64,000 nt of DNA from Mesostigma viride (Eukaryota; Streptophyta; Mesostigmatophyceae; Mesostigmatales; Mesostigmataceae): NCBI GenBank assembly GCA_009746045.1, contig RPFO01000026.1, positions 69,501-133,500 on the forward strand, given 5' to 3'. The notes under the pieces are model-generated. The model saw nothing but the letters and a program-made list of their open reading frames with translations. It was not told the origin of the DNA and searched no databases. Shown here piece by piece: positions 1 through 64,000 of the stretch (position 1 is the stretch's first letter; each line of letters starts with the position of its first letter). Position numbers and translations under genes: made by a program.

Positions 1-238
1 GTCATGCGCAAAGGCATGCCACGGAGCACTATGCTAATCTCATTAGAAAAAATAATTACACAAATGTTCAAACAAATATCGTCTGCATCATTCCCCAACC
101 ATTAAGCACTAGATGGGGATGTAATCCTCATCCGAGCTGTCCTCTACTGTAATGGCAGACGAGGCGGTAGTGTAGCGGCTATCCTCAGGGCCAATAACCT
201 CCACCTGCGGACTTCTATACCCTGGCTAGCAGCGGGCC
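1..238 (-). mobile_element. LINE 3'-end fragment, cut by window edge
   Basis: This segment repeats 53172-53408 with few changes. In the longer copy that stretch encodes the C-terminal tail of a non-LTR retrotransposon protein followed by its 3' UTR. Read on the minus strand, the last coding residues end in an acidic tail (DSSDEDYIPI) with the stop near base 110. Similarity is lost after about 238, where AT-rich TATATATG repeats begin. About 19 bases of the 3' end lie outside the window. Confidence 0.75.
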
Positions 239-557
239 GCGCATATATATGCAGGCATATATATGTGGACCTGGAGGGCCAGCGGGCCCCATGGTCGGCG
301 CGGACCTGGACGTCATATTGGCGTCAGCGCTTGTCGGTGGCGCTGACTCGGGCCATGGCTGACATCGATCATGCTCCGCCGTACGCGGGCTGATTTTGCG
401 GTGCAGCAGGGCTATTAGGTTCCTCCCGTAAGGAGTTTCCATTGGTCTTATCGTAGTATAGAGCTTTGACATGGCTCTGTATATAGGTTTATAGCTGGGC
501 GTTTGCTTTGGTTTGAGTGATTTCGCTCTGCTGTAAGTAATTATATTTTTATAATAT
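239..557. other. Intergenic, no gene recognised
   Basis: GC-rich at first, with two near-identical CATATATATG-type motifs at 241-266, then AT-rich after about 530. An 85-residue minus-strand ORF (215-472) overlaps the LINE boundary and shows no recognisable domain. I do not call it a gene. Confidence 0.5.
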
Positions 558-690
558 ATATCAAGGAGACAACCAGCGCAGGCCAGAAATCGGGAGAATC
601 CGGACCATGGTAGCTCGAGCCTGCCGTTATCTTGTCCGCGTGTTCGAGTCGTTCAGGATGATGAAGATGAATATGGTGATGTCTCCTATA
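558..690 (+). repeat. Dispersed repeat, inverted copy at 14575-14700
   Basis: About 130 bp starting at the AT-rich TATATCAAGGAGACAACC stretch is repeated in opposite orientation at 14575-14700, inside the CACTA-like element, with a few substitutions. The following 697-745 segment is also repeated in inverse orientation near 7865-7910. These look like pieces of a family of mobile or satellite-associated repeats. No coding content was recognised. Confidence 0.7.
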
Positions 691-814
691 TATATCCCTA
701 AGCTCGTCTGGATTTGTACTAGAACACGCAATTTGTAGTTCATTTTGAAAAGTTGTATTTTATTGAATTTAAAGTTTCCACTTAAGTCTCTGAGGAAGGG
801 GAAGTTCATAGGAC

Positions 815-856
815 CCGTGACACCGTGACATCGTGACACCGTGACACCGTGACACC
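815..856. repeat. (GTGACACC)n tandem array, short
   Basis: About five copies of an 8-bp unit GTGACACC, one with a CATCGTGAC variant. The same unit makes arrays at 953-1024 and throughout 7051-7799, and it is part of the fold-back arms at 1927-2211. Confidence 0.9.
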
Positions 857-952
857 TCAAAATGCATATAAACACACATCTTTGCAGGTATGCAGTGATT
901 ATTAATGGGGATGATGTATTCAATGGGTCATTGCAAGTTTTACCTATGCTTC

Positions 953-1024
953 TGACACCGTGACACCGTGACACCGTGACACCGTGACACCGTGACACCG
1001 TGACACCGTGACACCGTGACACCG
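953..1024. repeat. (GTGACACC)n tandem array
   Basis: About nine near-perfect copies of GTGACACC. The complement unit GGTGTCAC differs from it mainly in phase, so the array can pair with arrays in either orientation, such as those at 7230-7797. Confidence 0.95.
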
Positions 1025-1305
1025 CAAATACCACGTATACACCTTCATAATAATCCTAGTAGAGACATTCATTTCTCCATACATCTCGGTCATCTCACCA
1101 TATATCGTCTCATGTTGATGTATTCTTGTTGTGCGTGTAGGTACCTTGCCGGGTCATGACAAGTTCAGCCATTCCTCGTTTATGCGGTCCAACGTCGCTT
1201 CAATAGGGCATGTGATTAATATCTGGTAACAACTTATATATGTTGGCACGCCATGCGTCCAGGAATAGCTGTCTCACTTAATATGCATGCAAGCAACCAT
1301 CAAAA
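1025..1305. other. Intergenic, nothing recognised
   Basis: AT-rich unique sequence with no convincing ORF, RNA or repeat. Confidence 0.4.
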
Positions 1306-1710
1306 TCACTTTGTCATGAAATCACTTGCCGGGATTTCAGTTTCTCGCTGGCCGGCCTGAAAAAGCTGGTTCTTTATAAACTCTTTCCGATCCGCAGGCT
1401 TCTTAGACCACATGTCGGTCCTCATCGTCCTGAGCTCCTCGAAATGCACGCTTCTCAAACAATGGCGGCCACAACCACAGTCCCAGTCCCTGCAAAGTGC
1501 CGCAGCCAAGGACGAATCCTGGGTGCATTTCGCCAACACGGCGGCTGCAGATAACCGGACCCCGCGCCTCGCCATCATATTGAACACGACGACGCCCAGG
1601 AGTAATAGCAAGAAGAACATTCCCAAAACCTGCCAACCCAGCGCCCCCGCACTGGGCTCCATGAAAACGCCGGGTCTCGCCATGGCTATGTCAACTGGGC
1701 AATGTTGCAA
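1306..1710 (-). CDS. Hypothetical small membrane-anchored Cys-rich protein
   Basis: A 134-residue ORF. Residues about 21-47 hold a strongly hydrophobic segment (core FFLLLLLGVVVF), predicted as one membrane-spanning helix. It is followed by a basic stretch and then a cysteine cluster (DWDCGCGRHCLRS) leading into a charged helical tail with RTDMW and DRKEF. The Cx1Cx3C cluster followed by an Arg/Trp-containing helix resembles cysteine modules found ahead of some eukaryotic DNA-transposase domains, but this is a loose resemblance from memory. No intron signals are needed. An internal Met (about residue 10, MARPG) is an equally good start. An overlapping plus-strand ORF (1412-1768) looks like its shadow. 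Function unknown. Confidence 0.4.
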   Translation of the reverse strand: MQHCPVDIAMARPGVFMEPSAGALGWQVLGMFFLLLLLGVVVFNMMARRGVRLSAAAVLAKCTQDSSLAAALCRDWDCGCGRHCLRSVHFEELRTMRTDMWSKKPADRKEFIKNQLFQAGQRETEIPASDFMTK

Positions 1711-1926
1711 ACATCATTTGTCCCCCCCCCTCCCCATCTATTTCTACGTTGGCAGATGGCAAACGTAGATCCCCACGCCATGTGTGGGGGGGAATAAAAC
1801 ATGGCAGACCGGGATGTCACGCCAGCCCGGTCTGCCCGAGTTGTTTAGCCCATGTTACCTCATTTGGCAGCGATCACCATCGCTGCCGCTCTCGTGAATT
1901 CGGGGTGAAAGCGCACGGTGTCACGG
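1711..1926. other. Intergenic between hypothetical ORF and fold-back
   Basis: Contains a poly-C/CCCC stretch near 1720-1735. No gene recognised. Confidence 0.4.
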
Positions 1927-2211
1927 TGTCTCAACATGTTTGTAGTTGGTTTGTAGTTGGTGTCTCGGTGTCTCAGAAACTCGTGGTCCGCATTGAGTGG
2001 GTGTCACGGTGTCACGACATCTGATTGGCCCGGTTCAGATTCGTTTTTTTTTTAATTTTTTTTTAATTCGTTTTTTTTTTTTTTTAATTTGGGGCGAATC
2101 TGAACCGGGCCAATCAGATGTCGTGACACCGTGACACCCACTCAATGCGGACCACGAGTTTCTGAGACACCGAGACACCAACTACAAACCAACTACAAAC
2201 ATGTTGAGACA
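1927..2211. repeat. Long fold-back: 117-bp inverted arms around a poly-T loop
   Basis: The arms 1927-2043 and 2095-2211 are essentially perfect reverse complements. They are separated by a 51-bp spacer made mostly of T runs with TTAATT interruptions. The arms include two copies of the GGTGTCAC unit and paired TTTGTAGTTGG motifs. The structure could extrude as a 117-bp hairpin. It resembles a fold-back MITE, but I could not find a flanking TSD. Confidence 0.9.
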
Positions 2212-3164
2212 TGGGTGTCACAACCGATGTCACAAGGTGTGCAGCAGGTATTTCCTTTCAATCCCCGAGGAAATTATCAACCATTCATCGGCCATTCTGG
2301 TCAGGATAGCTAAGAATGGCTAGCGAATAAAAAGGCAGTATCGAGGCTGGAAATTTTAGTGTATGCTCCTAGGGTCATATATTACTTGCCGTTATTTTTT
2401 TTCGCCACAAATTCTGCGGAGTCCTTCCATTTTGGCGTCATTCACAGGTGGGTGCCTGTTTTGTCGCCGATTTTCTCTCGACCCCACCTACCTGCAGCAA
2501 AAAATTTTCCCGATGAAAGTCGCCCTAACATCTGGTTTTTGACACTAACCGACGCATTTTTTAGTTTTTAAGGCCTTGACCGAAGCACTTTTTTCATTAC
2601 CGGCTCAGTTTGCTTTAACCGAGCTGGCGCGATTTTTAATCCAATTTCTAGGCTGGGCCAGGCGTCGCAGACCCGTAATCCGTTTTTAAGTGCTTTTGTG
2701 CCCGATATCGTGTCTTTTGCAGGCGTTCTTGGCATCAAAGACGCCGTGGCGTCAGGGGCTAAAACGGACCTCCGCACGTTCGTTAACTGCGGCGAGCATG
2801 TCAATGCCGCCAGCAATTTTTGCTGCCGCGTCTGTGAAACGATTGCGATGCAAGACCGTTGTCGACGTGACGGAGTGGTATGTGCACATTCAGGTGCGAA
2901 TTTCTTCGCTGTTGAAACCCCGGCCGGTAGCAGACAAGTATTTCACCGTATCCCCTTTCCCCGAGTCTCTCTTTTCCGTCATGTTTTCATCTTACGGAAA
3001 GCGCGTATAAAGCATCAGTGAGCGACAGTATGATGGCGAGCCGTTTGCTCGCATCAGGGCTGTGCGGCTTATTCTAGAGAGAAGCGACATCAAGCAGATT
3101 TTGCAGCCGGATGTGAGGGAGGGGCCCTGCTGGGGTGGGAATAAACTGCTGTGAGTGACCGATC
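2212..3164. other. Intergenic with two overlapping unassigned ORFs
   Basis: Two plus-strand frames are open together (2690-3010, 106 codons; 2698-3021, 107 codons). Their base use does not decide between them and no domain is recognisable. I treat the region as non-genic. Confidence 0.4.
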
Positions 3165-3173
3165 CACTCCCTT

Positions 3174-3626
3174 CCTCCCTCCCTCCCTCCCTCCCTCCCT
3201 CCCTCCCTCCCTCCCTCCCTCCCTCCCTCCCTCCCTCCCTCCCTCCCTCCCTCCCTCCCTCCCTCCCTCCCTCCCTCCCTCCCTCCCTCCCTCCCTCCCT
3301 CCCTCCCTCCCTCCCTCCCTCCCTCCCTCCCTCCCTCCCTCCCTCCCTCCCTCCCTCCCTCCCTCCCTCCCTCCTCCCTCCCCCTCCCTCCCTCCCTCCC
3401 TCTCCCTCCCTCCCTCCCTCCTCCTCCCTCCCTCCCTCCCTCCCTCCCTCCCTCCCTCCCTCCCTCCCTCCCTCCCTCCCTCCCTCCCTCCCTCCCTCCC
3501 TCCCTCCCTCCCTCCCTCCCTCCCTCCCTCCCTCCCTCCCTCCCTCCCTCCCTCCCTCCCTCCCTCCCTCCCTCCCTCCCTCCCTCCCTCCCTCCCTCCC
3601 TCCCTCCCTCCCTCCCTTCCTCCCTC
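3174..3626. repeat. (CCCT)n microsatellite, about 450 bp
   Basis: Nearly pure CCTC/CCCT tetranucleotide, with a few irregular units at 3370-3425 (CTCC, CCCCT, CTC). It is a homopyrimidine/homopurine mirror-type tract, so it could form triplex (H-DNA). It generates long PPSL-type plus-strand and EGGR-type minus-strand ORFs that are artefacts. Confidence 0.97.
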
Positions 3627-3659
3627 GTGAACTCACTCGTGGACTCACTCCCTCACTCA

Positions 3660-4149
3660 CTCACCCACCCACCCACCCACCCACCCACCCACCACCCACC
3701 CACCCACCCACCCACCCACCCACCCACCACCCACCCACCCACCACCCACCCACCCACCCACCCACCCACCCACCCACCCACCCACCACCCACCCACCCAC
3801 CCACCCACCCACCCACCCACCCACCCACCCACCCACCCACCCACCCACCCACCCACCCACCCACCCACCCACCCACCCACCCACCCACCCACCCACCCAC
3901 CCCCCCCCCACCCACCCACCCACCCACCCACCCACCCACCCACCCACCCACCCACCCACCCACCCACCCACCCACCCACCCACCCACCCACCCACCCACC
4001 CACCCACCCACCCACCCACCCACCCACCCACCCACCCACCCACCACCCACCCACCCACCCACCCACCCACCCACCCACCCACCCACCCACCCACCCACCC
4101 ACCCACCCACCCACCCACCACCCACCCACCCACCCACCACCACCCACCA

Positions 4150-4150
<1 letters not shown>
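3660..4150. repeat. (CCCA)n microsatellite, about 490 bp
   Basis: Nearly pure CACC/CCCA tetranucleotide with about ten CCACCC slips and a C10 run at about 3900-3909. It follows the CCCT tract after a 33-bp bridge containing CACTCAC units. Confidence 0.97.
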
Positions 4151-4217
<67 letters not shown>

Positions 4218-4395
4218 CTCACTCACTCACTCACTCACTCACTCACTCACTCACTCACTCACTCACTCACTCACTCACTCACTCACTCACTCACTCACTC
4301 ACTCACTCACTCACTCACTCACTCACTCACTCACTCACTCACTCACTCACTCACTCACTCACTCACTCACTCACTCACTCACTCACTCACTCACT
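4150..4395. repeat. (CGCA)n then (CTCA)n microsatellite
   Basis: About 17 units of GCAC (4150-4217) change abruptly into about 45 units of CACT (4216-4395). Together with the two upstream tracts this makes a 1.2-kb compound tetranucleotide locus in which each block differs from the next at one unit position. Confidence 0.97.
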
Positions 4396-4989
4396 TAGTA
4401 ACTTGCACATGCACCACATGCGCAAGGAGGACACCAAGAGCTTCACCAACCACCGTCGAAAGCTTGGCTGTGATGCCAAGGGCAAGGGTGTGGGGGTGTC
4501 CATGTTGACACAGTGCATGAAGGCTGACAAGGTCAGGCAGAGATTGTGCAGGGAGGTGCCACTACCTCCTAGCTAGCGATACCGAGATGAGGGCGCGCAA
4601 ACGCATCAGCGCCATGCCGCGTGTTGAGTAATTTGCAACTACATTACTTGGCATGCTGTGGGTGCACGTGTAAAATGACCTTTCTAGCCATGCATGCGAC
4701 AGCTGCCAATATTATGTTCAGCAAGCTCCTCCCTATAATAGAAATTGCGTGAGCATCCACATGGCCACATGTGCATATTGTCAGCTGTGTCTATATCAAT
4801 GAACTTTTATGTATGTCTCCTGGACGGGTTGTCTTACATCACTCGTGAATGGTTTCCATGTTTTAGTGAGTCATCTTATTTGAGTTGACCAGATTGTCTC
4901 CTTGATATTCCACACTGGCAGTTTCGCATCCATGGGTAAGAATTTGTAATGGAAACTGGCAGGTATGGCATTGATAGCTCTACCAAATA
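4396..4989. other. Intergenic, nothing recognised
   Basis: A plus-strand frame stays open from the microsatellites to 4576 and ends in a charged 60-residue tail. With no independent start or domain I do not call it a gene. The rest is AT-rich unique sequence. Confidence 0.4.
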
Positions 4990-5500
4990 GAACATGATCG
5001 GCCTGAATTTTTGTGGAATGTCTAAAATCATGATGGCTAAGATGCATGCAAGTTTCCAGCCTCAACAGAGCACATCTTGTACGGAAACTGCACTGAAATG
5101 TGATGAAAAATACGAAAAACGTGCATTTTTGGTAACATTTGTGAGCAAACTGACATCAAATACCCTCTGATGGTTCTGAATTTTTGTGGAATGTCTAAAA
5201 TAATGATGGCAAAGATGCATGCAAGTTTCCAGCCTGAACTGAGCACATCTTGTATGGAAACTGCCATGGAATGTGATGAAAAATACGAAAAACGTGCATT
5301 TTTGGTAACATTTGTGAGCAAACTGACATCAAATACCCTATGATGGACCTGAATTTTTGTGGGATGTCTAGAATAATGATGTTTAAGATGCCTACAAGTT
5401 TCCAGCCTCAACCGAGCACAGCTTGTATGGAAACTGCAATGAAATGTGATGAAAAATACAAAAAACGCACATTTTTGCTAGCATTTGGTGGCATTTTGTT
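4990..5500. repeat. 174-bp tandem repeat, about 2.8 copies
   Basis: Landmark AAGATGCATGCAAGTTTCC recurs at about 5039, 5214 and 5388 (third copy AAGATGCCTACAAGTTTCC). Period is about 174-175 bp with roughly 5-10 percent divergence. Minus-strand frames stay open through the units (5037-5411), giving a repeated peptide with a SYFSSHS/RIFHHIS motif. Whether that is coding is unknown. Confidence 0.9.
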
Positions 5501-5743
5501 ACCAAATGCGGTTGGATGACCATCAGATCTTGTGTACAGTCATTAGTCATGAGTATCAACTTACTTGCAAACAGCCAGGTCAAGAACTCTTTATTTGCAT
5601 ATTAGAATGTATTTGTTTATATTAAAATCTGGAAAACTGCTAAAAATAGAAATGCCAAAAATAGGTCAGCTGAGGTCCGGTAAGTCCGGAAAGTTGCAAT
5701 CCTTCTACTGGTGTCCTGAACATGCTACCTACCAAGATCTAGC

Positions 5744-6737
5744 ATGTTTCGACAATATTTGCATCGTACAGGAGTTATAAGGCTGTTTTTTGGCACTTTC
5801 AGACCGTTGTGTGCGGAGCATGACGATGGAACGGGCGTAGCACGGCCAACGGGGGAGGAGACTGAGAGCGCAGTTGATGCGGGGACACCCGTAGGTGATG
5901 AAGGGCGGGGGAATAAGAAATCGCACGTGTACGTCAAGGTTAAGGCCCTGACCGAGAGGGTCAATGCTTTGGAGAACCAACGAAGAATGCCATCCACCCC
6001 AGCAAGTGCTGCACCCAGCTCCAGCACTGGCGTTGGCACGGAGCTTCGCCGGCCCGCTGCGCCTGCCGCGTTGGGGCAACGCGAAAGCTTCAGCGCGGCC
6101 CATGGCCAAGTGACAGGACTGCAACCAGCACACCGTCAACAAGAGCCACGCGCGCGCGCAGTCGCAATGGATGGGCCGAGGCAGCTGGATCGGGAGGGGG
6201 AACCGTACGGCGAGCACGGTGTGTACGCGCCGTACGACCAAGGAATGCATGCCCAGCCTACTGCCGCTGGCAGGCAAGCGGCCAATGCTTATGTATACCA
6301 TGCCGGCATGTACGATCCACAGCCTGGCGAAGGGTCGGCAGCTGATACACATCAGCCTTGAGGTCGCGGCACATTGCAACAAACCACCTACGTTGAGAAC
6401 CCTGAGCCCGTGCAGCATTACAATGACGGCACTTACCGTTATGCCGCAGCCCCCCCTCTAAGGAGATCTCCAAGGAAGACAAAGCCGAGGCCCCAAATCC
6501 CCAAGGCCGCCGGGGAGCAAGACTGGCAACATCATGATGAGGGAGGAGGTTATGCAGCCAGGGATTCTCATTTCATGGGTCATAGTCATTTTGATGAGCA
6601 AGGGACGTGGGCCTACAACGCCCACGTCCGGCCGGCCCCACAACCTGGCACATGCCCAGGCTCCACCGCGGAAAAGGCCACCCTACTCGCAAGATGTAGA
6701 CGAGTCGGGGCAACACGATTATTATGGTTCATATTAG
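5744..6737 (+). pseudogene. His/Tyr/Pro-rich host-like gene remnant (broken ORF)
   Basis: One frame runs 5744-6361, meets a TGA at 6359-6361, and continues in the same frame to about 6640. A +1 change then links to a frame ending DYYGSY at 6737. A plausible exon start is the pyrimidine-rich acceptor TTTCAG at 5797-5802. The predicted protein has a short coiled-coil-like segment (KALTERVNALENQ) followed by low-complexity sequence rich in His, Tyr, Pro and Gly (for example YGEHGVYAPYD, MYDPQPGEG), and a basic PRKTKPRP patch. I do not recognise a family. The clear coding character with one stop and one shift suggests a decayed or retro-copied C-terminal exon. Confidence 0.45.
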
Positions 6738-7050
6738 ATTGGGCATGTATGGTTTTGATACGGCATTTGCTTGGCACCAGATTCTGCATTAAAGAAAGCT
6801 GTATGCAAATCATTGTCAGGTAAGTTTAAGCTAATTTATACATTATTTTATCTTGCATTTGATATTAAAGAGGCAGAGAGACACAGTTGGCAGATGCAAG
6901 TTTGCTAGGCCATGTAATAGGGATTATTGGTCATCCATCATATTCATAAATTTTCTTTTATTTATACATGGTTGCATAATACATTAATGTTGCGTTAATA
7001 CTTTGTGGCACTAAACAACAAAATCATGAAATGCTAGTGCTATCGTGTCA
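6738..7050. other. AT-rich intergenic
   Basis: No ORF or repeat recognised. A possible polyadenylation-like ATTAAAG lies at about 6787, downstream of the preceding remnant. Confidence 0.4.
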
Positions 7051-7799
7051 TATTGTCACTATCATGCTGTCACGGTGTCACAATGTCACGATGTCACGGT
7101 GTCACAATGTCACCTCATGTTAATCAGTGCTTCTGGGCAATGTAATATCATTGTTGCAACCCCATGGGCGCCACATTACCTTGTGACACCATACAAAATC
7201 GTAAAATACTAGCGTTATGGTGCCATCGTGTCACGGTGTCACGGTGTCACGGTGTCACGGTGTCACGGTGTCACGGTGTCACGGTGTCACAATGTCACCT
7301 CATGTTAATCAGTGCTTCTGGGCAATGTAATATCATTGTTGCAACCCCATGGGCGCCACATTACCTTGTGACACCATACAAAATCGTAAAATACTAGCGT
7401 TATGGTGCCATCGTGTCACGGTGTCACGGTGTCACGGTGTCACGGTGTCACGGTGTCACGGTGTCACGGTGTCACGGTGTCACAATGTCACCTCATGTTA
7501 ATCAGTGCTTCTGGGCAATGTAATATCATTGTTGCAACCCCATGGGCGCCACATTACCTTGTGACACCATACAAAATCGTAAAATACTAGCGTTATGGTG
7601 CCATCGTGTCACGGTGTCACGGTGTCACGGTGTCACAATGTCACCTCATGTTAATCAGTGCTTCTGGGCAATGTAATATCATTGTTGCAACCCCATGGGC
7701 GCCACATTACCTTGTGACACCATACAAAATCGTAAAATACTAGCGTTATGGTGTCACGGTGTCACGGTGTCACGGTGTCACGGTGTCACGGTGTCACAA
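7051..7799. repeat. Higher-order satellite: (GGTGTCAC)n alternating with about 125-bp unit
   Basis: Blocks of 2-9 GGTGTCAC units alternate with a conserved unit that starts AATGTCACCTCATGTTAATC and ends TACTAGCGTTATGGTG. At least four near-identical copies are present, beginning near 7105, 7290, 7485 and 7635. The unique part is almost invariant while the 8-mer number changes, so copies were homogenised recently. It creates misleading ORFs such as 7164-7397. Confidence 0.95.
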
Positions 7800-8089
7800 C
7801 ATGTTGGGACAATAACCTACATGCTTTGGACTTACGAGAGGCCCTAAATAACAAAGTTTGAAAAATCTCAATTTGTAGTAGTGTTCTAGTACAAATCCAG
7901 ACGAGCTTAGGGTATGTCTCCTTGGATGTCCGTGTCAGATTACTATCAATTTCTTCAGGGTTATTCTCCCAGTTATCGGGGTTTTTCCTTATGTTGCATG
8001 CCCATCTCACCTCCGTAATCTATCATTCTCCGATGAATATATATGTCTCTTTGCTCATTGACGTTTCTGTGGCTCGCCCCTTGGCTCTC
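7800..8089. other. Intergenic; inverted copy of 697-745
   Basis: 7865-7910 is the reverse complement of about 697-745 (shared core TTTGTACTAGAACAC), so the satellite lies between inverse repeat pieces. No gene. Confidence 0.6.
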
Positions 8090-8259
8090 AGCCATGTGGT
8101 TGGTGCATCCCAGGCGGCGGGCTACACGGCGGATCGGGCTGAGCGGGCCAAGCTCACGGCCTACATGGGGACGTCGGGCACCACCGGGTGGTGCCCTTTG
8201 TCTTGGAGGAGTTCGAGGCCAAGGGGACCCTGAGTCCGCCTGACCGCCGGCTTCTTTAA
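8090..8259 (+). pseudogene. Fragment of a LINE-type reverse-transcriptase C-terminus
   Basis: Two frames joined by one base shift at about 8185 encode AERAKLTAYMG followed by HHRVVPFVLEEFEAKGT and a stop at 8257-8259. A Lys/Tyr-rich helix followed by a VPFV(L/V)E(E/T)xG motif is typical of the C-terminal end of many algal non-LTR retrotransposon polyproteins. This is family recall and not a search. It is a fragment with no upstream RT domain in this window. Confidence 0.4.
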
Positions 8260-8423
8260 CCCCTCATTGGTCTGGCAGCCGATTTTCCGCCAAAAATCGA
8301 CTTACAGCCAATGCATCGGCTGTTCCGTGGGGGACCAAATTGCGCGAAAACTATTGAGAATCTCGAAACGTTTAGCTGAGAAGATCTAAAGTTTATAATT
8401 CTGCACAGGATGGTACTAGGGTT

Positions 8424-8921
8424 AGTTAGGAAATGGGAATGACCGACTTGGTATATTGCTTGAGAGCACTGTGAGCCGCAATGAGCAATGAATTGCTTGG
8501 TTAATTAGAAAATAGGTTTACCCTTTATCAACGTTCCTCTCACTGGCTGCGCCGCCAGTGACCGTTGGGTGCAGACCGTTGGCTCGAGGCCGCACGATGA
8601 CAGGTCGCAGTCTAGTCACTGCATCGTGTGATCACAGATCAATGCACAATGCAGTACGGTCCCTATCTAGGATACTCTAGTACCGTCCAATGACAGGACA
8701 CTACTTATACTGGGTACTGACATCTGTCACGTACCCCAGTACCCAAAGTACCTATCTAGGGAAACGTATGCGAGTAATGCGACTCGACTAGCATTCCTAT
8801 CTGCATAGCCCACGTGGTATTTATATTCACATACCAACGTAGGTTTACAAGGCTTATTCATACGTTGTATTCACAATGCCTTTGAGACTTAGTAGTCTGC
8901 AGCAAAGCATGGAGACTAACT
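8424..8921 (-). repeat. 3' LTR of minus-strand Copia-like element
   Basis: 498 bp. Its plus-strand reading starts AGTTAGG and ends ACTAACT. It is homologous in reverse complement to the LTRs at 27150-27631 and 55333-55814. Small indels of TAG-containing repeats distinguish it from its partner at 20231-20723. Confidence 0.93.
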
Positions 8922-9349
8922 CCAGTATTGTTTTATTATTTATTTCTGAATGCAGGTCTGCACCCCCAACATTATTGTTATTGTTTTTAAGTTGATTAGG
9001 GGTACAAAAGAGACATGGCTGGTTGAGCCAGGTTGGTTACAGCTGGCTGTTCTGGCCAGGTGTTAGATTGCACATTAAATAAGGTGTACACAGCTGGCTG
9101 GTTTGGCCAGTTATTTGAGCACACATTAAGTAAAGTGTATACAAGGCTTGTGCCCTCAAGCTGCAAACAAATGGATAGAAATCTGACCTAGTCAGCACTC
9201 ACACCCCACAGCAAATGTGTTGAATTTTACGGCGCCCAGCAGCTATCGCTGTGGTAGGGGGGTGTGGTGGTTGTGTACTGAGCTGTAGCCAGACAGTTTA
9301 TTCATACACTGACACGGATACCATATGGATTCATTTTGTCAAATAGTAG
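8922..9349 (-). other. Copia-like 3' untranslated region
   Basis: Reverse complement of 52793-53152 plus the 11 bases before the 3' LTR at 55322-55332. It is rich in the CCAGCCAG/GGCCAG motif repeated at about 50-bp spacing. Comparison with the plus-strand copy exposes the LINE insertion there. Confidence 0.85.
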
Positions 9350-10208
9350 CTAGTATTGTGGACCAGCTGCATCCCTCAGCTTGGTTAAGGCATCTGCTGG
9401 GTTTTCTTCATCTTCCACATGATGCCAGCTGGAGAAGTAGGTGGCCTCCTGTTTGAGGATCACCCAATCCAGGTCAGTGTGGACAGCAGCAGACACAGAT
9501 TTCTTGGTTAGAAAACTGATCACAGAGTAGCTGTCAGTATAGAGATGTGAGATGACATTGCATGTGCTGCCTGCCTGGGTTTGGAACCAGGTGAGCAATG
9601 ATGTGCAGTAGGGAACGAGCATGCAATGCAGCAGACACCACAGCACGACATTCAGCTGAGTTGCTGCTGCCAGGTTTTCTGCGGTGTAGTCTGCTGTACC
9701 AGGAAGTGAGGGACATGTAATCTGACCTGTTGGTGAGAAAAAACAGCCCTGATACCCGTGCCCCCATCTGATTGATTGTTCTGCTCTCCATGGAGCTGTC
9801 CATGACACTGTGGAGATGAATGTCTTCCATCAGATTCAGACCATGGAGGATGAGGGTCGAGGGCAATCATTGACCAACTTCCTGATTTGACTGCATTTGA
9901 TTTTGACTAGAACATCATGGGTGACCCTGCTTATGACAGCGAAGGGAGCCCCACAGATGGCTGACCACCACCCCAGTTTGCCCTGAACAGCGGCACACAT
10001 GTGGAGGGGGAGGTAGTTGTGTTGCAGCAGATCTAGACAATCTTGAATATATTCTGCAGGAGGAGAGAGAGAGCAGACCCACTGATGCTGCTGCCTGTGC
10101 AGCTGCAACATGATGCCACAGAATTGGATGGGGGTTGTGCTCAATTCCACCTGTTTGCCAATCTCATATGATTCCTGGACCTGCTGAATAAATTTTTCCA
10201 CCTCAGCT
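9350..10208 (-). pseudogene. Copia-like RT C-terminal part and RNase H
   Basis: The minus-strand frames correspond to the second half of the RT-RNase H region at 51900-52791. Visible are the RNase H start (MDSSMESR), SAECRAVVSAAL, TDSYSVISF and NPADALTKL. These give the three acidic residues plus the conserved Ala-Asp tail of Copia RNase H. A frameshift separates 9534-9866 from 9350-9808. The N-terminal half lies at 12550-13157, displaced by the TIR element 10213-12545. Between MSL and SWYSRLH this copy reads in frame where the plus-strand copy has a 4-base insertion. Confidence 0.88.
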
Positions 10209-10387
10209 CTAGTGTCTATTTACCCAGAGGCCTCAATTGAGGCCTTTTGGCTCAATTGAGGCCTTTTTCACCAAGGTCACCTGGGGACGGTAATTTTGGC
10301 GGGAAGGACCGGTCCTATGGGTCGTCCGGCCCCAGTGGCGCGAATCTGGTATATGAGCTGAGCGTCCTGACCCGTTGGGGTCGACAG

Positions 10388-10538
10388 AGTTGTACAAGCT
10401 ACTGCTTATACTTTTTATGCGCAAACCTTTTTGCTAAGGTTAACGCATATTCTTACATCCTGCGCAGATGTAAGAATATGCGTTAACCTTAGCTAAAAGG
10501 TTTGCGCATAAAAAGTATAAGCACTAGCTTGTACAACT
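10388..10538. repeat. Left long palindrome of twin-palindrome element
   Basis: 151-bp dyad with about 75-bp arms and a centre at CTGCGCAG. Mismatches at AGCT/AGCA and CACTAG/CAGTAG positions relative to the right copy. Confidence 0.92.
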
Positions 10539-10765
10539 TAGAACCGGCGCGGCGCGGAAGTCACGGGTTCGAAACCTCGTGGGGACAGTGCCGAGTAGGG
10601 ATTATTTGGGAGGATCCGCCGGGGCACCGGTCGGACCTAATTAATCGCCTCGCGAGGTAGATATCGGACCTTCCCGGGATTAATATCGAATTAGTAATTC
10701 GATGCGGAAGTAAAACCCTAGTTAGGGAGCCGCTTAATATTCCGCCCCAACGCGCAAAGGTTTTA

Positions 10766-10917
10766 AGTTGTACAAGCTACTGCTTATACTTTTTATGCGC
10801 AAACCTTTTTGCTAAGGTTAACGCATATTCTTACATCCTGCGCAGGATGTAAGAATATGCGTTAACCTTAGCAAAAAGGTTTGCGCATAAAAAGTATAAG
10901 CAGTAGCTTGTACAACT
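10766..10917. repeat. Right long palindrome of twin-palindrome element
   Basis: 152-bp near-perfect dyad centred on CCTGCGCAGG. It is the same sequence as the left copy. Confidence 0.93.
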
Positions 10918-10922
10918 GACAG

Positions 10923-12545
10923 GGGTCGACGGTTACTGAAAGATATGTGAGGTGGAAAAGTACCTATTTTGGCCACTTTCGTGCAACCGGACGACGAATT
11001 TTCACGAATGCACGACCATGGCGGCCTCGAGTAAAATAGACCGTATGGCCACGTTCGTGCATCATTTGGACCAGTAAGGAGCGCGTTGGGTAGATAAATT
11101 ATCCGTGAAGCTATCTCGATCGCTAAACGGGTCAAAAGTCAATTTCTAAATTCGCGGGGTCGTTATTTGTGTGCTGAATGCCAGGTTAGTGAAATTCAGA
11201 TGGGGCGTAATTGGCGTTGATAGTGCGCCTGCCAGCAGGCCGGTGCTTCGATATGCTGGGAAGAGACTAGCGGAACGGCGGGGGGGGGATGTTGGGGCAG
11301 CCGTGACTAAAGGGGCACTGGCTATTTTCAAGCCTTTTGGCGTGGATCCGTAGGTAGAGGAAGGGGTGTTTTTAGCTAGGAAAAACTGGGATGCGGACAA
11401 TAAACGCGCGCGCGCCCCCAGCTATGGGAGCGCCATTATGCGAACAGCGCTGGTGAGGCCGCTGCAGCCGCTTTCATACGTCAATGGACGACGCATGGAG
11501 CGTCTGTCCGGCCAGATTTGCGGGCTGCATCGCTTCCGGACAACTTGAAAACGCCGAGCTTGAACAGCTTTTCTAATGCAGCCACGTTCAGCGCCAGCGC
11601 ATATGCGTGCCTATAAGTGATCCCGGGTGCGAGGGGTGTGAAAGGTAAGTGCGTCCTGGTGGTAGAAAGGTAATGGCATCGATTTGCTTGTGATATCGTC
11701 AGTTTTTAGCTGCCTATCGGCGCCTAGTGCCGATGTGACGTAAGGCAGGTTATAGTACTTCGTGCAGTGCTCTGCGGCTGGCCCCCGCCGTGTAGACGTG
11801 TTTGCTTTCCATAAGAAGCATGGCAGTTCCTGCCATGCTGGCCATGTCTCAGGCAACCCTTGCAAAGCCCAAAATCAAGCTAGGAGGTCTAGTAGGCTGT
11901 GCAAATGTTGTCCAGTTATGCTTGTATATCTTGCCATGTGCTGTTCATCTGCTGCCGCGGAAGCAAACCCCTGTCATAATATACCGTAACAACCTAGATA
12001 TTGGGGCTATGTGAGTGAAGCTACGCGCTTGGAAGGTCACACCTATCATTATAATGCATGATCCTTGTGCGTGTTTGTAATAGAGGCTTTGGATTCCTCA
12101 TGGTTACGTGCAATACCCATGGCAGGCTATTGCTGCCTGCAGTGCTGCGCGACAGCATCGGCCGTGCAAGTGTGTGTGAGGGGTCCCTTGGGGAGCATGC
12201 CATGTCATGCCATGCTTACCGTGTCGTGGGGGAACCTCGTAAGGTCCAAAAGACACGTTACATGCAGATGGAACTGAGTACTGGCGCCTTTTGGTCGCTT
12301 GTATCTATGGTCATGTTGTGTTGTCAGATGGTGCCCTCGCAGCGACACCCTATTTTATTAAATCATAATTAAATACGTATTAGGGCTATATGACTGATGT
12401 TAAGTGCTGGGAACCCCAAAACAATCATAATAATGCATGGCCTTCACTCATATTTGGAATAAAGTTTGTTGGTTCATTGTAATTACATGCAACACCCAAT
12501 TTATAAAAAGGCCTCAATTGAGGCCTTTTTCTAGGTAGATAGACA
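10923..12545. other. Interior of CTAG element, no gene recognised
   Basis: Scattered short ORFs on both strands (for example 11146-11400 and 12058-12372) with no recognised domain. Includes a G9 run at about 11281-11289 and a CGCGCGCG run at about 11405. Confidence 0.5.
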
Positions 12546-12549
12546 CTAG

Positions 12550-13157
12550 GCCCACAAATGAGTTGGTCATCTCCATGCCACACAAAGAACAGCAGTCCAG
12601 AGGGGGTGGGTACAACAAAAAAGCATGGGTCCAGGTCATCATACGTGGCCTTGAGCTTTTTGAAGACTTCCTCTGCTGAGTCTCTGAAAATTTTGGGGGC
12701 ACTGACAAGCCCTTCCACCCCAATGTTGATGAGAAGGTGGGGCTCATCAATGTAAGGTTGCCACACAGCTGGGGTGTCTACCACGTACACCTTCCCTTTC
12801 CACACAGATTCAGCCTTTTCTGGGTCCCCCCTGAGGAAGGCCCTTTTAATATCAGTGGCTTTGCAGACAAAGTCTTGGCCTGCATTGAGGTTGTGGAGGA
12901 ATAGGGAGAGCATGATCCTGAGTGAGGTTTGTTGCAGCCCAGGTGTGTAAGTTTCCCCTTAATTGGCAGTGTGGAGGTCCCCTTTAATTCTGTGACACAT
13001 GGTCTGGCATGGGAAATTGGGGAGCCCACTTTTTGTGGTTTTTGTTTGAGAACAAATTTTAGTCTGAGCTTTTTGGCTCCCTCTGGCACATCCCATGAAG
13101 GGGTGACAGGCGGTTTGTATTGAGGGTTTTGGGGGTTGGGCAGGACCCATTCCTGCC
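12550..13157 (-). pseudogene. Copia-like RT N-terminal part
   Basis: Reverse complement homologue of 51297-51895. It contains the first catalytic aspartate region (TDIKRAFLRGD, about 12830-12865) and the HGDD box (VWHGDDQLICG, about 12553-12590). It begins at the junction with the CACTA-like element and ends at the CTAG element. One frameshift lies at about 12905-12960, where ORFs 12425-12913 and 12959-13177 meet. Confidence 0.88.
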
Positions 13158-13186
13158 TGCACTAGGAACTCATGCAATCACGTTGA

Positions 13187-13649
13187 ACGTTGTGTCAGCA
13201 CAGCGATCTCGCCTGCATTCAAACAAACGCACACCGATAACCCACCAAAGAGTATTATTATTGCAAGTATTATTGGTTATTAAAAAAAATAGAACAGATA
13301 CAACACAGGACGCTTTTACTGGCGGCAAGATCATGGCACCCGGATGGGTAAAACCAAACAAACTAGATATTAATTACTAGGGCTGGCTTTGTGACAGTAA
13401 AACATGATTGGCTAATCCCAAGGCGCCTTTCAACTGGACTGAATTAAAATAACCAAAGCAGACGGCGTAAGTAGCATTTGCAAAAAACAAGGCTCACCAG
13501 TAGGCCTCGTCGCCATTCACAGGGTCGCTGTAATCAGCCATGGGAAGGGCGTCTTCTACCAGCAAATCCCTTGCCGCGTTGTGTCAGCACAGCGATCCCC
13601 CCTGCATCCAAACAAAGGCACACCGATAACCAAGAAAAGAGTATGCAAA
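13187..13649. repeat. Direct repeat pair inside CACTA-like element
   Basis: About 75 bp starting GTTGTGTCAGCACAGCGATC at about 13190 recurs at about 13578, ending near the AAAGAGTAT motif, with some substitutions. Confidence 0.8.
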
Positions 13650-13961
13650 TGTGTAGCCTTGTTCATTGGAATTATGGCTGGCTTACGCAAAGAGCGACTG
13701 TAAGATGACCTATACAGTGGGGCCGGAAACAGCTTGCTTGATCAGGGCGTGTTTTTCGAGCTTCACTGGCCGGGAGTGTCTAGTGGTGAGAACCATTGCT
13801 GCGGTCGCTTTCCCACCATTTACGAGGAAAAACCCGCAAATGAAAAACCACTGAAACGGTCTAGCTAGTCAGTCATTACATTAGCCACATGCCATCATGC
13901 ATGTTTCCAAACGTCCAAGAACTGCACACGGTGCAAATGCAAAAATCCGGAGGACACGACC

Positions 13962-14357
13962 TCATTGCTTCATATTTGTATGCAGAAGAAAAAAAAAGTA
14001 ACATGCATTAAGGGCCCGCCTGCATAAAGGGCCTGAATTCTGATGCGGGCCCAACGGCAGCACCGCCATAGCAGATAAGGGCCCGCAGTCTGATGCGGGC
14101 CCCACGGCACCACCGCCATAGCAGAGCTCGAAGGTCGTGGGGTATGCCCTTTGTCGGTAGGTGCCGTTGGTGTCAAATTGGGTGCCGCCAAAATCGGGCC
14201 GACGCGTCAATAGACTGAGGCCGTCGATGAGTGCCATCATGCGGCTTGGGTCACTTCTGTTGGAGAACTTCAGGTAAGTTAACTTAATGCAAACCACTGG
14301 TCGCCCGCGTCGGGAACCGGCCCAACGGCTCTCCCGCAACAGAAAATTACGCGGCAT
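13962..14357 (-). other. Unassigned ORF in CACTA-like element
   Basis: 131-codon minus-strand ORF with a duplicated GGGCCC...GCACCGCCATAGCAGA segment (about 14049-14125). No domain recognised and probably non-coding. Noted because this is the longest stretch of the element interior with any ORF. Confidence 0.2.
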
Positions 14358-15514
14358 ACTGCATAAGTCGTCGGATCGTTACGTTTCGACGGTCAAGATT
14401 TCATGATGAGGTTTGCGTTCAATTTGCCGCAGTTTGCCGCCCAGAGAAAGTAGTCGTTGGACTCGTTGCCCACGATGAAACACAATCAAGCAAGCTGTTT
14501 CCGGCCCCACCGTCTAGGTCATGTAGTCGCTCTTCACGTCAGCCAGCCATAATTTCAATGCACAAGGCTACACATTTCCATCTCCATTCATATTCATAAT
14601 CCTGCACGACTCGAAAACGCGGACAAGATAACGGCAGGCTCGAGCTCCCATGGTCCGGATTCTCCCGATTTCTGGCCTGCGCTGGTTGTCTCCTTGATAT
14701 TGGCAACTCTCTCCGGTAAGAGATTTTTCGCAGTTTGGCTGTTTCGAAACGTTAATTAAGTGAGATGCCTTCGGATCAGGAGACTCACACAGCCGCGAAA
14801 TCATGCCAAAGGTCCTATGTTCGATCCCTTGCTGGTAGCTTCTGAGCTTTCTTATTTTCTGTGTTCCGCGGAATCTCAGATTTGGGCTGCTAGCGTTTTC
14901 ACGTTTGTTGCTTTCTGATCCGACGACAACGTTGTGGCTTAATTGCTCGTGTGACATCTGGCGCATGGTGTGATTCATGTGTATGGGCTGCTTTGCCATA
15001 AGAGTGAGTGTTGGGTCATAAATCGTGTTCTACACATTTGCTGCATGATTGGACCGTTAGGTGCTGGTGAGCTCTTCCTTGTAGAATGGTGATGTCTATG
15101 TCAAGGATCTGATATCTTTTTTTTCTCTTGCGTATTGTGTCGCGGTTTGCTTGGATTCATGCAGGCACCACGAGAATGAAATGGGAGCGGTCAGCATGAT
15201 GCCCTAGCAAGCGACCAGATTTGTTAACCAGCTGTCATCGTATTTGATGAAAGGCAATGACGGATGTGTCATAAAGCCATAACAGTGTTGTATAGATGAT
15301 TCATTAAATGATCAATGGTTACAATTCCAGAATTTCGCCGCTGAGTAGCTAGTATGATTTAATGGGTTCTTGACGGCTATAAACATTTATTATTTTAACA
15401 TTATAATGAAAAGATTTTGATTGTTCGTGCTGTTTTGAACAGTGCGGTTGTTACTGGCACTGCCTGCATCTGGCTGCCACCATATTGCATTATGGGTGTG
15501 TTTCTCAGCGCTGT

Positions 15515-15792
15515 GTTTTCTCACTTTTCTCACGTCCTGTTTTATCTCACGTTTCTCACGTTTCTCACCTCCTGTTTTTCTCACGTTTCTCACCTCCTGT
15601 TTTTTGAGATTTTTCTCACGTTTTTTTCCTTTTCTCACCTTTTTGGGGCAATCTCACCCGGGTGAGAAACGTGTTTTCTCACCCATTCTCACCCCATTTT
15701 CTCACCTTTCTCACCCATTCTCACCCATTTCTCACCCTTTTTCTCACCTTTCTCACCCTTTTTCTCACCATTTCTCACCCATTCTCAAAGCC
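15515..15792. repeat. Subterminal (TTCTCAC)n array of CACTA-like element
   Basis: About 25 imperfect TTCTCAC(C/G) units with variable T and C spacers, running to within one base of the right TIR. Dense subterminal repeats are a known feature of CACTA elements, where transposase binds. Calling these binding sites is an inference. Confidence 0.8.
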
Positions 15793-15806
15793 GAGTTCCT
15801 AGTGCA

Positions 15807-16840
15807 TGGCTTGGTGGACGATGGCCAACAGCCACTTTGTAAACCCTTTTTGTGTTTTGCATTCTTGTATGACGTGGGAGATTTGTTGGGGTGAGTGCAT
15901 GGCTATGTCCCACTTACCCAGCCCAAAGGCTGAGGGATGGAGGAACTGGCTGTGCACTAACTTGTCCAGATCAGGGATCTCCCCTAGTGCATACTGAATG
16001 TTGACTGCCTTGATGACAGCATCCATACCAGGGACAATACTGGAGAGAGGGATTTTAAAGTGGTCCAGAGGAACTGCACCCACCCCTGTGATACTGAGCT
16101 CATTAGCTGAGATAAGCACCCCAGGATAGGATACAAAAGGTTCCCCCAACAAGGTGTTACCAGAGTACCCTGCCACCACGTACCTGGAAGGGTGTCTGAA
16201 TACCAAGTATAGGGAGCAGCACTTGTCCCACTACATCCAGTGAGCTTTGGCCTGAGAAATCCTGCACCCGTGCCCAAAATGAAGGTGCAATCTCAAGACC
16301 AGGGACGGCTTGTACACTGATCACACTGACCTCAGTGCCTGAGTGTCTATTGCCAGGGTCCAGGGGTCCTGACTAGTGCACACAGCTGAGACTTTTGCCA
16401 GCCCTTCGGCCACAGCAGCTTGTTGCTTATGTGACCTGTGTAATGCTTGCAAGGCGACTGCCAATCTTGACCTCAGAGCGGGAGGGTTGACAGACAATTT
16501 GGTGCCTTGGGTCTGATGTGCTTCCAGACCAGCTACCTCGTGCCTGGTTAAGCTATCCCCAGTTTGTGAAGTGGGCCTGGCTTCACTGAGGGTGGAAGGG
16601 TTCACAGAGGGTGCTGTGGTGCTGTCAACAGCAGTAATTGGTGGCTCATGGCTACTGCTGGGCATGCTGGAGTTGCCAGATAGAAGTAGTGAGTCCATGC
16701 TTAAAGACTCTTCCCCAGGCACGTCTGCCATGGGAGAATAATACTTCTTAATTCTACGACAGCTCACCCTGTGACGCTTTCCATTGAGATTGTGCTTGAC
16801 ATCCACTGTCTTGCCATGTTTGGTAAATCCACGGATGGTA
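15807..16840 (-). pseudogene. Copia-like integrase tail and protease-like domain
   Basis: Minus-strand frames 16321-16806 and 15799-16206 match 31500-32480 of the plus-strand element. The protease-like part has AIDTQA near 16330 and GYSGNTLLGEPFV near 16130-16175. The two frames are offset by a shift between about 16206 and 16321. The domain follows integrase and precedes RT, as in the plus-strand copy. The C-terminus runs into the CACTA-like element at 15806. Confidence 0.85.
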
Positions 16841-16847
16841 ACTGGAC

Positions 16848-17720
16848 CTAGCCAAGTTCCAACCTTACCAAAACTGTTTTCCTTGTAGTAGAGGACTTGA
16901 TCACCTTTTTGGAATACTGGCCTGGGATGCCGGTTTTATCTTTTTCTGCCAGTTTTGCTGAGGTTTGTGCACGTGCAGTGTTGTCCAGTGCTATCACCTC
17001 TGGGGGATATACACCTGCCTGCAGTCCTGCTGGGATTACCTCACCCCACTTGGCATGCAGGACAGGTCTCATGTTTAGGGTTGTGCACATTTCATGACAC
17101 CAGAGTGCCCTGTCACAATAGACCCCTGCAGTAGCATCCTTGGAGGGATTTTTAGCTAGTAGGGTTTTGACAGATCTGATGGTTCTTTCAATGACCCCCT
17201 GACCTTCATGATCTTCCAGCCCAGCAATCTCTAATGCTTCACACCCTTCCAGGTCAGTCAGACAGGAAAATTGTTGATCAAGCAAAATTCTGTCAACTGG
17301 ATACAATATATGGGTAATTAAGCAATCATGAGTGCAACACGTAGCTGCCCTGCTGACATGCCAGGTAGTGGTTCCATGACTGTGAACCTGGACCATGAGT
17401 CTTTTAGGATCATGCAGGTTGGGTTGGACATCCTTGTTGATGTGCATTACATCCCCCACTATCATGCCTCTAGTGGTGAAAGGAGTTGCAGTATGCCATT
17501 TTTGAGGTTTGGGGCTGTTAAACTGACATTCTTGACAGTGTTGTCTAGCCAGTTTTACTGCATTCCTGAGTGGTTTTCCCATGCTACTACCCCCCAGGCG
17601 TTTTGCCAGATCCTCAGCCACTGTTTCATGACCCATGGCTAAGTGCAGCTGGTGAGCAAGCTCCTTGATATCAATGGAGTTGTCAACAGTGGGGGTCAGT
17701 GCTTTGATATAGGGTTCCAG
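16848..17720 (-). pseudogene. Copia-like integrase (zinc-binding and catalytic core)
   Basis: HHCC-type segment (HLAMGHETVAEDLAKR... then CQECQF) at about 17530-17660. Catalytic core residues lie in VGDVMHINKD (about 17445), ILLDQQFS (about 17275) and QGVIERTIRS (about 17190). Compared with 30715-32495, the protein is out of register between the first and second aspartates (about 17300-17430) and then returns to register, so two offsetting indels are present. Confidence 0.87.
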
Positions 17721-18042
17721 TACAGGGTATTGGGAGGACAGAAGTCTTGCTGCCTCAAAATCAATCAGGCCTTTGCTGCCCCATCCCCAATGCCAATGAG
17801 ATCATCATCCTCAGAGTAGCCCAAGGTGAGAGAACTCACTGTTGTTTGGGTTGAACCGGGGTCGGTTGCAGCGGGATCCGATCGAGCCTGGAGCTGGCCA
17901 GGTTGTGCCTCGTGTAGTGGCAGCCTGGGCAGAGATCCACATTGTTGCCCAGTGTAGGGTTGTGGTTGCACTGGTTGCGGCTGTGCCCCGTCTGGAAGCA
18001 CCTCAGGCACCTGACCCTTCCAGGGTTGCCAGGTAATTGCCT
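17721..18042 (-). pseudogene. Copia-like Gag zinc-knuckle region
   Basis: Homologous to about 30290-30560. It encodes Cys/His residues corresponding to CLRCFQRGHDRNHC of the plus-strand copy, then an acidic linker (SEDDDLIGIGDG) into integrase. It is frame-broken. Confidence 0.75.
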
Positions 18043-18773
<731 letters not shown>

Positions 18774-18845
18774 CCCTGGTGGGGCCGGTTGTTGTTGTTG
18801 TTATTGCCCTGTGAGGGCCTGTTGTTGGTATTGTTATTGTTAATT
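18774..18845 (-). pseudogene. Gag Asn-rich linker remnant
   Basis: Minus-strand translation gives Asn runs separated by RPxQG-type units, the same pattern as the RSQQG units of the plus-strand Gag. Confidence 0.6.
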
Positions 18846-18854
18846 TAACGCAGC

Positions 18855-19170
18855 TTTTCTTGTTTGTTCATTGTATTGATTGAGAGGACAGTATCTTTGC
18901 TGCCTCAAAACCCACCATGGTTTGGTAACAGTTTCATTTGTTTGCTTGTAATGAGAGGACAGTTGCTGTGCTGCCTCAACACCAACCATGGTTTGTTAAC
19001 CGTTTCGTTTGTTTGATTGTAGTGAGAGGACAGTAGCCGTGCTGCCTCAACACCAACTCCATGGCTTGGTAACCGTTTCGTTTGTTTGTTTGTTTGTAGT
19101 GAGAGGACAGCATCTGTGCTGCCTCAACACCAACCATGGTTTGGTAACAGTTTTGTTTGTTTTGTGTTAG
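18855..19170. repeat. About 76-bp tandem repeat, four copies
   Basis: The unit carries GAGAGGACAG...GCTGCCTCAA...CCATGG...GGTAAC followed by a TTTGTTTG stretch. The GGACAG...GCTGCCTCAA core also occurs once in the integrase-proximal coding region at about 17737-17760, so the array appears derived from element coding sequence. It occupies the place where the Gag core should be. Confidence 0.85.
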
Positions 19171-19693
19171 TGTTTCTTGTTATTGCCTCCCGGTGCTGCT
19201 TGAGCGTTGGCACCATAGCCATGTCTTTACCCGCAAGTACACGCATTTGGTAATGGCTTCTGCCACTACTGCATGCCTTATTGATTACGTGCGGCTGCTG
19301 GGCAAGCTCCATGTCTAGGGAGTTGACAGCAGTGGGTTTGATTAAGGGCCCTCAGCCCTGACATAGAGAGGATCAACAGTCTCCATAGAGGGTAGAGGCT
19401 GTGCTGCCATAGAAAGCAACAATATCCTTACACTCATCCCAAATAAAATGGGGAGATCTGCGTTCAAAAGACATGACATTCATTCAGATAACTCACGTTG
19501 GGGTGGACGGTGATACTTGTCTCGTTTGCATATGCCGTCCAGCCCAGGCCGCCCACCGCCGGTGATGGGGATAGGCCAGGAGTGCTTTTATCACATAACA
19601 GCTGGAGCGTTTCTATGCTCCTCATGCTGCAGCGATAGCTTTCTGTTTGGTTATGATATGTTGAAAAGATAGCCACCGCTCTTGAGCATTATA
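19171..19693 (-). other. Degenerate element-internal sequence
   Basis: 19255-19400 resembles a diverged copy of the segment at about 17640-17720 (shared GGCAAGCTCC and GGAGTTGACAGCAGTGGG motifs). The remainder is unassigned. The Gag core present at 29215-30100 in the plus-strand copy is absent here. Confidence 0.5.
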
Positions 19694-20230
19694 TCAGAGC
19701 ATGCATGAGGAAAGAAAGCAACGGACTTGCTTACGCTGGAAGCCCCAGGGGCCGGCGCGGGGCCGGTGCCTCCTGGGGGGTTGTTTTCCTGCCGCATTGC
19801 CGCCGCCATGGCTGCTCCAGCAGTGGGTGCTGCTGACAGACAGTCGCAGCCGCCGGGGAAGAGGGTTGGTCGGTGCCCCGTAGGGGAACCGGCTCCGCCA
19901 CCGGCTGGCGCACAGGGGAGGGGGGTTGTTCGGACTGCCTCGCGGCAGCCGGACCCTCCACCTGGCTGGTATTGTCATATTGTTGTTCTTTTGTTTTCTT
20001 TTTCTTTTTCCTTGTCTTTTTTTTTGTTTTGTTGTTATTGCATGCAGGCGCACCGACATCAGCCGGTGCCCTGTTGTCTGGCGGACGACGCTGATCATCA
20101 TCGTCGTCCCCAAGATATAGTTTCTTTTTTTTTTTTTCCTTTTCTTTTCGTTTTTTTTTTTTTTTTTTTTCCAGTGCCGGTTTGAACCATTGATGAGTTT
20201 GATGGTGCTGAAGAGCATTTGTAAAATTCA
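19694..20230 (-). pseudogene. Gag N-terminal extension of Copia-like element
   Basis: Minus-strand translation gives a Lys-rich block, an acidic run, then a Pro/Ala-rich segment (GPAAARQSEQPPSPVRQP) that parallels the N-terminal part of the ORF at 27651-28355 (GTAAARPTDLPPSP). Poly-T tracts at about 20117-20170 expand the Lys block. It lies directly after the 5' LTR and is frame-broken. Confidence 0.65.
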
Positions 20231-20723
20231 AGTTAGGAAATGGGAATGACCGACTTGGTATATTGCTTGAGAGCACTGTGAGCAATGAGCAATGAATTGC
20301 TTGGTTCATTAGAAAATAGGTTTACCCTTTATCAACGTTCCTCTCACTGGCTGCGCCGCCAGTGACCGTTGGGTGCAGACCGTTGGCCCGAGGCCGCACG
20401 ATGACAGGTCGCAGTCTAGTCAGTAGTCACTGCATCGTGTGATCACAGATCAATGCACAATGCAGTACGGTCCCTATCTAGGATACTCTAGTACCGTCCA
20501 ATGACAGGACACTAAGTATACTGGGTACTGACATCTGTCACGTACCCCAGTACCCAAAGTACCTATCTAGGGAAACGTATGCGACTCGACTAGTAGCATT
20601 CCTATCTGCATAGCCCACGTGGTATTTATATTCACATACCAACGTAGGTTTACAAGGCTTATTCATACGTTGTATTCACAATGCCTTTGAGACTTAGTCT
20701 GCAGCAAAGCATGGAGACTAACT
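20231..20723 (-). repeat. 5' LTR of minus-strand Copia-like element
   Basis: 493 bp, ends AGTTAGG...ACTAACT as read on the plus strand, partner of 8424-8921. Confidence 0.93.
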
Positions 20724-20728
20724 GGGTT

Positions 20729-22044
20729 TGCATACTTTTGACAAAGTTTACGGTGTTCTGGACCGTACGGCCAAGGTAGGGGGGTACAGGGTACTTTTCC
20801 ACGTAGAACGTGCATTCCGGAGAAATACGACCTGGCCATGGAGGCTTGCGCCTACCGACGCAAGGGATTTACGTTTGAGTTCGAATTTGCTGGCCAAACT
20901 TAGGAAATAGAATTTTTATGTCCTAAAGATTATGCAGCCAAATTTTTGGTTCGTGGGAATGTCGTTTGATAGGTTTCGGCAGCGTTCTTGCTGGAAAATA
21001 CTGCGATCAGGGGGGCCGATGCCAACGTTGACAGCAATGCCTTTCCGGTGCTGTTTGACGAGTTTATAGGTTCCTTCTGTCGTACTGTACTTATTAATTA
21101 ATTAAGCACGTGACTGCGTCACGTGGGTGCCAATACAGAGTAAAGGAACCTTCAACCCTATATACACAGCGAGAAGGAGGGAGGGCGCCCTAGCTTCTCT
21201 CACTGCCGCAAGTGGGCATGCAGGCCACAGAGCGCTCTCTCCACGGCAATTAATTAATTGATTAATTCATTAATTAATTAATTAAACACGTGCTCCCGTT
21301 GGGGAGTCACGGAGCACTGAAGTGCTTTTAATCCCTGTGTGTGCACTACAGGAGAAAGGGCAGAGACCCCCAGTCTCCTTCATGCCAAAGGCATGCCACA
21401 GCTGCAATCGGGCGCGGCTAGCTAAAATGACAGGCTAACGATCCGGCAAACTGTGGGTGCAATAAGACCCATGTAAGCGGGGCATAACAAGTATAGCGTG
21501 GGCAAGTAATCTGACCATAGCACGGGCGTAGCATGGCTGTGCTAGGACTAGGCTAAGGCTATGGCTGGTTGTGTACCGTGCGTTGGCGGCACGTGACTAG
21601 GTATGTTGGCACAGCTAGGCGAACATTCTAGGCATGGCTGCCTTAGCGGCAGTGACTCCAATGGTTACAATTGCTAGGGCTATTGCTATTCTAGCCAGTT
21701 AAAGCCCGACCGGCTCAGCTATGGCGGTCGGTCACGTTGAGCTTGGGATAAGGTGAACACAGAGAACTACCGTCGGAGCTGGCCCACCACTGGTTTATGT
21801 CTTAGCCAGCAAACCCTATCCGGTTAGCCGTAACCGTGGGACAAGCTAGCCGTCCGTACTGACCCGGATAAGGCCCCGGACTGGGGCCTAGGTGGCGCCG
21901 GCCCTAGGCGCCGCCCTTAGACCGGTCGCCCGCGTCGGACCGCCGGATTATAGCCGGCGGCTTAGCGGACGCTAGCGGGAGGCGTGCGGACGGACATGGG
22001 GAACTTAGAGCCAGATCCTAGGGCTCTAGAGTTACTCAACTTAG
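20729..22044. other. Intergenic, AT-palindrome blocks and GC-rich unique DNA
   Basis: Contains TTAATTAATTAA blocks at about 21090-21105 and 21248-21290, each followed by a CACGTG motif. 21107-21125 is an inverted pair CACGTGAC/GTCACGTG. 21400-22040 is GC-rich with GCTAGG-type motifs and no ORF of note. No gene recognised. Confidence 0.45.
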
Positions 22045-23412
22045 CCCGCTGGGGGCGTCCACATCTTGTGGTTGATCATCAGGTCCCCGCCCCTCCAGTA
22101 CACCTTGGGCTTCTGGGGGTCCTGCTTATGGCGGAGGTATTCCGGCCACAGGTCGCGTCGCTGCATGCTGTTGCTGAGCGGGGGTCAGGTCGTCATCCAG
22201 CGTCCAGGTGAGGTCGTGCAACCTCTTGCGACGAGAGAGGAACCGCTGCTTATCCTCAGGGGAGGGGAAGGTGAGCAGGACTGGTGGGGGAGCCGCCTTG
22301 TCCCGTGAGTGGGGAAGGCAGTGGCACCCACGCAGTTCTACCTCACCTACCAGGCCCATGAGGGTAAGAAGCTGGTTCTTGAGCTCGTCAGCAAGAGAGG
22401 TTGACGTCTCACCTGGCTTCTGGGGGAAGCGACGTAGCACCACACGGCACTCGCGGCGAGCGCGGTCGGTGACCTCCCGTTGCTGGGCCTGGCGGTGGTC
22501 CTCCAGCTCCTGGAGCTTCGTGGCGATGGCGTCGGTGGTGGAGGCGGTCGCTGACCGCAGCAGGTCCGCGTAGGAGAGCGGCGGGAGGTCACCAGCATCC
22601 TGCCGGGGTGGCTGGGATGCAATGGTGGCCGTCTGCTCCGCTATCTTGGGGACCTGTGTGGCCAGGGCCTCGGTGTGGGCGGTGATGGCCTCAAGCTTCT
22701 TCATGAGCACGCCGCACTTGCCCTCCACCTGGTTAAGGCGAGAGACAAGTGCAGCATGCGTTTCCGAAGCTTGCGCCGCGGTGTGCAGCGTCGTGAACTG
22801 GGGCTGGAGCTTGTGGACGACCTTGGTTTCCACATTGGAGACCCGGGCCTCCACCGTGTTGAGCGTCGTGTTCAGCGATGTCAGCTTCTCGGCCAACGGC
22901 CAGGTCACGTGCTCCTCCAGCACTGCGCGGATGTCATCCTTGCAGAGGGAGGGAGCCGAAGGGGCTGGCGGCTGTGCGGGGGCGGGGGCTGTGAGCGCTC
23001 TGCTGATGTCGGCGAGGCTGCGCTGGTAGTAGCTGGTCAAGATAAACAGGCGTTGGCGTGGTTCTTCATAAGTGTAGAGCCAGGACGTGTTGCGGTAGTC
23101 GATAGCCGCCCCCCCCTTCTGCTGCACGAAGAGCTTCCGTTCCTGTGTGAGGAACTGGAGGACCTCGACGACTTCCTGTGGCGACAGGTTCTGCCACTCG
23201 AGGAGGGAGAACCTGCTGTCGCCGGGCAAGAATAGGCTCCATTTGCGGCGGTCGTGGCATGGTTTCTTGGATTCAGGCGAGGCGCTTGGCGATGGGTTTG
23301 CTGGCGGTGGGTTGGCGTGCCCAGGCGGCTGGGCAAGAACGATGGCGAGCGGGTTGGGCTGGGAGCCGGTAAGCTCCTTTTCCAAACCCCGTTTTGCTTT
23401 TGGGGTCGTCAT
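22045..23412 (-). CDS. LINE ORF1-like RNA-binding protein, C-terminus frameshifted
   Basis: 428-residue ORF (22126-23412) starting MTTPKAKRG. It has a Pro-rich N-terminus, then a conserved globular part (about 55-140: WSLFLPGDSRFSLLEW, YQRSLADISRAL). A long heptad-rich region (about 175-300, with LNTVEARVSNVETKV and LNQVEGKCGVLMKKLEAI) should form a coiled coil. The last domain (about 325-425: CRVVLRRFP, PPPVLLTFPSPEDKQRFLSRRK, LDDDLTPAQQQ) resembles the RRM/C-terminal RNA-binding parts of L1-type ORF1 proteins. A one-base shift near 22135 hides about 30 more residues (VYWRGGDL) down to about 22045. No ORF2 lies downstream. A nucleic-acid chaperone role is inferred from family resemblance. 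Confidence 0.6.
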
Positions 23413-23921
23413 AGCTGCTTGTCACGTGATAACTTTGTCAATACTGCGTTTCAGCCGTAACCGATTATACTGGCGTGTACGTACGTCTGAATAAAGCGCA
23501 TCGAATGCAAGTGGTCTGACCGAATTGTGGCAGCTAAGCTAGACGGCACGGTTTACAGGATGCTCCGACAGGTCCTGAACGTAGGGTTTTCCAAGCGCCA
23601 GTCATTAGAGTCTTTGTATCAGGGCATGCCTCTGATTTCGGACGGCCTCTGATTTCCACGGCCTCTGATTTCCACGGCAATGATGGTGCATCATGCCGGG
23701 GCGCAACACTGTGGGTGCAATACAACCAGTGCAATACCATAGGTAGGCTGCATGACGCATAGCTTATGATACAAATGTGAGGTGGGCTCAAGACGTCGGC
23801 GCAAGCTGATGACCACAAGGTGCCAGGGCTAATTGGAGGCACTATAACGCTGTGCGCTAATATCGTTTCAAGTACTGTAATGCCTGAGCTATCCCATCAT
23901 CGATTGCCCCGAGCTCGACAA
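23413..23921. other. Spacer between two ORF1-like copies
   Basis: Unique sequence with a small triplicated motif CCTCTGATTTC(C)ACGG at about 23630-23675. No gene. Confidence 0.4.
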
Positions 23922-24478
23922 CTAGCTGGAGTGCTCTATCCCGGGGAAGCCCGGGGGGGCTTCCACAGTTTCTTGTTGACATAAAGGTCCCCGCCCCGCC
24001 AGTACACTTGGGGCTTCTCGGGGTTGGTCTTGTGGCGGATGTAGTCGATCGGGCCACTGATCGCGGCGTTGCTGCTGCTGGGCTGGCGTCAGGTCGTCGT
24101 CAAGCGACCAGGAGGTGTCCACCACGCAAAAAGTCCACCACTTCTTGCGGCGAGAGAGGAACCGAACTCGGGCTGTGATGTCGCTGAAGGTGAGGACCAC
24201 TGGAGGGGGCCCAGCCTTGGCCTGTGGATGGGGCAGGCGGTAGGCGCCCTGCAGTGCCGCACCTGGCAGCTCCAATGCTCCATGCACACCAAGAGCTGTT
24301 TCTTCAGCTCGTCGAGAAGAGCCGGAGTCTGGGGTCCCCTCCGGCGGCATGTCGAAGCGCCTGAGGATGACCCGGCAGCGGCGACGGTCGCTGTCAGCGG
24401 CCTCGCGGCGCGTGTCTTCCAGCTCCTGGAGCTTGGTGGTGATGGCGGTCGTGGTAGAGGATGCCTGGCTTCGTACTT
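23922..24478 (-). pseudogene. Second, truncated LINE ORF1-like copy
   Basis: Minus-strand homologue of the C-terminal third of the preceding protein: LQELED...CRVILRRF, GPPPVVLTFSDITARVRFLSRRK, LDDDLTPAQQQQRRDQWPD. The frame shifts between 24089-24490 and 23922-24350. The coiled coil and N-terminus are missing. It ends at an AT-rich TTAATTAATTA border at about 24490. The two copies are clearly diverged, so they are separate insertions or an old duplication. Confidence 0.65.
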
Positions 24479-24811
24479 ATTATCATGCAATTAAATTAAT
24501 TAATTAGGAACATAACTCCGTTGGGAGTGTATGTAGCACATATCCCAGAGAAAGGGCCGGCATATGGCTTTGAATACATTCTAAGCTACTTCCTGCAAGG
24601 GTGGGAATGTAAACAACACTTGCTCTAGTAGGTGCTTCAAGGGCACCTGCACCCCCCAGACGGAGTCTCAAGCAACATCCAGCTAAGGGGAGCCTGTCAT
24701 GGGAAGATCATGCATTAATTATTGTCGGCATAACGCAGAGGTGGTCAGAAACTGCCGGATCGAGTCACTTTGTTGCACACTTTTGGTGTCACTGCACACT
24801 AGGAACTCAGA
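24479..24811. other. Intergenic
   Basis: Begins with a TTAATTAATTAATTAGG block like those at 21090 and 21250. No gene. Confidence 0.4.
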
Positions 24812-25195
24812 ACTGAGATTTTTCTCAGTTTTTCTCAGTTTTCTCAGTTTTCTCAGTTTTCTCAGTTTTCTCAGTTTTCTCAGTTTTCTCAGTTTTCTCA
24901 GTTTTCTCAGTTTTCTCAGGCGGGCTGCCTGAGATTTCCTGAGATTTCGTGAGATTTCCTGAGATCAACTGAGAAAAATCTCAGTTTTCTCAGTAAAACT
25001 GAGAAAAACACCTGAGAAAACTGAGAAAAAACTGAGATCAGCCTGAGAAAGTCGCCCGGCCTGGCCTGAGATTTTTTTTTCTCAGGAACGAAATTTCTCA
25101 GGCGCCCGGTTTTTTCTCAGGCTGCTGCCTGAGAAAATCTGAGACGGAGAAAATCTGGGAAACTTATAAGGCCTGAGAAAAACTGAGAAACCTCA
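24812..25195. repeat. CTCAGTTTT tandem array with inverse CTGAGAAA units
   Basis: From 24818 to 24920, about ten copies of the 9-bp unit CTCAGTTTT. From 24930 to 25190, units of CTGAGA(A/T)(A/T) in both orientations (CCTGAGATTTCCTGAGATTTC, AACTGAGAAAAAC). The opposing units can form many alternative hairpins. Confidence 0.9.
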
Positions 25196-27144
25196 TGCAT
25201 ACAGAGAAATCGCATTCACATCACGCAACCAGAAATCGCTTTGATTACAAATTATAATAATTTCTTGTGGAGTTGGAGTACAGCTCTTCAAGTTTAAGAA
25301 CATCAATTTCAGTCACTAGACGAGTTGCTACAATCTGCTTCAGCGTAGCTCACTCAGTTTTCCATACTACGCCCTTACACTTCTCCTCGTTGGTGCAAGG
25401 TCGCCCCGGCTAGGTTCAGCCGGCCGCATTCTTGAGCTGCCTACCCCCTCTCCCCCTCTGCCCACGATTCCCCCGCGTAGGTTCAGTTCAGCCGCATACT
25501 CGCGGCCATCGCCACCACGGGCAGAATCAGCAGCATTTTCTGCTGCAGGCTGCCTCCTTCCTCTCCCCCTCCGTCCACGCTTCCCCCGTGCAGGTTCAGA
25601 CGCATTGTAGCTGCATGGGTCATCACTGTCGCTGCTAGGTGGAGCCACACCCTCTTGGCTACCATTATCACTGCCGCTGCAGATGGAGGAATCAGTTTCT
25701 GCTGCAGGTTGCTTACCGCCTTTATGGTTTCATGGGGAGCCGGACGGGAGGGCAGTGTTACGGTGTTGTGGGGGACCTCAGTGTGGGGGCGAGAGTGGTC
25801 CGTAGTCAGTGAGGGTGGGATGGATGGCGGCATGTGGATGTCTGTAATGCCGGTATATTTGTGGGTGGGGTGGGCCGGGTATGGAGCAGGCAGGGGAGTT
25901 GGGCGAGGAAGGTACAGTCATTCATGCCTTAAGGGGACGGGACATGCCCAAATTTTTTGGCGCCAAAAAATTCGCGCCGGAACCGAAGGTCATAAATTTC
26001 ACGTGCACGGTGCGCGCACCCCTTGCGGAAGTGGCCATGGCGACTGCGTTCAGGCGAAACTACCACACTAGGGCAGGCGAAATGCAAAACTTTTACTCGA
26101 ATCTAAAAGACGATGAGTTTATGATGTTAATTTGTGGCGGAAATCAGCTGGTTTACAATATCGCTGTTGTTTTTTTATGCCATCGGCATGGGGGGTAATC
26201 TGAATTTTTTGGTCGCGCGGAATGAAATAGAATTCATGATAGCGGCTGTAAAATCGCGGTTTTGGGGGTTGTTCTGACCGTGAAGCAGGCGTTAATATCG
26301 GTTGCATCGAGTTCTAAACCGAGCTGGTGCTTTTTGCCAGATTTTCGGCCATTATCGGTAAGTAATTGTTCAGACCTGCGCAGTGCGTGTCTGACCTGTC
26401 CATGGAAGAACGGCTGTTGTTGCGCGCCTGGGCGAGGGATTGACGAGGGCGAGGTACAGGTTTGTCGCGAATGTTATCTGCTATCAGTGCTTTCTTCTAT
26501 GAGCTCATCGTTCGAGGTTTTTTGCGTTCTTTTTGGGCAGTTTCCGCCAGCTAGCTCGCCGTCGCTTGCCGTTGTGTTGTCGAATACCTGGCAGCTTTAG
26601 ATTGTTTTCGTTGATGTCGTGATCAGGGCCGCTTCAGTCGCAGCCTATAGCTCTTCGGGAAGGTATAAGGCATTTCATAAAACGTGTTCCGGCAAGGATG
26701 CTGTGCGTATGGACGCTTCTTGTTGTGTGAGAGTGACGCACCCTCTCTTCGCAGCGGCATCACAGCGCTCATGCGCTGAAGGGCCGCCAATGGTTTCTTT
26801 GCATTTTATCGTGCAGAGATGGAAGTGTTTTAGTGATGATGTTGGAGATATTGCATTTGTGTGACTGCATGTAGATAGCTGGCACCAATGGTTGTTTGAG
26901 CTTTCCTTTCTTATGATGATGTGACAAGACTACAATGTGCTGAGCCAACCATGGCTGACATGCATGACTGCATGCAAGCTATATATACCATGTTCCTACT
27001 TGGTTCCTTGCCCTCCATAGTCCCAGTTTGTCATCCATGCCGGGGAGGACAGTTTAGGAGGTGTTGTTGAGTTGAGTATGGTTGTCATCAACCTTACACT
27101 CTAACCTAGGAGAAACATAGGAAATGCTGCTTAGGCATGTTAGG
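25196..27144. other. Intergenic, no gene recognised
   Basis: 25385-25620 has an imperfect duplication of about 120 bp with a CCTCTCCCCCTC...TTCCCCCG core. 25483-25833 on the minus strand and 26262-26600 on the plus strand are open but show no domain. The rest is mixed-composition unique DNA. Confidence 0.4.
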
Positions 27145-27149
27145 GCTAC

Positions 27150-27631
27150 AGTTAGTCTCCATGCTTTGCTGTAGACTAAGTCTCAAAGGCATTGTGAATA
27201 CAACGTATGAATAAGCCTTGTAAACCTACGTTGGTATGTGAATATAAATACCACGTGGGCTATGCAGATAGGAATGCTAGTCGAGTCGCATACGTTTCCC
27301 TAGATAGGTACTTTGGGTACTGGGGTACGTGACAGATGTCAGTACCCAGTATACGTAGTGTCCTGTCATTGGACGGTACTAGAGTATACTAGATAGGGAC
27401 CGTACTGCATCGTGCATTGATCTGTGATCACACGATGCAGTGACTAGACTGCTACCTGTCATCGTGCGGCCTCGGGCCAACGGTCTGCACCCAACGGTCA
27501 CTGGCGGCGCAGCCAGTGAGAGGAACGTTGATAAAGGGTAAACCTATTTTCTAATGAACCAAGCAATTCATTGCTCTCAGCACTCTGTGTTCTCAAGCAT
27601 TGTACCAAGTCGGTTCGTTCGTATTCTAACT
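27150..27631 (+). repeat. 5' LTR of outer Copia-like element
   Basis: 482 bp, AGTTAGTCTCC...GTATTCTAACT. No difference from the 3' LTR was found on line-by-line comparison. Confidence 0.96.
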
Positions 27632-27650
27632 TGAATTTTATCTGCTACCA

Positions 27651-29214
27651 ATGGCTATCTCTAACAAGAATGTCGCTAAGAAGCTTAACTTCAACGAGGA
27701 TGATAACGGGCAGGATCGGCGGATGCCCAAAGACACCAATCAGAAGCCGGCTGGCGATGCGGCCATTTCAAAGAAAAAGAAGAAAAACAAAAAGAACAAC
27801 AATGTCTGCCAGGACGAGGGGACGGCGGCTGCAAGGCCGACCGACCTACCCCCCTCCCCTGAGAAGCCGGAGGACGAGACGGCTCCCCCCCGGGGGACCG
27901 GCTTACCCTCGACTCCGGCGGCTGCAACAGCCGAAACCACGGCTGGAGCAGCCATGGCTGCGGAGCCCTCGGCGGTCAACCCCACTGAGGCTCCCCAGTT
28001 CGGCCCTCCGTTGCCGACTATTCGGGAGCTCATGCCCCGTCAGACGGCTTCGGTGGCGCCGGACGGGGCGATCACGTTTCGCCCCGCCACGTCTGATCTT
28101 CGTGTTCCCTTCGCTCAGGGACACAATCACATCGAGCTTCAGCTTGGGCGACCTTCGTCCCTTCTTCGCAAGAAGAAGGAGATAGAAAGCATTAAGCTCG
28201 CGCGGGTGGTGCGTAGACCCGTGGAGCCCATCGGAGGACAACAAATGTCCGATGATGAGGTCTCCGATACTGCCAGTCTTCCCGACGGGGAGACTGAGAT
28301 AACCCTTACCCCAGCGCTCCTGGCGGTCGAGCAGGCCGCGCTGCATGGTGGCTAACGAAGAACGCCGAGCGAGGCAGCGAGACCGGGAGGTCCGTCGAGA
28401 GACGGCCTTTCGGCTCGCCGCTAAGCGGCAGGAATACGAGGAGGAGGCCGCCCGTCGCCTGGCAACCCACCAGGCGATGGCGGCGGCGTACCGCGATCGA
28501 GGCAACTCAGCGGCTACGCGACCTTCTCAAAAATGCTGATTATCCGATGGAATACTCGGATGGTCAAGACCTGGCCGAGCTTGCTCGGTCAGCCCATTTT
28601 AAAGCTATGTCCTCCCTAACCCAAGCCAGGGTAACGGAGGCCATCTTGGCCAAGCATGGGGTGGTAGCTGAAGCTGCCCCCCCGCTGGAAACCACCAAGA
28701 AACCCTCTCCTCCCCAACCCTTGCAGTACAAGGAGGGCCTGCTGGTCCTGGGCCAGAGGAAGGGAAAGAGCACGGACTGCCCTGTCCGGGATGCTCTGAT
28801 CATGGGAGACCCCCTCCCTGACATTCCTACGGATGAGGCGGCCTTTCAGGCTGCCCTCCGAGAACATGAGGTACGCAAGGAGATGAAAAGGCTCCTCAAG
28901 GAGGAGGCAGCGAGGAGAGCGGCGGCAGACACCCCTGCCCGCCCCTCCACCGCTGGGGCTGGACCCAGTGGGGTCAACCGGACCCCCCCGGCCTCCCCCC
29001 GGGCCACCACGGCCCCCCCTCCCCCTCCCCCACCACCCCAGGTTCGCCCTGTGGGTTGGGGCCCCCTCCCCACCCAGGGGGGGTGGCCAGGACCCCAGGA
29101 GGCCCTGGGGGGAGGTGCAGAGGTGCCCAGGGCACCCACCCAACCTGCTGAGGCCCCCCAAGGGCGGGGGATATCCAAGAACAGCTCGCCATTCTACAGG
29201 CTCAGCTGGCCTCG
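27651..29214 (+). pseudogene. Gag N-terminal extension, broken by frameshifts
   Basis: Three successive plus-strand frames (27651-28355, 28345-28539, 28547-29233) read as one protein with shifts near 28345, 28535 and 29170. It starts MAISNKNVAKKLNF 19 bases after the LTR. Features in order: a Lys-rich block (SKKKKKNKKNN), a Pro/Ala-rich linker, a conserved basic patch (SLLRKKKEIESIK), an Arg/Glu-rich helix (RRARQRDREVRRETAFRL), another helical region with REHEVRKEMKRLLKEEAARRA, and a Pro-rich tail. The Gag frame is open upstream of 29215 with a Gln/Leu coiled-coil-like stretch, so the whole may be one large Gag. Function beyond structural protein is unknown. Confidence 0.55.
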
Positions 29215-30483
29215 TTGCAAGACCAGCAGTTAACAGCTAACCAGCTGCAAACTGTCGAGGGCCTGCGCGCCCTGATGTCCCGGTATGAGCGGGGGACCAT
29301 CAACCTGGACCCCGCCCGCCTACAACAGGCAACCGACGTCTTCTTGAGGGCCAACCCCCCTCCCACAGGTGTGTATAACCCTCATAAAAAGGAATCCAAA
29401 ATCAATATTGCTGGTTTGCCTGAGGGTCACACCATTGAACAAGCCAAACAATTTGTCTTTGCTCTGGAGTATGGGATGGAAGGCCTAAACCTTAGGCATC
29501 AGTTTAAGGCTCTCAGGGCCTCATCCACCTTTCACCAATCATCTCCTGCCATTAGAGCATTGATTCAAACCTATCAGGAACGCACCCTGACACCTGAAGC
29601 AGCCATTGAACAGTGGCCTACCTTTATCACTGATCTGAAACAGCTAGTGCTTACCAATAACCACATGGAAGCAGTAGAACGTTTCAACTGGCTTGCTGCA
29701 TATAAGGTGAACAAGAATAACCTCTCTGGGGATGCAAAAACATACAGGGTAATGATAGAGAAAGACCTTGAGCTTCTCAAGCTCCAACCAAGGTATCTCA
29801 TCCACACCTGGCTAACAAAAGCTAATCTGCAACCCTCTGTCCTGGCTACCCTGCTTACAGGCCTCAAGTCCCTATGGGATAACTTCAGAGCTGCCATGCT
29901 CTATATCGAGGAGGCAGTGGACCCCCTGGGTACTGGCAACCCCCAGGCCCAGGACCCCAAGGTCCAGGGTGTCCAAGGCCACAAGCGCAAGGGGGGGGCC
30001 AGCCAGGGGGGGGCACCCAAGACCCACAAGTCCTCCCACCAAGGGGGCAGTGGCTCTCAGGGGCGTGGCAACACGTGGCACCGTGTGCCCCTGCATGGCA
30101 ACCCCAACAACAACAACAACAACAATAACAACAACAGGTCCCAGCAGGGCAATAACAACAACAGGTCCCAACAGGGCCAAAACAACAACAACAACAGGTC
30201 CCAGCAGGGCCATAACCACAACAACAATCGGTCCCAGCAGGGAAACAACAACAACAACAACAACAACAACCAACCTGGAAACCCTGGCATACGGCCGTGC
30301 CTGAGGTGCTTCCAGAGGGGGCATGACAGGAACCACTGCCCCAACAACGACTCCCTGCACACAGACGTGGATCTCTGCCCGGGTTGCTGGCACGCCCGTC
30401 ATCCCCTGGGACCTCCTGGCAGCCGGTGCAACAGGACTCGCTACCAAAAACAATGTGAGTTCTCTCCGCCTTGCTTACTCTGA
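29215..30483 (+). CDS. Copia-like Gag with Asn-rich tract and CCHC knuckle
   Basis: 422 codons. The core (about 50-240) is helical and has no recognisable named domain but sits where retrotransposon capsid should be. Residues about 300-360 are Asn runs separated by RSQQG units, encoded by AAC repeats. A CCHC zinc knuckle follows (CLRCFQRGHDRNHC, Cx2Cx4Hx4C), and a second Cys/His cluster (DLCPGCWHARH) may be another metal site. The chosen start is only the first usable codon in the track. The frame is open upstream with QLAILQAQLASLQ, so the true start is probably in the N-extension. It ends at 30481-30483, overlapping the integrase frame. Confidence 0.75.
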   Translation: MQDQQLTANQLQTVEGLRALMSRYERGTINLDPARLQQATDVFLRANPPPTGVYNPHKKESKINIAGLPEGHTIEQAKQFVFALEYGMEGLNLRHQFKALRASSTFHQSSPAIRALIQTYQERTLTPEAAIEQWPTFITDLKQLVLTNNHMEAVERFNWLAAYKVNKNNLSGDAKTYRVMIEKDLELLKLQPRYLIHTWLTKANLQPSVLATLLTGLKSLWDNFRAAMLYIEEAVDPLGTGNPQAQDPKVQGVQGHKRKGGASQGGAPKTHKSSHQGGSGSQGRGNTWHRVPLHGNPNNNNNNNNNNRSQQGNNNNRSQQGQNNNNNRSQQGHNHNNNRSQQGNNNNNNNNNQPGNPGIRPCLRCFQRGHDRNHCPNNDSLHTDVDLCPGCWHARHPLGPPGSRCNRTRYQKQCEFSPPCLL

Positions 30484-32495
30484 TGAGGATGATGATCTCA
30501 TTACCATTGGGGATGGCAGCCAGGGCATAATTGATTTTGAGGCAGCAACCTTACTGTCCTCCCAACACCCTGTCCTGGAACCATACATCAAAGCACTAAC
30601 CCCTACTGTTGACAACTCCATAGATATCAAGGAGCTTGCTCATCAGCTGCACCTAGCCATGGGTCATGAAACAGTGGCTGAGGAACTGGCCAGACGGCTG
30701 GGGGGTATAGTAGCATGGGAAAACAACTCAGGAATGCAGTAAAACTGGCTAGACAACACTGTCAAGAATGTCAGTTCAATAGCCCCAAACCTCAAAAATG
30801 GCATACTGCAACTCCTTCCACCACTAGGGGCATGATAGTGGGGGATGTGATGCACATCAACAAAGATGTCCAACCCTACCTGATCCTAAAAGATTCATGG
30901 TCCAGGTTCACAGTAATGGAACCCCTACCTGGCATGTCTGCAGGGCAGCTACGTGTTGCACTCATGATTGCTTTACCCAGATTCTACCCAGTTGACAGAA
31001 TTTTGCTTGATCAACAATTTTCTTGTCTGACTGACCTGGAAGGGTGTGAAGCAATAGAGATTGCTGGGCTGGAAGATCATGAGGGTCAGGGGGTCATTGA
31101 AAGAACCATCAGATCTATCAAAACCCTACTAGCCAAAAATCCTTCCAAGGATGCTACTTCAGGGGTCTATTGTGACAGGGCACTCTGGTGTCATGAAATG
31201 TGCACCACCCTAAACATGAGACCTGTCTTGCATGCCAAGTGGGGTGAAGTAATCCCAGCAGGCCTGCAGGCAGGTGTCTATCCCCCAGAGGTGATAGCAC
31301 TGTACAACACTGCACGTGCACAAACCTCAGCAAAACTGGCAGAAAAAGATAAAACCCATCCCAAGCCAGTATTCCAAAAAGGTGATCAAGTTCTCTATTA
31401 CAAGGAAAACAGCTTTGGTAAGGTTGGAACTTGGCTAGGTCCAGTTACCATCCGTGGATTTACCAAAAACAGCAAGACCGTGGAGGTCAAGCACAATATC
31501 AATGGGAAGCGTCACAGGGTGAGCTGTCATAGAATTAAGAAGTATTATTCTCCCATGGCAGACGTGCCTGGGGAAGAGTCTTTAAGCATGGACTCACTAC
31601 TTCTATCTGGCAACTCCAGCATGCCCAGCAGTAGCCCTGAGCCACCAATTACTGCTGTTGACAGCACCACAGCACCCTCTGTGAACCCTTCCACCCTCAG
31701 TGAAGCCAGGCCCACTTCACAACCTGGGGATAGCTTAACCAGGCACGAGGTAGCTGGGTTGGAAGCATTAGCTCAGCCCCAAGGCACGAACCTGTCTGCC
31801 AACCCTCCCGCTCTGAGGTCAAGATTGGCAGTCGCCTTGCAAGCACTACACAGGTCACATAAGCAACAAGCTGCTGTGGCCGCAGGGCTGGCAAAAGTCT
31901 CAGCTGTGTGCACTAGTCAGGACCCCTGGACCCTGGCAATAGACACTCAGGCACAGGTCAGTGTGATCAGTGCACAAGCCATCCCTGGTCTTGAGATTGC
32001 ACCTTCATTTTGGGCACGGGTGCAGGATTTCTCAGGCCAAAGCTCACTGGATGTAGTGGGACAAGTGATGCTCCCTATACTTGGTATTCAGACACCCTTC
32101 CAGGTGGTGGAGGGGTACTCTGGTAACACCTTGTTGGGGGAACCTTTTGTATCCTATCCTGGGGTGCTTATCTCAGCTAATGAGCTCAGTGTCACAGGGG
32201 TGGGTGCAGTTCCTCTGGACCACTTTAAAATCCCTCTCTCCAGTATTGTCCCTGGTATGGATGCTGTCATCAAGGCAGTCAACACTCAGTATGCACCAGG
32301 GGAGATCCCTGATTTGGACAAGTTAGTGCATAGCCAGTTCCTCCATCCCTCAGCCTTTGGGCTGGGTAAGTGGGACATAGCCATGCACTCACCCCACCAA
32401 ATCTCCCACGTCATACAAGAATGCAAAACACAAAAAGGGTTTACCAAGTGGCTGATGGCCATTGTCCACCAAGCCAGGCAGGAATGGGTCCTGCC
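30323..32495 (+). CDS. Copia-like Pol part 1: integrase then protease-like domain
   Basis: The zinc-binding part (HLAMGHETVAEELARR and CQECQF) is in a frame ending at 30742. One base shift at a G6 run (about 30700) joins it to the ORF starting 30715. The catalytic core shows VGDVMHINKD, ILLDQQFS and QGVIERTIRS, with 29 residues between the second Asp and Glu. A GK/GPV-type C-terminal domain follows (KGDQVLYYKE, GKVGTWLGPVTIRGF). After a Ser/Thr-rich linker, a retropepsin-like fold appears: LAIDTQAQVSVIS, then VVEGYSGNTLLGEPFV. DTQ replaces the usual DTG. The ORF is cut at 32495 by the Gypsy LTR, and its frame resumes at 51297 once one CTGCC copy is removed. Confidence 0.85.
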
Positions 32496-33079
32496 TGTTA
32501 CGTCCCAGCCCTTTTGGTCGGACGTAACAGTGGAATAAATTACTAAGGCTGTTTGGTCTATTGGACTTGGGTTTTATGGACCTTGGCTATTGTGTGAATT
32601 GGACTAGTTATTTGGTCCTAGGTTGTCCTTTTAGGGGCCGGTGCTGTGGCGCCGCGCCAGTTCTGAGTCCGTCAGTAGTTCTAGGCGTGGATCCTATAGT
32701 TGAGGGTCGATGTCGGCCCGGATCCTACGTGGAATGAGTGACTCGGATTGTTCTAGGGAAATTGGCGTGTATCTGCGCCGCAACCAACCTAGGTTAAATT
32801 GGTCCGAGGACGAGAGTCTCGTCCTCTTGGTTTAATGAATGATAAGTGCGAATACGCCTACACATTGAGCCCGGGGCAATTATCCATTTGTAATTGGTAT
32901 TGCTAGCCAATATAAGTGTGTACTAATTAGCTTGGCATCAAGCCGTGATGCCAGATATCTCACGACTCACGTCGTGAAGCGCAACCTACTTTAGGCTATC
33001 TTGAATTATTCCTAATTCCGGCAAGAAGGGTCTTTCGCTACGTAGCTCAGGCTAGGTGTGTCTGGGCAGGGACGTAACA
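32496..33079 (+). repeat. 5' LTR of Gypsy element
   Basis: 584 bp, TG...CA ends with long internal inverted termini, and a second GGACGTAACA near its start (32520-32529). No clear TATA box was assigned. Confidence 0.97.
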
Positions 33080-33080
33080 C

Positions 33081-33093
33081 TGGTTATCGGAGG
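33081..33093 (+). promoter_or_regulatory. Candidate primer-binding site
   Basis: TGGTTATCGGAGG starts one base after the LTR. It resembles the initiator-Met-tRNA complement TGGTATCAGAG with one inserted T and one A-to-G change. Position fits a PBS, but the match is imperfect. Confidence 0.45.
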
Positions 33094-33833
33094 AAATGTG
33101 CTGGAAAGGTTAGCTAACTCTCGCGGAGAGGGTTAGTGAGCCAATTAGGATACCAAGACGAAGCTTGGCGTAGGTAGAGGTTCCGGAATTCAACGATTGC
33201 TGTCAGGCCGGCGGCCAGCCCGTAAAGGGATTCAACGACGACCTAGGCAGCAAGCGGCCAGTCTGGGATACTCGGCGGGGCTAGCAATAGTCCTGTGGTG
33301 AGGTGCTGTCAACGATAGCGTTCAGCTCTCCTGTTTTCAACGACACCTAGTGGCGGCCAGGGCTTGCCTTCAACGACACCGGGTGGCGGCCAGCTCAGGA
33401 GGGATTAACGTCATCGAAGATGGTACGTCCCCTAGTTAGAATTCTTTCTTTACAAGCTATGCCTGCTGAAGGCTAGCTGGCGAGCTCGCTTTCTATCCGG
33501 GACCGCGCGCGTAGGGGGTTTATGTTATATGTTGTACCCTCTATAGGTTGTAAATGTTGTTGGTGCCCATGGACGTCGCGGAGACGGCCATTCGTTGTTT
33601 GACCTGCAAGGGGTCGTGGGGGTGGATACCGTCTGGCTGTTGCCGACTGTGTTGACGCGGTGTTTACCTCCGTGTGTGCGTATAGCCCGTTCCTGCGGAA
33701 AGCTCGGGCGTGTGCTGTGTTAGACTCTGTGCTTCTCCCTCGTTTGTGTTGGTAAAGGTCACTGCACCTAGAGGTAGCCTGGGATCCCCTCTTTCTCTCC
33801 TGCTTGCAAGCCTCTGCCAGCCTATGATGTAAC
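33094..33833 (+). other. Gypsy leader with repeated TTCAACGA / GGCGGCCAG motifs
   Basis: TTCAACGA or TCAACGA followed within 15-25 bases by (G)CGGCCAG occurs at about 33188, 33229, 33337 and 33370. It is a candidate structured leader or packaging region. No ORF. Confidence 0.5.
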
Positions 33834-34175
33834 ATGCCCAGACGCAACAGAATAAATAAGGGTGGTCAATCTGGATTTCCTTACTATGCCGTGGCCCATG
33901 ATGGGGGCGAGGGTAGACCAGCCATATTTTACAGTTGGAAGGCATGTGAAGAACACATCAAGGACAAGATAGTGTCTAAAGACTCTAGTGCTAAATGGAA
34001 AGGGTTTGACAACATCACTGATGCTGATAGGTTTGTTAGGGAACACATGCCATTGCCTGAGGGGATGCACACCACTCGTGAATGCTCTAAGCCACCCACG
34101 CTCAGCAGTCAGGGGGAGGGGACAGCAGTTACAGTGACTTTCTCTCAGCTGACCATTGGCCCTAGCAAGCAGTAG
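33834..34175 (+). CDS. RNase H1 N-terminal / viroplasmin-like domain protein
   Basis: 113 residues starting MPRRNRINKGG. Residues about 15-75 match the small domain found at the N-terminus of eukaryotic RNase H1 and in caulimovirus inclusion-body proteins (Cauli_VI). Seen are PYYAVAHDG, a Trp-containing IFYSWKACEEHI, AKWKGF, and a final ADRFVREHM helix. In RNase H1 this domain binds RNA/DNA hybrids. The ORF is single-domain with no catalytic RNase H attached, since the element's RNase H is in pol. It ends 134 bases before gag, so it is a separate first cistron or a spliced/re-initiated product. A role in reverse transcription or hybrid handling is inferred. Confidence 0.7.
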   Translation: MPRRNRINKGGQSGFPYYAVAHDGGEGRPAIFYSWKACEEHIKDKIVSKDSSAKWKGFDNITDADRFVREHMPLPEGMHTTRECSKPPTLSSQGEGTAVTVTFSQLTIGPSKQ

Positions 34176-34309
34176 AGGAGACCAGTACTAGGGAGTAGTA
34201 TTAGGTTCTATAGTCATAGCTCTATAGCACGTGGTTGCTCTCTTTCTCTTTCTCTCTCTTCCTTCCTGGGGAGGTGTTGCCTGCAGTGTAAGGTACCGGT
34301 ACGAGCACC

Positions 34310-34666
34310 ATGCCAACACGGTCCCAAACAAGGAACGCCAGAGATACAGAGGAAGAGACTAGAGAACGAGATCTTGAGAATACAGAAGTAGAACCAGTAG
34401 ACAACCACGAGCACGGTACAGAGGGGATAGAGGTACCACTGCACGTCCAAGCAGGGACAGATACAGGTGAGATCATGGAGAGACCTGCGGAAGGCTTCCA
34501 ACGATCCAGAGATCAGAACCCTAGGTTCCCAGCGGATGGGGACAATCTAGACGCCTTAACAAGGCAGGGAGATGACAGGAACGACCGAGAGAGGCTCCAA
34601 GAGTACTCGCAGCAGCAGCAACAGCAGCAGCAGCAGCAGCAACGGCAGCAACAGCAGCAGCAGCAA

Positions 34667-34712
<46 letters not shown>

Positions 34713-35658
34713 CGCAGCAGCAGCAACAGCAGCAGCAGCAGCAGCAGCAGCAACGGTCACCACAGCAGCAATGGCAACAGCAGCAACCCCGGATGCAGCA
34801 GCAACAACCCCAGACGAGACCACAATGGCTACCACCTGATCCAGAGCAGCAGAGAGACGAGAATGAAGATACCCTGCACTACCGCCATCAACAGCCAGTC
34901 ACCGGGCGGCCAACGCATCCTTGGGCAGGTCGGGGGCGGCCCCAGGGACCTCCACCGGGCCCCCCACACCGGGGCAGACGCAGAGTGTCCTTCGGCAGCA
35001 CGTCCCTGTTACCCACGGCGCTATGGTATTCGGACGAGGAAGGGGAGGTCCCAGGGGCAGATGGCGAGTTCGATGACCTGGAAGGGACTAACGAGGCGGA
35101 CGAGGGAACTGTCACGCAGGGCCCGCCCGTTGGTACTCATAGACCACGGACCAGCCCAGGGGAGACCAGGAGCAGTGTCACCACCAGAGACGAGGAGACT
35201 CACACGCCAGTCCAGCGCCCGGCACCTCAACCGCAGCGCCCACGGGTGCTTGACCAAAGTGCGGTCCCCTCGCCTGCGCCTGCGGGCAACCTCAGCTTCA
35301 GCAGGGTGGCCTTGGATGACCCGGGGTACGAACACCCCTCATCCGTCCAGGTGCGGCGGACTCATGGTACGCCGCCCAGATCCAGCTCTCTCCCCCGGTC
35401 GCAGCCCCCCGACTTCGGCGATATCCCCCACGTAGACGTCGGTGGGCCCGTCACCGCCGCGGTAAAGGCCCCACCGATGCCCAATTTCAAGAATGTACCC
35501 AAGCTGCACGCGGACATGAAACCGCGCGAGGTAGAGGAATGGGGACGCATGTGGCGACGGCAGTATACCATCTGGCGCAATCATCACAACTGGCAGCTGG
35601 CCACCAGCGATCTGATTGATCTAGTGATTAACTCCTGTATGGACCCCTCGGTGATAAG
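34310..35658 (+). pseudogene. Gypsy Gag, N-terminal part (interrupted)
   Basis: ORF starts MPTRSQTRNARD. About 35 Gln-rich residues in several runs (34608-34830) are encoded by CAG/CAA repeats, followed by a Pro/Arg-rich linker. A capsid-like segment then begins (PNFKNVPKLHADMKPREVEEW, RRQYTIWRNHHNW) and is cut after DPSVI by the inner Copia LTR at 35659. Removing 35659-43476 and one ATAAG copy puts the frame into register with 43482-44481. Confidence 0.85.
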
Positions 35659-36274
35659 AGTTAACGTAAAGGATTTACGTTAGATGGATAGAGATTGTTA
35701 CGCTCTTTCCAACGGCACCTTGAACGCCTCATTTGGTTAAGGAACGTAAAAGTTATGACGTTTCCTAGGCTGTGCCGACAGTACCCGGCGCGCCACTGTG
35801 GGCGCGTACGGACACAGGATGTACAAGTGTCACTTTGATAGTCCGCAGGACGTTGACAGGACTTGTACAGGACTTGATGGTCAATTGATAGGTAGGCGTG
35901 CTGTAGCGCGCCAGGACCTATGAGACAATTGATGCTGACTAGTGTACGGATAGGTCCACAGGACTAGCCGTATGGACAATTGATAGATCTGCGCGCCAAA
36001 GGCGTGCCAGAGTCTGTGTAATCAATTGATTGACAGTTCAGCTGTGACAGTGCAGCTGAATACTTGGACGCGTCCCTAGCAAGCTATATGAGTGACTTGG
36101 TCACACCGGGACGCTAGTTCTTGCGTGCACGTTCTCTTGGCACTGCGACCCTGTCGTCTGTGCTGCGTGCAGTCTTGGAAGTGACGTGACTTACGTCTGT
36201 GTTTCCTTGTTATTAATAAAGGCAACTTCCTGCAAGAACCATGGCGGAATTCGTGGCATTCTACCCTCACAACT
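35659..36274 (+). repeat. 5' LTR of inner Copia-like element
   Basis: 616 bp. Contains four CAATTGAT motifs (35882-36030) and an AATAAA signal at about 36215, consistent with an R/poly(A) region near the 3' end of the LTR. Confidence 0.95.
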
Positions 36275-36300
36275 CGTATTACACGCTCTGTCAAAAAGAT

Positions 36301-37006
36301 GCCAAATTCGGAAGAATTTCGGATTCCGGACGATGAGGAAATAGCCGCTCCGCCGGCTGGTTCTTCGTCAAGACCGACTGCGCCGTCGTGGCAGCAATTG
36401 CTCGACGAAGTTACGTTCGCTCGACGAGCTTCATCGTCAGCAGCGTGCAGCTCACGCATTGCTCGGGGATAACCCCGAGGACCCCGATTTGCCAGCACTG
36501 GTGCCGGCAATCCGCAACCTGTTGGACCAGATTCGAAACATTTTATCGACATTTACGGTCCAGGTGCGGGGAGGTTTGCGGTCGGTGACCGAAGTCACGA
36601 CTGCCATTGAGGAGTTGGACAACGTCCTCTCTTCACTCACCGGTTACCAGAGAAACCTGCAAAACTGGGCATCGCTACGCACGGGGGCGCGCCGGCGGTG
36701 TCGACAAATTTGTTTCAGGATCTCGCGCTGTTATCGCTGCTCACTCGCGGCGTACGCAGTCGCGAGCGCCAGGTTTTAATTAACCTGGTGGCATTTCTCG
36801 CCTCTGTGCGAGAGTGGATTCCCGCGGGGTGGGAATTATTGACGATCTTTACACATCCTCTGCGCCTCGTCGCGCGTCGGCGCGTCGCAACTTACGCGGC
36901 GGGGAGCACGCCGGTTTTAATTCATACCGGTGCAGGTCCGGAGCTGGATATGGAGGATCGTGAGTTCGTATACACGTACTGCGACTTCAGGGGCCTTGAC
37001 TACTAG
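36301..37006 (+). pseudogene. Upstream ORF of inner Copia-like element, frameshifted
   Basis: Three frames read on as one protein: MPNSEEFRIPDDEEIA from 36301, shift near 36415, DNPEDPDLPALVPAIRNLL (36459-36690), shift near 36680, then STNLFQDLALLSLLTRGVR ending FRGLDY with a stop at 37004-37006. The middle part is helical and probably a coiled coil. It lies between the LTR and gag, the same place as the Gag N-extension of the outer element, but without sequence similarity I can see. Unknown function. Confidence 0.5.
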
Positions 37007-37174
37007 TCGGCCTAATTTTCTTTGCAGTACTCGTCGACATTTTTTTGTCGAATTTCGGCGGCAATTCGCGGGGGCGGCAGCGACACCGGCGCAGGCGGCA
37101 GTGGCGACACAAAAATTTTGTACATATTTTCTGCTGCTTTGTTAAGGTGTTCTTTGAATAGCTGGTAGTGCAGG

Positions 37175-38287
37175 ATGGCTGAGGGACGCCGTAGCAAGGG
37201 TCCAGCCAGTGGGAATAATAATGGGGGTGCTGGTAGTGGAACCGCTCACGTAGATGACGTGGGGCTTACCGGAGAGATTACCAACCTTCCTCACAATAAT
37301 AATAATGCACAAGCTATTCATGGCTTTGATCTTACCACACAGGGTCTTTTAATTGTCAATCAGTTGCAGCCTGTAACCTCAGACTCCAAGCCTAAGCAGG
37401 CTGAAGAGTTTGTGGAGGGATTGGAAGGGTTCCCTAGCTTGTACGGTGGTACAAATTACTATCAAATCTGGATAGGCAGTAGCACTTTTGGCAAGTGTAC
37501 TGACCAGATTAAGGACCTAACCAGGGAGTGCAAAAAGGCCAATAAGGCCTGGGCACTGTACGTGGCTGAGCTGAAGGAGCTGCTGGAGACCAACGAAGAA
37601 GGTCGGCATCCATTGGCAGGACAAGTATCAAGGGTGGGAGGTCAAGGGGGACCTGATCCAGAACTTTCTCAACTATTGTAAGATGGTTGAGGAGGGCAGG
37701 GCTCACGGCTTTAATGTCGCTGATAACATAGCCCTAACCAACTGGCTCAAGGTTTCTGGGCTGGATAAGGCGACACGTGGCTCCTTAAAAGTCATGTGTG
37801 CCCCACACTCTACCCTGAAGGCCTACAAGGTCATCATAAACAAGCACTCGAGGCAGAGGAGCTGTTTGAGGGTGGAGTGCCAGCAGTGAAGGCTACCCAG
37901 GCAGGCGGGCGTACCCAGGGTGGCTCCAAGACGTCTGAGGCTGACCGAAGCCAAGGAGGGCGTAGGGGCAACCATAACAAGCGCAAGGGAGATCATTCAC
38001 CTGATTCTGACAGGAGGTCACACTCCAAGTCGGTGTTCAGGCGGGTGGGTGGTCAGCCCAAGCAGGGCAACGCGTCTGACAATGGGGGCAGTGGCCAGGG
38101 CAAGTCCAAGATACAATGCTACCTGTGCAAGGGGTGGGGGCACATCAAGAAGGAGTGTCCCAGCTTCAAGAAGTCCCAGGGCCAGGGCAGCAACAAGAAT
38201 AACAACAACAACAAGAAGAACAACAACAAGTCCCAGGCAGGCCAGCCTTCAAAGGGCAGTCAGCAAGAAGACAACAAGGAGCAGTGA
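37175..38287 (+). pseudogene. Inner Copia-like Gag, two frameshifts
   Basis: Starts MAEGRRSKGPASG. The first frame runs to about 37600 (QAEEFVEGLEGFPSLYGG, KANKAWALYVAELKELLE), the second to about 37840 (ADNIALTNWLKVSGLDKATRG), the third to 38287. The last carries a CCHC knuckle (CYLCKGWGHIKKEC, Cx2Cx4Hx4C) and an Asn/Lys-rich tail encoded by AAC/AAG repeats. It is capsid-like by position and general helical content. Confidence 0.75.
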
Positions 38288-38428
38288 CTGTCTGAGGCAA
38301 CCCCTACACACCTTAATTCACCCAAGGGGGAGGCCAGGTGCTCCAATGCAGATTTTATATCTGGGCAACAAGAGGGTGATCTCCAGGTTCAGTGTGGCCC
38401 CAGGTCACCTGGAGAGGTACAGGTTCCT
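38288..38428 (+). other. Gag-Pol junction of inner Copia-like element
   Basis: Short non-assigned stretch. The 37920 frame stays open here to 38432, so a frameshifted fusion could span it. Confidence 0.4.
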
Positions 38429-40033
38429 ATGAAGACGTCCTTGACAGCTGATGCAGCTGTAAGAATGTCTGACCCTATGCATCCTCGTGCTGGGCACGAG
38501 GGTGGACCTCTCATTTTGAGAGAAACCAATGTACAACCACAGAGGGGTGTGAAGGCCTCTGGTGGTATGCATGTGGTCCCTGCTGGCGGTCCAGGTGTTG
38601 GGCATGAGCAGGGTGACTCAGGCTCTGAGTCAGAACAGGATGGAAGTCAGCATGGTGATGCTGGACAACCTGACAGCACAGTCCTGACTGTGCCAGGGAC
38701 TGCTTCCTCTGTGTACCAGGAGTTGGGTGCCCGAATCCACAACATGTTTGGGCATGCCACTTCTCTGTCAAACAACTTTGCCTTCCGTATGGGCAGGGCA
38801 CCCCTTCTTAAGGCGTGTCAGCAAGCTGCCTCACGGTGTAAGTGCCAGTTGTCCTCCAACAAGCCCAGGAAATCACATGCCAAAGCTCTACCTCAGAGCA
38901 TTGGTGATCTGCAGTGTGATATCCAACACATCAGGGGCATGCAACTGTTGGTGTGCGTGGACAGGTACACGAAATACAAGGTGCTGGAGCATTTACCTTC
39001 TATGAAGAACAGGTACTTGCTGGCTGCCCTGCAGAATGTAAGAGCCAAGTTTCCTACCACAAGGATCCAGGTGGACATGCAGTTTCAGCATCTCAAGGGT
39101 GATCCTACCCTTCCTGAGTTGCTGGTTACACCTAGGGAGGCTCATGGGCAGCAGGGTGCTATCGAGAGGGCAATCCAGGAGGTCAAGAAATTGATCATCT
39201 CTGAAGACTGGGTACCCTTGTCTGCACCTGCACTTGTCAGGAGTGCATGGCTGAGGAACGTGGAGCAGCAGCTGAACAGCAGGGTTAACTTCTACTATGA
39301 TGGAGTTGCTGTCAGCCCAATGGGTCTATATCATGGCCTGTGCCCACCACATGTGCTGGAGGGCTGGAAACATGCTGCACATGTCACCTTTGCCAAGCTG
39401 AGGGAGAAGGACCGGGGTTGGAAGATGCTGGAGCCACAAGTGGGTCAGAAGGTCCTAGCTTGGAAGGAACCTAGCCTTTATGGCAAACGTGGTAGCTGGA
39501 GTCCTGGGGTGGTTACCCAGGTTGATGAAGCTAGCCACGCATGCTTGGTCAGCATGGAGGACGAACCAAAGCATGTACACCGGCTGAGTTGGTCATATGT
39601 CAAGCCTAACCTGATGAATGAGGGCAGTCAGGCACAAGGCTCACAGGATCTGCAGGATTTTCAGGTCCCAGGTGACATCACTGACGCAACGACCACATCT
39701 GTTGCAGGGGAATCTGTCAGCCCTGGCCAGGTTGCAGAGGTACTTGTTGAACAGGCTGCAAGGTCAACAGCTGGGGAGTCAACTGTCAAGCCCAAGGCAC
39801 TAACCAAGCCCAGGGGGACAAGTTTGGCTGGATTGATTGGGGCTCTACAAAGGGCCAAGAAGCAGCCCAAGGTAGCCAAGCTCAGGTGGCATGGCAATCT
39901 GGGGCTGGACACTGCCTTAGAGGTAGACACTAATTCTCAGGTTCCATCATTGGGACCAGGGCTGCAGCAGGGTACAGCATGTCTGAACCCAGCTATCAGT
40001 TTGTGTCTGACTTCAGTGGCGGGGTACACGTGA
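38429..40033 (+). CDS. Inner Copia-like integrase and start of protease-like domain
   Basis: 534 codons. Zinc-binding region with HNMFGHATSL then CQQAASRCKC (about 100-150). Catalytic core: LQCDIQHIRGMQ, VDRYTKYKVLEHL, IQVDMQFQHLKGD, QQGAIERAIQEVKKLI. Second Asp to Glu spacing is 29 residues, as in the outer element. C-terminal domain: GQKVLAWKEPSLYGKRGSWSPG. Near the end, LEVDTNSQV is the protease-like active-site candidate (DTN for DTG). One base later the frame should shift to that of 39979-41190, where SIIG completes the motif. Confidence 0.82.
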   Translation: MKTSLTADAAVRMSDPMHPRAGHEGGPLILRETNVQPQRGVKASGGMHVVPAGGPGVGHEQGDSGSESEQDGSQHGDAGQPDSTVLTVPGTASSVYQELGARIHNMFGHATSLSNNFAFRMGRAPLLKACQQAASRCKCQLSSNKPRKSHAKALPQSIGDLQCDIQHIRGMQLLVCVDRYTKYKVLEHLPSMKNRYLLAALQNVRAKFPTTRIQVDMQFQHLKGDPTLPELLVTPREAHGQQGAIERAIQEVKKLIISEDWVPLSAPALVRSAWLRNVEQQLNSRVNFYYDGVAVSPMGLYHGLCPPHVLEGWKHAAHVTFAKLREKDRGWKMLEPQVGQKVLAWKEPSLYGKRGSWSPGVVTQVDEASHACLVSMEDEPKHVHRLSWSYVKPNLMNEGSQAQGSQDLQDFQVPGDITDATTTSVAGESVSPGQVAEVLVEQAARSTAGESTVKPKALTKPRGTSLAGLIGALQRAKKQPKVAKLRWHGNLGLDTALEVDTNSQVPSLGPGLQQGTACLNPAISLCLTSVAGYT

Positions 40034-41190
40034 AGGTACTGGGTGAGGTATTCATTCCTATCCTTGGACAGGACACTGCTTTTTGTGTCTTGGAGGGCTA
40101 TCAAGGACCTGCTCTTCTGGGGCAGAATTTCCTATGCCAGGATGGGGTAGTGATCACGTCCTCTCTCCTGACTAAGGAAGGGGCTGGTCAGGTCCCACTG
40201 ATTAATTTCAGGACCACTCACCTATCACGTGCAGTAACCAGGACGGTTAAGCGTGTGCAAGTGTGCCAGGGGCAGGAGCCCTTGGTTGATGACCTCATAC
40301 TGCCAGCTGCTAGTCATCCAAGCAGTTTGGGCATTGGTCCTCACTCACTTGCTGGACACAGCCCTATCAACTACCAAGGCCTGGTGAAGCTCATGTCCTC
40401 TCCCATTATGTGTCCCCAGGTCACACTGGGTCTGATTAAATCTGGGGAGGACTGGATCTCCAAGAAATGCGTGGAACCTGTCAATGACCTGCCTCCTGCA
40501 CGACGTCTACTCAAGCTCAAGTTTGTCATCAAGATGAAGGAGGTGGACGGGGTCAAGGTACCACATGTCAGGCCAGTGCTGAATGAGTTCAAGGGTACTG
40601 GTGAGTGCACTGCTGAGGAGTTGTATACCCCTGGCATGCTGCATGATACTTGGAGGCTGCTGCTGTGTGTCTTTCTAGGCCTTCTCAACAAGGGCTTGGA
40701 CTATGGCTCAGTGGTGATAGACTTCAAGAGGGCATTTCTGGAGGGTGATGCAGATGTGGCACAGGAAAAGTGGGAGGGCAAGACGCCTTTCTATGTTAGG
40801 GTGCCTGCTGTATGGAAAAGGGACATCCACACGGAGTTCCTTAAAATCCTCAAGGGCCTGGAGGGCCTGAGGTCAAGTCCAATAATCTGGAGGGAGACTC
40901 TCAACCGTTTCCTGAAGGAGCATTGCAACTTGAAGGTCTCTCCTGTAGACCCCTGTCTGTTTCTGGGGCAATGGGAAGGCCTGCCAGTGTATGCTTCGCT
41001 GCACGGGGATGACCTACATCTGATAGCTCCCACGTCGTGGCTTAAGGAGCTGATCTCCATCATTAAGTCCAAGTTTCCTCTGGGTAGGGAGCAATGGCAG
41101 GTGGAGAATGAGCCTCTGCTGTTTGTGGGCATGGAGGCCACACTGGTGAAGAAGGGGGGAGTGGCGTATGCTGCTGGTGGGGGGCAATGA
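39979..41190 (+). CDS. Inner Copia-like protease C-half and reverse transcriptase
   Basis: Frame carries the second half of the protease-like fold (VLEGYQGPALLGQNFL), then RT. Motifs: LLKLKFVIKMKEVDG, VLNEFKGTG, first catalytic Asp in VVIDFKRAFLEGD, and the catalytic box YASLHGDDLHLI in place of the usual YVDD. A typical Copia RT would have the LYGLKQ-type loop near 40860, where LEGLRSSPIIW is seen. It runs out of frame at 41190 and RNase H continues in the frame of 41168-41911. Confidence 0.85.
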   Translation: MSEPSYQFVSDFSGGVHVKVLGEVFIPILGQDTAFCVLEGYQGPALLGQNFLCQDGVVITSSLLTKEGAGQVPLINFRTTHLSRAVTRTVKRVQVCQGQEPLVDDLILPAASHPSSLGIGPHSLAGHSPINYQGLVKLMSSPIMCPQVTLGLIKSGEDWISKKCVEPVNDLPPARRLLKLKFVIKMKEVDGVKVPHVRPVLNEFKGTGECTAEELYTPGMLHDTWRLLLCVFLGLLNKGLDYGSVVIDFKRAFLEGDADVAQEKWEGKTPFYVRVPAVWKRDIHTEFLKILKGLEGLRSSPIIWRETLNRFLKEHCNLKVSPVDPCLFLGQWEGLPVYASLHGDDLHLIAPTSWLKELISIIKSKFPLGREQWQVENEPLLFVGMEATLVKKGGVAYAAGGGQ

Positions 41191-41911
41191 TTATCAAGAG
41201 ACCCTCATTAGCAAGCTTCCTCCAACCATCACACAGGCACTGTGTCCCATGGTGAGGGGCATGGTTGCTTGGGTGGCAGGCATTTCCAGGCCAGACCTTA
41301 TGGTCATAGCCAGGTTGCCTGATGACATGCTGGTGGAGCTAGGGTCTGCCAAGGTGGCTGATCAGGTCAGGGCTTCATCTGGCATTCTGTTGTCTGCAGT
41401 GGATTTATCACAACCCATTTGCATGGAGCTGTATGTGGATAGCTCAATGGACAGCAGGCAGGTCTCCAAGGTCAGGGGCAGGGCTGCAGGGCTCTTTGTG
41501 CTCAGACAGGAAGGCCTGGGGAGTTTGGTGAGCTGGTTTAGTCGCCTGCACAAACGGGTGGCTGTCAGCAGTGATGTGGCAGAATGCAGGGCTATTTGTG
41601 AAGGCATTCACACAAGCCTTTATCTGAAGGAGTTGCTTCATCAGATGACTTCTAACACTCCTTGGCCACTTCAGGTTACCACTCTTCTAAAAACAGACTC
41701 CATGGGGATGGTGCAGTTTGTGCACAGGCAGATGGCCAGAAGTAGGGACTTGGATTATCTCCTTCTTAAGGAGTTGTCCTCCTTGGCCAATATTGAGCAT
41801 ATCCCTGGGGTTGACAATCCTGCTGATGCTTTGACCAAGCTAGTGCAGAAGGCAGCAGTGCAATACAAGGTTCTTCAGTCTCTGATGGACCCATCTCAGC
41901 AAGCTGTCTAA
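41168..41911 (+). CDS. Inner Copia-like RT thumb and RNase H
   Basis: 247 codons. RNase H residues: LYVDSSMDSR (Asp), VAECRAICEG (Glu), LLKTDSMGMVQF (Asp), and the terminal HIPGVDNPADALTKL. The motif order and tail are those of Copia RNase H. It stops at TAA after QQAV. Confidence 0.85.
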   Translation: MLLVGGNDYQETLISKLPPTITQALCPMVRGMVAWVAGISRPDLMVIARLPDDMLVELGSAKVADQVRASSGILLSAVDLSQPICMELYVDSSMDSRQVSKVRGRAAGLFVLRQEGLGSLVSWFSRLHKRVAVSSDVAECRAICEGIHTSLYLKELLHQMTSNTPWPLQVTTLLKTDSMGMVQFVHRQMARSRDLDYLLLKELSSLANIEHIPGVDNPADALTKLVQKAAVQYKVLQSLMDPSQQAV

Positions 41912-42860
41912 GCTGGTGCATGGTTATAGGGCATTGGAGAGCAGATTGTGTGGTAGTGTCAGCATTGTGACTGGCATAATACCTGTATTTTAGTCTGTAC
42001 TAAGGCTCATGGACCATGGTACACTCACTCTGATTTTAATCAGGATACAGCCAGGTTTTGGCTGGGGTTCATGCTGTTGACTACACAAGGTTGACAGGTC
42101 CATTACAGACCATGTATTCTATTTTAAAAGAAATGTATATTTGTACATACTTCTCACAATGGTCTGGGAACCTTTATTCTGGGGTTTATAGGGCGGGGTT
42201 CGATTCCCTGGTATTATGTTTCTACAAGCTGGCCTGTTCAGGTGTTTGCCTGTTCAGACTTCCCTAGTTCCCCAGGGCAGGATTTAATTGTTGCCTATGT
42301 GTTTCATTTTGTCATTTGTTTGCTGTGGCAGTTTACCATCTGGCAAGTAGACGGGCGCCGTAAGACGGGCGCCAATAGACCCCTGTTGAGAGAATGACAG
42401 GCAAACTATTGTAATACGCCTTACTTTGTCAAGTGGTATTTTAATTGTCATGGATTTATTGTACTTATATTGAATATGTACTGGGTTTTATGGGATTAGT
42501 ATCTGGGATTAATGTAACTCACCGCCAGAAGGTCATTGTACTGGAGGCTCTACCGAGGTGATGGGATTAATTCCTGGAGAAGACCTCATAGAATTAACCT
42601 GTATGTATTTAATTTTGTGTGCTTCTAATATCTGGTGGTACTCTGTAATGCCACTTCCATAGGTTTTCTCCATTTCTCATGAAATGGTTTTCCCTGTGGC
42701 AGATCTGTTTCTTTTCCAGTTCCTTAAAAGAAAGGGCTGGGGGAATGGCAATGGCCATTAAAGACATCTGTTCAAGCTTCAAGCTGGAGTGAAGGACATT
42801 TCAAGCTACTTCAAGGGTCCCTGGCAGGGGATGTGATCCCTAAAGAAAAGAAGGGATTGG
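41912..42860 (+). other. 3' untranslated region of inner Copia-like element
   Basis: No ORF. Contains GGGGTTCGATTCCC at about 42193-42206, which matches a tRNA T-arm but lacks the rest of a tRNA. A purine-rich AAAGAAAAGAAGGGA at about 42842-42856 immediately precedes the 3' LTR and is the likely polypurine tract. Confidence 0.6.
42842..42860 (+). promoter_or_regulatory. Polypurine tract of inner Copia-like element
   Basis: AAAGAAAAGAAGGGATTGG abuts the LTR start AGTTAACG. In the outer copy the same spot reads ...ACTGG before AGTTAG, so TGG precedes the LTR in both. Confidence 0.6.
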
Positions 42861-43476
42861 AGTTAACGTAAAGGATTTACGTTAGATGGATAGAGATTGT
42901 TACGCTCTTTCCAACGGCACCTTGAACGCCTCATTTGGTTAAGGAACGTAAAAGTTATGACGTTTCCTAGGCTGTGCCGACAGTACCCGGCGCGCCACTG
43001 TGGGCGCGTACGGACACAGGATGTACAAGTGTCACTTTGATAGTCCGCAGGACGTTGACAGGACTTGTACAGGACTTGATGGTCAATTGATAGGTAGGCG
43101 TGCTGTAGCGCGCCAGGACCTATGAGACAATTGATGCTGACTAGTGTACGGATAGGTCCACAGGACTAGCCGTATGGACAATTGATAGATCTGCGCGCCA
43201 AAGGCGTGCCAGAGTCTGTGTAATCAATTGATTGACAGTTCAGCTGTGACAGTGCAGCTGAATACTTGGACGCGTCCCTACAACCTATATGTGTGACTTG
43301 GTCACACTGGGACGCTAGTTCTTGCGTGCACGTTCTCTTGGCACTGCGACCCTGTCGCCTGTGCTGCGTGCAGTCTTGGAAGTGACGTGACTTACGTCTG
43401 TGTTTCCTTGTTAATAATAAAGGCAACTTCCTGCAAGAACCATGGCGGAATTCGTGGCATTCTCATCCTCACAACT
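42861..43476 (+). repeat. 3' LTR of inner Copia-like element
   Basis: 616 bp. The first about 415 bp are identical to the 5' LTR. About eight differences, including two compensating one-base indels, fall in the last 200 bp. Confidence 0.95.
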
Positions 43477-43481
43477 ATAAG

Positions 43482-44481
43482 CATCTTGAACTGTGAGAGC
43501 ATCGCGTCCCAGTCATACCCGCAAACCTTGGCGGAACTGATGGACCGAGTGCGTCGCAAGCTGGTGCCCCCAGATGCTACACTCCACGAGCGGATGGCCT
43601 TCAGCAAGCTGCGCCAGGGGACCACCCCATATCGCGAGTTTCTGTCTAAGTTCGAGTCCAGCGCCGCCTACCTGGCTGACATGACCTGGTACGAGTACAA
43701 GAGCAGGTTCATCGAGGCACTCTGCCCTGAGCTGCAGGACGAGGTATTCAAGCACTATGCTGATGTCCCTTGGGAAGAGTGGGACATCTTGAATATCCAG
43801 AGGTATCTCCTAGAGGTGGCCGACGTAGTGGCTCGCGGGCGTGCACCCTCAGTGCGCCGTTTCTTCAGACCTGCTCCCCCGCGACGGGTGAATCAGATGT
43901 ACTCCACTGATTTCGCCGGCGAGGAGGAGGACGAGTACCTCGACGACCCTGACGAGGGCTACACTGACCATGGCGTCAACGCGATCGACGCTAGCAAGGC
44001 GCGCTGCTTCATGTGCAGCGAGGTGGGGCACCTCAAGCGCGACTGCCCCAAGCTCCGGGGCAAGAACGCCAGTCGTGGGACAGGAGAAGGGACACCCAGT
44101 GTTCGTTTCTCCGGCCCGGCCTTCGGCAGCCGCCCCGACTCCTCCGGTCCTCGGGACCGACCCCGCAACGCGGGTGAGCGTGCGGCTCGCCTGCAGCACG
44201 CCAGACAGGTCCCGACGCAGTACCAGCAGCCGCGACCACCCGCGACCAGCTCTACCAAGGGTGTGTTGCGTGCGGTCAACGAGATGGAGGCGCGGCGACA
44301 GTCCTCCTCTTCCGGCCAAACGCAGGCAGTGGCTGGCTACGAGTATGACGACGAGGAGGGGGCTGACGAAGAGGAGGAGGGGGGGAAGAGGGCGGGTGGT
44401 CGGGCGAGGCGGCCTCCCGTCCCACCGCTCCTCGGGAGTAGTAGCCCTGCCCATGGGCTTGGGTCCCGGGGTAGGGGATAG
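43482..44481 (+). pseudogene. Gypsy Gag, C-terminal part with CCHC knuckle
   Basis: Continues the Gag frame after the inner Copia insertion (ISILNCESIASQ). It has a capsid-type region (LRQGTTPYREFLSKFESSAA, YEYKSRFIEALCPELQ), then a zinc knuckle CFMCSEVGHLKRDC (Cx2Cx4Hx4C), then an acidic/Gly-rich tail. The stop at 44479-44481 overlaps the pol frame, which is +1 relative to gag, by about 500 nt. Confidence 0.9.
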
Positions 44482-47458
44482 GGTAGAAAAATCAGATGGT
44501 AGCCCAGACGCGGAGTCAACTAGAGTAGAGGTAGACGTCAATAACGTGGCCGCAGACGCGTCCACCCAACCGGCGGCGCGTGCATCTCAAGGAGATTCGC
44601 GGCATCTGTTTCTTTTCAGCGGAGGGTTACTGGTCCCTCCCACCGTCCTTGATCCGTATTTGAAGGAGAAAACGATCATGGACGTGAAGTTCCTGGTCGA
44701 CACCGGCGCCTCCACGTCCTTCATCAACGAGGCCCTGGTGCGTCGGCTGGGCCTGGTACCCCGGCCTCACACCACGGCAGTATATGTCACCTACTCAGAC
44801 GGTCGGCGACACCAATCGCCGGGCCTAGCAGACATCAAGGGTGTGCTGCAGGGCACGCCGGTGGACCTGGTGGCGACTATTGCGCCGCTGGGCGCTGCCG
44901 ACATCATCATTGGAGTGGACTGGCTGGACAAGCAGGATGTGGACATCAGTGTGCGCCGGCGGGTAGTTTGGTTTCCGGATGGTTCATTCTGGTGCCCAGA
45001 CAGCGAGTATAGGGCACAGGCCGCGGAGGTCCATAACATTACACACGAGCGCTCGGCGGACGGGCCTCGACCAGCGTCCCAGATCCTGATGAGTAGCAAG
45101 ACGCTGGCGCGCCAGCTCCGGAAGGGCAAGGAGTACGCGATGTATCGCATAGACCTGGACAGCACTCAGGCTCTGCTTAACGAGATTGGTGCCGGATTCA
45201 CACCGGACGAGCTGGCGCGGTTCAATGCCGTCCTGGAGAAGCGCACTACCCTTTTTGCGGATCGCACCCCCCAGTTCCCTCCCAATCGATCGGTGTTACA
45301 TCGTGTCCAGCTCCAGGAGGGTTCCGGGCCTACCGTGTCTCCCATGTACCGCATGGGCCCAGTCGAGCTGGTGGAGCTCAAGAAGATCCTCATTTCACTG
45401 CTCGACGCTGGGCTCATTGAACCCAGCAACAGCCCCTTCTCAGCGGGCGTGCTGCTCGTTCCCAAGCCAGGAGGCAAGTGGCGTCTGGTGACGGATTACC
45501 GGAAGCTGAACGCCATCACCGTCAAGTCCCGGTATCCTCTACCGCGGATCGACGACATCTTCAACCGTGTCCAGGGGGCCACGTGTTTCACCGTCATCGA
45601 CTGTGCGGACGGGTTTTGGCAGCTGCGCATCGCGCCAGAAGACTGCCACAAGACCGCGTTCGCTACGCCCTTCGGTCACTATCAGTTTCGGGTGGCGGCA
45701 ATGGGGCTGTGCAATTCGCCTGCGTCCTTCCAGATGCTGATGAATGACATCCTCCGTCCGGTGATGGGCACAGCCCACTTGCCGCAGGTCTCCCAGGACC
45801 TGGCGGACCCGCAGAAGGGGGCGCGCCCGCCCTGGACCTACAAGCGCACGTGCGCGCTGGCGTATCTGGACGACATCCTGGTGTACTCCAAGACGTTCGA
45901 GGAGCACCTAGAGGATGTGGACGCCGTGCTGCAGATCATGGAGGATGAGCACCTTTCGGCGCGGAAGGCCAAGGTGCGCGCCGGCCGCTGCGTGCCGTTT
46001 CTGGGCCATACCTTGTCCGCGGACGGCATCGCGACCGACCCTGAGAAGATCGAGTCCGTCCAGCAATGGCCTGTCCCTACGGACGTGAAAGGGGTGCGCA
46101 GCTTCCTGGGATTGGCATCTTACTACCGACGGTTCATCCCGCGGTTTGCCACCATCGCCGCCCCGATCAACGCTCTTCTCAAGAAGGGTACCCCGTTCCT
46201 TTGGGCTGAGCAGTGCCAACAGGCTTTTGAGGCGCTTAAGCGCCACCTCACCACAGCGCCAGTCCTTATCCTGCCGGACCCGGCCCTTCCTTTCGTCGTG
46301 GCTACGGACGCCAGCAAGGTGGCCATCGGGGGTGTCCTCCTGCAGGACCAAGGCAAGGGTCTTCAGCCCATCGAGTATATCTCACGCACAATGATTCCGG
46401 CGGAGCGGAATTACCCAGTGCATCAGCAGGAGCTTCTGGCAGTAGTCTACAGCTGCCACACGTGGCGTCATCATCTTCTGGGGGCCCAGTTTTCGGTGGC
46501 CATTAGTGAGCAGGGGGATCTCGACCCCCACCGCCTGGTGATCCACACCGACCACCGGCCGCTCACCCACCTCCTGGTGCAGCCCAACCTGACGCCCCGC
46601 CAAGCGCGGTGGATGGAGTACTTGTCACAGTTTGCGCCATTCAAGATCCAATACGTCAAGGGCGCGGACAACGTGGTGCCAGACGCCCTTTCGCGACGGG
46701 CGGACTATTGGTTCTACGAGGACATGGATGTGCTTCATACCACTTGCGTACCAGTGGCCGCCCCGGGGACCGCCTACGGCGCGGAGCCACGGTCTCCCCG
46801 GGCCCGCCACCTGTTTCATCTGGGACACACCACCAGCGATGACTTGTCACCTCTCTTGGAGGAGACGAGTGCCCACGAGGACGTGGACGCCCCCGGGGAG
46901 GGGGAGGGATCGCATACGCGCATGCCCCTTAGCCATGTGGTGCCGCCCCAGGGAATTTTTCAGCTTCAGCCGATCGGCCCGCCCACAGTCTTCTCCGAAT
47001 TCGTCAACCAGGCGAGCGCGGAGACAGACCCGGCCGCGGACGCGTTCACAGTCACGTCGGACCTGGAGACGATGATCAGTCGTTTCACGGTCACGGAGGA
47101 AGCGGCGCTTGAAGCCATCCGGGCGCATCCCCAGCAGATGGGTGCCTACCCTTGCAAGTTCCAGGATGGACGCCTGTTCGTGAGTGTCCAGCCGGAGGAA
47201 TGGCGGCTGTATGTCCCGGAGCTTTGTAGGGCCGCCTTGCTTCACGAGCTCCACGATTCGCTTCTAGGCGGACATCAAGGAAGCCACCGTCTTTATCCTC
47301 GGGCCCGCAAACATTTCTACTGGCCAGGGATGAAGGAGTATATTGAGACATATGTGCGCCAGTGCCCCTCGTGCCAGATCATGAAGTCCAGGAACACGGG
47401 CTCGCAAGCCGTCCCAAGACGTTACCTGATCCGATGGGTCCTTGGGATTCTATCATGA
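43970..47458 (+). CDS. Gypsy Pol: PR, RT, RNase H, IN zinc finger
   Basis: Open for 1162 codons. The first about 170 overlap gag and are probably not translated as such. Protease: FLVDTGASTSFINEAL (about 44690) and IIIGVDWLDKQ. RT: LVTDYRKLNAITVK, ATCFTVIDCADGFWQL, AMGLCNSPASFQ, and catalytic AYLDDILVYSKT (about 45860). About 25 extra residues lie between MNDILRPVM and the YLDD box compared with usual Gypsy RTs. RNase H: VVATDASKVAIGG, HQQELLAVVYS, IHTDHRPLTHL, and a GADNVVPDALSRR end. IN H2C2: HELHDSLLGGHQG...CPSCQ. The frame is lost near 47400 and integrase continues in another frame. Confidence 0.92.
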   Translation: MASTRSTLARRAASCAARWGTSSATAPSSGARTPVVGQEKGHPVFVSPARPSAAAPTPPVLGTDPATRVSVRLACSTPDRSRRSTSSRDHPRPALPRVCCVRSTRWRRGDSPPLPAKRRQWLATSMTTRRGLTKRRRGGRGRVVGRGGLPSHRSSGVVALPMGLGPGVGDRVEKSDGSPDAESTRVEVDVNNVAADASTQPAARASQGDSRHLFLFSGGLLVPPTVLDPYLKEKTIMDVKFLVDTGASTSFINEALVRRLGLVPRPHTTAVYVTYSDGRRHQSPGLADIKGVLQGTPVDLVATIAPLGAADIIIGVDWLDKQDVDISVRRRVVWFPDGSFWCPDSEYRAQAAEVHNITHERSADGPRPASQILMSSKTLARQLRKGKEYAMYRIDLDSTQALLNEIGAGFTPDELARFNAVLEKRTTLFADRTPQFPPNRSVLHRVQLQEGSGPTVSPMYRMGPVELVELKKILISLLDAGLIEPSNSPFSAGVLLVPKPGGKWRLVTDYRKLNAITVKSRYPLPRIDDIFNRVQGATCFTVIDCADGFWQLRIAPEDCHKTAFATPFGHYQFRVAAMGLCNSPASFQMLMNDILRPVMGTAHLPQVSQDLADPQKGARPPWTYKRTCALAYLDDILVYSKTFEEHLEDVDAVLQIMEDEHLSARKAKVRAGRCVPFLGHTLSADGIATDPEKIESVQQWPVPTDVKGVRSFLGLASYYRRFIPRFATIAAPINALLKKGTPFLWAEQCQQAFEALKRHLTTAPVLILPDPALPFVVATDASKVAIGGVLLQDQGKGLQPIEYISRTMIPAERNYPVHQQELLAVVYSCHTWRHHLLGAQFSVAISEQGDLDPHRLVIHTDHRPLTHLLVQPNLTPRQARWMEYLSQFAPFKIQYVKGADNVVPDALSRRADYWFYEDMDVLHTTCVPVAAPGTAYGAEPRSPRARHLFHLGHTTSDDLSPLLEETSAHEDVDAPGEGEGSHTRMPLSHVVPPQGIFQLQPIGPPTVFSEFVNQASAETDPAADAFTVTSDLETMISRFTVTEEAALEAIRAHPQQMGAYPCKFQDGRLFVSVQPEEWRLYVPELCRAALLHELHDSLLGGHQGSHRLYPRARKHFYWPGMKEYIETYVRQCPSCQIMKSRNTGSQAVPRRYLIRWVLGILS

Positions 47459-48766
47459 TGGACTTCATCGGCCCGTTCAAGAAGGCGAAGAGCGGCAACA
47501 GCATGGTCCTGGTGTTCGTGGACCGCCTGACGCGCATGTGTCACTTGGCCCCGTGTCCGGCCGACCTCACTGCGGAGGAGTGCGCCAAGATATACCTGAC
47601 GCACGTGTTCCGGTTCCACGGGCTCAGCCGACAGTTCATCTCCGACCGCGACAAGCTCTTCACGGCCAAATTCTGGCAGGAGTTTTTCGAACGGCTGGGC
47701 ACCAAGGTGTCGCTGGGCACGGCCTACCACAGTTCGTCGTCACATCTGGTGGAGCGGTTGAACCGCACAGTGCAAGAGACCATGCGACACTACACCGACG
47801 CGGTGGGCAGCAATTGGGAGGAACTTCTGGGCTTGGTGGAGTTCTCCCTGAACAATGCCCCCCAGGCCGCCCACGGATTTACCCCCTTTTTCCTCAACTC
47901 TGGCAGGCACCCTCTCACGCCTCCCGACTTGCTTATGAGCCCCGGACTGGGAGAGGATCAGGTCAAGCTGGACACACGCCAAGGGGTTGATCGCTTGCTG
48001 CAGCGGATGCACCAGGCTCATAACAGTGCAGTCCAGGGCTACCGCGCCGCGACCGAGCGGTATCTGGAGAGGACAGCCGGCAAGCGGGATAACCGGGCGC
48101 CGTCCATTGAAGTGGGCGATTGGGTCCTGGTAGAGGGCCCACAGATCGGACGATTCTCACACAAGGTGGAGAAGTGTATGCGCGCGGGTCAGTATTCGTT
48201 ACGGCAGGCCCTGGATCGCATCGTGGCAATGGATGACGAAGACCAGAATGATGGGAGCGAGGATGACGACTCCGATTCTGATGACTACCCTCCACGCCCT
48301 CTTCCTCGTCCTCCTCCAAGGGATCCACCTTCTGGGGGCTCCTTGGAGGGCGGCGCAGGACATCGTCCTGTGACGCGTTTCGAGGCGCCACCGCCGGCGA
48401 CGGGCTGGGGGCGCCCACCCGGGCGCGGGTCTCGCCCGCGGTCCACGGGTTGGGGCGGGGGCAGTCAACCAGATTCTCGGCGTGCTCCGGAACGACCTGC
48501 ACGTCGGCGCTCGCCCTCACCGTCCTCGCGCTCGCGTTCCCGTTCGGACTCGGGAACGGAGGTACGCACTGCTCGTCGAGCGTCACCACCACCTCGTCGC
48601 CCGGCTGATCGTCACTGGGAGCGCACGTGGGGGTCGGCGGTGGAATTGGAGCGAGAGTCTCGGCGACCGCGGTCGGAAACGACGGGAGCTGCTCCGGCTA
48701 GGACAGAACAGCCGGCCGGGGGCGAGCCCCCGGTTGTGGCCCCCTCAGGTCCTCCGACGGATGCGG
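47362..48766 (+). CDS. Gypsy integrase core and Arg/Ser-rich extension
   Basis: The core shows MMDFIGPFKKAK, ISDRDKLFTAKFW and HLVERLNRTVQETM, a DD35E arrangement by count. It is joined to the upstream zinc finger by a one-base shift between about 47385 and 47420. A GDWVLVEGP segment (about 48115) is the IN C-terminal beta-barrel, and no chromodomain is seen. The tail is acidic (NDGSEDDDSDSDD), then Pro/Arg/Ser-rich (RRSPSPSSRSRSRSDSG). The frame continues past the twin-palindrome insert into 49308-50374. Confidence 0.9.
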
Positions 48767-48972
48767 AGTTAGGTTAAAGAGTGCCGGAACCTTTTGCCGC
48801 CTGAGGCAAATCGGGCCGGAACACTATTTTGCCCGGAATAACCACTTCCGAGCACCCAAGTTAATTCGGCCGAATTAACTTGGGTGCTCGGAAGTGGTTA
48901 TTCCGGGCAAAATAGTGTTCCGGCCCGATTTGCCTCAGGCGGCAAAAGGTTCCGGCACTATTTAACCTAACT
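48767..48972. repeat. Left 206-bp palindrome
   Basis: Dyad centred on AATTCGG/CCGAATT. The only arm mismatch is at 48778 (G where T is expected). Arm segment reads GGGCCGGAACAC and its exact complement. Confidence 0.95.
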
Positions 48973-49096
48973 AAAACCTGGCCTCGTGGAGGGTGGGTTG
49001 AATATGAGACATCCGCCTGGGCCACTGAGCACGCACCACTAAATGCGCCGGAGCTGTCCGGATTCGAACCCCTGACCTCCAAGGTGCACAGGTTTT
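48973..49096 (-). other. tRNA T-arm-like spacer of twin-palindrome element
   Basis: On the minus strand it reads GGAGGTCAGGGGTTCGAATCC, which looks like a variable loop plus T-arm (B-box GGTTCGAATCC exact). No D-arm, anticodon arm or acceptor pairing could be found, so it is not a tRNA gene. Confidence 0.5.
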
Positions 49097-49302
49097 AGTT
49101 AGGTTAAATAGTGCCGGAACCTTTTGCCGCCTGAGGCAAATCGGTCCGTCACACTATTTTGCCCGGAATAACCACTTCCGAGCACCCAAGCTAATTCGGC
49201 CGAATTAACTTGGGTGCTCGGAAGTGGTTATTCCGGGCAAAATAGTGTGACGGACCGATTTGCCTCAGGCGGCAAAAGGTTCCGGCACTATTTAACCTAA
49301 CT
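49097..49302. repeat. Right 206-bp palindrome
   Basis: Same as the left copy except GGTCCGTCACAC in place of GGGCCGGAACAC, with matching changes on its other arm. One arm mismatch (AAGCTAATT/AATTAACTT). Confidence 0.95.
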
Positions 49303-50374
49303 TGCGGGCCAAGAGGAGCCTACCTTCCTTGTCTCCTTGGAACCACCGGAGCCTACCTTCCTAGTCTCCCTGGAACCACGTCCCCGGCCTGCACCAGCCG
49401 GCTCATCAATGCCACGTCCTGCGGAGGGACACATCCGGCCCACTTCGTCGGGTCGACCCTCGCACCCTTCCGCGGAGGAACCGTGCCTACACACCATGAC
49501 AGAGACGCGACCTCGGGTCGCGGAGGATCCCAGCGGAACGGGCATTCTGGTACCAGCGGAGCCCGTGATGCGTTTGGAAGCGCTCGTAGCTGCGGTACAA
49601 TCAGGACAGGACCTGATACAGCGCCTGATGGTCCAGCACGGTCGTCAAGGCGATCATTCTGCAGCCACCTCAGTGGGTTATGATGCGGCTTCCAGGGCTC
49701 CTGGGTCATCTCACGAGGAGTGGTCAGTGGGGGACTTCATACGGCCGGTACCGGGTAGAGCGGTGAGGCATGGTGGGCCAGGACCTCGCACGGAGAAGCT
49801 TTGTGTGACATTCGAGGGACCTCCGGCTTTTCAGGTTCCCCCGGGTACGCACCTACCTGCTCCTCTGGTGTTTCAAGCGGGTCCTTGGTTCGCTGTGGAT
49901 CGCGGGGCTTACTGGGAACAGGTAGAGATCACCTTTTTGCCCCAGGTTCCCCTGCCCCTGCCGCAACCCGACGACCCTCGTTTTCCCACTGCGGTGGGGC
50001 ATACTGTGCGGTTCGGGTCCGAAGACTGGTGGGATTGGCGATATCAGGTCGATGGGGTGGGGCACGTGGTGACGCCTCCCAAGGTGGCTCCAGCGGAGGG
50101 GCGTGCCTTTCTTAATCTGGTGGCGCCCGATATCGCAGGGGCCCGGACGGCGTCGATCAACGATGATCACGTGCGTACGGAGGTTTTCATGATGGGGGTG
50201 CACTTTGTTCGCGAGCACCGTTGTGGGGTGGTGGATCGGTCGGCGCTGACACTCCTGTTCACCCATCCCCAGTACCTCGCTGGGTTCCTGTCCATGTGGC
50301 CCAGAGGTTCGTGGGTGGAGCTGTCCAGGCTAGCTGGGCCGGCAGAAGGTGTCCCCCTACCAGGTGGCTTTTGA
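49303..50374 (+). CDS. Gypsy post-integrase 3' domain, unrecognised
   Basis: Continuation of the integrase frame after the palindrome insert. It opens with a tandem EPTFLVSLEPP / EPTFLVSLEPR duplication, then a Pro-rich stretch. A helical stretch follows (MRLEALVAAVQSGQDLIQRL). The globular part is rich in Trp and Phe (GPWFAVDRGAYWEQVEITF, GSEDWWDWRYQVDG, ALTLLFTHPQYLAGFLSMW). I recognise no chromodomain, envelope, dUTPase or methyltransferase motif. It has no transmembrane segment or signal peptide, so it is not envelope-like despite the position. Unknown function. Confidence 0.65.
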
Positions 50375-50707
50375 GTGTGACCTGTGTTCGCACCCCGGGA
50401 TGATGACTTCACAGATGACCCACGCGGGGCGTAGGGCTCTCACTGAAGTCCTGTCGCAGCGACGTGCCACTAGCGGCGGACGCTAGAGTGGTTAGAATAG
50501 TTTTTCGTGACGGATAGCGGATTGATCCAGTCACCATCAGAGTCTTACTACTACGTCAGAGTTGGTCCTGTGTATCAACTTCTAGAGGAACTGGCATTAC
50601 TGACCTGCGGGTGAACCGAGGTTGGGACATAGTACTCTTATAGTAGCGATGTTTTTCCAATCTAACTTGTACGGTAGGGACTACCGACCCCCGTGGGGGG
50701 GGAGGAG
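50375..50707 (+). other. Gypsy 3' UTR and polypurine tract
   Basis: No ORF. GTGGGGGGGGAGGAG at 50693-50707 directly precedes the 3' LTR and is the polypurine tract. Confidence 0.8.
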
Positions 50708-51291
50708 TGTTACGTCCCAGCCCTTTTGGTCGGACGTAACAATGGAATAAATTACTAAGGCTGTTTGGTCTATTGGACTTGGGTTTTATGGACCTTGGCT
50801 ATTGTGTGAATTGGACTAGTTATTTGGTCCTAGGTTGTCCTTTTAGGGGCCGGTGCTGTGGCGCCGCGCCAGTTCTGAGTCCGTCAGTAGTTCTAGGCGT
50901 GGATCCTATAGTTGAGGGTCGATGTCGGCCCGGATCCTACGTGGAATGAGTGACTCGGATTGTTCTAGGGAAATTGGCGTGTATCTGCGCCGCAACCAAC
51001 CTAGGTTAAATTGGTCCGAGGACGAGAGTCTCGTCCTCTTGGTTTAATGAATGATAAGTGCGAATACGCCTACACATTGAGCCCGGGGCAATTATCCATT
51101 TGTAATTGGTATTGCTAGCCAATATAAGTGTGTACTAATTAGCTTGGCATCAAGCCGTGATGCCAGATATCTCACGACTCACGTCGTGAAGCGCAACCTA
51201 CTTTAGGCTATCTTGAATTATTCCTAATTCCGGCAAGAAGGGTCTTTCGCTACGTAGCTCAGGCTAGGTGTGTCTGGGCAGGGACGTAACA
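50708..51291 (+). repeat. 3' LTR of Gypsy element
   Basis: 584 bp. One difference from the 5' LTR. Confidence 0.97.
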
Positions 51292-51296
51292 CTGCC

Positions 51297-52791
51297 CAAC
51301 CCCAAAAACCCTCAATACAAACCTCCTGTCACCCCTTCATGGGACGTGCCAGAGGGAGCCAAAAAGCTCAGATTAAAATTTGTTCTCAAACAAAAACCAC
51401 AAAAAGTGGGCTCCCCAATCTTCCATGCCAGACCATGTGTCACAGAATTAAAGGGGACATCCACACTGCCAAAAGGGGAAACCTACACACCTGGGCTGCA
51501 ACAAACCTCACTCAGGATCATGCTCTCCCTATTCCTCCACAACCTCAATGCAGGCCAAGACTATGTCTGCAAAGCCACTGATATTAAAAGGGCCTTCCTC
51601 AGGGGGGACCCAGAAAAGGCTGAATCTGTGTGGAAGGGGAAGGTGTACTGGGTAGACACCCCAGATGTGTGGAAAACCTACATTGATGAGCCCCACCTTA
51701 TCATTAACATTGGGGTGGAAGGGCTTGTCAGTGCCCCAAAAATTTTCAGAGACTCAGCAGAGGAAGTATTCAAAAAGCTCAAGGCCACGTATGATGACCT
51801 GGACCCATGCTTTTTTGTTGTACCCACCCCCTCTGGACTGCTGTTCTTTGTGTGGCATGGAGATGACCAACTCATTTGTGGGCCTAGAGCTGAGGTGGAA
51901 ACATTTATTCAGCAGGTCCAGGAATCATATGAGATTGGCAAACAGGTGGAATTGAGCACAACCCCCATCCAGTTCTGTGGCATCATGTTGCAGCTGCACA
52001 GGCAGCCAGATCAATGGGTCTGCTCTCTCTCTCCTCCTGCAGAATATATTCAAGATTGTCTAGATCTGCTGCATCACACCTGCCTCCCCTTACACATGTG
52101 TGCCACTGTTCAGGGCAAACTGGGGTGGTGGTCAGCCATCTGTGGGGCCCCCTTAGCTGTCATCAGCAGGGTCACCCATGATGTTCTAGTCAAAATAAAA
52201 TGCAGTCACATCAGGAAGTTGATCCATGACTGCCCCCCCCTCATCCTCCATGGCCTGAATCTGATGGAAGACATCCACATACACAGTGTCATGGACAGCT
52301 CCATGGAGAGCAGAACAATCAATCAGATGGGGGCACGGGAATCAGGGCTGTTTTTTCTCACCAACAGGTCAGATTACATGTCCCTCATGCACTTCCTAGT
52401 ACAGCAGGCTACACCGCAGAAAACCTGGCAGCAGCAACTCAGCTGAATGTCGTGCTGTGGTGTCTGCTGCATTGCATGCTCGTTCCCTGCAGCACATGCT
52501 CACCTGGCTACAAACCCAGGCAGGCAGCACATGCAATGTCATCTCACATCTCTATACTGACAGCTACTCTGTGATCAGTTTTCTAACCAAGAAATCTGTT
52601 TGTGCTGCTGTCCACACTGACCTGGATTGGGTGATCCTCAAACAGGAGGCAACCTACTTTTCCAGCTGGACTCATGTGGATGATGAGGACAACCCAGCAG
52701 ACGCTCTAACGAAGCTGCGGGATGCTGCTGGCCAACAGTACCAGCTCCTCTTTCAGAACATGAACCCCTATGATATCAGAGTCAGTGTTTG
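51297..52791 (+). CDS. Outer Copia-like Pol part 2: RT and RNase H
   Basis: Resumes the frame of 30715-32495 after the Gypsy insertion. RT: KKLRLKFVLKQKPQKVG, ARPCVTELKGT, ATDIKRAFLRGD (first Asp), GLVSAPKIFRDSAEE, and the FVWHGDDQLICG catalytic box. RNase H: SVMDSSMESR, AECRAVVSAAL, YTDSYSVISF, DEDNPADALTKL. A 4-base insertion relative to the minus-strand copy near 52387 pushes the frame out after MSLM, stopping at 52446. The remainder is in the frame 52457-52792. Otherwise very well preserved. Confidence 0.9.
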
Positions 52792-53145
52792 AATAAATGA
52801 CTGGCCATAGCTCAGTCCACAACCACCACACCCCCCTACCACAGCGATAGCTGCTGGGCGCCATAAAATTCAACACATTTGCTGTGGGGTGTGAGTGCTG
52901 GCTAGGTCAGATTTGTATCCATTTGCAGCTTGAGGACACAAGCTTTGTATCCACTTACGTAATGTGTGCTCCAATAACTGGCCAAACCAGCCAGCTGTGT
53001 ACACCTTATTTAATGTGCAATATAACACCTGGCCAGAACAGCCAGCTGTAACCAATCTGGCTCAACCAGCCATGTCTCTCTTGTACCCCTAATCAACTTA
53101 AAAACAATAACAATAATGTTGGGGGTGCAGACCTGCAAATAATAA
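52792..53145 (+). other. Outer Copia-like 3' UTR
   Basis: Homologous to 8935-9340 in reverse. No ORF. GGCCAG/CCAGCCAGCTG motifs recur at about 52980, 53030 and 53065. Confidence 0.8.
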
Positions 53146-53277
53146 AACAATAAGTAAGTAAGTACTTGCGTGTCATGCGCAAGGCATGCCACGGAGTACT
53201 ATGCTAATCTCATTAGAAAAATAATTACACAAAAGTTTAAACAAATATCGTCTGCATCATCCCCCAACCGTTAAGCA

Positions 53278-53661
53278 CTAGATGGGGATGTAATCCTCAT
53301 CCGAGCTGTCCTCTACTGTAATGGCAGACGAGGCGGTAGTGTAGCGGCTATCCTCAGGACCAATAACCTCCACCTGCGGACTTCTACCCTGGCTAGCAAC
53401 GGGCCGCGGGGCCCGTGGGGAGAAAACAGGAGCAAACCCCTCGGGAAGGTGCTTATCGCAGATGGCAGCCCATTTCTCCTTGTCAATCATGCGGGCGCGG
53501 AGTACGGATAGTCCCAGAAGCCCTGCATCTTCAAGCAGTTGTGTCACATATAGGTCCGGGTCGCGCCGCGCCGGTGCCCGGCGCGCGCAAGTTTGCCAGT
53601 GGGTTGCGATGGGACAAGGGGACCCTGCCATAGGAGGAGGTGTCTACTTGGTTGGCCCGTC
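53278..53661 (-). pseudogene. LINE protein C-terminal segment
   Basis: Encodes RRDPDLYVTQLLEDAGL and ARMIDKEKWAAICDKH, matching the common LINE pattern (R..TYVDQLLEDTGL ... M.D+..W) at the end of the RT polyprotein, then an acidic tail ending EDYIPI. One base shift lies near 53575. It is separated from the RT-connection segment by the TTAA element. Confidence 0.65.
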
Positions 53662-53665
53662 TTAA

Positions 53666-55009
53666 CCCATAGTCCGGGAATGGGTTTTTGGCATTTTTTG
53701 ACCCCTGAAAATGAAAAAAATCATAACTCATAGACCACAACTCCAAATACCCCCAACAAAGGTGCCAGGAATATCTACACTTCAAGGGCTTTCAGAATAT
53801 GCAATAATATCATGAGTTTATAAAGTGGTTTGCAAGATATTTAATGTCAAAGTTGGCCAAAAGACGATCATTTTCAGGCAAGGGAAATCCCCTTAGTAGT
53901 TTACCCCTGCAGGGAGGGTTCTAAAAAATTATTCTGGGGTTGGACAATGTCAATAGATAGTGCCACCATGCTTTCCTTGGGTCAGACCGCACGGATAGCC
54001 CAACTGACCTATATAATCCGCTCACTTACGTGTGTGGGTTACGCGCGCGTATGCAGCTATCCATGAATTGCCACACACTTATGCATTGTATACAGCCACA
54101 TAGGACTGTCAAAAGTGCTGGAAAACAAAGAAGTTGCTAAACCAGCACCAACGGAATGGCATCCTCCAAAGAAACACCACAAACTGAGCAGATTTGGGGC
54201 TAATAGCACTCATACAGCAGGCATGGAAACCTGCTGCAAGAGGCACTGATACACTCGTGAAACAAGGATGCATGAACGACAGATTCCCGTGCAAACGACA
54301 TGCAAACACGTTGCCGTACCTGGCTCGATCACGACCTTTCCGGGTTCTGCTGGCCGGGACCCTCATATCTCACACGGGCTAATGCTTTCCAGGCATAGGC
54401 CGCCATAGCCTGATAATGCATGCATCCACCATGATTACCAGGTTGATGTTCTGTGCAAAGATGACCTATAAACGCATCCGAATTCACAGGGACGCTGCTG
54501 CGGATGTCCAGTACCAAAACTGGGTGCTCGGGCTGGCGAAGCCTGCCCGGCCATAAGAAGAAAATCGAAATATGACGTGCCATTACTCATCTGGTACTGG
54601 CGACCAAGAAATCAGTAATTCCCTACCTGTATTTTCCCAATGCTATACATCTGGCCACCCCTGACCTACGAAAATCACGCATCATCATTCTGAGCAACAT
54701 TCTGAACCGTTACAAGCCGCGAGACGCAAATTTCCATGACAACGGCACGCTGGCAGCCATATCTAGTTACGCGCGCGCGCGAGTGAAAATTTCCCGCCAA
54801 AGTCACGTGATACTTTCTCAATACACGTTGTAATTACCAGGCTATGGCGAATATTACCCCCAAACCTATGCATCACCTTCGTCCCTAAGTGTTCCCAGAC
54901 CCACCGGACAACTTACATCCGTCACGGGTGGCGCGGCGCTCCTGGAATTAATCGCCGCGCCACCGGGGGTCAAACTGGGCGATATATCGCCCAGTTTCCG
55001 GACTATGGG
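53666..55009. mobile_element. piggyBac-like non-autonomous TTAA element
   Basis: TTAA at 53662-53665 and 55010-55013 flanks 12-bp perfect inverted ends CCCATAGTCCGG...CCGGACTATGGG. A TTAA target, and ends starting CCC and finishing GGG, are the piggyBac hallmarks. No transposase ORF in 1344 bp. Removing it with one TTAA rejoins the LINE coding sequence on either side. Confidence 0.85.
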
Positions 55010-55013
55010 TTAA

Positions 55014-55321
55014 GCCCCCCGGCAGGGCCCACATCGGTATTCACCTGGTCTGTGCGGGCAAGATGGCCGGCAAAGAGGAGGCGGCGGTGTCGGATGGTAT
55101 GGGTGACAAGAGGGAGCTCGCAGTAGAGCTCGGCCCGGGTGCGGCGTTCTTGGTAGCGGACGCCGAGGATATGACGGAGCATTCGAGTGACGGTGCCGTC
55201 AAGCTGCTGGCTCAGCGCCTGGTCCAGGGTCCACGCCTCGCAGCCATAAAGGAGGATGCTGAGGACAAGGGCCTTGAACAGAATGCGCTTGCGTCGCTCA
55301 CTCAGGTAGCGACAGGTCCAG
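55014..55321 (-). pseudogene. LINE RT connection segment
   Basis: Minus-strand translation includes SERRKRILFKALVLSILLYGCEAW, then MLRHILGVRYQERRT, then HRRLLFAGHLARTD (quoted in parts). The LLYGCEAW box followed by (I/L)LG and RL..AGHL.R is the classic post-RT region of LINEs. The 5' end is truncated. Confidence 0.8.
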
Positions 55322-55332
55322 AACAATACTGG

Positions 55333-55814
55333 AGTTAGTCTCCATGCTTTGCTGTAGACTAAGTCTCAAAGGCATTGTGAATACAACGTATGAATAAGCC
55401 TTGTAAACCTACGTTGGTATGTGAATATAAATACCACGTGGGCTATGCAGATAGGAATGCTAGTCGAGTCGCATACGTTTCCCTAGATAGGTACTTTGGG
55501 TACTGGGGTACGTGACAGATGTCAGTACCCAGTATACGTAGTGTCCTGTCATTGGACGGTACTAGAGTATACTAGATAGGGACCGTACTGCATCGTGCAT
55601 TGATCTGTGATCACACGATGCAGTGACTAGACTGCTACCTGTCATCGTGCGGCCTCGGGCCAACGGTCTGCACCCAACGGTCACTGGCGGCGCAGCCAGT
55701 GAGAGGAACGTTGATAAAGGGTAAACCTATTTTCTAATGAACCAAGCAATTCATTGCTCTCAGCACTCTGTGTTCTCAAGCATTGTACCAAGTCGGTTCG
55801 TTCGTATTCTAACT
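55333..55814 (+). repeat. 3' LTR of outer Copia-like element
   Basis: 482 bp, identical to 27150-27631. Confidence 0.96.
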
Positions 55815-55819
55815 GCTAC

Positions 55820-55984
55820 CATCGTCAAGGCTATGCACATATTTACAAGGCTGGCCATGCTCAGTGGAGGGATGATGAAGACATATGAGGTGCGTGGCCA
55901 CCCCTTCGCACATTGTAAACATACTCAGCATGGTTTTGGTGCATGTTGGATGGCATATTAAGTGGCACTGTGGGGTCACTAACT
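55820..55984. other. Flank of outer Copia-like element
   Basis: Unique sequence continuing into the degenerate repeats. No gene. Confidence 0.4.
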
Positions 55985-56610
55985 TACTGAGTGGTCCGCG
56001 CGCCTTGTCAGGTGGTCATATAGGAAACCCATCAACTTGAGTAGTTCTTGTCACAATGACCCCCCACGTTGAGCATGCGTTGCCGTCAGCATGCAAGAGT
56101 TAATTATGTGTGCTTTGGTCAGTTTGCAGATGTCTTTGATGAAGAAGGAGGTGCTAGTGTGGCTGAATGGTTACTCTAATTTCCTTGTAGTGTCTACATG
56201 GGTGGCCGTCTTGGAATGGTTGTAACTTGGGCAGTTCTTGTCAGAATGGCGTCAAACCTTGAACATGGGAGGTACCATATGTGCAGAGGTTGGCAGCATG
56301 TGGTTTGGCCAGTTTTTGCATGGTTTGGATGGATTAAGCGGTGTTTATGTGGTAAGATACACTTAAAAACCTCCCTTAGCTTCGTCACAGGTGGCTTATA
56401 CCTAGGAAATCCATCAACTAGAGCTGCGCTTGTCAGAATGACCTGAAAATTTGGGGCTGCATGTCCCCCCACCTGTAATATTTGGGAATATATGGTGGAG
56501 CATGATATGATGCGTTTATGATTTGATTTTTTTTTTTGATTAAAAAAGTACCTGTTTTGCGGGAAATCCATCAACGTGAGTAAACATGCTTATTTCTTGG
56601 TCCCAACTAG
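55985..56610. repeat. Degenerate about 190-bp tandem repeat
   Basis: Motif (T)AGGAAA(C/T)CCATCAACT(T/A)GAG followed by CTTGTCA(C/G)AATG recurs near 56022 and 56402, with weaker versions near 56200 and 56560. Spacing is 170-200 bp with strong divergence. Confidence 0.65.
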
Positions 56611-58792
56611 GTAGAATTTCTAAAAAGTGGGGGAACTATGCGGGAATATATAATTTGGTCCCAATATGTTTGCCCATTGTCCTAGGGAAAATGTGACTAA
56701 AATAGCGTCTTTTTCTATTTTTAGCGCGTTACCGGTGTATGGTGGGGGCTAGTACCCCCCCCAAGTGGCTGGAATTTTTTTTTAAAATCATATTTATGGT
56801 CCCCAATCATCATTGGATTTTTAGCACATGCATAGGTATGGTTTCCATAAAAGTGCCCTTTAGGCATGTCCCCTCCCCTTAAGTTGGGTCCGAGGTTTTT
56901 GAGGGGTCAACCCAACTTAAGGCGTGAACCCAACTTAAGGCGTGAATGACTCTACTAAATTCTACTAATTTGACGATACTTAATTTTACTAATTTGAGCT
57001 AAAGATACTTAAAAAAATACTAATCTGAACTGCTTTGAACTAAGAATGCCAAAATCCAATTCGACCCAACCGAAGGCGTGAACTTAAGCCAACCAAGCGT
57101 GAATGACTGTACTGTACCATGTGCGGCGAGGGAAACCACTGAACTGAAGTGAACTGAACTGAAGGTACTGTACTGTAAGGACATCTGCTGCTGACTGCGG
57201 CGTGGGACACAACAACAACAACAACGGTAAGGACACCTGAGGCTACCCTGACTGTACCGTAGTCATCACGACTTTTTTTGCCAGCACACTGAGCACAGGC
57301 GTCCGGAATCTCAGCGTCCGGAATCTCTGAGGCGTTGTTGAGAACGCATATTCCCGTATGCGGCGTCAACGTTGAGTTGAGTTGAGTTGCGAATACATTA
57401 CAGTACAGGCTGGTTAGGCTATAGTGATCCCCACCCCTGTAGTAGATATGCGGCGTGGGAGTCAACAACAACAGGCGTCCGGATCAGCGCTTCGTTTAGA
57501 CTTTTTTCCACAGCCGGCACCGCGCCGGCAACAATTTTCCTTGGCCGGTAGCCGGCGAATGCCGGCCAATAGCCGGCGTGGGCCGGCCACGAGCTGGCCA
57601 AGTACCTGGCTCTGTGGACTGAGGAGTGTGGAGGCACTCATGGAACGCGGGAATGATGCTGGTTGATAAACTTGATAGATGTTTGAAAACTACACCCCTC
57701 ACATTGTTTGTTTTACTAAATAATTATGAGGCGCGGCGTCGACCACCTGAGTGCAACGATAAATAAAACAAAAGATTCTTTTAATTTTTTAAAAAATAAT
57801 TATTCCTGAGCGTACTCCCCTGTCGTTTTTCATAGCTACCAAACAAACAAAGAAAGTGTAAATAAATATTCTTTGACTGCCCAACTGAAGCGCTTCTTTT
57901 GCGGTAAAAAACAAAGAATCTCTGGCTGAAAAATTTGCTCAGTTTTACTAGCCGTCAAAAGAGCAGTGCAGCCTAGTGCAGCCGGCTGGGTAGCCTGGGT
58001 TATAAAACAAAAAAAGAATTATTAAATTTCGCAGCTAGTTCAACGGTTGTTTGGTAACCAAACAAACAAACTAATCACTAATTAATTGGACGGGCACATT
58101 AGCACTTGCAACCAATAAAACGCTTTTTTCTAATTCCAAAATGCAAGGGGTGCCGGCGCTGCGGTGTTGTTGTTGTTGTTCTTGTTGTGTCCCACGCCGC
58201 ACATGGGCAGCAGAGAATCTACAGAGGCCGAGGGCCGGATACCGTATATTAGGCTGCGGTGTAAGTTGTGTACCTTACAGCATGAGGTGGGCCCCGCCGC
58301 GCCGGCACCTAGGAGAGCCAGCCGTCTGGCCGGATCCGCGCCGGGTACTTTTCTCCACAGCCGGATCCGTCCGGATCCGGCAGCCGGATCCGACGGATCC
58401 GGCTGTAAACGAAGCGCTGGTCCGGATCCAACCCGTATTTCTCAACGAAGATTCAGCATCAGAGACTTGGCCACAAATGAAGAGCGAGACGGACCCGGCC
58501 CATCCCTTGTTGGAGCGAAGCGGTCCGACATTGAGTGAGCTGGCCAACGTGAGGCAGGGAATTTGTTCGTACGAAATTCCGGCAGATGTTTAACCGGACC
58601 TGGGGGCGGTTAGTCGCGGTCGCTGTCAGATTCTGCCAGCACGAGGGCAAGCACCCCTTGCTCCTACCGAAAAGGCCAACGCCCTCGCCTGGTCAGTGGT
58701 CACATGCGCCGGAAAATCGCCACCATGTGTCCATGTCTGACCTTCCTCTAACGCCACTGTGACGTTGCGGAGTAACCTTTCACAGCTGACTG
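56611..58792. other. Intergenic, AT-rich and CCGG-rich patches
   Basis: Includes CTACTAA(T/A)TT-type short repeats (56945-57030). GCCGGC-rich palindromic clusters lie at 57510-57600 and 58360-58430 (several GGATCCG units). Related AACAACAAC-flanking motifs lie at 57200, 57450 and 58170. Short ORFs at 58141-58593 are unassigned. A diverged TIR-like element may be present, but I could not define ends. Confidence 0.4.
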
Positions 58793-59190
58793 AAGTTCCA
58801 CATCTAGAACGCGCAAAAGGGAGCAATTAACCCACGGTAGACACGGCAGACATGTCGGTGCCAAGTCTGAAGACGTTATATTTGCTGCCGATCTACGCTT
58901 AGGCACAGAATTTGTCATTGCAGCGTTCGGTGCCAGAATAGTCGACGCTGTCGGAGATCTATTCAATCCATGCGGCGTGAATATCGTTGCATATTCATGG
59001 CAGGGTTTTGCAGCTAATACAATGGCGATTGCGATTGCAATGTCTCAAGCTTCTCGTGCTCCATTATCTCAGCCAGAGCTGGACGAACCAGTCAGGATGC
59101 CTTCGATAGATAACAATGCGGACGTTCACAGCACCTTAGAGCTGGTCATCAATCACATTGCTGAGCGGTTTCCCGAAGTTCTTATACAGG
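58793..59190 (+). CDS. Unrecognised coding segment, possible exon
   Basis: One frame is open from about 58793 to a GT at 59191 (ATACAG|GTATCG, a good donor). A candidate acceptor is CACGGCAG near 58851. The predicted protein is well mixed in composition: AKSEDVIFAADLRLGTEF, VIAAFGARIVDAVGDLFNP, CGVNIVAYSWQGFAANTM, HSTLELVINHIAERFPEVL. Amphipathic helices alternate with hydrophobic strands, so it looks like a real globular domain. I do not recognise it. It could be a host exon or a captured gene fragment. The Met at 58977 gives a shorter 86-residue ORF running past the donor. Confidence 0.4.
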
Positions 59191-62100
59191 TATCGTTGGT
59201 GCTCGAGTTTCTAAAGCAACACGTCCTGTGCACTTGAATCCAAAGACTGCCTCAATGGGCTTACCGGAACGGACGTTTTCGCAAAATTTTCTCCATGCAG
59301 GCTTGGCTCCCTGCGAAAGGTGCCGAAAGATCCCAAGACGGCACATGCAGCACAGAAGACGACAGCTCGTTACTATCCACGGATGCGTCGCCATACCGGG
59401 TCGGAGTAAGTTCCGCTAACGGGCCAAGATATTAGTTTTTTTTTTTCTTGTGGCTTCGGGGAATTTGTGAAGCCAGCCGGCCCGCGGCCGCCTGACCGCG
59501 TCGCGCTGCATCAAGGCCCGAGCCTTGATGCTGTTTAGTTTTGCGTGAATGATATACAATTTTTTTCGATTGCTGCTCCTGAGTCTTGGCGACCATACAA
59601 CAAGTTAAGTCAATGTCATCCACCCATGGACAAAGTTGTAATAAACCAGGGATAAACCCGATTCTCTATGTGGTAGTGCCAACGCCCAACTGTCTGCCAC
59701 CGGCGTCTGATCATATGATGAACACACGTTGGGCTAAGCGGTTGGCTCTTTAAATTTCGACCTCTCATCTGCGTCCAGGGCAAAAAAGGGCTGTCAACGT
59801 TCAGGGCGCAGAGCGCGGGATTCAAGTTCTCCCTCGCCGCCACGGAGGGCATGCCTGGCCGAGTGTGGAAGAGTGGCATGTACGAGTGGTCTCCCAATGT
59901 GCAGGTACTTAAGTTACCGTCAACCCTGGCACGTCCCGGGCAGCACACCTACCTGCCATTATGCTTGCAAATGTCCAGGCATGCCAAACCCACCTGTCAA
60001 AGCCTGCCTGCCATCTTGCCTGTGCGATGCATGACAATTTGCCGGCATGGCGCGCAGTTGAGACCTCGCACATTGTTAGATGCCTCTATGCTCCTCGCCC
60101 AGTTGCCTGCCCATGGGAAGAATGGCTATTTGGGCCGTCGTGTTTTGTAGGATGGTGCCATATGTGCCTGTGCCGCCCAGGCTTTACAAGAGCGACCCCT
60201 TCTCCCTAGTCCGGGTGCACGAATAGAGATGAACCCAGGGCAGCTATATGATGTGCTGGCTTGTCAAGTCTTGAGATGGGCGTATCAGGCCAGCGCTATG
60301 CTTGCCCGGCATTCCTAGCTGGCGGGCGTTGCCATGCAAGCAACCCGTAGCTCACGGTCATGGACGCTGGATCCAGCATGACCAGTCCTCGTATCTATCG
60401 CCCTGCTCAGGCCGCTAGAACCTTGCAGGATAGAGTGCAACGAGGATAGAACCTTGCATGGCAGGATACAGTGTGTGTCATCGCCTGTTGTACATTCTTG
60501 ACAAGAGGATTCTTGATGTGACCATGTGACAATGTTGTTTTGGCTGGCTGCAGCCGATCATTCTTAGGGCACTTCACTGGAGTCTGCCTTGTGCTGACAT
60601 CACCAGATTGCGAACGGCGCCGGCTTTCCTCTGTACACAATCACCGGTCGCTCAGCGTGTGCTTGTACTCGAGCCCGGCACCTTTCTGTGCACGCACCCA
60701 CCCACCCGCTCACTTGTCTGCGTCGTGTGGTCGTGCTCCTTGGTCCATTGGATGGTGTTGCTGTGTTCTTTGCCAGTTTTATGACAGCGGCACGTACTTG
60801 AGAAGAAACATTGCGCAGAAGTGCCATGGTACGTGGCGGGGGAGAGGTGTGGAAGTCGAACTTCCGACTTCCACACCTCATCTCCCCATCTCCCCTTGAG
60901 GAGATGGGGAAGGGCTAGTCGCAGGCTAGTCATCTTGTGGGAAAAGAGGAGGACAGAATGGTGGGGGGGATCACTGCTGAGGTGGGATCCGCACTGGTGT
61001 CTGAAATCCGTGACTTGCATTCGCATCGGGAATACTCCTGCTCGACCGGCAACTCCATCCGATTTTGTATAGTGACCTTCCTCCTGTTGGAAATTGGTCT
61101 TTCTTCCAATTTGTGACCATGTGTGGTGGGAGTAAATGGGACTGCTCCACAGCTGGACCAGACCAGTCCCACCTACTGCCATGCAACCTTGTCGCGCTCC
61201 CACCCATTCCCCGCCCCAGACTGCGCAGAATTGGCTTGGGATCCGTACCAATTCCGTACCGTTTTTTGCCTTGTCGGTCCTTGAAGCCTCTCCGAGGTGT
61301 GAACACGCCGGTGCGGTCCCATTCACGTTGGCCATAGTTGCAGGACCGAAATGCTAGTCGACCCTACTGGGCGCTGATGCGGGTCACATGCGGGTCAGTC
61401 CCAAATATCCGCACCGAATATCCGGGCCTTCAGCCCGCCAGCCCTCAAAATATTTCAGCCGAATTTTGTTCAGTGTGGAAACTCTGTGCAATCGTCTCCT
61501 GAGCGGATGCAGAGAAGTAGGAGGCATGATAGTTCAAAGCAGGCTAGTGGTGCATCATGAAAACCTGCGTCCTGCCAGCTGTCAACCTGGGGGTGGTGCG
61601 ATGCTGAGTGTGTTCTGGTGCTGCCTGCGCTGCTGGGAATCTGAGCCTATATGGGCCGCGTGACTGGACCTGAGAACCGCCCATGCTGGCATACATATAG
61701 GATGTAGATGGACAATGTAGGATGTAAGGGGATGGATGGCGCGATGTAGCCATATCATCGACGTCACCCTTTGGTTCACCAGTTTCTTTGGCCGGTTGTG
61801 GCCACCCCACACGGCCTGCAGGCACAAGGGCACAAGGGGAGAGAGTTTGGGCCCTGCATGCCGTACCTCGCGCATGGCCCGGCGTGCACATAGTAGCGAA
61901 TCCACCCACAAAGCCATGGCGCTGCAAAGCTGCAGTTCACGCCTGTGCTGTCACTGGCTTGGCGGCAAACACGACAGGGGCGGTGTTTTCCAGCATTCCT
62001 CCCCCACGCGGTCTGTCGCATACATGTCTGTCTTCCATTTCCATGTCACGCGCTGATCGTTTTTGTGAATGTCAGCATGTCACACCGCCTCAAACTACCT

Positions 62101-62370
62101 CTCACCAAAGCATTTCGCCCTGCACGCCTATGTACCGTACTTTTGATCGCATGCGTTCTGTGACGACGATCCAAAGTCGAAATAGGCGCCCTCTCGCACC
62201 CGTGTAACCTTCCCTCCATGACCTGGCCTCCATGCATAACCGTACAACGCACATGCCTGCAGTGAAGGGCACCTGTCCCTAGCACACACTTTGTCCCTTC
62301 TTGCACCGGCGTGGCCTGATAGGTGTGTATCACCGCCCTGTGCGTGGATGACCTTTGTGCACGTCCGCAG
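59191..62370. other. Intergenic or intronic, no gene recognised
   Basis: Several open frames on both strands (59851-60150, 60540-60899, 60652-61335 minus, 61788-62207), none with a recognisable domain. A short perfect hairpin lies at about 60844-60879. Around 62260 the string CTGCAGTGAAGGGCACC resembles the exon acceptor region at 62364-62381, a possible partial duplication. Confidence 0.4.
60844..60879. repeat. 15-bp-arm hairpin
   Basis: GAGGTGTGGAAGTCG and its exact complement separated by 6 bases, followed by a weaker CATCTCC...GGAGATG dyad. It is not followed by a T run, so not a terminator. Confidence 0.8.
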
Positions 62371-62534
62371 TCAAAGGCACCCTTTTTGCGCCCCTCTTTC
62401 GTGCGGACGGCTACGGGCGGCTGGGTGTGCTGGAGGTGGCGACGACATCAGACCACCTCTCCTTCCAGAATGACATCCTTCACATCTTCTCCATCCTGCA
62501 CGCGTCGCAATTCACCATCTGCCGCCCCGAGGAG
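62371..62534 (+). CDS. Exon of a possible GAF-domain host gene
   Basis: An acceptor CGTCCGCAG ends at 62370 and a donor GAG|GTGAGC follows 62534. The exon encodes 55 residues: KGTLFAPLFRADGYGRLGVL, EVATTSDHLSFQNDILHIF, SILHASQFTICRPEE. The pattern P(L/V)F..DG...GVLEV......F...D...L.......I resembles the second half of GAF domains (small-ligand or cyclic-nucleotide sensing), an inference from pattern. Codon use is GC-rich in third positions, unlike the surrounding transposons. It ends in phase 0, so it reads straight into the exon at 63238. Confidence 0.55.
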
Positions 62535-63237
62535 GTGAGCATAACGACTTGTTTTCACTGAAGGCAATAGTAGTAATAATTATACTTGTGACCGATAGGA
62601 TTGTGTTGTATGGGAGCATTGTCCATCATGATAACAAGTACCACTGAAGGCAATAGTAGTAATAATTATACTTGTCATGACAGATAGGATCGTGTTGTAT
62701 GGGAGCATTGTCCATCATGATAACAAGTACTGTAACGTGCGTCTCCTTAACACGCGGGCTTCCTTCCTGGAGCAGGTCCATTGATATTGTTAAGACATTG
62801 CTGAAACAGGTTCATTACTGTGAAGGTACGAGGTTGTCCATAGTCATTGCCACCCATTAGTAGTTGCTTATGCCCTCTCTTTCTCTTCACCTTCCTTCCC
62901 CATTGCCCCCCCTCTTTGTTCTCAATGCCAACCCTACCCTTAACCCCACCCTTCCTAGGGCACCCTTTCCTTCCTTCGTAGATTATGACTCCTGCCTCCA
63001 TCCAGCTGCCCTACCCTAATGGTCCTGCCCGGCCATTTCCTACCCCTTATCTAACCTCATGTTCCCATCCTAACACCACCCATCCTCCCAAAATCCCATC
63101 CCTGGTCATATGCACTGACCCTGCTGCCACCCGGTAACGGCTGCCTGTCTTGCCTTCTCCCCTTTCATCCCATTCCCCCTTCTCCCTATTGCCCTCTCTC
63201 TCCTTCCCCCCCCGTTGTCCCCCCCCCCCCCCCCCAG
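62535..63237 (+). other. Intron with duplicated 86-bp unit
   Basis: Starts GTGAGC, ends C-rich tract plus CAG. 62556-62641 and 62642-62730 are direct tandem copies (CACTGAAGGCAATAGTAG...). The second half is pyrimidine-rich (CCCTACCC, CCTTCC), ending in a run of 19 C or more at about 63219-63235. Confidence 0.7.
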
Positions 63238-63321
63238 GTTAAGCCCTCGGTGAGCGCGGCACTGGCGGACATCTTCCACATGCTGGACACACTGCGCCAG
63301 CGGTCCGCCGCAGAGATCAAG
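63238..63321 (+). CDS. Next exon of the same host gene
   Basis: 84 bp (28 codons), acceptor after CCCCCAG at 63237 and donor AAG|GTGAGA at 63322. It encodes VKPSVSAALADIFHMLDTLR then QRSAAEIK, a helix that would follow the GAF-like fold. Phase 0 at both ends. Confidence 0.6.
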
Positions 63322-63525
63322 GTGAGAAGCGAGGGGGGCAAGGAAGGGAGAGTGGGGCAGGAAAGGAAAGCAAATATAGCGTCATCGGTCGGCCGCAGAG
63401 ATCCAAGGGGAGGAAAAGGGGAGGAAGGGTGAGTGGGGCAGGAAAGGAAAGCAAGTATAGCGTCATCGGTCGGCCGCAGAGATCCAAGGGGAGGAAAAGG
63501 GGAGGAAGGGTGAGTGGGGCAGGTA
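63301..63525 (+). repeat. Tandem triplication of exon end plus intron start
   Basis: Three copies start at 63301, 63386 and 63467 (periods 85 and 81). Each contains CGGTC(C/G)GCCGCAGAGATC followed by a G/A-rich tract and a GTGAG donor-like site. The first copy is the true exon/intron border. The other two lie in the intron and carry pseudo-exon ends. Confidence 0.85.
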
Positions 63526-64000
63526 AGGGGGGGGGGATATAGGTTTGCGGGTATGCCGCAGAGGTAGCGAAGGAATGTTTGACGTACTACCCGTTGTTTC
63601 GGAAGGTGTGTGTGCGGGGGGAGTAGTGCGGACAGCGTGGATATCAGATGGCACAGGGAGACACAAACGCCAGGATAACCCCCCAGCACTTGTCGCATGC
63701 CAGCCGTGGCCAGCAGCGACGCGCGAGTGTGATGATGATGGTCGTGATCGCAGCCCTCCCCCGTGTTCCTAGCTCACATGGATGCCGCAGCCACAGCTCT
63801 GAAGGAAACAGCACAGTGCACCACACCCACCACCCACACATCACCACGACTACACTTCCACACCCGCCATCGCATGCATACCCATTCTGCCGCCATACTT
63901 GTGCGCTCATGACCATTCTCGTATCGCCACCACCGTTTGCCACTATGCCCATGCACACACCCCGTGCAATCCGCCCCCCTGCAACCCCCCTTCCCCCCCC
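63526..64000 (+). other. Intron continuation / window end
   Basis: No certain next exon. A weak candidate follows TTCCTAG at about 63772 but its phase does not fit the preceding exon. The last 60 bases are C-rich. Confidence 0.4.

Follow-up and report, generated by a model that had tools for sequence, protein, structure and literature searches.

Near-perfect 206-bp palindromes of Mesostigma viride form chains of variable length that insert as units and duplicate five target bases

The stretch of Mesostigma viride DNA analysed here, hereafter the window, comprises 64,000 nucleotides of contig RPFO01000026.1. At positions 48767-49302 it contains an element (E1) that consists of two 206-bp palindromes separated by a 124-bp spacer. 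Palindrome P1 occupies positions 48767-48972 (arms 48767-48869 and 48870-48972) and palindrome P2 positions 49097-49302 (arms 49097-49199 and 49200-49302). As an earlier note on this DNA had stated, the arms are 103 nt long; a palindrome scan and arm comparison revealed that they are loop-free and 99% complementary, with one mismatch per palindrome. The spacer (48973-49096), which belongs to a 124-nt type and has the ends AAAACCTG and CAGGTTTT, is predicted to fold into an imperfect rod. Its minus strand carries at 49060-49070 the motif GGTTCGAATCC, which we take to resemble the B box of tRNA genes and which is part of a module, ARAACCKGYGC-N5-GGARGTCASGGGTTCGAANCC, common to E1 and the second element described below. 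The pentanucleotide TGCGG abuts E1 at either end, as the last bases of the left flank (48762-48766) and the first of the right flank (49303-49307), and is regarded as a target-site duplication on the basis of the flank comparison and of exact 5-bp duplications in the family. A Ty3/gypsy-type retrotransposon carries E1 on the 3' side of its integrase; the left part of this retrotransposon (43970-48766, plus strand) comprises frames with protease, reverse transcriptase, RNase H and integrase domains. When the flanks of E1 are joined and one TGCGG is removed, the upstream frame continues downstream; if both copies are kept, a stop results.

A second element, E2 (10388-10917), is built according to the same plan and lies 38 kb away in the window. 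Its arms are unrelated to those of E1, as a comparison of the two gave no alignment above chance words. E2 is composed of a left palindrome of 151 nt (10388-10538), a spacer of 227 nt (10539-10765) that carries the module on the plus strand with a B-box-like motif at 10566-10576, and a perfect right palindrome of 152 nt (10766-10917). All three arm differences are confined to one arm, the right arm of the left palindrome. The sequence GACAG flanks the element outside both ends (10383-10387 and 10918-10922) as its target duplication. A centre-by-centre scan of all 64 kb detected five palindromes with a score of at least 14: the E1 pair (100 each), the E2 pair (60 and 76) and one that scored 14. 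Further repeats of the window are a perfect 117-bp inverted repeat around a T-rich spacer of 51 bp (1927-2043 and 2095-2211), which lies outside E1 and E2, a 50-bp near-palindrome of CCGGATCC-like repeats (58357-58406), and 617-bp direct repeats of 98.7% identity (35658-36274 and 42860-43476) that surround frames judged Copia-like by eye and may be the LTRs of a single retrotransposon.

E1 belongs to a non-coding mobile family with many copies. Searches of the genome assembly (440 Mb in 2,243 contigs) yielded at least 206 matches for E1 and at least 168 for E2, counts in which both strands as well as overlapping parts of the same chain are included. Since only the best 40 candidates were scored of 1,180 for E1, 484 for E2 and 877 for the palindrome alone, these copy numbers are lower bounds. 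The exact E1 and E2 patterns had no match in viral contigs and GTDB contigs, and blastn detected neither element in plasmids and phages, all of these being collections with few or no eukaryotes.

The members of the E1 family share the structure P(SP)n, where P is a near-perfect 206-bp palindrome and S a spacer of 124 or 132 bp. We obtained 74 distinct E1 sequences, in which a site covered by overlapping loci may be counted repeatedly and identical sequences at different sites are counted once; six that are cut by the end of a locus were set aside, leaving 68. The 56 that bear exact target duplications comprise one sequence with n=0, six with n=1, 38 with n=2, four with n=3, three each with n=4 and n=5, and one with n=6, whereby every spacer match, including partial ones, contributes to n. 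The n=6 copy (L046) is rearranged and includes a spacer fragment; an alternative count assigns it n=5. Solo palindromes with target duplications were encountered among 12 candidate loci at two sites (L069 and L071) that have the same sequence. The commonest form examined is P-S-P-S'-P, with the second spacer inverted. This arrangement is present in 37 of the 38 two-spacer E1 sequences with duplications, and in it the B-box-like motif of each spacer adjoins the middle palindrome and reads outward. Among 100 of 1,162 places at which the module occurs in the genome, E1 clusters of two modules were divergent in 19 cases, tandem in one and convergent in none; these places overlap loci that had been fetched otherwise (C47 with the first sample described below), and most of the two-module clusters are sites also present in the fresh sample. 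The 13 two-spacer E2 elements are split between divergent (seven) and tandem (six) arrangements.

E1 chains insert as a unit and duplicate five target bases. Of the 68 distinct E1 sequences for which both flanks are available, 56 have an exact 5-bp duplication outside the whole chain, as do 15 of 17 elements of the E2 family. Ten of the 12 E1 sequences without an exact duplication either are fragmentary or lack part of an end as aligned, whereas the remaining two (L082 and L087) are not obviously so. The earlier note had proposed a search for empty sites with a single target copy. Such a search, conducted in the fetched loci and the window and with most junction-spanning matches set aside because they lay in tandem-repeat flanks, identified at least three clear paralogous sites for other copies of the family, all of which have a single target copy and align without gaps at the junction (L084 with window positions 46664-46843, 93%; L095 with L045, 93%; L093 with L045, 99%). 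The empty sites, the open frame across the joined flanks of E1 and the many differing copies with target duplications all argue against an assembly artefact, which would have undermined the earlier reading. Judged from the spacing of matches, several E1 copies (L020, L021, L032, L048, L049 and L079) apparently reside within arrays of tandem repeats of about 40 bp. At locus L032 (C2106:29500-39499), two adjoining E1 copies are repeated together with their flanks 4,810 bases further on, which represents a tandem duplication of insertions.

Although their arms are unrelated, E1 and E2 agree in their ends and in part of their spacers. In both, the consensus arm starts with AGTT-N8-TASTGC, a motif read by eye from the two families and from which the left end of the window's E1 deviates by one base (site 13). 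When the window was scanned blindly for pairs of AGTT...AACT that are 100 to 25,000 bases apart, have a 5-bp duplication and show no fewer than 11 inverted matches out of 20, E1 and E2 were the only elements recovered. The module ARAACCKGYGC-N5-GGARGTCASGGGTTCGAANCC opens both spacers on the B-box side with identical spacing. The sequence GGTTCGANNCC occurs three times in the window compared to a mean of 0.34 in shuffles; two occurrences lie within the spacers of E1 and E2, and the third is found at 42197-42207, outside any element of this kind. A 33-place pattern derived from the module matches the genome exactly at 1,162 places, as against none for the reversed control. As the 100 places tabulated all look E1- or E2-like, no third family was seen with this pattern. 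In the first sample (L001-L050), two sites distinguish the 124-nt from the 132-nt spacers of E1, with one site in either half of the fold; arm allele 6G is preferentially associated with the 124-nt type.

The spacers fold more stably than shuffled sequences (z between -2.1 and -3.0). ARAGORN predicted no tRNA gene in the spacers of E1 and E2, and no Rfam family matched the window at the gathering score, so that the B-box-like motif points to Pol III transcription from the spacer module only as a possibility. When introns were allowed, ARAGORN predicted a single tRNA, at 39539-40640 and with an intron of 1 kb, which is distant from both elements and probably a chance match. We considered whether the spacer could be a tRNA gene or a tRNA-derived SINE and rejected this idea, because only the B-box-like motif fits, the A box having been looked for by eye, and no tRNA was called. 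Likewise, miRNA families of Rfam that matched inside the palindromes at a relaxed threshold were discarded, as all remained below their gathering scores and any long perfect hairpin gives such matches.

The four arms of the window's E1 differ at five sites. At sites 49 and 53 one palindrome has G on both arms and the other T on both arms, and at site 54 A on both arms is opposed to C on both arms. The observation of the earlier note that differences between the palindromes are matched on their own opposite arm thus holds for three sites; at sites 13 and 95 the variant is present on a single arm only. For the family, E1 arm statistics were restricted to arms with a gap-free alignment across all 103 positions, and the element-by-element arm distances of E1 and E2, which underlie the tallies of hybrid E2 palindromes and the outer/inner contrast in the first sample, were taken from global alignments. 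The first E1 sample consisted of 42 elements or fragments with 107 gap-free palindromes; it was picked by similarity to E1, and many of its copies join a 124-type half to a 132-type half, with the junction of several lying within the middle palindrome. In this sample, arms differ on average at 0.96 positions within a palindrome, 2.24 between palindromes of one element and 3.24 between elements. When arms were re-paired within elements, the mean number of differences was 184 compared to 102 observed, and none of 2000 shuffles was as low. Arms are also homogenised in the six single-spacer E1 copies with duplications: those of one palindrome differ by 0-2, the two palindromes at 3-11 of 206 positions, and the number of covarying sites amounts to 3, 1, 0, 5, 3 and 2. 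Hence, covariation at one to five sites is found in five of these copies and in the sixth there is none, which makes the pattern of the window's E1 typical of such copies. Under the model favoured below, the covarying differences of the window's E1 mean that two haplotypes, each already nearly homogeneous, would have been joined by exchange in or next to the spacer.

The position of a palindrome within the chain matters less clearly. In the pooled E1 set, outer palindromes have a mean of 0.50 arm differences (two or more in 7 of 103) and inner ones of 1.47 (two or more in 18 of 53; p=7e-4 for the contrast, in a test that, like all our tests on arm pairs, assumes independence of pairs which are partly dependent). 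Identical arms were counted in 64% of the 103 outer and 43% of the 53 inner palindromes. The contrast was seen in the first sample (p=1.6e-5) but was not significant in a fresh sample of 20 stretches, 19 of them chosen for E1 and 12 having six gap-free arms (0.54 outer versus 0.75 inner, p=0.20). It is absent from E2, where two or more arm differences were tallied for 12 of 31 palindromes in outer and 5 of 17 in inner position, locus L098 being left out of the analysis. A crossover in an outer palindrome would swap flanks and lose the target duplication, and hybrids formed in this way would therefore drop from the counted set; the homogeneity of outer E1 palindromes may thus be a selection effect. 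The model that only terminal palindromes are homogenised or are rebuilt at each insertion was rejected on account of the fresh sample and E2, and is retained solely as part of a rival explanation discussed below.

Arms that face each other across a spacer (mean 1.26; two or more differences in 27 of 99 pairs) agree less than the arms of outer palindromes and no worse than those of inner ones. Taken together, palindrome neighbours are slightly closer than spacer neighbours (p=0.036, pooled E1). With increasing separation of the arms the mean difference rises from 1.00 for first neighbours (inverted) to 1.76 for second (direct) and 2.25 for third neighbours (inverted), a few odd pairs from rearranged copies being left out. 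Variants occur in haplotype blocks. The middle-palindrome arms of the two-spacer copies L036, L040 and L027 differ at five to six sites; in L036 and L040 each middle arm has the haplotype of the outer palindrome on the same side, and in L027 this applies to the left arm only. Of 32 rare variants, defined by their presence at one or two of 55 distinct insertion sites, 21 are restricted to a single arm. The remaining 11 are common to the two arms of a palindrome (three), to arms on either side of a spacer (one), to three contiguous arms (three), to all arms (one) or to non-contiguous arms (three), and runs of contiguous arms cross both palindrome centres and spacers. In the E2 copy L057, the same 5-nt insertion is present in all six arms. 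The earlier note had claimed that own arms agree better than the two palindromes do. This is supported by single-spacer E1 copies and by the shuffles, but not by the many inner palindromes that are hybrid. The pattern that it had named as contrary to its reading, namely palindromes matching each other better than their own arms, was indeed found in three of 17 E2 elements (L056, L059 and L060), whose left and right ends carry almost the same hybrid palindrome.

Such long palindromes should be prone to instability during replication, and their perfection consequently needs an active process. We favour, with about even confidence, a model in which E1 and E2 are non-autonomous transposons that use palindrome edges as ends and whose neighbouring inverted arms become homogenised through exchange or template switching. 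An enzyme acting in trans, most likely a cut-and-paste transposase or an integrase, would recognise the AGTT-N8-TASTGC ends. Such ends are predicted at both edges of every palindrome, and inner edges should be usable as well, so that any stretch from palindrome to palindrome would be a complete mobile unit. Adjacent inverted arms, either those touching at a palindrome centre or those facing each other across a spacer, could then recombine, take part in gap repair or undergo template switching, which would alter the length of chains and spread arm variants. The earlier proposal that one arm is copied onto the other is plausible in this form, that is, between neighbouring inverted arms, but such copying is not confined to one palindrome. 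Two observations do not follow from the favoured model as it stands. Free recombination of palindromes leaves the orientation rule for spacers in two-spacer E1 copies unexplained, and plain recombination does not predict the greater homogeneity of outer over inner palindromes in the pooled E1 set unless a selection effect is assumed.

The solo and tandem forms agree with terminal-repeat retrotransposons in miniature (TRIMs), and the main rival to the trans-mobilised transposon is TRIM-like retrotransposition. The elements would be LTR retrotransposons with a palindromic terminal direct repeat that is copied by reverse transcription, and chains and solo palindromes would arise by recombination between LTRs. 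We consider this unlikely. According to the excerpts of PMC6934838, TRIMs are shorter than 1000 bp, their short inner domain is enclosed by terminal direct repeats of 100-250 bp, and they form TDRx_I(x-1) arrays and solo repeats; with direct terminal repeats of about 206 bp, a total length mostly below 1 kb, solo palindromes and arrays of the same type, E1 fits this description. The same excerpts report a bivalve TRIM that likewise is without a clear primer-binding site, and inner domains with inverted repeats and tRNA-like segments. The nearly identical hybrids at left and right of L056, L059 and L060 are what LTR copying predicts, and terminal repeats match at both ends in several E2 copies. 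Duplication of five target bases would also suit an LTR-type integrase. LTRs as a rule have TG...CA termini and are identical at insertion. The termini of E1 and E2, however, are AGTT...AACT, and in five of the six single-spacer E1 copies the terminal repeats have differing haplotypes, contrary to LTR copying. For E1 copies, this sustains the view of the earlier note that the palindromes are unlike ordinary LTRs. Moreover, the E1 spacer begins with AAAACC on both sides, and inspection of the inner edges (AAAACCTG in E1, TAGAACC/TAAAACC in E2) disclosed neither a primer-binding site beside the repeat nor a purine tract. The inversion of spacers in nearly all two-spacer E1 sequences also speaks against this explanation.

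According to another explanation, the elements replicate as linear DNA that is closed by a hairpin at the centre of each outer palindrome, and opening and fill-in, as at parvovirus or poxvirus ends, would rebuild each terminal palindrome from one arm. Such a cycle would account for the homogeneity of outer palindromes in the pooled E1 set and for the middle palindromes of L036 and L040, which combine both outer haplotypes (in L027 this fits the left arm only). The two-spacer E1 copies are inverted dimers, such as hairpin replication produces. The outer/inner contrast on which this reading leans was nevertheless not significant in the fresh sample, E2 outer palindromes are hybrid as often as inner ones, and the excess in E1 may stem from the selection effect described above. 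We therefore regard hairpin-ended replication as improbable. The extended version, in which the inverted-dimer chains are concatemers of such replication and two families with unrelated arms provide a genome-resident analogue of parvovirus-like ends, likewise appears improbable. If true, the hairpin-end reading would amount to a new transposition route.

Finally, the elements might move in an ordinary way and be perfected after insertion by quasi-palindrome correction, in which a stalled polymerase copies the nascent strand, a process known in E. coli according to the excerpts of PMC7202029 and in line with the slightly closer arms of palindromes, outer and inner combined, relative to spacer-facing arms; we deem this hardly probable because rare variants are common to arms across spacers and to whole elements (L057), inner palindromes with five to seven arm differences persist that steady correction would erase, and haplotypes common to different insertions are left unexplained.

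Two families with unrelated arms and one design have moved palindromes as units and chained them in variable number. Long perfect palindromes are considered some of the least stable sequences that genomes contain. Because the haplotype blocks of the arms record copying and exchange of palindromes, the genome of M. viride represents a natural experiment on palindrome maintenance. In the literature surveyed, mostly titles and abstract openings together with excerpts of PMC12730594, PMC6934838 and PMC7202029, we found no description of palindromic terminal repeats in P(SP)n chains.

Several known systems share individual traits with E1 and E2. Polintons (Mavericks) have AG ends; a Polinton-type B DNA polymerase (PF03175) had no match in the genome, but also none in its 14 control genomes. 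Parvovirus- and poxvirus-type hairpin ends resemble the elements in having palindromic ends and inverted dimers, whereas E1 and E2 are short non-coding genomic insertions. Template-switch correction of quasi-palindromes makes arms identical as well (PMC7202029); it is a replication error process rather than an element, and it yields neither 5-bp duplications nor sharing across spacers. Foldback elements and MITEs such as Galileo, Tetris and Tm1 have in common with E1 and E2 long fold-back inverted repeats, a target duplication and variable non-coding copies. Like DNA transposons in general, E1 and E2 have terminal inverted repeats and a duplication of fixed length (56 of 68 E1 and 15 of 17 E2 elements, and three empty sites). 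They differ from foldback elements and MITEs by a terminal repeat that is both a complete palindrome and a direct repeat, by the 5-bp duplication and by the chain of equal palindromes. TRIMs produce a short target duplication. They share with E1 and E2 a short non-coding domain between terminal direct repeats of 100-250 bp, but in E1 and E2 the repeat is itself palindromic and ends in AGTT/AACT, neither a primer-binding site nor a purine tract is seen by inspection, the terminal repeats of most single-spacer E1 copies are unequal, and the spacers of the common E1 form are inverted.
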